Shown here: one piece after another, positions 1-24,001 of the stretch
Layout: each line of letters opens with the position of its first letter
How positions within the stretch are numbered: the first letter of the stretch is position 1
From: Verrucomicrobiota bacterium
GTDB lineage: Bacteria > Verrucomicrobiota > Verrucomicrobiia > Opitutales > Opitutaceae
Length of the DNA stretch: 24,001 nt
Assembly: GCA_030916665.1 (NCBI GenBank)
Contig: JAUPWC010000237.1
Location: 1-24,001 of the forward strand
Direction of reading: 5' to 3'
Notes under the pieces: generated by a model
What the model saw: only the letters and a program-made list of their open reading frames with translations
Told to the model about the DNA's origin: nothing
Databases searched by the model: none
Translations under genes and position numbers: made by a program

Positions 1-1
1 C

Positions 2-706
2 GTGAAGCTCGAAGGCTGGCTCGCCTACGACGACGAGAAGGTGAAACCCGGCGCGAAGGCCGCCGGCGTGCTGGTGATCCCCGAGTGGTGGGGCCTGACC
101 GAGTATCCCAAGGGCCGGGCGGAACAGCTCGCGAAGATGGGCTACGTGGCCTTTGCCGCCGACATGTATGGTGCGGGCGTCGTGACCGACGACCCGAAGC
201 GGGCCGGCGAGTTGGCCGGCCAGTTCTACGGCAAGCCGCTCATGGCCGAGCGCGCGCGGGCCGGACTCGACCAGCTGGTTGCCACCGGATTGGTAGATGG
301 TGCGCGCGTGGCGGCCATCGGTTACTGTTTCGGCGGCTCGACCGTGCAGGCGCTGGCCTACACCGGCGCACCGCTGGCGGGTGTGGTGAGTTTCCACGGC
401 GGGCTGATTCCCGTGCCGGCGGATGCCGCGACGAAGACCAAGGCCAAGATCCTCGTGTGCCACGGCGCGGCCGACGGATTCATTTCGGCGGAGGAGCTGG
501 CGGGTTTCACCAAGGCGATGAACGACGGCAAATTCGACTACCAGTTCATCAGCTACGCGGGCGCCGTCCATGCCTTCACGAACCCCAAGGCAGACGAAAT
601 CGCCAAGCTGCGCAGCCTGCCCATCGCCTATCACCCCGCGGCCGACAAGCGCTCGTGGGGCCACATGAAGCAGTTCTTCAAGGAAGTGCTGGGGGAGTCC
701 AAGTGA
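2..706 (+). CDS. Dienelactone hydrolase family protein (probably 5'-truncated by window edge)
   Basis: This is an alpha/beta hydrolase of the dienelactone hydrolase (DLH) family, predicted cytoplasmic. Family members hydrolyse lactones or small esters; the substrate here is unknown. Counting from the GTG at position 2, the nucleophile motif GYCFGG has Cys109, the acid is Asp158 in HGAADGF, and the base is His190 in AVHAF, so the Cys-Asp-His triad is complete. Residues near WLAYDDEKV and PEWWGL match the N-terminal part of the family. Family members usually carry a further 10 or so residues before this point, so the true start probably lies upstream of the window and the GTG is only the first in-frame start visible. 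The stop overlaps the next gene's GTG by four bases, implying coupled translation. The family call is firm; the substrate is not. Confidence 0.88.
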   Translation: MKLEGWLAYDDEKVKPGAKAAGVLVIPEWWGLTEYPKGRAEQLAKMGYVAFAADMYGAGVVTDDPKRAGELAGQFYGKPLMAERARAGLDQLVATGLVDGARVAAIGYCFGGSTVQALAYTGAPLAGVVSFHGGLIPVPADAATKTKAKILVCHGAADGFISAEELAGFTKAMNDGKFDYQFISYAGAVHAFTNPKADEIAKLRSLPIAYHPAADKRSWGHMKQFFKEVLGESK

Positions 707-1065
707 GCCGGTTGACCCTCTACGCCCACCCGAAGTGCACCACCTGCGAGGCAGCCCGCGCGTGGCTGACCAAGCAGGGCGTCGGCTTTGTCGAGAAAGA
801 CATCCGCACCACGCCGCCGACGGTGGCGGAGCTGCGGACTATGCTCAAGGCGCACGACGGCAAGCTGAGCCGCGTCAGCAACACCTCGGGCATCGAATAC
901 CGCGCGCAGGGTCTGGCCGCCAAACTGCCGGCCTTGTCGGAGGAGGACGCGCTGGGCCTGCTCGCGAGCAACGGCATGTTCGTGAAGCGGCCTTTCCTGA
1001 TCGGCCCCAAGGTGGCGCTCGCCGGCTTCAAGGAGCCGGTCTGGGCGGCGCTGCTCAAAAAATGA
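703..1065 (+). CDS. ArsC/Spx-like thioredoxin-fold protein
   Basis: A 120-residue protein of the ArsC (glutaredoxin-dependent arsenate reductase)/Spx/YffB family. The N-terminal beta strand LTLYAHPKC leads into a CTTC motif (Cys12, Cys15). The C-terminal part contains LLASNGMFVKRPFLIG, matching the family's conserved KRP segment. A CxxC pair is more typical of Spx-like and uncharacterised members than of classical plasmid ArsC, so true arsenate reduction is not assured; a general thiol-redox role is equally possible. The start is the GTG at 703, which overlaps the stop of the DLH gene and has GGGGGAG six bases upstream. The stop (1063-1065) overlaps the next ATG in an ATGA arrangement. No arsenic-resistance genes are visible nearby. 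Confidence 0.87.
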   Translation: MSRLTLYAHPKCTTCEAARAWLTKQGVGFVEKDIRTTPPTVAELRTMLKAHDGKLSRVSNTSGIEYRAQGLAAKLPALSEEDALGLLASNGMFVKRPFLIGPKVALAGFKEPVWAALLKK

Positions 1066-1604
1066 GCGCGGTCACAGGCAACCGGATCGAGGTGCGGCTG
1101 CGCGAACTCGTGCAGCTGTTCAACCTGATGGATCCGTCTCCTTTCATCGACCGCGATTTGGATGCCGACGCCGAGGAGTTTATCGTCGGCTGGGCACGCG
1201 AGCTGCCGCATCAGGGCGAACTGGAACTCGTTGTCCATCTCGCCACCACGCCGCAACCCGACCGGGCCGACGGCACGGAGCAGGCCGTGCGGCACTATTT
1301 TGCCAGCCGGGCGGAGGTGAAACGCCGGGAGCTGCGCCAATTGTTGCGCCGCGGTCGGGCGAGCCTGCTGATCGGCATGCTCTTTCTGGGCGTCTGCTTC
1401 GGGCTGGGCGAGGCTGCCTTGCACCTGCTGCCGGCTGGCTGGAACAGCTTTGTCGAGCTGGGATTGCAGATCGTGGGCTGGGTGGCGATGTGGCGGCCGC
1501 TGGAGATCTACCTCTACGACTGGTGGCCGGTCCGGGCCGACCTGCGGCTGCTGGAAAGGCTCGCCCGCATGCGGGTGAGGCTGAACCTTCCGTCGACGGG
1601 CTGA
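1062..1604 (+). CDS. Conserved hypothetical protein with two membrane segments
   Basis: A 180-residue protein that I do not recognise by name. Residues 1-95 are soluble and charged. There are two predicted membrane helices at about 101-121 (SLLIGMLFLGVCFGLGEAAL) and 130-151. The second ends in the pattern AMWRPLEIYLYDWWP, followed by a basic, leucine-rich tail. This W-R-P-x-E-I-x-L-Y-x-W-W-P ending resembles a widespread uncharacterised membrane family, from memory only. The ATG overlaps the stop of the ArsC-like gene (ATGA), so it is very likely the third gene of one translationally coupled unit. The function is unknown. The link to the two upstream soluble enzymes is positional only. Confidence 0.8.
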   Translation: MSAVTGNRIEVRLRELVQLFNLMDPSPFIDRDLDADAEEFIVGWARELPHQGELELVVHLATTPQPDRADGTEQAVRHYFASRAEVKRRELRQLLRRGRASLLIGMLFLGVCFGLGEAALHLLPAGWNSFVELGLQIVGWVAMWRPLEIYLYDWWPVRADLRLLERLARMRVRLNLPSTG

Positions 1605-1653
1605 TTTTTCTGTAACTTTGGACCGACTTCGGGGTTTTCAGGAACACATCCCC

Positions 1654-2595
1654 ATGAAAATCCTTTTCCCGCTGTTTGCCATCGGCGCCCTTCTGCTGGG
1701 CACCAACATTGCCGAGGCCAAGATCACCCGTGTCGTCGAGAAGACTTTCGCCGTCCAGCCGGGCGGCAACCTCAAGGCCTCCACCCAGGGAGGCGACATC
1801 ACGATCCGCACCGCCGACACCCCGCAGGTGCATGTGCAGGTCAAACAGGTCGTCCGCGCCTCCAGCGAGCAGGAGGCCGACGAGATTTTGGAAAAACTCA
1901 CGCTCACGCTCGAACAGACGGGCAACGACGTGACGGCCGAGGCGAAATACGAGAAGCGCGGCCCGGGCACCTGGTTCGGCAACTGGCCGCCGGTCAGCGT
2001 GTCCTTCGTCATCACCGTGCCCACGTCCTACAATCTCAACCTCGGGACTTCGGGCGGCGACATCGGGGTTGCGAGCCTGAAGGGCAACGTCCGCGCCCGC
2101 ACCAGCGGCGGCGACCTGGAGTTCGCCCGCATCGACGGCGACATCGACGCCGGCACCTCGGGCGGCGACATCACCCTCCTCGAAGGCACGGCCCGCGCCC
2201 GGCTCACGACCAGCGGGGGCGACATCAGCGTGGATCGTGCCGGCGGCCTCACCGAGGTCTCCACTTCCGGCGGCGACATTGAGCTAAAGTCGGTGGCGCA
2301 ACTCGTCAGCGCCTCCACCTCCGGCGGCGATGTCCATGCGGTCATCACGGGTCCGATCGCGCAGGATGCGTTGCTCAGCACCTCCGGTGGTCAGGTGAGG
2401 GTTGAGATCGCCAAGGACACGGGCTTCCATCTCGATGCCAGCACCTCGGGTGGTGACGTTCGCGCCGACGGTATCACGATCACCATCGAGAAGGGTGGCA
2501 GCGGCAAGAGCCGGCTGATGGGTGCCGTCAACGGCGGCGGCCCCCGCCTCAAGCTCCGCTCCTCCGGCGGCGACATCAAGGTGACCAGCCGCTGA
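1654..2595 (+). CDS. Secreted DUF4097-type repeat protein
   Basis: A 313-residue protein starting at the ATG at 1654, preceded by AGGAA about nine bases upstream and followed by a clear signal peptide (hydrophobic residues 3-19, likely cleavage after AEA near residue 23). The mature part is a DUF4097-type ladder built on the motif TSGGD[I/V/L]. An early variant (TQGGD) is at 43-47. Six copies have their Ser at residues 133, 151, 169, 187, 205 and 223, exactly 18 residues apart, then more at 244 (SGGQ), 265 and 304. Such ladders are expected to fold as a beta-helix or beta-roll. The family is annotated as putative adhesin, with no settled biochemical role. It is probably periplasmic or surface-exposed, and no anchor is visible. 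A strong hairpin terminator follows at 2630-2651. Confidence 0.88.
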   Translation: MKILFPLFAIGALLLGTNIAEAKITRVVEKTFAVQPGGNLKASTQGGDITIRTADTPQVHVQVKQVVRASSEQEADEILEKLTLTLEQTGNDVTAEAKYEKRGPGTWFGNWPPVSVSFVITVPTSYNLNLGTSGGDIGVASLKGNVRARTSGGDLEFARIDGDIDAGTSGGDITLLEGTARARLTTSGGDISVDRAGGLTEVSTSGGDIELKSVAQLVSASTSGGDVHAVITGPIAQDALLSTSGGQVRVEIAKDTGFHLDASTSGGDVRADGITITIEKGGSGKSRLMGAVNGGGPRLKLRSSGGDIKVTSR

Positions 2596-2629
2596 GCGAG
2601 AAAGAATTTGTCAGTGTGTGTGTGCAGAA

Positions 2630-2651
2630 AGCCGGCGCGAAAGCGCTGGCT
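2630..2651 (+). terminator. Intrinsic terminator after the DUF4097 gene
   Basis: A nine-base-pair stem (2630-2638 with 2643-2651, one G-T pair) is closed by a GAAA tetraloop and followed by the T-rich run TCTCTGTTTTC. It lies 35 bases past the stop of the DUF4097 gene and just before the preferred TatD start. A translation start further upstream, at 2616, would place this hairpin inside the TatD coding sequence, so the hairpin also argues for the later start at 2682. Confidence 0.75.
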
Positions 2652-2681
2652 TCTCTGTTTTCGGACCGTTCAATCCGCCGC

Positions 2682-3479
2682 ATGGGCCTGATCGACACCC
2701 ACACGCACCTCGACTCCTTTGCCCGGCGCGGCGAACTGCCGGGCATCCTGCGCCGTTCGGCCGAAGCCGGACTCGAAACGATGATCACCATCGGAACCGA
2801 CACCGATGATTGGACGCTTTATCAGGACCTGGCCCGTGCGCATGGTCAATGGGTTCGCTACTCAGTCGGCTTGCATCCGTGCAGCGTGGGCGCGGATTGG
2901 GCCGACCGGGTGGCGCAGTTGGAAGGGTTCTGGGGTGGGGAGGTCAAGCCGGTGGCACTGGGTGAGACGGGATTGGACCGTTTTCATCTGCCCAAGGACA
3001 ATCCGGCCGAGGCGGAGAAAATTCTGGGGTGGCAGAAGGCGGCTTTCGCCGTGCAGCTGGACTTGGCGAAGCGGCTGGGGTGTCCGCTCGTGGTGCATTC
3101 GCGTGGAGCGTTCCGCGAGTGCGTGGAGATGATCGATGCCAGCGAGCTGCCCTGGACGCGGGTCGTGTTTCACTGCTTCGCGGAAGGACCGGCCGAGATG
3201 GCCGAGCTGACGAAGCGCGGCGGCTACGGGTCGTTCACGGGCATCATCACCTACAAGACCGCCGATGCGGTCCGCGCGGCGGCGCTGGCCCAAGGACTGG
3301 ACCGGCTGATGATCGAGACCGACGCGCCCTACCTGACGCCGATGCCGCATCGTGGAAAACCCAACGAGCCCGCCTACCTGCGGCACACGGCGGACTTTTG
3401 CGCGGAGCTTTTTGGCGTGAGCCGGGAGCGGTTTGCCGAGATCACGACGGCGAACGCGAATCGGTTCTTCGGAATATAG
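2682..3479 (+). CDS. TatD family metal-dependent hydrolase (putative DNase)
   Basis: A 265-residue cytoplasmic TIM-barrel metallohydrolase of the TatD family, whose studied members are 3'-5' exonucleases or DNases acting in DNA quality control. The metal ligands are all visible: H7 and H9 in DTHTHLD, E95 in GETGLDRF, H139 in VVHSRG, H164 in VFHCF and D214 in ETDAPYL. The length is normal (about 260). The start was set at the ATG at 2682 because the family begins just before DTHTHLD and because an intrinsic terminator ends at 2651. An in-frame GTG at 2616 would add 22 unrelated residues. No good Shine-Dalgarno sequence precedes it. The gene is convergent with HPr, and the gap is filled by a nested repeat element. 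Confidence 0.93.
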   Translation: MGLIDTHTHLDSFARRGELPGILRRSAEAGLETMITIGTDTDDWTLYQDLARAHGQWVRYSVGLHPCSVGADWADRVAQLEGFWGGEVKPVALGETGLDRFHLPKDNPAEAEKILGWQKAAFAVQLDLAKRLGCPLVVHSRGAFRECVEMIDASELPWTRVVFHCFAEGPAEMAELTKRGGYGSFTGIITYKTADAVRAAALAQGLDRLMIETDAPYLTPMPHRGKPNEPAYLRHTADFCAELFGVSRERFAEITTANANRFFGI

Positions 3480-3485
3480 GATGGG

Positions 3486-3583
3486 CACCACGAAATACGT
3501 GAAACACACGAAAATCAGAAAATAAGAAAGGCCGGTGTTTAGACCGGCCTGAACCTTTCGTGTATTTGGTGTGTTTCGTGGTG
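3486..3583. repeat. Nested inverted-repeat element between convergent genes
   Basis: Two 28-base arms (3486-3513 and 3556-3583) are imperfect inverted complements, identical at 23 of 28 positions. Each arm contains repeats of the unit CACGAAA or its complement. Between them sits the hairpin 3529-3550. The element fills nearly all of the TatD-HPr intergenic space. A related but degenerate hairpin-plus-tail occurs at 7121-7175. It may be a small dispersed repeat or MITE-like sequence that provides a terminator; no transposase or target duplication is seen. Confidence 0.7.
3529..3550 (-). terminator. Hairpin terminator, best read for HPr
   Basis: An eight-base-pair GC-rich stem (AGGCCGGT at 3529-3536 with its complement at 3543-3550) has a six-base loop. 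Read on the minus strand it is followed by a T-rich stretch (TTCTTATTTTC), so it can terminate ptsH. On the plus strand only CTTTC follows at a distance, so termination of the TatD gene would be weaker. Confidence 0.65.
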
Positions 3584-3589
3584 ACCGTC

Positions 3590-3886
3590 TCAGGCCTCGT
3601 CGAACTTCTTGGCGAAGAGCGCGTCGAGCTCGGTCAGCATCTGCTCCGCATCGGGGCCGGTGGCGACGAACTTGACCTTCGAGCCCCGGGCGGCCGCCAG
3701 CATCATCAGGCCCATGATGCTTTTGCCGTTCACCTGTTCGTCATCCTTTTCCACATGGACCTCGGCTTTGAACTTGTTGGTGACCCGGACAATCATCGCC
3801 GCCGGACGGGCATGGATGCCCATCTTGTTCTGCACGAGGAGCTCCTTCGTGAGGGTGTTGGCGGCGGGTGTGGCGTTCTTTTCCAT
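3590..3886 (-). CDS. ptsH: HPr family phosphocarrier protein
   Basis: A 98-residue HPr. The phospho-accepting histidine is His25 in GIHARPAA. The regulatory serine of HPr kinase/phosphorylase systems is present as Ser56 in NGKSIMGLMML, so both the PEP-dependent and the HprK-dependent site are intact. The protein carries about ten extra N-terminal residues compared with the usual 85-88. HPr relays phosphate from enzyme I to EIIA proteins, or acts in regulation where sugar permeases are missing. No ptsI, hprK or EII gene is present in the window, so its partners are unknown. The gene diverges from kdsB across about 80 bases, and its 3' end abuts the repeat element with a minus-strand terminator. 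The symbol follows the family; the transport role is not proven. Confidence 0.93.
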   Translation of the reverse strand: MEKNATPAANTLTKELLVQNKMGIHARPAAMIVRVTNKFKAEVHVEKDDEQVNGKSIMGLMMLAAARGSKVKFVATGPDAEQMLTELDALFAKKFDEA

Positions 3887-3966
3887 TGCGGAAGGGTAAA
3901 GTGGTCGGATTAAAGGTTAACGCAAAATCCGGTCGAGCCCCGACTGGCAATCCCAAAGACCCCCGC

Positions 3967-4710
3967 ATGCCCGCCTTCGCCATCATCGTGCCGTGCCGAT
4001 TGGAGTCCACGCGCTTCCCGCGCAAGCTGTTGCATCCGATTAAAGGGAAACCGCTTGTGCTTTGGGTCGCGGAGCGAATCACGGCGCAGGCCCCCGATTT
4101 TCCGCTGTGGTTTGCGGTGGATCATGAGTTGCTGGCCGAATGCATCGAGGGCGCGGGATTCCGGGCGATTATGACCGATGCCAGCCACCAAAGCGGCACG
4201 GACCGGCTGGCAGAAGCCAACCGCACTGTCCGTGCCAGCTACGTGTTGAATGTGCAGGCCGACGAGCCGCTGGTGACCGGGGCCCAGCTGCAGGCGCTGG
4301 CCAAGTTGATTCAGGGCGACTGCCCGATGGCGACGCTCTGCACGCCGTTCAAGCGGGTGGTGGATTTTTACAACACCAACCAGGTGAAGGTGGTCATGAC
4401 CTCAACCGGTCGGGCGTTGTATTTCTCGCGCTCGCGGATGCCCTATTCACGCGATCTCGGGCTGACGATCGAAGATAGCTGGGTGGCGGCCAATCCCTGC
4501 TTCAAGCACCTCGGTCTCTACGCCTACAAGGCGGACTTTCTGGAGCAGTTCGTGCGCATGGCGCCCGGCAAACTGGAACAGATCGAGAAGCTGGAACAGC
4601 TCCGGGTGCTCGAGAACGGTTACCCGATCGCCATCGACGTCACCGAGGACCCGACCATCGGCGTGGACACGCCGGAGGATGCGAAGAAGTTCGCGGCGCT
4701 GCTGGGGTAG
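3967..4710 (+). CDS. kdsB: 3-deoxy-manno-octulosonate cytidylyltransferase (CMP-Kdo synthetase)
   Basis: A 247-residue cytoplasmic nucleotidyltransferase that activates Kdo with CTP to CMP-Kdo for the lipopolysaccharide inner core. Family motifs run in order: VPCRLESTRFPRKLL (CTP loop, residues 7-21), HQSGTDRLAEA, NVQADEPLV, YFSRSRMPYSRD, HLGLYAYKADFL, LEQIEKLEQLRVLENGYPI and the terminal GVDTPEDAKKF. The length matches known KdsB (about 248). The start is the ATG at 3967, directly before the conserved first strand; upstream in-frame sequence does not resemble the family. No Shine-Dalgarno sequence is evident. A small hairpin (3929-3947, seven pairs, loop AGCCC) lies in the 5' leader. The usual companion genes (kdsA, kpsF/kdsD, lpxK) are not in the window. 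Its presence implies a Gram-negative envelope with Kdo-containing LPS. Confidence 0.95.
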   Translation: MPAFAIIVPCRLESTRFPRKLLHPIKGKPLVLWVAERITAQAPDFPLWFAVDHELLAECIEGAGFRAIMTDASHQSGTDRLAEANRTVRASYVLNVQADEPLVTGAQLQALAKLIQGDCPMATLCTPFKRVVDFYNTNQVKVVMTSTGRALYFSRSRMPYSRDLGLTIEDSWVAANPCFKHLGLYAYKADFLEQFVRMAPGKLEQIEKLEQLRVLENGYPIAIDVTEDPTIGVDTPEDAKKFAALLG

Positions 4711-4794
4711 GCTTGGCCGGATGCAAGGTGCCCGTTCGCGGGCCATCTGGCGTATCAGTCCCCCGCCTACAGACGCGAGATGAGGCCCGGCTCC

Positions 4795-5001
4795 TTAGCA
4801 GATGCCATCGGTCGCATCGTGCAAGGTCTCGACGAACGCCTGCGTGACATCGGTGGGAGACGACAATCTTGTGGTCGCCGAACTCAAGCACCACGGATTT
4901 TTTCGGATCCGTCACATAAGCGCGGTAGTTACCGATCACGGTGTTGCGATAGGGACCGATGAAGCAGAAAACCCTCCGTTGCCGAACATACGGATCGAAC
5001 C
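4795..5001 (-). pseudogene. Frameshifted relic of a bacterial PH-domain protein
   Basis: Three consecutive minus-strand reading frames join into one recognisable C-terminal half of a small bacterial PH-domain (bPH) protein. GSIRMFGNGGF is in one frame (to about 4969). FCFIGPYRNTVIGNYRAY and then VTDPKKSVVLEFGDHKIVV follow in a second frame (about 4969 to 4862). SPTDVTQAFVETLHDATDGI, one Cys codon and a natural TAA at 4795-4797 lie in a third. The first break looks like loss of one T from a T-run; the second is a net one-base displacement near 4858-4864. The pattern FGNGG..F.G.YRN..IGNYRAYVTDPKKSVVLEF is what I recall for this family. No N-terminal half is convincing upstream. Assembly error could mimic the breaks, but two breaks plus a missing N-terminus favour a decayed gene. 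Confidence 0.7.
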
Positions 5002-5052
5002 CAGGTCTGGCGCCGGCCAATGCCACTGAGCGCATGCACAATCTGCTGCAAC

Positions 5053-5079
5053 TCAAGTTGTGCCCGGAAATGCCGATAT
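5053..5079 (+). promoter_or_regulatory. Sigma-28 (FliA)-like promoter of the chemoreceptor gene
   Basis: TCAAGTTG at 5053-5060 and GCCGATAT at 5072-5079, separated by exactly 11 bases, match 13 of 16 positions of the enterobacterial flagellar sigma-28 consensus TAAAGTTT-N11-GCCGATAA. The orientation fits the chemoreceptor gene starting at 5181, giving a leader of about 95 bases. Chemoreceptors are classic late flagellar-class genes, so position, orientation and target all agree. Confidence 0.7.
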
Positions 5080-5180
5080 TTGGTGTGCCCTGCCGCCTGC
5101 GTTGTCGCGGCGGAGGATGCGAATTCATCCTCTCGTTCCGACGATGCGGGCTCGGTGGCAATTAGACCACCATACAAATC

Positions 5181-7100
5181 ATGAATCTTTCCCTGAAGGC
5201 CAAACTGCTGCTGCTGCTCGCCCTGCCCCTGGCCGGTTTGCTGGGTTTCGGATCGCACCGCGCCTGGACCCAGTGGCGTCTCACGCACGAATACGACGTG
5301 ATGGAGCGCAGTGCGGAGTGGCTAAACCGATTGGGCGACCTGGTCCATGAACTCCAATTGGAGCGGGGGCGATCCGCCGGTTTTCTGGGCAGCAAGGGAG
5401 GGAAATTTGGCGCGGAACTCGCAGCCCAGCAAAAGAAAACCGACGCAAAACTCGATGAATTCCATCAGGCTCTGGCGCATGTTGATCCCAAAGCCTACGG
5501 GGCGTTGTTCGATGATCGATTCCGCCCTGCCGTGGCGGCCATTGCCCGGATCCCGGAAATCAGACGTTCGATTGCCTCTGTGACTCTGGAGGGTTCCGCC
5601 TCCATGGCCTATTTCAACCAGACCATCGCGGATTTGCTTGATGCTGGTGCCATCCTCTCGCGCCAATTCGATCAGCAGGCCGTAGCCAACAGCATGGGGG
5701 CTTACGTGAGTTTTCTCGAAGCCAAGGAAAGCAACGGCATAGAGCGCGGCATCCTGTCCGAGGTTTTCTCCGCCGACAAAATCACAGACGCCCAACTGGC
5801 CAGCTACCGTTCGACGGTGGTGGCACAGGACATATACCTTTCTGCCTTTGAAGGCTACGCGAGCGCGGAGCAATTGGCCTACTTCAAGGGCAAGGTCCGG
5901 GGGCCAGATGTGGAGCAGGTGGCCCAAATGCGGCAGATCGCCTTGGACAAGGCGGCCAGCGGTGGGTTTGGCATCGCTGCGGAAACTTGGTTCAAGAGCG
6001 TTACCGCCAAGATCAATCTGATGAAGGAGGTAGAGGACAAGCTTAGCGCGGACTACCTCGCGGTCACCCGCCAGGTCAAAGCTGATGCCCGGCGCGCTTT
6101 CTTCTTCGCGGCCATTTTGTCGGGAGGCGTGGTCTTGCTCACCTTGGGTTTCGGCCTTTGGACAATCCGTTCCATCACGGGACCGATGCAGGCCGCGATC
6201 ATTTCCCTGTCCGGCGGCTCGGAATCCATCGCCTCCGCGTCCGGTCAGATTTCTGCCGCCAGTCAGTCGCTGGCCAGCGGTGCCAGCGAACAGGCCGCCT
6301 CGCTGGAGGAAACCAGCGCTTCGCTCGAGGAGCTGTCCTCCATGACCAAGCGAAACGCTGACAGCTCCCAGCAAGCCAAGACCACTGCTTCGGCCGCGCG
6401 CACCTCCGCCGACGCCGGTGCCACCCAGATGCAGGCCATGCAGGGCGCCATGCAATCGATCAACACGGCCTCCGCGGACATCACCAAGATCCTCAAGACC
6501 ATCGACGAGATCGCCTTCCAGACCAATATCCTGGCCCTCAATGCAGCCGTCGAGGCCGCCCGAGCCGGCGAGCATGGTGCCGGTTTCGCCGTCGTCGCCG
6601 AGGAGGTTCGCGCGCTTGCCCAGCGGTCCGCCAGCGCCGCCAAGGAAACCGCGGTCAAAATCGAGCATGCCGTCGCCCAGAGCCAGCAGGGCGTTCAGAT
6701 CAGTGCCGAGGCCGCCAAGAGCTTCACCGATATCCAGGCCCGCATCCAACAGTTGGAATCCCTCGTCACCGAGATCGCCACCGCGTCGCAGGAGCAGAGC
6801 CAGGGCATCGGCCAGATAACGATCGCCATCTCCCAGATGGACAAGGTCACCCAGGGCAATGCCAGCAACTCCGAGGAGACGGCTGCCGCCGCCGAGGAAT
6901 TGAACGCCCAGGCCCGGTCGCTTAAGGCCATCGTCGGCCATCTCCAGCACCTCATCGGTGGCGTCAGCCGCCCCGATGTGCCAATTGCCACCCCGGGTAA
7001 GGACAGGCAGTTGCTGATCCGCCCGACAGCTCACACGGGCAAGCCCACCTCCGCCCCTGTCGCGGCCATTAGCCACCACGACATTTTCCAGGAAGCCTGA
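5181..7100 (+). CDS. Methyl-accepting chemotaxis protein with NIT-type sensor region
   Basis: A 639-residue transmembrane chemoreceptor. Order: TM1 at about 7-24; a periplasmic, all-helical sensor at about 30-300 containing the NIT-domain hallmark [20 protein letters not shown] (residues 54-73); TM2 at about 306-328; a short HAMP-like linker (IRSITGP); then the cytoplasmic signalling coiled coil with its conserved tip [20 protein letters not shown] (442-461) and [20 protein letters not shown] domains are associated with nitrate/nitrite sensing, but the ligand here is only a guess. Candidate methylation helices include [16 protein letters not shown] and [12 protein letters not shown]. The C-terminal tail (to FQEA) lacks a CheR/CheB-tethering pentapeptide of the NWETF type. 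No Shine-Dalgarno sequence is evident. A sigma-28-like promoter lies upstream. It is an orphan receptor: no che or fli genes are in the window. Confidence 0.93.
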
Positions 7101-7120
7101 GCCGGGAGCACCAAAGAAAA

Positions 7121-7139
7121 GGCCGGTCGGAGACCGGCC
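7121..7139 (-). terminator. Hairpin terminator, best read for carA
   Basis: A perfect eight-base-pair stem (GGCCGGTC at 7121-7128 with GACCGGCC at 7132-7139) has a three-base loop. On the minus strand it runs into TTTTCTTT, so it can terminate carA, whose stop is about 65 bases away. It also sits 20 bases past the chemoreceptor stop. The stem is almost the same as that at 3529-3550. Confidence 0.68.
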
Positions 7140-7148
7140 CTGCTCAGG

Positions 7149-7175
7149 TTTCGCGTGCTTCCTGTGTTGGCTTCG
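7149..7175. repeat. Degenerate copy of the CACGAAA-type repeat arm
   Basis: This sequence, beginning TTTCGCGTGCTTCC, aligns with the right arm of the element at 3556-3583 over about 20 bases at roughly 16 matches. It lies at the same side of a near-identical hairpin (7121-7139). The left arm is not recognisable here. I take it as an eroded second member of the same repeat family. Confidence 0.45.
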
Positions 7176-7205
7176 CCATCTCCGCAAAGCCTCCGTCGGG
7201 GTGGC

Positions 7206-8378
<1,173 letters not shown>

Positions 8379-8384
8379 TAAAGA

Positions 8385-8406
8385 CGCACGAAAAAGTGTT
8401 CGTGCG
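8385..8406 (-). other. Hairpin immediately upstream of carA
   Basis: An eight-base-pair stem (CGCACGAA at 8385-8392 with TTCGTGCG at 8399-8406) has a six-base loop. On the minus strand it is followed by TCTTTA and then the carA ATG. It could be a weak terminator for the upstream histidine kinase gene (stop at 8459), or a leader structure limiting carA translation. The sequence alone does not decide. Confidence 0.45.
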
Positions 8407-8458
8407 ACCCTGCCAAGCGGTTTCCGAGCAATTCTGTGTCCAGCGACGCAAGCACGCC

Positions 8459-11128
8459 CTAGGCAGGGGATTGCGGCGTCGGCTGACTGGCGGTGATCAG
8501 GCGGATGATTTCGGGGGCCTGGATGGGCTTGGTGAGATAGTCGTTCATGCCCGATTCGAGGCAGCGTTCGCGGTCGCCGGCCATGGCGGCGGCGGTCAGG
8601 GCGATGATGCGGATGTCGCGGTGGTGCTCACCGGCCTCGCCGCGGCGGATGCGGGTGGTGGCCTCGTAACCGTCCATCTCGGGCATCTGACAGTCCATGA
8701 GGATGAGGTCGTAGCGGTCGCGGTTCAGGGCTTCGAGGCAGGCCTGGCCGTGGCCGACGATCTGCGGTGTGTAGCCGAGGCGGCGCAGCAGGCCGGCGAT
8801 GAGCTTCTGGTTAACCAGATTGTCCTCGGCGACGAGAATGCGCAGCGGCACGAGCTTGCTTAACGTGGGGTCGAGCTGTTGGGCGCGCGGGACCGCGATG
8901 GGCGGCCGGCTGCCGGTTTCGGCGGGCTTGTCGGGGGCCGCGAGGGTCTTGTTGATCGCTTCGAGCAGGAGATTTTGGCGGAGCGGCTTGGTGAGGACGA
9001 CGTTGAACTGCTCCATCGGGTTGAAGGCCCGCAGATCCTCGCGACTGATGGAGGAGAGGAGGATCAGCGGCAGCTTCTCATGTCCGGGTTGGCCATGGAG
9101 GCGGGCGGCAAGCTCCACGCCGTTCATGTCGGGCATCATCATGTCGAGCACTCCGAGGTCGGGCTCGGGGTGGCTGCGGAGGTATTCGATGGCCGCGACC
9201 GGGTGTTCAAAGCTGACCGTGGTCAGGCCCCACCGGTGGAGCAGGCTGGTGAGGATGCGGCGGTTGGCCTCGTTGTCGTCCACCACGAGCGCCGTGCGGC
9301 CCTCGAGCGCGACGGCCGGCTGCACGGGCGCGGGAGTCTCGAAGGCGTCGGCGGGGGCGACGGTGGGATTGGCCGCGAGGGAGAAGTTGAAGACCGAGCC
9401 GCTGGCGGAACTTTCCGCGAGCACGATGTCGCCGCCGAGCAGGTTGGCGAGGTTGCGGCTGATGGCCAGACCGAGGCCCGAGCCGCCGTATTTCCGCGTG
9501 GTCGAGGAGTCGGCCTGGCTGAAGGGCTTGAAGAGGCGGTTGACGCGGTCGGCGGGGATGCCTTCGCCGGTGTCGCGCACGTTGATGACGAGCAGGGGGG
9601 ACTTCCGTTCGCCGTCGGCGGGCAGCAGGCTGACCCGCACCTCGACCTCGCCCTTGGCCGTAAACTTGATGGCGTTGCCGATGAGGTTGACGAGCACCTG
9701 GCGCATGCGGGTGCCGTCGGTGAGGATCCAGTCGGGCACGTCGCTCTCGATCCAGTGGAGCAGCTCGATCTTTTTCTCGTTGGCCTTGCTCCAGAGGAGG
9801 TCGAGCACTTCCTCGATCGTGCGGCGCACGGAGACCGGGTGCTGGTCGAACTCCATGTTGCCCGACTCGATCTTGGAGAAGTCGAGGATGTCGTTGATGA
9901 GCGTGAGCAGGGATTCGCCGCTGGAGCGGATGGTGGTGAGCCAGTCGCGCTGCTCACCGTTCATCGGGGTGTCGAGCAGGAGATTGGTGAAACCGAGCAC
10001 GCCGTTCATCGGGGTGCGGATCTCATGGCTCATGACGGCGAGGAATTCGCTCTTGGCGCGGTCGGCCGATTCGGCGACGTCCTTGGCCTGGCGCAGCTCG
10101 GCCTCGGCCTGTTTCTGGCGGGTGATGTCGGTCTGGGTGCCGACCATGCGCCGCGGCCGGCCGTCCTCGCCGAACAGGGCCTTGCCGCGCACGAGCGCCC
10201 AGATCCACGAACCGTCCTGGTGCAGGATGCGGTATTCGCAGTGCAGGATCGCGGTGTTCTGCATGAGGTGCGTGGCGATGGCGTTCTCGACGAGATTGCG
10301 GTCGTCGGGATGGATGCGGTCCATCCACACCCGGCGCTGGTTGGGGAGCTGGTCGTCGAAGAAGCCGAGCATGCTTTTCCAGCGCGGGGAGAACCAGAAG
10401 GCGTCCTCCTCGATCTGCCAGTCCCACACGCCCTCGTTGCTGCCGGCGACCGCGAGCTGCCAGCGCTCCTCGCTCGCGCGGAGCGCCTGCTCGGCCAGCT
10501 TGCGGGCGGTGCAGTCGCGGTCCATGCCGAGGACGTATTCGCGGCCGTCGACGACGATGAGGCTGGTGAAGTATTCGATCCAAAAGGTGGAGCCGTCGCG
10601 GCGCTTGTGTTCGCTTTCACCCTCGTAGCGGCGCTTGACGCGGAATTGGTCGATCCAGTTGGGCGTGCGGTGGGCCCACGGGTGGGCCTCGAGCACGTCG
10701 ATCGACTGGCCGATCAGGGTTTCGCGCGAATAGCCGTGCATTTCGCAGGCGCGTGGGTTGCAGTCCACGATCTTGACGGGAACATGCGGGTCGTGCGGAT
10801 CAAAGAGGATGATGCTCAGCGGGGCGTTGTCCCAGATGGCCTTCAATTGGGAGAGGGTGGTTTGGACAACCTGCTCCTGCTTCTGTTTAAGGAAGTTGCT
10901 GGCCAGGGTCCAACCTGCCCAGACGAGACTGCCAAGCGCGATCAGGGTGCAGACAGCGGCATAAGCCAGCAGGGCGCCGCTTCCGGGCCGTGCCCCGATG
11001 TTCAACCAGAGCGCCACAAATCCGCCCAGCACCATCAGCACCCCTGCAATCAAAAGGCTGGCGGCCAGATGGGGGTTGGAGGCGGATCGGCGGTTAAGCT
11101 CGTTTAAAGCGTGTGGGGTAGGTGGCAT
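8459..11128 (-). CDS. Hybrid sensor histidine kinase with two PAS-like and two receiver domains
   Basis: An 889-residue membrane-bound hybrid kinase. Order: two membrane helices at about 22-44 and 52-75; a PAS-like domain at about 92-210 ([28 protein letters not shown]); a second PAS with PAC at about 220-340 ([25 protein letters not shown]); HisKA with phospho-acceptor His368 in [11 protein letters not shown]; HATPase with N-box [10 protein letters not shown] (481-490), DTGEGIP and [10 protein letters not shown]; receiver 1 at about 612-730 (Asp617, Asp618, Asp662, Lys714); receiver 2 at about 763-880 (Asp769, Asp812, Lys867). Both receivers keep their active-site residues. There is no HPt domain, so phosphorelay would need a separate HPt protein. 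An in-frame start at 11173 would add 15 residues; the ATG at 11128 was preferred because the added residues look non-conserved. The signal and the cognate output are unknown. Confidence 0.93.
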
Positions 11129-11279
11129 TCTAGCACCGTGCTGGCAGGGGCATTGCCCAACAAATCGGCACAATCCTGCCCAGGCTTACTGCAAATGTGT
11201 GCCTGCGGGGGTTGAATGGCCGGGTGTCAGTTCTGCAACTTGCTGGACTGCGCCCGGTTGGGCCTGACGAAAAGTCTGC

Positions 11280-11295
11280 TGGAACACGTGCTCCA
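11280..11295. other. Imperfect palindrome upstream of lysine aminomutase gene
   Basis: TGGAACACGTGCTCCA is a 16-base inverted repeat with one mismatched pair, centred on CACGTG, about 55 bases before the ATG at 11350. It could be an operator for a dimeric regulator in this divergent intergenic region. No regulator gene lies beside it, and a chance palindrome is possible. Confidence 0.3.
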
Positions 11296-11349
11296 TGGCA
11301 CCACCTCGTTTGACACCTCAGACGGGCAGGCTATCTCTCAATTCCTCAC

Positions 11350-12537
11350 ATGTCCTACCTCGAAGATCGCTCCGCCTGGTTTTCAGGCCAAGGCCTTTGG
11401 TCGCACGTTCCGGAGTCGGACTGGAAGGACTGGACCTGGCAGCTGAAGAACCGGATCACGACCATTGAACAGCTGGAGCGTTACCTGATCCTCACGCCAT
11501 CCGAAAAGGCCGGGTGCCTCTTCGCCAAGGACAAGCTGGCCCTCGCGATCACCCCGTATTTCTTCAACCTGATTGATCGCAACGATCCGGACTGCCCGAT
11601 CCGCAAGCAGGTCATCCCGCGCAGCGACGAGATGGTGGTCTCCTCGGGCGAAATGCTCGACTCGCTGGGGGAGGATGAACACTCGCCGGTGCCCGGGCTG
11701 GTGCATCGCTACCCCGACCGCGTGCTGTTCCTCGTGACGGATCGCTGCGCCTCTTACTGCCGCTACTGCACGCGCAGCCGGCTCGTGAGCAACGCGCAGG
11801 ACTACAACTTCCATCCCGAATACGAGCAGGCCCTGCGCTACATCGAGGCGCACCCGGAGATCCGCGATGTCCTGCTCTCGGGCGGCGACCCGTTGCTGCT
11901 GTCCGACAAGAAGCTCGAGCACCTGCTCGGCCGCCTGCGCGCGATCAAGCACGTCGAGTTCATCCGCATCGGTTCGCGCATCCCGGTATTTCTGCCGCAG
12001 CGCATCACGCCGGAGTTGGGCGAAATTTTCCGTAAGCATGGGCCGATCTGGATGAGCATCCATGTCAACCACCCGCGCGAGGCCACGCAGGAGCTCAAGG
12101 ATGCGTGCGAGCGCCTGGCCTTTGCCGGCGTGCCGCTCGGCAACCAGAGCGTGCTGCTGCGCGGCGTGAACGACGACCCCGAGGTCATGAAGGCGCTCGT
12201 CCACCGCCTGCTGCGGATGCGCGTGCGCCCCTACTACATCTACCAGATGGACCTCATCACCGGCGGCGCGCATTTCAAGGCCGACGTCCGCAAGGGCATC
12301 GAGATCATCAAGGCCCTGCGCGGTCACACGACCGGCTACGCGGTGCCGCAATACGTGATCGACGCCCCCGGTGGCGGCGGGAAAGTCCCGATCAATCCCG
12401 ACTACGTGGAGCGCATCACCGACGCCGAAGTGGTCTTCCGTAACTTCGAGGGGAAGCAGTTCCGCTATCCGCTGAAGGCCGAGCCCGTGCCGGAAAAATC
12501 CGCCGGCACCGTGATGCCGGCGGAGATTCACCTGTAA
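11350..12537 (+). CDS. kamA: Lysine 2,3-aminomutase (radical SAM, PLP)
   Basis: A 395-residue radical SAM enzyme that interconverts L-lysine and L-beta-lysine. The [4Fe-4S] cluster motif is Cys133-x3-Cys137-x2-Cys140 (CASYCRYC). The PLP-binding lysine is Lys345 in DAPGGGGK. The two acidic residues that bind the lysine side-chain ammonium in characterised enzymes are present as Asp301 (YQMDL) and Asp338 (VIDAP). Glutamate 2,3-aminomutases replace these, so lysine is the likely substrate. Other family blocks are LLSGGDPLLLSD, IRIGSRIPVFLPQRITPEL and RGHTTGYAVP. It is longer than EpmB and keeps the C-terminal region that EpmB lacks, so EF-P modification is less likely. No acetyltransferase (ablB) or lysine fermentation genes are adjacent. 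Roles in beta-lysine osmolyte formation or lysine catabolism remain open. No Shine-Dalgarno sequence is evident. Confidence 0.93.
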   Translation: MSYLEDRSAWFSGQGLWSHVPESDWKDWTWQLKNRITTIEQLERYLILTPSEKAGCLFAKDKLALAITPYFFNLIDRNDPDCPIRKQVIPRSDEMVVSSGEMLDSLGEDEHSPVPGLVHRYPDRVLFLVTDRCASYCRYCTRSRLVSNAQDYNFHPEYEQALRYIEAHPEIRDVLLSGGDPLLLSDKKLEHLLGRLRAIKHVEFIRIGSRIPVFLPQRITPELGEIFRKHGPIWMSIHVNHPREATQELKDACERLAFAGVPLGNQSVLLRGVNDDPEVMKALVHRLLRMRVRPYYIYQMDLITGGAHFKADVRKGIEIIKALRGHTTGYAVPQYVIDAPGGGGKVPINPDYVERITDAEVVFRNFEGKQFRYPLKAEPVPEKSAGTVMPAEIHL

Positions 12538-12555
12538 AGTCCGTCACTGACCGTC

Positions 12556-13305
12556 CTACTTCATCGCGAAGGTCGCGGTGATCGTGGCGATGATCGTCTT
12601 CTCGACGGCGGACGTGTCGTTGTTGCCCTCCCAGCTCGTGGCCGTGGAGTGCAGCGGGTTGATCTGCACGACGCCCATCTTCGCGTTGCGCAACGCCTCG
12701 ATTTGGCGGTTGCCCTGCACGGCGATCTGCTCGGCGCGGGTGCGGGCGTCCCGCGTGGCCTCGGCCATCATCTCGACCTTGGCTTCGCCAGCTTTGGTGT
12801 AGATGAAATCGAAACCGCCCGAGACGAACGCCACGTCCTGCCGCAGCAGTTCGCCGGATTCGCCCGCGAGTTTCGGCAGCAGGTCCACGTTTTCCGAATG
12901 CACCTCGATGGAGTGGCTCAGACGGTAGCCGACGCGGAAATTCGTGACCGTGTCGTCCTCCTCGTTCCGCTGCTTGGCGACCAGTTCGCGGATTTCCACC
13001 GGCGAGGCGGAGAAACCCGCGATGCCGCGCGCGGCGAAAAAGGCGGAGACCTTCGCGTGGTCGGCGCGGAGTTTTTCCTGCGCTTCGATCAGGGTGGGCG
13101 CTTCAACGGAGAAGCTGGCCCGCCAGATCGCGAGATCGGAGCGGACGTTTTTGCGGGCGGAGCCAGTGACGTTGATGACCTGGGACTCGGCGATGCGGGT
13201 CCAGGCGTTGGCGAGCACGGTGGCGGCGAAGATCAGTCCGGCGGAGAGCGCCAGACCGGCGAGCACCCCGAAGAGGTGCGGACGGGAGACAGACGGCGGG
13301 TTCAT
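12556..13305 (-). CDS. SIMPL-domain (DUF541) membrane-anchored protein
   Basis: A 249-residue protein with an N-terminal membrane helix at about 11-34 (LFGVLAGLALSAGLIFAATV), serving as an uncleaved anchor or signal. It is followed by a SIMPL/DUF541 domain starting at SQVINVTGSARKNVRSDLAIW. The domain shows the family's typical ARRAY of segments: an early VTGSA strand, a central region ending FVSGGFDFIYTKAGE, and a helix ATRDARTRAEQIA. It is probably periplasmic. Family members are linked to oxidative-stress tolerance or envelope functions, but biochemistry is poorly defined. The stop lies 18 bases from the kamA stop (convergent), with no terminator visible between. The leader contains a hairpin at 13324-13346 (eight pairs, one G-T), about 20 bases before the ATG. 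Confidence 0.88.
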   Translation of the reverse strand: MNPPSVSRPHLFGVLAGLALSAGLIFAATVLANAWTRIAESQVINVTGSARKNVRSDLAIWRASFSVEAPTLIEAQEKLRADHAKVSAFFAARGIAGFSASPVEIRELVAKQRNEEDDTVTNFRVGYRLSHSIEVHSENVDLLPKLAGESGELLRQDVAFVSGGFDFIYTKAGEAKVEMMAEATRDARTRAEQIAVQGNRQIEALRNAKMGVVQINPLHSTATSWEGNNDTSAVEKTIIATITATFAMK

Positions 13306-13607
13306 TTTATGCGGGCATGCGAAGGGCAGGGCAGACGGCCTTGCCCCTGATTTGGAACCTCACCGCGCGTAACCAACTGGCCCCCAACGCACAACGCCAG
13401 TCATTTCCTGAAAAACTTATTCACAGAAATTCCTGCAGAAATATTCAACGTTTTCGATCCGACCGGCGTCTATCCTAACGACATCAGTGCGCGTTCATCG
13501 CAACGAACATTGTTTGTAGTTCTTACGGTTTGCTTGGTGTTAGGTCATGCAGGGCGTCCCGCAAGGGGCGCCCTTCATGATTTCTGGAGGTCGGGATCGC
13601 GTCCGCC
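13306..13607. other. Intergenic region with AT-rich patch and a hairpin
   Basis: About 300 bases without a gene, between the SIMPL gene start and the stop of the upstream TonB-receptor gene. Positions 13405-13460 are markedly AT-rich against the GC-rich background, a likely promoter region for the minus-strand SIMPL gene, although I cannot fix -35/-10 boxes. A hairpin near 13324-13346 lies in the leader, and a stronger terminator-like hairpin sits at 13551-13574. Confidence 0.45.
13551..13574 (-). terminator. Stem-loop after the leftward TonB-receptor gene
   Basis: A ten-base-pair stem (AGGGCGTCCC at 13551-13560 with GGGGCGCCCT at 13565-13574, one G-T pair) is closed by a GCAA tetraloop, 34 bases past the stop of the TonB-receptor gene. 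Neither strand has a good T-run after it, so it may stabilise the 3' end or act with other factors rather than terminate alone. Confidence 0.55.
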
Positions 13608-16055
13608 TCAGAAATTCCAGGTGACCGTGAGCTTGCCTTCGGTTTCAGGAGCCTTGGTCACGAGGTTGTTGTGGGAAAACAACGGATCGGCCCCCAGGAA
13701 ATAATCCTCGCCGAACAGATTCTCCACGCTCAGGCGCACGGTGAACGGTCCCTGCCGCCAGTGCAGGCTGCCCCGCCAGATCAGCGACTCCGGCAGAACC
13801 AGTGTGCGCTCGAAATTGTGGTAGAACGCGTGGCTCCACACCGCGCCGACGGAGCAGCCCCAGGCGGGCGTGACCTGCCACGCGACGTCCAGTTTCGCCT
13901 GCGTTTCGGGCGTGCCCGGGTAGATCAGCCGCGGATTCAGCGCGGGTGTCGGTGTGACCCCGGCGTCGAACGCCGCGGACTCGAGCGCGATGCGTGCCGC
14001 GGTGCCGTAGCGGGCGCGAAAACCCAGCGGATCGAGGCGGAACACGCGCTGCGAGCCGGCGGAGGCGATGACGCTGAGCCGCTCGGACGGCGCCCAGGTG
14101 AGTTCGAGTTCCGTGCCGCGTCCGCGCAGGCGCTCGGCGCGGTTCTCGCGATCGTTGAAGCGGGCGTTTTCCCACTCGTAGGCGGCGATCCCGGCGAACA
14201 GGTGTCCGTCGAGCAACAAGACCTTCACGCCGAGTTCCTTGAGTTCGGCGGAGGCAAAGTTGCTCTTGCTGTTAACTGTGCCGCCCTGGCCGGGCTGCAA
14301 GGCGGTGCCGCGCTGGTAACTGGCGTAGATATTGGTGTCGGTCCAAGGGCGCCAGACCGCGCTGAGCGCGCCCGAGCCGTGGTGCTTCTCGCCGCGGCGC
14401 ACGGCGGCGTCACGTTGCGCCGGGGTGGCGCGTCCGACACCGGCGGGCAGATCGGCGCGGTAGTTCACCGTCTCGGCGCGCAGCGAGAGAAAGGTGTCGA
14501 AGCGCTCGCTCCAACGCGTGCGGGCCGTGCCGAACATCGCGCCCTGCCAGAGATCCGACTCGGTGCTGCCGCCGATGCTGGTGGACCAGAGATTGCGTCC
14601 GTTGGGATCGAGATCGCGGCCCGCCGGCACGCGGCTGTTGGCCGAGATCGTCGGGCGGCTGATGTCGCGGCGGTTGAACGGTTCGGCCGCAAAATCCTGC
14701 AGCATCCACGCGTGGGTGAAGCGCAGGCCCGCGCCGTAGGTGAGCGTGGTGTCGCGCGGGAGCAGGCCGCGTTGCTCGACCAGCAGTTTGTTGTCCACGA
14801 CCAGCTGCTCCGTCGCCATGCCGTAGCCGTAGCTGGAGTGCTTGTCGGTGCGGAGCTTCTCGATGAGAGACTTCCAAGTGACCGTGCGCTCGGAATCATG
14901 GGTCGAGACGAGGTCGAGGAACCAGAGGAAGTCGCGTGAATCGGCGAAGTCGTTCGGGTCCGACAGCACGGTGGAGCCGCCGATCTTCTCGGTGAGCGCC
15001 GTGCCGCCGGCGTCGAAATATGCCTGGGTGTAGCGGTAGCCGCCGTCGGCCGCACGCCGGTCCTCCATCAGCGCCAGCAACCCGGGGGTGATGCGCGCCT
15101 CGGCCACGGCGGCGGGCAGGATGAGCGCGCGGAAGTTGGCCGGCTGGCCGGTGAACGCCCCCGGCGCGACGAGAAGGTCGCGGTCGGCGATGCCGCCCCA
15201 GGCGGCGCTCACGATGTGCTGCGGTTCGCCGATGATGTATTCGCCGCGGTCGATGAGGTCCTGCGTGACGCGGTTCCAGCCGGGATTCTCATTGCTGTGG
15301 AAATCGTAGTATTCCGCCCCGGTGAACAGGCTGAGATGCTCGCCGAGCCGCACCTTGAGTGCGACGTAGGCCGAGAAGTGGTCGTTGCCGACGTTCTTCC
15401 AGTAGCTGCCGGCCTGCTGGCCGGTGAGTGACACGCGGTAGGCGGCGGGCTTGGTGCCGAGGAGCAGCGGGCGGCCGTAGTCGAGTTGCGCACGGCGGAG
15501 TTCGTGCGAGCCGACGGTGACTGCCAGCGAGCCGCGGGCCCGGTCGAAGTAGGGGGATTTCGGGATGAAGTTGGCGTAGCCGCCCTCGGGCACCGGTCCG
15601 AGGTGGGCGGGCGCGGGGCCCTTCACGAGATCGAGCGCCTCGAGCGAACCGAAGGACATGGGCATCTCATTGCGCTGGTAGGCGCGGCCCATGCCGTTGA
15701 AGAACACGCCGGCCTTGGCGCCGCGCAGATAGGGCGTGCCGGCGATGCCGAAGTAGTTGGCGGTTTGCGTGCCCGCACCGATGCGGGCCAGGTCGGCGAG
15801 GCTCTGCAGGTCGAAGCGCCGCATGAGCTCGGGTGTGATGACGGTCACCGCGCGCGGCAGTTCGAGCACCGGCTGTCCGGCGCCGAAGACCGAATCCACC
15901 GGCCGCGAGGTCGGCAACACGTCGCCTGCGCGGTAACCGGCGCTCTCGCTGACGATGAATTTCTCCAGCACCGTCACCGGCCCGCCCGCGGTCTGCGCGT
16001 GCGCGGCGGCGGCTCCGCAGACCAGAAGCAGGGAAAGTGCGTGGGTGACCTTCAT
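13608..16055 (-). CDS. TonB-dependent outer-membrane receptor
   Basis: An 815-residue TonB-dependent receptor. The start at 16055 (MKVTHALSLLLV) gives a normal signal peptide cleaved after AHA near residue 20; earlier in-frame starts would put a basic extension in front. The mature N-terminus holds a TonB-box-like segment, LEKFIVSE (30-37). The plug domain follows with LPRAVTVITPELMRRFDLQSLADL, TPYLRGAKAGVFFNGM and LEALDLVKGPA. The remainder is beta-barrel, ending in TVTWNF with the terminal Phe expected for BAM-dependent assembly. The plug resembles siderophore-type receptors (ITPELMRR...), but the ligand is unknown and no biosynthesis, TonB or ABC-transporter genes are nearby. It is divergent from the second TonB receptor across about 410 bases. 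No Shine-Dalgarno sequence is evident. Confidence 0.92.
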   Translation of the reverse strand: MKVTHALSLLLVCGAAAAHAQTAGGPVTVLEKFIVSESAGYRAGDVLPTSRPVDSVFGAGQPVLELPRAVTVITPELMRRFDLQSLADLARIGAGTQTANYFGIAGTPYLRGAKAGVFFNGMGRAYQRNEMPMSFGSLEALDLVKGPAPAHLGPVPEGGYANFIPKSPYFDRARGSLAVTVGSHELRRAQLDYGRPLLLGTKPAAYRVSLTGQQAGSYWKNVGNDHFSAYVALKVRLGEHLSLFTGAEYYDFHSNENPGWNRVTQDLIDRGEYIIGEPQHIVSAAWGGIADRDLLVAPGAFTGQPANFRALILPAAVAEARITPGLLALMEDRRAADGGYRYTQAYFDAGGTALTEKIGGSTVLSDPNDFADSRDFLWFLDLVSTHDSERTVTWKSLIEKLRTDKHSSYGYGMATEQLVVDNKLLVEQRGLLPRDTTLTYGAGLRFTHAWMLQDFAAEPFNRRDISRPTISANSRVPAGRDLDPNGRNLWSTSIGGSTESDLWQGAMFGTARTRWSERFDTFLSLRAETVNYRADLPAGVGRATPAQRDAAVRRGEKHHGSGALSAVWRPWTDTNIYASYQRGTALQPGQGGTVNSKSNFASAELKELGVKVLLLDGHLFAGIAAYEWENARFNDRENRAERLRGRGTELELTWAPSERLSVIASAGSQRVFRLDPLGFRARYGTAARIALESAAFDAGVTPTPALNPRLIYPGTPETQAKLDVAWQVTPAWGCSVGAVWSHAFYHNFERTLVLPESLIWRGSLHWRQGPFTVRLSVENLFGEDYFLGADPLFSHNNLVTKAPETEGKLTVTWNF

Positions 16056-16133
16056 CGGAAAAAGTCGCATCTGGGCACGGGTGCGGGACGTTGTCCACCG
16101 CAAGTTAAGTCATCTGAGCAAAGCAACTAACGC

Positions 16134-16162
16134 CGCGGAATCCGCGTAGCGCTCAGGCGCTA
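16134..16162. other. Two tandem small hairpins between divergent receptor genes
   Basis: CGCGG-AAT-CCGCG (16134-16146) is followed at once by TAGCGC-TCAG-GCGCTA (16147-16162). The pair lies about 80-107 bases upstream of the leftward receptor start, so it could be in its leader. It does not match any riboswitch I recognise. Confidence 0.35.
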
Positions 16163-16292
16163 TGACGGTGGTGAGCAGGAAACGGTTATTCATCGAATCA
16201 GCAGCAGATTGTGCGAAATGACAGACCGGGCAAGCGGGGGCCGGAAAAACTTAGGCTTGTCTAAGCGCGGCGCGGGCGTTTCGTCCGGCCTT

Positions 16293-16393
16293 GCCTGTAG
16301 GGGTGTCCTCCGCGGAGGACTGAGATTGCGGTGCGCTCGACCGCTCGACCCTTCGAACCTGAACGGATCATGCCGACGAAGGAAACAGCAGGC
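16293..16393 (+). ncRNA. TPP riboswitch (THI element)
   Basis: The thiamin-pyrophosphate aptamer is recognisable segment by segment on the plus strand. GGGGTG is at 16300-16305. The P3 helix GTCCTC-CGCG-GAGGAC is at 16305-16320. CTGAGAT, the pyrimidine-sensing core, follows at 16320-16326. A second variable arm precedes ACCCTTCGAACCTGA (16348-16362), then CGGATCATGCCGACGAAGGA (16364-16383). The closing helix is CTGT at 16295-16298 with ACAG at 16385-16388, or GCCTG with CAGGC. It lies about 75 bases upstream of the TonB-receptor ATG and is followed by a terminator-like hairpin. In this class, TPP binding switches expression off. Confidence 0.93.
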
Positions 16394-16409
16394 GCCGCGA
16401 AAGCGCCAT

Positions 16410-16426
16410 GGGGCGCGTGGCGCCCC
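16410..16426 (+). terminator. Terminator-like hairpin in the riboswitch expression platform
   Basis: GGGGCGC (16410-16416), loop GTG and GCGCCCC (16420-16426) form a perfect seven-base-pair stem followed by TTCTCTC. A second small hairpin (16391-16407, GGCGC with GCGCC) lies between it and the aptamer and may overlap the aptamer's closing helix. This arrangement fits TPP-dependent transcription termination before the receptor gene, although the T-run is short. Confidence 0.6.
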
Positions 16427-16465
16427 TTCTCTCGGGAGTCCATTTGGGTCGGGCCATTCACACCC

Positions 16466-18604
16466 ATGCAACTCCCGACACGAATCCCTGCCCTGAGCAA
16501 AGTCGCAGGGCTCCTCCTCACGCTCGCCAGCACGGCCTTCACGACCGCGCCGGCCCAGACCACCCGCCCCGCCGTCGATGGCGCGCCGGTGAAACTCGAA
16601 CCGGTGCGCGTCACCGCCGACCTCTGGGAATCGCCGCTCGCGCGCATTCCGGCAAGCGTCACGGTCTATGACGAACCGGCGCTGCGCTCCGGCGCGGTCC
16701 GGCATTTCGGAGACCTCGTGGACCAGATTCCCAACCTCACGTGGACCGGCGGCTCGTCGCGTCCGCGCTACCTGCAGATCCGCGGCATTGGCGAGAACTC
16801 GCAGTTCGAGGGCGAAACACCGGATTCGGCGGTGCGCTTTCTCGTGGACGATCTCGATTTCACCGGTCTCGGCACGATCGGCTCAACCTTCGACGTGAGC
16901 CAGGCCGAGGTGCTGCGCGGCCCGCAGGCCGGGGCCTTCGGCGCCAACGCGGCCGGCGGTGTCGTCCGCCTCGTGACCAACGCGCCGACGCCCTACTGGA
17001 CCGGCCGCGCCGAGGCCACAGTCGGTGACGACTCGCTCCGCACCGGCAGCGTTGCCGTGGGCGGCCCGCTTGCGACGGCCCGACCCGAGCAGCTGATGTT
17101 TCGCCTGGCCCTGCAGCAGAGCGAGAGCGACGGCTTCCGCCGCAACCTTTCGCTCAACCGCGACACCAATGCCCGCGACGAGCAGACCGCGCGCCTGCGG
17201 TTCACTTGGAATCCGAACGAACTCTGGCGCTGGGACGCCACGCTGCTCGCCGCCGACTTCGACAACGGCTACGACGAGTTCGCCCTCGACAACAACGGGC
17301 GCAACACGTTCAGCGACCAGCCGGGCCAGGATGCGCAGAAGTCGGCGGCCGCGAGCCTGCGCGGCACCTTCTCCGGCTGGGAGGGCGTGCGGGTCACCTC
17401 GGTCACCGGCGTAGCGCGCACGCGTTCGCGCTACAGCTACGACGACGACTGGACCGACGCCTCCTACATGGGCTTCAGCGATCTCGCCCGCCTGCGCTGG
17501 GTGGTCAACCAGGAGCTGCGGCTCGATTCCGCGCCCGGCGCCGCGCGCCGCTGGACGCTCGGGGCGTTTTATTCCGACACCGAGGAATTTTCGCGCTACA
17601 CCAACACCGATCCCTGGAACGTCCGCGGCCTGCGCACGCATTACCGGGCGGAAAACACCGCGCTGTTCGGTCAGATCGCCCATGATCTCGGTGAGGGCTC
17701 GCGCCTGATCGCCGGTTTGCGCGCCGAGCAGATCGACATGCACGGCGCCGGCACGAAGACCCGCTACCGCGCGAGCAGCAACAGCCATGACCCGGTGGTG
17801 AACACGAGTCCCTCCTTCGACGACACGCTCTGGGGCGGCCGCGTGGTGATCGAGCACGACCTGAGCGCGAACGAGCTGGCCTTCGTGTCCGTCACCCGCG
17901 GCTACAAGGCCGGCGGCATCAACGTGGACGCGCGCATCGACGTGACGAACGACCCGCTCACCTACGGCACGGAGACGCTCTGGAACTGGGAGGCCGGCCT
18001 GCGCGGCCACTGGCTCGACGCCAAGCTCACGGGCGAAGTGACGGGCTTCCTGATTCAGCGCGAGGACACGCAGGTGCGCGACTCGGCCGGCTTCGGCGGC
18101 AACTACCGTTTCTTCACCGACAACGGCGGCGACTCGCACGTCTACGGTCTCGAGGCCTCCGGTGCCTACGCGCTCACGCCGGCCTGGTCCGTGCGCGCGT
18201 CGCTCGCGCTGATGCGCTCCGAACTGGAGCCGTTCACGCTCGGCAACGGCAACACCGGCGGCGGTCGCGTGCTGGCCAACACGCCGCGCTACGGCTACAC
18301 GCTCGGCGTGCGTTACGATGCCGGTGCCGGCGTCTTCGGCGGCGCCGAGGTGGTCGCCCGGGCGCAGCAGTTTGATTCCAACAACCAGAACGAGGCGCGC
18401 CGCGCCTTCCGCGTGGTCAACGCCACGCTCGGCTACGCCTGGGAGCGCTGGAGCGTCACGCTCTGGGGCAAAAACCTGTGGGACGAGGAATACGACCGCC
18501 GCGTCTATTTCTTCGGCAACGCGGACCCGGATTACATCGAGACGCGCTATGAGAACCGCGCGGACCCGCGTCAGGTGGGCGTGAGCGCCGCCTACCGTTT
18601 CTGA
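16466..18604 (+). CDS. TPP-riboswitch-controlled TonB-dependent receptor (predicted thiamin receptor)
   Basis: A 712-residue outer-membrane TonB-dependent receptor. The start is the ATG at 16466, which gives a signal peptide (hydrophobic 12-28, cleavage after APA near residue 30); longer in-frame starts would run through the riboswitch. A TonB-box-like EPVRVTA (45-51) follows. The plug domain includes ASVTVYDEPALRSGAV, LQIRGIGENSQFEGE, VEVLRGPQ-type residues (AEVLRGPQAGAFGANAAGG) and VVRLVTNAP. The barrel ends in VSAAYRF with terminal Phe. Control by a TPP riboswitch is the main clue to function: such receptors are predicted to import thiamin or a precursor using TonB energy. No other thiamin genes lie in the window. 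The gene converges with a lipoprotein gene at 18635, with a hairpin between. Confidence 0.92.
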   Translation: MQLPTRIPALSKVAGLLLTLASTAFTTAPAQTTRPAVDGAPVKLEPVRVTADLWESPLARIPASVTVYDEPALRSGAVRHFGDLVDQIPNLTWTGGSSRPRYLQIRGIGENSQFEGETPDSAVRFLVDDLDFTGLGTIGSTFDVSQAEVLRGPQAGAFGANAAGGVVRLVTNAPTPYWTGRAEATVGDDSLRTGSVAVGGPLATARPEQLMFRLALQQSESDGFRRNLSLNRDTNARDEQTARLRFTWNPNELWRWDATLLAADFDNGYDEFALDNNGRNTFSDQPGQDAQKSAAASLRGTFSGWEGVRVTSVTGVARTRSRYSYDDDWTDASYMGFSDLARLRWVVNQELRLDSAPGAARRWTLGAFYSDTEEFSRYTNTDPWNVRGLRTHYRAENTALFGQIAHDLGEGSRLIAGLRAEQIDMHGAGTKTRYRASSNSHDPVVNTSPSFDDTLWGGRVVIEHDLSANELAFVSVTRGYKAGGINVDARIDVTNDPLTYGTETLWNWEAGLRGHWLDAKLTGEVTGFLIQREDTQVRDSAGFGGNYRFFTDNGGDSHVYGLEASGAYALTPAWSVRASLALMRSELEPFTLGNGNTGGGRVLANTPRYGYTLGVRYDAGAGVFGGAEVVARAQQFDSNNQNEARRAFRVVNATLGYAWERWSVTLWGKNLWDEEYDRRVYFFGNADPDYIETRYENRADPRQVGVSAAYRF

Positions 18605-18622
18605 GCCGGCCGTTGTCCGGCC
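18605..18622. terminator. Short hairpin between convergent genes
   Basis: GCCGG (18605-18609) can pair with CCGGC (18617-18621), or alternatively GGCCG (18608-18612) with CGGCC (18618-18622). It lies directly after the receptor stop and 13 bases from the stop of the convergent lipoprotein gene. No T-run follows on either strand, so this is a weak terminator candidate. Confidence 0.35.
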
Positions 18623-18634
18623 CGCGGGTCGCCG

Positions 18635-19261
18635 TCACTGGGCGGCCTGCGCGCCGGGGCGCTGCTGGAGCAGGCTCTTCGCGTGCTGGCTGTCAACGGG
18701 CAGCGTGATTTCGCGCCCCGGATTCTCGCCGATGTAGTCGATGCAGGCCGAGGCCAGCGCATCAAGGTAGGGCGCGAGCTGCTGTTTGGTGTCGGTGATC
18801 TTGGTCTTCACGCTCCAGAGTTCCGTGCCTTCCTTGCCGTCGGCCCCGGGAGGGGCGCGGCCGGTTAGCTCGATGGTCTTGTCGTAAACCACCACGGCTT
18901 TGGAATCCAGCGGCGGGGTGATGCCGCCGAGCATGATGTCGGTGTTGCGCTGCGTGACGATCTTCACGTAGCCGTGCCCCATCTGGTAGCTGGCCTGGAT
19001 GATCATGTCGGGCTTGGCGCTGGCGGGCGCCTCGTAGAGTCCGCGCGCGGCGAGGGCGTCCTTAATGGCCGCGGTCGCGGTCGCATGCAGGGCCGGATCG
19101 ACGCCGCCCGTGGGATCGGCGATATCGATGTGGTAGGCGCTGCCGAGCGGCTTGTTGCGGTCGCTGATGGCGTCGATGGTGACTTCGTGGACCGTGGAGC
19201 AGCCGGCAAACCACAACGCGGCCAGCAAGCAGCCCAGAAAAGGCAGGCGCGAAATTCGCAT
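18635..19261 (-). CDS. Lipoprotein, paralogue of the neighbouring lipoprotein
   Basis: A 208-residue predicted lipoprotein of a family I do not recognise. The start at 19261 (MRISRLPFLGCLLAALWFAGC) gives a compact lipoprotein signal with lipobox FAGC (Cys21); the residue after it is Ser, compatible with outer-membrane sorting under the enterobacterial rule. The mature part shares a layout with the product of 19320-20078: YHIDIADP versus YHIRSQNP, then AVVVYDKTIELTGRAPP versus PVVVYEKFLKLSAREN, then ELWSVKTKI versus EVWSVNVSA, then a terminal LASACIDYIGEN versus LASATADYIGTN. The two are therefore diverged paralogues. It is probably the last gene of a three-gene minus-strand set. A DUF4136-like fold is a guess only. 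Confidence 0.8.
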   Translation of the reverse strand: MRISRLPFLGCLLAALWFAGCSTVHEVTIDAISDRNKPLGSAYHIDIADPTGGVDPALHATATAAIKDALAARGLYEAPASAKPDMIIQASYQMGHGYVKIVTQRNTDIMLGGITPPLDSKAVVVYDKTIELTGRAPPGADGKEGTELWSVKTKITDTKQQLAPYLDALASACIDYIGENPGREITLPVDSQHAKSLLQQRPGAQAAQ

Positions 19262-19319
19262 GGACGGAACAATGGGCGCAGCGGAATTCACGGACAACTG
19301 CAATCCCGCCAACACCGGC

Positions 19320-20078
19320 TCACATGCCCTTCTTGATGAAGGTCACCACCTCGTCGCCCTCGCTGATCTTCACGGGCTTCGACTCCTTGGTGTTCGTGCC
19401 GATGTAATCGGCGGTGGCGGAGGCGAGGATGGGCATGTATTTGCGGAGCTCCTGGCTGTTGTCCTCGGCGGAGACGTTCACGCTCCAGACCTCGGGCGGC
19501 GCGCGGCCCTCGGTGGCTTCACGGTTTTCCCGGGCGGAGAGCTTGAGGAACTTCTCGTAGACCACCACCGGGTGGATTGTCTCTTGAGTGCCCATAAATT
19601 CGATTTTATCCGGGCCGCGCACTGTGCTGACTCGCTCGACATAGAAAATCTGTCCGGTTTCAGGATTGCGAATTGGAACCCGGACCACCGTTTGATAAAC
19701 ATCTCCTTCCTTTTGTTGATAAATCGGCTGGCTGACGGTCTCGAACTTGATGCGCGGGGCATCCATGCCGTAGTCGATGTCGATCACGACATCGGCCTTC
19801 TCGGGGGTGGGGGCCTCATACATGCCCTTGCCGGAGAGGGCCGTGCGCACGTAGTCGGCGACCTCCTTGTAGCGGAGGCTGTCTTCGTCCAGCTTGGGGT
19901 TCTGGCTGCGGATGTGGTAGGACTGCGCCGAGGCGGCGGGTTGGCCGGTTTCAGTCGGGTTGGCGATGGCGTCAACCTGGACGGTGTAGGTCTTGCTGGA
20001 GTCGCAGCCCGTCAGGAGAGCGACAAAGACTCCGGCGACGGCGGCCGCAAGAGTTCGCGATAGGTGGCTTGTCTTCAT
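19320..20078 (-). CDS. Lipoprotein with Asp after the lipid-bearing Cys
   Basis: A 252-residue predicted lipoprotein. The signal peptide MKTSHLSRTLAAAVAGVFVA leads into lipobox LTGC (Cys25). The next residue is Asp26, which in enterobacteria retains lipoproteins in the inner membrane; whether that rule holds in this lineage is unknown. The mature part has a YHIRSQNP segment, a central region with IRNPETGQIFYVERVST, then PVVVYEKFLKLSA, EVWSVNVSAED and a final LASATADYIG. It is paralogous to the 18635-19261 product but about 40 residues longer. No catalytic motif is visible. It sits 58 bases upstream of its paralogue and 38 bases downstream of the glycine-zipper gene, consistent with an operon. 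Confidence 0.8.
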   Translation of the reverse strand: MKTSHLSRTLAAAVAGVFVALLTGCDSSKTYTVQVDAIANPTETGQPAASAQSYHIRSQNPKLDEDSLRYKEVADYVRTALSGKGMYEAPTPEKADVVIDIDYGMDAPRIKFETVSQPIYQQKEGDVYQTVVRVPIRNPETGQIFYVERVSTVRGPDKIEFMGTQETIHPVVVYEKFLKLSARENREATEGRAPPEVWSVNVSAEDNSQELRKYMPILASATADYIGTNTKESKPVKISEGDEVVTFIKKGM

Positions 20079-20116
20079 GCCAGCTGGGGAGAGGGCGTGG
20101 AGGTGATTTGGCGAAA

Positions 20117-20770
20117 TCAGTTCGGCGTGACCGCGTCAGCGGGCGGCGCGCTGGCGGTGGTCGCGGAGGTGCTCTCGACCGGGGCGTTCTTCAGGCGGGC
20201 CAGTTCCTCCTCCAGGCGGACAATCTCGGCCTCGGTGGCGAGGAGCTTTTCGTTGGCCTCGTCGAGGGCCTTTTTCTTGCTCAGGGCGGCGGTGCGTTCC
20301 TCGCGCAGCTTGGCGAGACGGCCGGCGGCGCTGTCCACCTTCTTCTGCGCCTCGTTGAGCTCGAGGTCGGAAATCTGGAAGCCCTGGGCGACGGCCATTT
20401 CCTCCTCAAGCAGCGCCTTGGTCTTGGCCTCCTCGGCGCGCTTGCGGGCCAGCTCTTGCTGGTAGGCGCGTTCTTGGGCGAGGCGGTCCTGCTCCTTGCG
20501 CTCCTTCATTTCCTGGGTGAGGCCGACGATGCCGCCGATGATCGCACCCGCGCCTGCGCCGGCGAGCACACCCTGGCTGGTGTTGCCGCTGGCGCTGCCG
20601 GCGAGGCCGCCAACCACCGCACCGGCGGCGGCACCGGTGCCGGCACCGGTGACAGTCTTCGACGGGGCCACCTGGCAGCCCGCGACACAGATGAGAAGGG
20701 CGGCCATGACGCTGCCGGTTGACGACCGCCGCATGACATTCGAGGCGCGGACACCTTGAGAGTGGTTCAT
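20117..20770 (-). CDS. Glycine-zipper lipoprotein with long coiled coil
   Basis: A 217-residue predicted lipoprotein. The N-terminal signal ends in lipobox VAGC (Cys32). Residues 42-84 form a glycine-zipper segment rich in GxxxG-type spacing (GAGTGAAAGAVVGGLAG and GVLAGAGAGAIIGGIVGL), likely membrane-embedded. Residues 88-195 are charged and heptad-like (KERKEQDRLAQE, then LREERTAALSKKKALDEANE), a probable coiled coil, ending in a Thr/Ala/Pro-rich tail. Glycine-zipper lipoproteins associate with the outer membrane; the coiled coil could span periplasm or bind partners. An internal ATG at 20734 would give a shorter, more typical signal, so the start is uncertain by 12 residues. It is the first gene of the minus-strand lipoprotein set and diverges from the channel gene at 20901. 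Confidence 0.78.
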   Translation of the reverse strand: MNHSQGVRASNVMRRSSTGSVMAALLICVAGCQVAPSKTVTGAGTGAAAGAVVGGLAGSASGNTSQGVLAGAGAGAIIGGIVGLTQEMKERKEQDRLAQERAYQQELARKRAEEAKTKALLEEEMAVAQGFQISDLELNEAQKKVDSAAGRLAKLREERTAALSKKKALDEANEKLLATEAEIVRLEEELARLKNAPVESTSATTASAPPADAVTPN

Positions 20771-20900
20771 AGGTGAGGGAAACGAGAAGCAGCCTAGTTG
20801 TGTTGGCTATTTTATCAAATCTCCTTTTGTTTCGGTCCTGAGTTTCTTGTCTCACCCCGTGATCCAGCCTTGAACCGGCGCAACTGACCGCTTCGCACCC

Positions 20901-21758
20901 ATGGCCATCCTCTCTCGCAACAAGGGCATTCTCTCGCGCGACTTCCTCATCCCCAACATAGGCCTCCTGGCCTCGATCCTCGTGGTCTGGATCTTCTTCG
21001 CGATGGTGGTGAATCCACGCGTCAAAGAGATCGAGATCACCCAGCGCCTGGCCGCCGCCCGCCAGACCGAAGAGGCCAAGGTCGCGCCCCGTTCAATCTA
21101 CATCATCATCAAGGACCCCGAGCAGGCCGTGGAACTCGCCCTCTGGATCTGGGCCACGATCATCCTCACCTACAAGCTGCTCGAGGTTGGCCGCGAGCGT
21201 TCGCTGCTGAAACATGACTTCATCGGCGTGCGCCAAGGCGAGCGTATCATCCCGGAGGACGCGCTCGACCGATACAAACATATGCGGGAGGCCGTCGAGG
21301 CCACCCCGCGCTGGCGCGAGCGGCTCCTGCCGGACTTCCTGCTGGCCGCGTTGCACCGCTTCCAGGCCACCAGCTCGGTGCAGGACGCGGCGAGCGCCGT
21401 CAAAGAACGCGCCGAACTTGTCGCCGACAACCTCGACTCCGAACTCTCCCTCATCCGCTACATCGCCTGGGCCATCCCCGCCGTGGGCTTCATCGGCACG
21501 GTGCGCGGCATCGGCGACGCGCTCACGCACGCCGAGGAGGCGATCAAGGGCGACCTCAGCGGCGTGATCTCGGCGCTCGGCCTCGCCTTCAACTCCACCC
21601 TGGTGGCCCTGATCCTGAGCATGATCCTGATGTATATGCTGCACATGCTGCAGTCGCGCCAGGAGGCGCTGATCCTGGAGCTTCAGAACTACTGCCGCGA
21701 AAAACTCGTGCACATCATGCGCGTGCCGCTGCGCGAGGCGGATTCAACCGGAGCCTGA
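20901..21758 (+). CDS. MotA/TolQ/ExbB family proton-channel subunit
   Basis: A 285-residue inner-membrane protein. Four hydrophobic segments are visible at about 20-37, 77-93, 184-205 and 222-247, one more than the usual three of ExbB/TolQ. The last two carry the family signature: AVGFIGTVRGIGDALTHAEE (194-213), corresponding to the GLLGTVxGI motif, and SGVISALGLAFNSTLVALIL (220-239), corresponding to the segment with the conserved Thr lining the proton path. A charged cytoplasmic domain (about 94-183) lies between, as in this family. Such subunits form pentamers around a dimer of ExbD/TolR/MotB-type helices and turn ion flow into motion. The next two genes follow with almost no gap. The third encodes a plausible partner helix. 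No Shine-Dalgarno sequence is evident. Confidence 0.88.
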   Translation: MAILSRNKGILSRDFLIPNIGLLASILVVWIFFAMVVNPRVKEIEITQRLAAARQTEEAKVAPRSIYIIIKDPEQAVELALWIWATIILTYKLLEVGRERSLLKHDFIGVRQGERIIPEDALDRYKHMREAVEATPRWRERLLPDFLLAALHRFQATSSVQDAASAVKERAELVADNLDSELSLIRYIAWAIPAVGFIGTVRGIGDALTHAEEAIKGDLSGVISALGLAFNSTLVALILSMILMYMLHMLQSRQEALILELQNYCREKLVHIMRVPLREADSTGA

Positions 21759-21761
21759 GCC

Positions 21762-23249
21762 ATGAGCACCCTCGGCATCGAACTGTGCGACGCTGGCTTC
21801 GAAGCGGCGTTTCCCCGCGAGGGACACCCCGGCTACCCCCTGCTCGAGAACGGCGGCCCGTTGGGCTGGCTCGGGCTCGCCTATCAGGACGGCAGCAAGA
21901 CGAGCTTCGGCCCGCCCGCCGAGGAATTCTGGCACGCCCGCCCCAAGCAGGTCACCCACGAGCTGTGGAGCCGCCTCTCCCACGACGCCTCGCCGCTCGG
22001 GCCGGTCGGCAAGCCGCAATCCTACTCGCAGCTCGCCTACTTCTTCCTGCGTGACTATCTCGGCCGGGTGGACTCGGTCGCGGGGACGCCCGCCAAGGCC
22101 GTGTTCGCCGTGCCCGGCGAGTATTTCCTCGATGCGGCCACCGAGGAGGAGCGCATCGGCCTGCTGCTCGGCATGGCCCACGAGCTGAAGCTGCCGCTCG
22201 CCGGCATCGTGGACATGGCCTCTGCCGCCCTGTGCGACCCCCGGCTCGACTACTTCGACCACCACCAGCCGCTGCTGGTGATCGACCTGCATCTGCGGGG
22301 CGCTGAGCTCACGCTGTTCCAGCCGGAAACCGACGGGCGGCTCGTGCGGCGCGACTTCGCCAAGGTCTCGCACGCGGGCTTCAACGACCTGCTGCGCCAC
22401 CTCACCACGACGATGGCCAACCGCTTCCTCCGGCACACGACCTTCGACATCCAGGAGGACGGGCGCATCGGCCAGGCGTTCTACCGGCAGACCAAGGAAT
22501 TTCTGCTCACCGGGGTGATGGGCTACCACTACCAGATCAACACCGGCACGCGCACCTATGAGCTCGTCGCCACGCGCGACCAGCTGGCCTCGGACCTGAT
22601 CGCCTTCAACCAGTCCCTGCTGCAGGGCGCGCAGGCCATCCTCAAGAAGAGCGCCGGCCGCGCGCTGCGCTGCACCGTCGCGCTCACCGCCCGTGCGGAC
22701 CTGCTGCCCGGGCTGGCCGGCGTGCTGCAAGCGGCCGGTTTGTCCCGCGTGATCCACCTGCCGCCCGGTGCCGCCGCCTGCGGCGCGGCGCGGCTGGGTG
22801 CCGGACGCGAGGTTCCCGCGGAAATCGACGACGTGCCGGTTGAGAACGCGGTTCCAGCCGCGCTGCTGCCGCAACAGTCCGCCCAGCGGCTGGTCATCCG
22901 CCTGATCAAGGCCCGCCGCACCGCCCTGGCCCGTCGTCCGACCCATGCCCTGTGCGAGGGCCTCGGACATCCGCTCGACGGTCAGAAGGTCTTTGCCATC
23001 GGCCCCGCCCCGCTCTCGCCCGACCTGACCCTGCCCGAGGAATTCGACGGCGTGGGCCCCGGCGGTCAGGTGCTGCTGGAGCAGAAGGACGGACTGTGGT
23101 GGCTGCCGGCTTCGCAGGTCACGCAGCTCGCCGAGCGCACGCTCGTCGAACCCGGCGACCGGCTCTCCATCCATCACGGCACCCACGAAACCGAGGTGCT
23201 GTTTGCCTACTGCCCCGACGCCGGGGCCGCGCTCCACCGCCACGGCTGA
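21762..23249 (+). CDS. Degenerate actin/Hsp70-fold (ASKHA-like) protein with possible FHA-like C-terminus
   Basis: A 495-residue soluble protein I cannot assign to a named family. Residues 1-345 follow the order of an ASKHA ATPase: LGIELCDAGFEAAF (4-17) in the position of the phosphate-1 loop, KAVFAVPGEYF (112-122), LAGIVDMASAALCDP (146-160), LLVIDLHLRGAELTLF (171-186) in the position of the phosphate-2 loop, and a late GAAACGAARLGAG (336-348). Key residues differ: Asp of the first loop is Glu, and the second loop lacks the DxGGGT pattern, so ATP hydrolysis is doubtful. Residues 408-483 (KVFAIGPAPLSPDLTLP ... LVEPGDRLSIHHGTHETEV) look like an FHA-type beta sandwich, a weak call. It starts three bases after the channel gene stop and is followed by a strong ribosome site for the VWA gene. 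Confidence 0.6.
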   Translation: MSTLGIELCDAGFEAAFPREGHPGYPLLENGGPLGWLGLAYQDGSKTSFGPPAEEFWHARPKQVTHELWSRLSHDASPLGPVGKPQSYSQLAYFFLRDYLGRVDSVAGTPAKAVFAVPGEYFLDAATEEERIGLLLGMAHELKLPLAGIVDMASAALCDPRLDYFDHHQPLLVIDLHLRGAELTLFQPETDGRLVRRDFAKVSHAGFNDLLRHLTTTMANRFLRHTTFDIQEDGRIGQAFYRQTKEFLLTGVMGYHYQINTGTRTYELVATRDQLASDLIAFNQSLLQGAQAILKKSAGRALRCTVALTARADLLPGLAGVLQAAGLSRVIHLPPGAAACGAARLGAGREVPAEIDDVPVENAVPAALLPQQSAQRLVIRLIKARRTALARRPTHALCEGLGHPLDGQKVFAIGPAPLSPDLTLPEEFDGVGPGGQVLLEQKDGLWWLPASQVTQLAERTLVEPGDRLSIHHGTHETEVLFAYCPDAGAALHRHG

Positions 23250-23261
23250 GGAGGGAACGCC

Positions 23262-24001
23262 ATGCTCAAGGGCAAACGCCGCGAGACCGAGGTGTTCAGC
23301 ATGTCCTTCATGGACTGCATCTGCTGCGGCTTCGGCGCGGTGCTGCTGCTGTTCATCCTCACCACGGGGCAGAAGGCCGACCACACCGACATCGACATCG
23401 AGGAACTCAAGCAGCGCGTGGCCGACATGGAGAAGGAAGTCACGAAGGAGCGCGACGCCCTGGACAAGCTGGCGCGCCCCGAATCGCTCACCGAGGTCGA
23501 GCTCGCCGAGGTGCAGGAGCAGAACCGCCAGGTCCGCCGCCGCGCGGAGGAGCAGGAACAGGAGCTCAAGCGGCTGCTGCGCGAATTGCTGGCCCTCCAA
23601 AACGAAGAGGCCCGCCTCTACGCCGACCTCAAGAACATGCCGGCCGATGACCCGCCCCCGGTGCCCATCCCCAACATCGACCGCCGCCAGTATCTCACCG
23701 GCGTGCAGATGGAGGGCAGCCATGTGCTCTTCCTCGTGCGTGCCTCGGGCAGCATGCTCGGGGACACGATCGACGAGGCCGCCGGGCGGTTGGACGATCC
23801 CGATTTCAAGAAACGGGAGGCACCCAAGTGGCAGCGGGTCGTGCGCTCCATGCACTGGCTGATCGCGAGCCTGCCCTCGGACACGAAGTTCCAGGTCCTC
23901 CTGTTCAACGACGATGCGGTCCCGCTTGTGCCCGAGCGCGGCGAGGGCTGGGTGTCCCGCGACGACCGGGTCGGCGTGCAGGGAGTGCTGACCCGGCTCA
24001 A
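23262..24001 (+). CDS. ExbD/TolR-like helix fused to coiled coil and VWA domain (3'-truncated by window edge)
   Basis: The first 246 residues of a gene running off the window. The start is the ATG at 23262, with a strong GAGGAGGG about five bases upstream. Residues 13-35 (SMSFMDCICCGFGAVLLLFI and on) resemble the single membrane helix of ExbD/TolR/MotB, including an Asp (Asp18) at the membrane entrance where the proton-carrying Asp of those proteins sits. Residues 42-125 are a charged, heptad-like coiled coil. A VWA domain starts near residue 150: VLFLVRASGSMLGDTI. The metal-site motif DxSxS reads RxSxS, with Arg160 in place of the first Asp, so normal Mg-dependent binding is doubtful. RSMHWLIASLPSDTKFQVLL continues the fold. 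It is the presumed stator partner of the channel subunit. Confidence 0.82.
   Translation, partial: MLKGKRRETEVFSMSFMDCICCGFGAVLLLFILTTGQKADHTDIDIEELKQRVADMEKEVTKERDALDKLARPESLTEVELAEVQEQNRQVRRRAEEQEQELKRLLRELLALQNEEARLYADLKNMPADDPPPVPIPNIDRRQYLTGVQMEGSHVLFLVRASGSMLGDTIDEAAGRLDDPDFKKREAPKWQRVVRSMHWLIASLPSDTKFQVLLFNDDAVPLVPERGEGWVSRDDRVGVQGVLTRL

Follow-up and report, generated by a model that had tools for sequence, protein, structure and literature searches.

Our computational analysis suggests, with a probability of roughly 0.6, that the operon at the end of the window (the whole stretch of DNA analyzed, 24001 bases) encodes a proton-driven TPH-vWA motor of the 5:2 type that is fitted with a regulatory subunit. 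Judged from sequence, the core is a known kind of motor, for which force transduction has so far been proposed. What appears to be new is an apparently inactive Hsp70-like/FHA accessory within the operon, a one-sided loss of the MIDAS, and the kinase and PEGA-FGE neighbors seen in relatives.

The window is one entire contig (C477) of a genome of 698 contigs with 85% completeness. Its open reading frames confirmed the three co-directional genes, separated by 3 and 12 bases, that an earlier note had described (Table 1). The third gene (VWA1) is truncated by the contig end, leaving 246 residues visible, and its homologues are mostly 354-358 residues long. Another contig of the same genome, C547, opens (minus strand) with an end piece of 94 residues that matches the C-terminus of the VWA1 family; a second gene built in the same way (VWA2) follows directly. 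On the homologue P0121 (358 residues), the window piece stops at approximately residue 246 and the C547 piece begins at 265, so that the two pieces are compatible with a single gene of which a short stretch between them is unseen. C547 is thus probably the continuation of C477, on the basis of homology and synteny rather than an assembled join. The earlier note had proposed a single VWA-tipped partner for the channel. The VWA-tipped partner stood, but it is not alone: there is really a pair, of which the visible VWA1 is the member with the broken MIDAS, and its fellow was missed because the contig ends.

Table 1. Features of the operon and of its divergent upstream neighbors in the window.
Feature	Position	Strand	Basis
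MotA/TolQ/ExbB-family subunit, 285 aa (gene 1)	20901..21758	+	PF01618 7e-14, over cut-off; motifs GFIGTVRGI, AFNST
Hsp70-like (ASKHA) protein, 495 aa, active site degenerate (gene 2)	21762..23249	+	AF2 model, fold search, A5 profile
C-terminal beta-rich domain of gene 2 product, residues 377-482, in the place of the FHA domain	22890..23207	+	beta strands in AF2 model
VWA1, a TPH-vWA protein: helix, coiled coil, VWA domain (gene 3)	23262..24001	+	ORF cut by contig end; model of homologue P0124
Predicted transmembrane (transpore-type) helix of VWA1	23307..23363	+	hydropathy; Asp18 at 23313-23315
Degenerate MIDAS of VWA1, RASGS for DxSxS	23739..23753	+	alignment of VWA1 sequences
Divergent Gly-zipper lipoprotein-like gene	20117..20770	-	PF13441 2.2e-5, below cut-off
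Divergent DUF4136-like lipoprotein gene	19320..20078	-	PF13590 1.7e-4, below cut-off

A species-level genome collection was scanned with VWA2, and the best 80 of 494 confirmed relatives were taken as loci, a set therefore biased toward near kin. Conservation of the gene order had been set beforehand as a test that could refute the earlier note; the order MotA-ASKHA-VWA1-VWA2 was found on one strand in 69 of these 80 loci (best 80 of 494), and the other 11 were cut at the 5' end of the contig. The 69 comprise 67 complete loci recognized by script and two, L041 and L058, re-sorted by eye (over-long stop-to-stop frames). Taxa named for the scan loci were Opitutales, Kiritimatiellae, Planctomycetota, Desulfobacterales, Gammaproteobacteria, and Ca. 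Sulfomarinibacter. With gene starts assigned by script, the median spacings along the four genes were 16.5, 19, and -4 bases (66 loci from the best 80 of 494). The set holds duplicate loci (L015/L032 and L017/L026, and L033/L034 for VWA2). The distances of the four genes correlated with r of 0.89-0.96 (58 loci among the best 80 of 494), values that shared descent alone could yield.

We then consider the channel subunit. In an alignment of 19 sequences including that of the window (A6), the motifs GTVRG and AFNST were invariant, as were two pore-type threonines, T189 and T222 (19/19). The A6 profile matched TolQ structures at 5.4e-4 in an alignment that spans both motifs and pairs both threonines with TolQ threonines. 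Together with the PF01618 match, these results bear out the stator-type channel that had been proposed. A crude hydropathy scan flagged two segments only in this protein. The window's genome contains seven PF01618 places, gene 1 among them, and three PF02472 ExbD places on contigs C229, C666, and C266; the helix Asp was present in two of the three, and the third gave no usable match. Within this genome, no PF02472 (ExbD/TolR) was found on either operon contig (C477 and C547). The ExbD places thus all lie off the operon contigs, and the operon's motor stands apart from the ordinary ones of the genome. A Zorya-type defense system is very improbable. Gene 1 matched ZorA weakly in PADLOC (3.8e-5), as superfamily members may, but VWA1, VWA2, and the ASKHA protein of the operon gave no Zor match there, and so no ZorB-type partner. 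The four proteins of the relative L085 likewise had no Zor match, and the remaining matches fell in coiled-coil stretches. With PADLOC matches confined to a weak ZorA for gene 1 and to coiled-coil stretches, the Zorya identity was set aside.

VWA1 and VWA2 are similar to each other, their profiles aligning across 309 columns (E 4e-32). A VWA fold was seen in the model of the VWA1 homologue P0124, and the helix Asp was present in all 86 aligned VWA1 sequences (84 distinct) and all 89 VWA2 sequences (86 distinct), in agreement with the ExbD-like helix of the VWA-tipped partner described earlier. The first MIDAS residue among the 84 distinct VWA1 sequences was R in 44, E in 20, and D in 20; it was D in 89/89 of VWA2. 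The MIDAS of VWA1 has been lost in the window's lineage and that of VWA2 kept, a one-sided loss. VWA2 probably contains a VWA domain as well, judging from its MIDAS and its kinship with VWA1. Pfam VWA_2 matched 4 of 20 VWA2 proteins; Pfam and NCBIfam gave no match for the VWA2 of the window's genome and only weak coiled-coil-type matches for VWA1. Neither the PF02472 ExbD/TolR domain nor an OmpA-like peptidoglycan-binding domain was found by Pfam in VWA1 or VWA2.

An axle containing one copy of each protein is the reading we prefer. VWA1 and VWA2 could instead form separate homodimers, giving two alternative 5:2 motors and no mixed axle, and the Asp-bearing helix in both proteins would permit this; the same question is described as open for the analogous AglQ/AglS in the accessible text of PMC9389320. 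However, both VWA genes were present in 79 of 80 loci (best 80 of 494), the remaining locus being cut, and they overlapped by exactly 4 bases in 55 of the 79. Co-presence and overlap favor equal amounts of the two proteins. When the window's VWA1 piece was searched against its own genome, it matched only itself and VWA2, so that this genome has one VWA1 and one VWA2 match only. We consider separate homodimers rather unlikely. More than 50 bases separated the VWA genes in 10 of the 79 loci (from the best 80 of 494).

The product of gene 2 has the fold of the Hsp70 nucleotide-binding domain across residues 1-352, as revealed by the AF2 model and the fold search. The A5 profile, built from 21 sequences, matched Hsp70 structures at 1.6e-11, and DnaK-type proteins were matched too; Pfam and NCBIfam assigned no family to the window's protein. 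The position of the catalytic Lys71 was occupied by Trp in 40 of 41 sequences of the close set A2 and in 20 of 21 of A5, and the GGGT motif of phosphate 2 was replaced in the alignment of the protein and its relatives. These substitutions suggest that the ATPase has been lost, and they agree with the ASKHA companion with a degenerate active site noticed earlier. The protein is probably cytosolic, since hydropathy alone gave no hydrophobic segment. Where Hsp70 has its substrate-binding domain, 12 of the 21 A5 relatives carry a C-terminal FHA domain; it occurred in 0/41 of the close set A2, and none was recognized in the window's own protein.

A working, ATP-driven chaperone dedicated to folding or assembling the VWA proteins, outside the machine, would account for the true Hsp70 kinship in fold and sequence, and for the Asp aligned to D199, which was retained in 20/21 (A5) and 41/41 (A2). 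Such an accessory role would also suit the absence of ASKHA from some systems. The Trp at the catalytic Lys, the replaced GGGT loop, and the FHA domain at the C-terminus of 12 of 21 diverse relatives speak against it, and we judge it quite improbable. We favor an Hsp70-like protein that acts as part of the motor.

The ASKHA gene is a common but dispensable part of the gene set. Two samples less biased than the scan loci were analyzed: 288 Verrucomicrobiota genomes (phylum sample) and, for the class to which the gammaproteobacterial locus L088 belongs, 274 genomes (class sample). The close-set A2 profile matched in 9 of the 288 phylum genomes. The broader A5 profile matched in 18, of which G068, G233, and G264 were dropped as FHA-only. 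VWA2 was found in 18 of the 288, and 15 of these 18 had an ASKHA match: in 13 it lay beside VWA2 on the same contig, and the other two, G157 and the genome of the window, had it on a different contig beside a VWA1-type gene. Contexts were read for two of the three lacking ASKHA, and both were MotA-VWA1-VWA2. In the class sample, 18 of 274 genomes had a near-complete VWA2, with ASKHA adjoining in 11 and absent in 7; G380, G383, and G391, with partial VWA matches only, were excluded from the 18. ASKHA matches occurred in 73 class genomes, of which 11 were kept; the rest resemble FHA-only proteins or ordinary Hsp70, and two of those set aside were checked and were Hsp70. An in-frame stop was present in some matches of the class sample and of G157. 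Since ASKHA is absent from 7/18 (class) and 3/18 (phylum) systems, the motor can do without it.

Several individual loci depart from the usual arrangement. The locus L092 (Kiritimatiellae) was considered as an ASKHA-free system and rejected, as the broad profile finds ASKHA there at 7.9e-21; at L092:6643-7986, VWA1 is split across two reading frames, either through mutation or through a sequencing error. The MotA gene follows VWA2 in G384 (L119). In the 16 kb read of G506 (L120), we observed VWA1-VWA2-ASKHA with TPR and FGE genes, and the MotA gene was not found. Contigs C54 and C85 of G293, the genome of L076 (Pelagicoccus mobilis), apparently hold two separate TPH-vWA gene sets.

The surroundings of the operon differ between the window's kin and more distant relatives. 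By single-linkage groups, the Gly-zipper ORF group was found at a matching distance in 54 of 89 loci (only L083 among the distant L080-L102) and the DUF4136-like group in 50 of 89. Both lipoprotein-like genes recur upstream in the window's kin, and among the loci seen in Verrucomicrobiota only; their products may partner the VWA proteins at the outer membrane. Among the 20 scan loci outside Verrucomicrobiota (from the best 80 of 494), a relative of the L085 gene with PEGA and FGE-sulfatase domains lay upstream in 16, and a relative of the L085 TPR gene in 14; four of the 20 were cut upstream, and Pfam checks of the domains covered five loci. A Ser/Thr kinase-TPR gene opens the operon in some relatives, and the PEGA and FGE-sulfatase-domain gene comes next. 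The TPR protein at L100:2-1969 starts with a protein kinase domain (Pfam, 1.1e-12), and upstream of the MotA gene, kinase motifs were recognized by eye in L088, L090, L095, L102, and L093. No kinase gene was seen beside the window's operon; in the window's genome, a TPR-protein relative (25% identity, 5e-35) is encoded downstream on the other strand. TPR and FGE genes were kept in three ASKHA-free sets (L111, L113, and L115); next to L133 and L134, neither was found. The kinase-TPR and PEGA-FGE genes may belong to the same machine. Separately, L004:3689-7341, which follows VWA2 and is read from the other strand, contains a TPR gene and encodes a short protein that looks secreted and a Q- and S-rich protein with thrombospondin type 3-like repeats. 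In the gammaproteobacterium, a protein with a Gly-zipper and an OmpA domain follows VWA2 (L088:9152-9889).

The signaling-type FHA, kinase, TPR, and PEGA parts in relatives' operons, and the MIDAS Asp of VWA2 kept in 89/89, would also fit a proton- or ion-gated envelope sensor that is not a motor, in which the channel would relay a ligand signal from the VWA pair to the kinase and the Hsp70/FHA protein. A motor could equally be signal-controlled, so these parts do not decide between the two. The conserved pore threonines and helix Asp, however, are those of force-generating stators, and we regard a sensor as unlikely.

For the motor that we prefer, the following mechanism is proposed. Five MotA/TolQ-like subunits would form the channel, and the Asp helices of one VWA1 and one VWA2 would form a central axle turned by proton flow, a 5:1:1 assembly. 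The coiled coils and VWA domains would extend into the periplasm, where the intact MIDAS of VWA2 may grip a ligand, either at the cell wall or at the outer membrane; VWA1 would be the non-gripping partner in the window's lineage. The Hsp70-like protein, cytosolic and without ATP hydrolysis, may be physically part of the complex, docking against the channel from the cytosolic side to serve as a scaffold or gate. The FHA domain that it carries in relatives could read a phospho-signal, which in some of them would come from the operon's own kinase-TPR protein. A fuller version is possible but doubtful. It would be a phospho-controlled rotary motor of several phyla, in which the dead Hsp70/FHA protein gates the MotA-type pentamer, the axle is an obligate heterodimer of a MIDAS-active and (in the window's lineage) a MIDAS-dead VWA protein, and the kinase-TPR and PEGA-FGE-sulfatase proteins complete an ancient six-part envelope machine.

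If the Hsp70-like protein binds the motor, proton-driven stators would have a novel mode of regulation, and a catalytically dead Hsp70 would have been put to a novel use. As in the Hsp70 family (DnaK, Ssb1, and Ssz1), the protein has the nucleotide-binding-domain fold in residues 1-352 and significant profile similarity; unlike that family, it has lost the active-site Lys and the phosphate loop, and many relatives have a C-terminal FHA domain. The partners in ExbBD, TolQR, and MotAB terminate in ExbD/TolR or peptidoglycan-binding domains, and we know of no Hsp70-like subunit in these motors. The operon shares with them the PF01618 channel family, the pore Thr, and an Asp close to the beginning of the partner helix. 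Unlike those of ExbBD and TolQR, the partners here have no PF02472 ExbD/TolR domain, and unlike MotAB, the VWA1 homologue has a VWA fold rather than an OmpA-like peptidoglycan-binding domain.

Among tested machines in which, as here, a single MotA/TolQ-type gene has two different Asp-helix partners, the closest is the AglRQS gliding motor of Myxococcus xanthus, according to the accessible parts of PMC3169522 and PMC9389320. AglQ and AglS carry PF02472 ExbD/TolR domains instead of VWA, and the AglRQS trio has no Hsp70-like gene. The paired, mostly overlapping VWA genes make testable the heterodimer-versus-homodimer question that the accessible text of PMC9389320 leaves open for AglQ/AglS; Hsp70 has 0 occurrences in that text of this review of 5:2 motors. 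Chaperone-linked conflict systems with VWA, FGS, TPR, and HSP70 parts, built round MoxR or GTPase engines, share a similar domain vocabulary with the operon; the words proton and MotA are absent from the available text of PMC7159879, which describes them. Among the listed papers on a combination of VWA, Hsp70, FHA, PEGA, and TolQ/ExbB, as judged from titles and openings of abstracts, no account of the operon was found. Nor was another found among the papers citing PMC12204202, as far as these were accessible; one citing review had no mention of vWA.

The earlier note had presented the machine as possibly new; for the core this does not hold, as TolQ-like genes with paired TPH-vWA genes were already published in 2025 (Williams-Jones et al., Mol Biol Evol, PMC12204202). 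The main text of that study describes the TPH-vWA family as TolQ-like genes with heterologous TPH-vWA pairs bearing an Asp helix, predominantly in Proteobacteria and Verrucomicrobia; its AF3 models place the TPH-vWA helices inside the TolQ-like pore, and force transduction is a proposal with no experiment given there. As in those motors, here a TolQ-like gene lies beside vWA genes that form a heterologous pair, the transpore helix bears an Asp, the channel Thr (T189 and T222) are conserved, and, in the window's genome, no tolR/exbD adjoins; carriers from Verrucomicrobia and Proteobacteria are common to both. Hsp70, DnaK, and ASKHA are not mentioned in that main text, and its figures or supplements may show the gene. 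Unlike the main-text account of the TPH-vWA motors, the operon described here has an Hsp70-like gene inside it, and the MIDAS of VWA1 is lost in the window's lineage.
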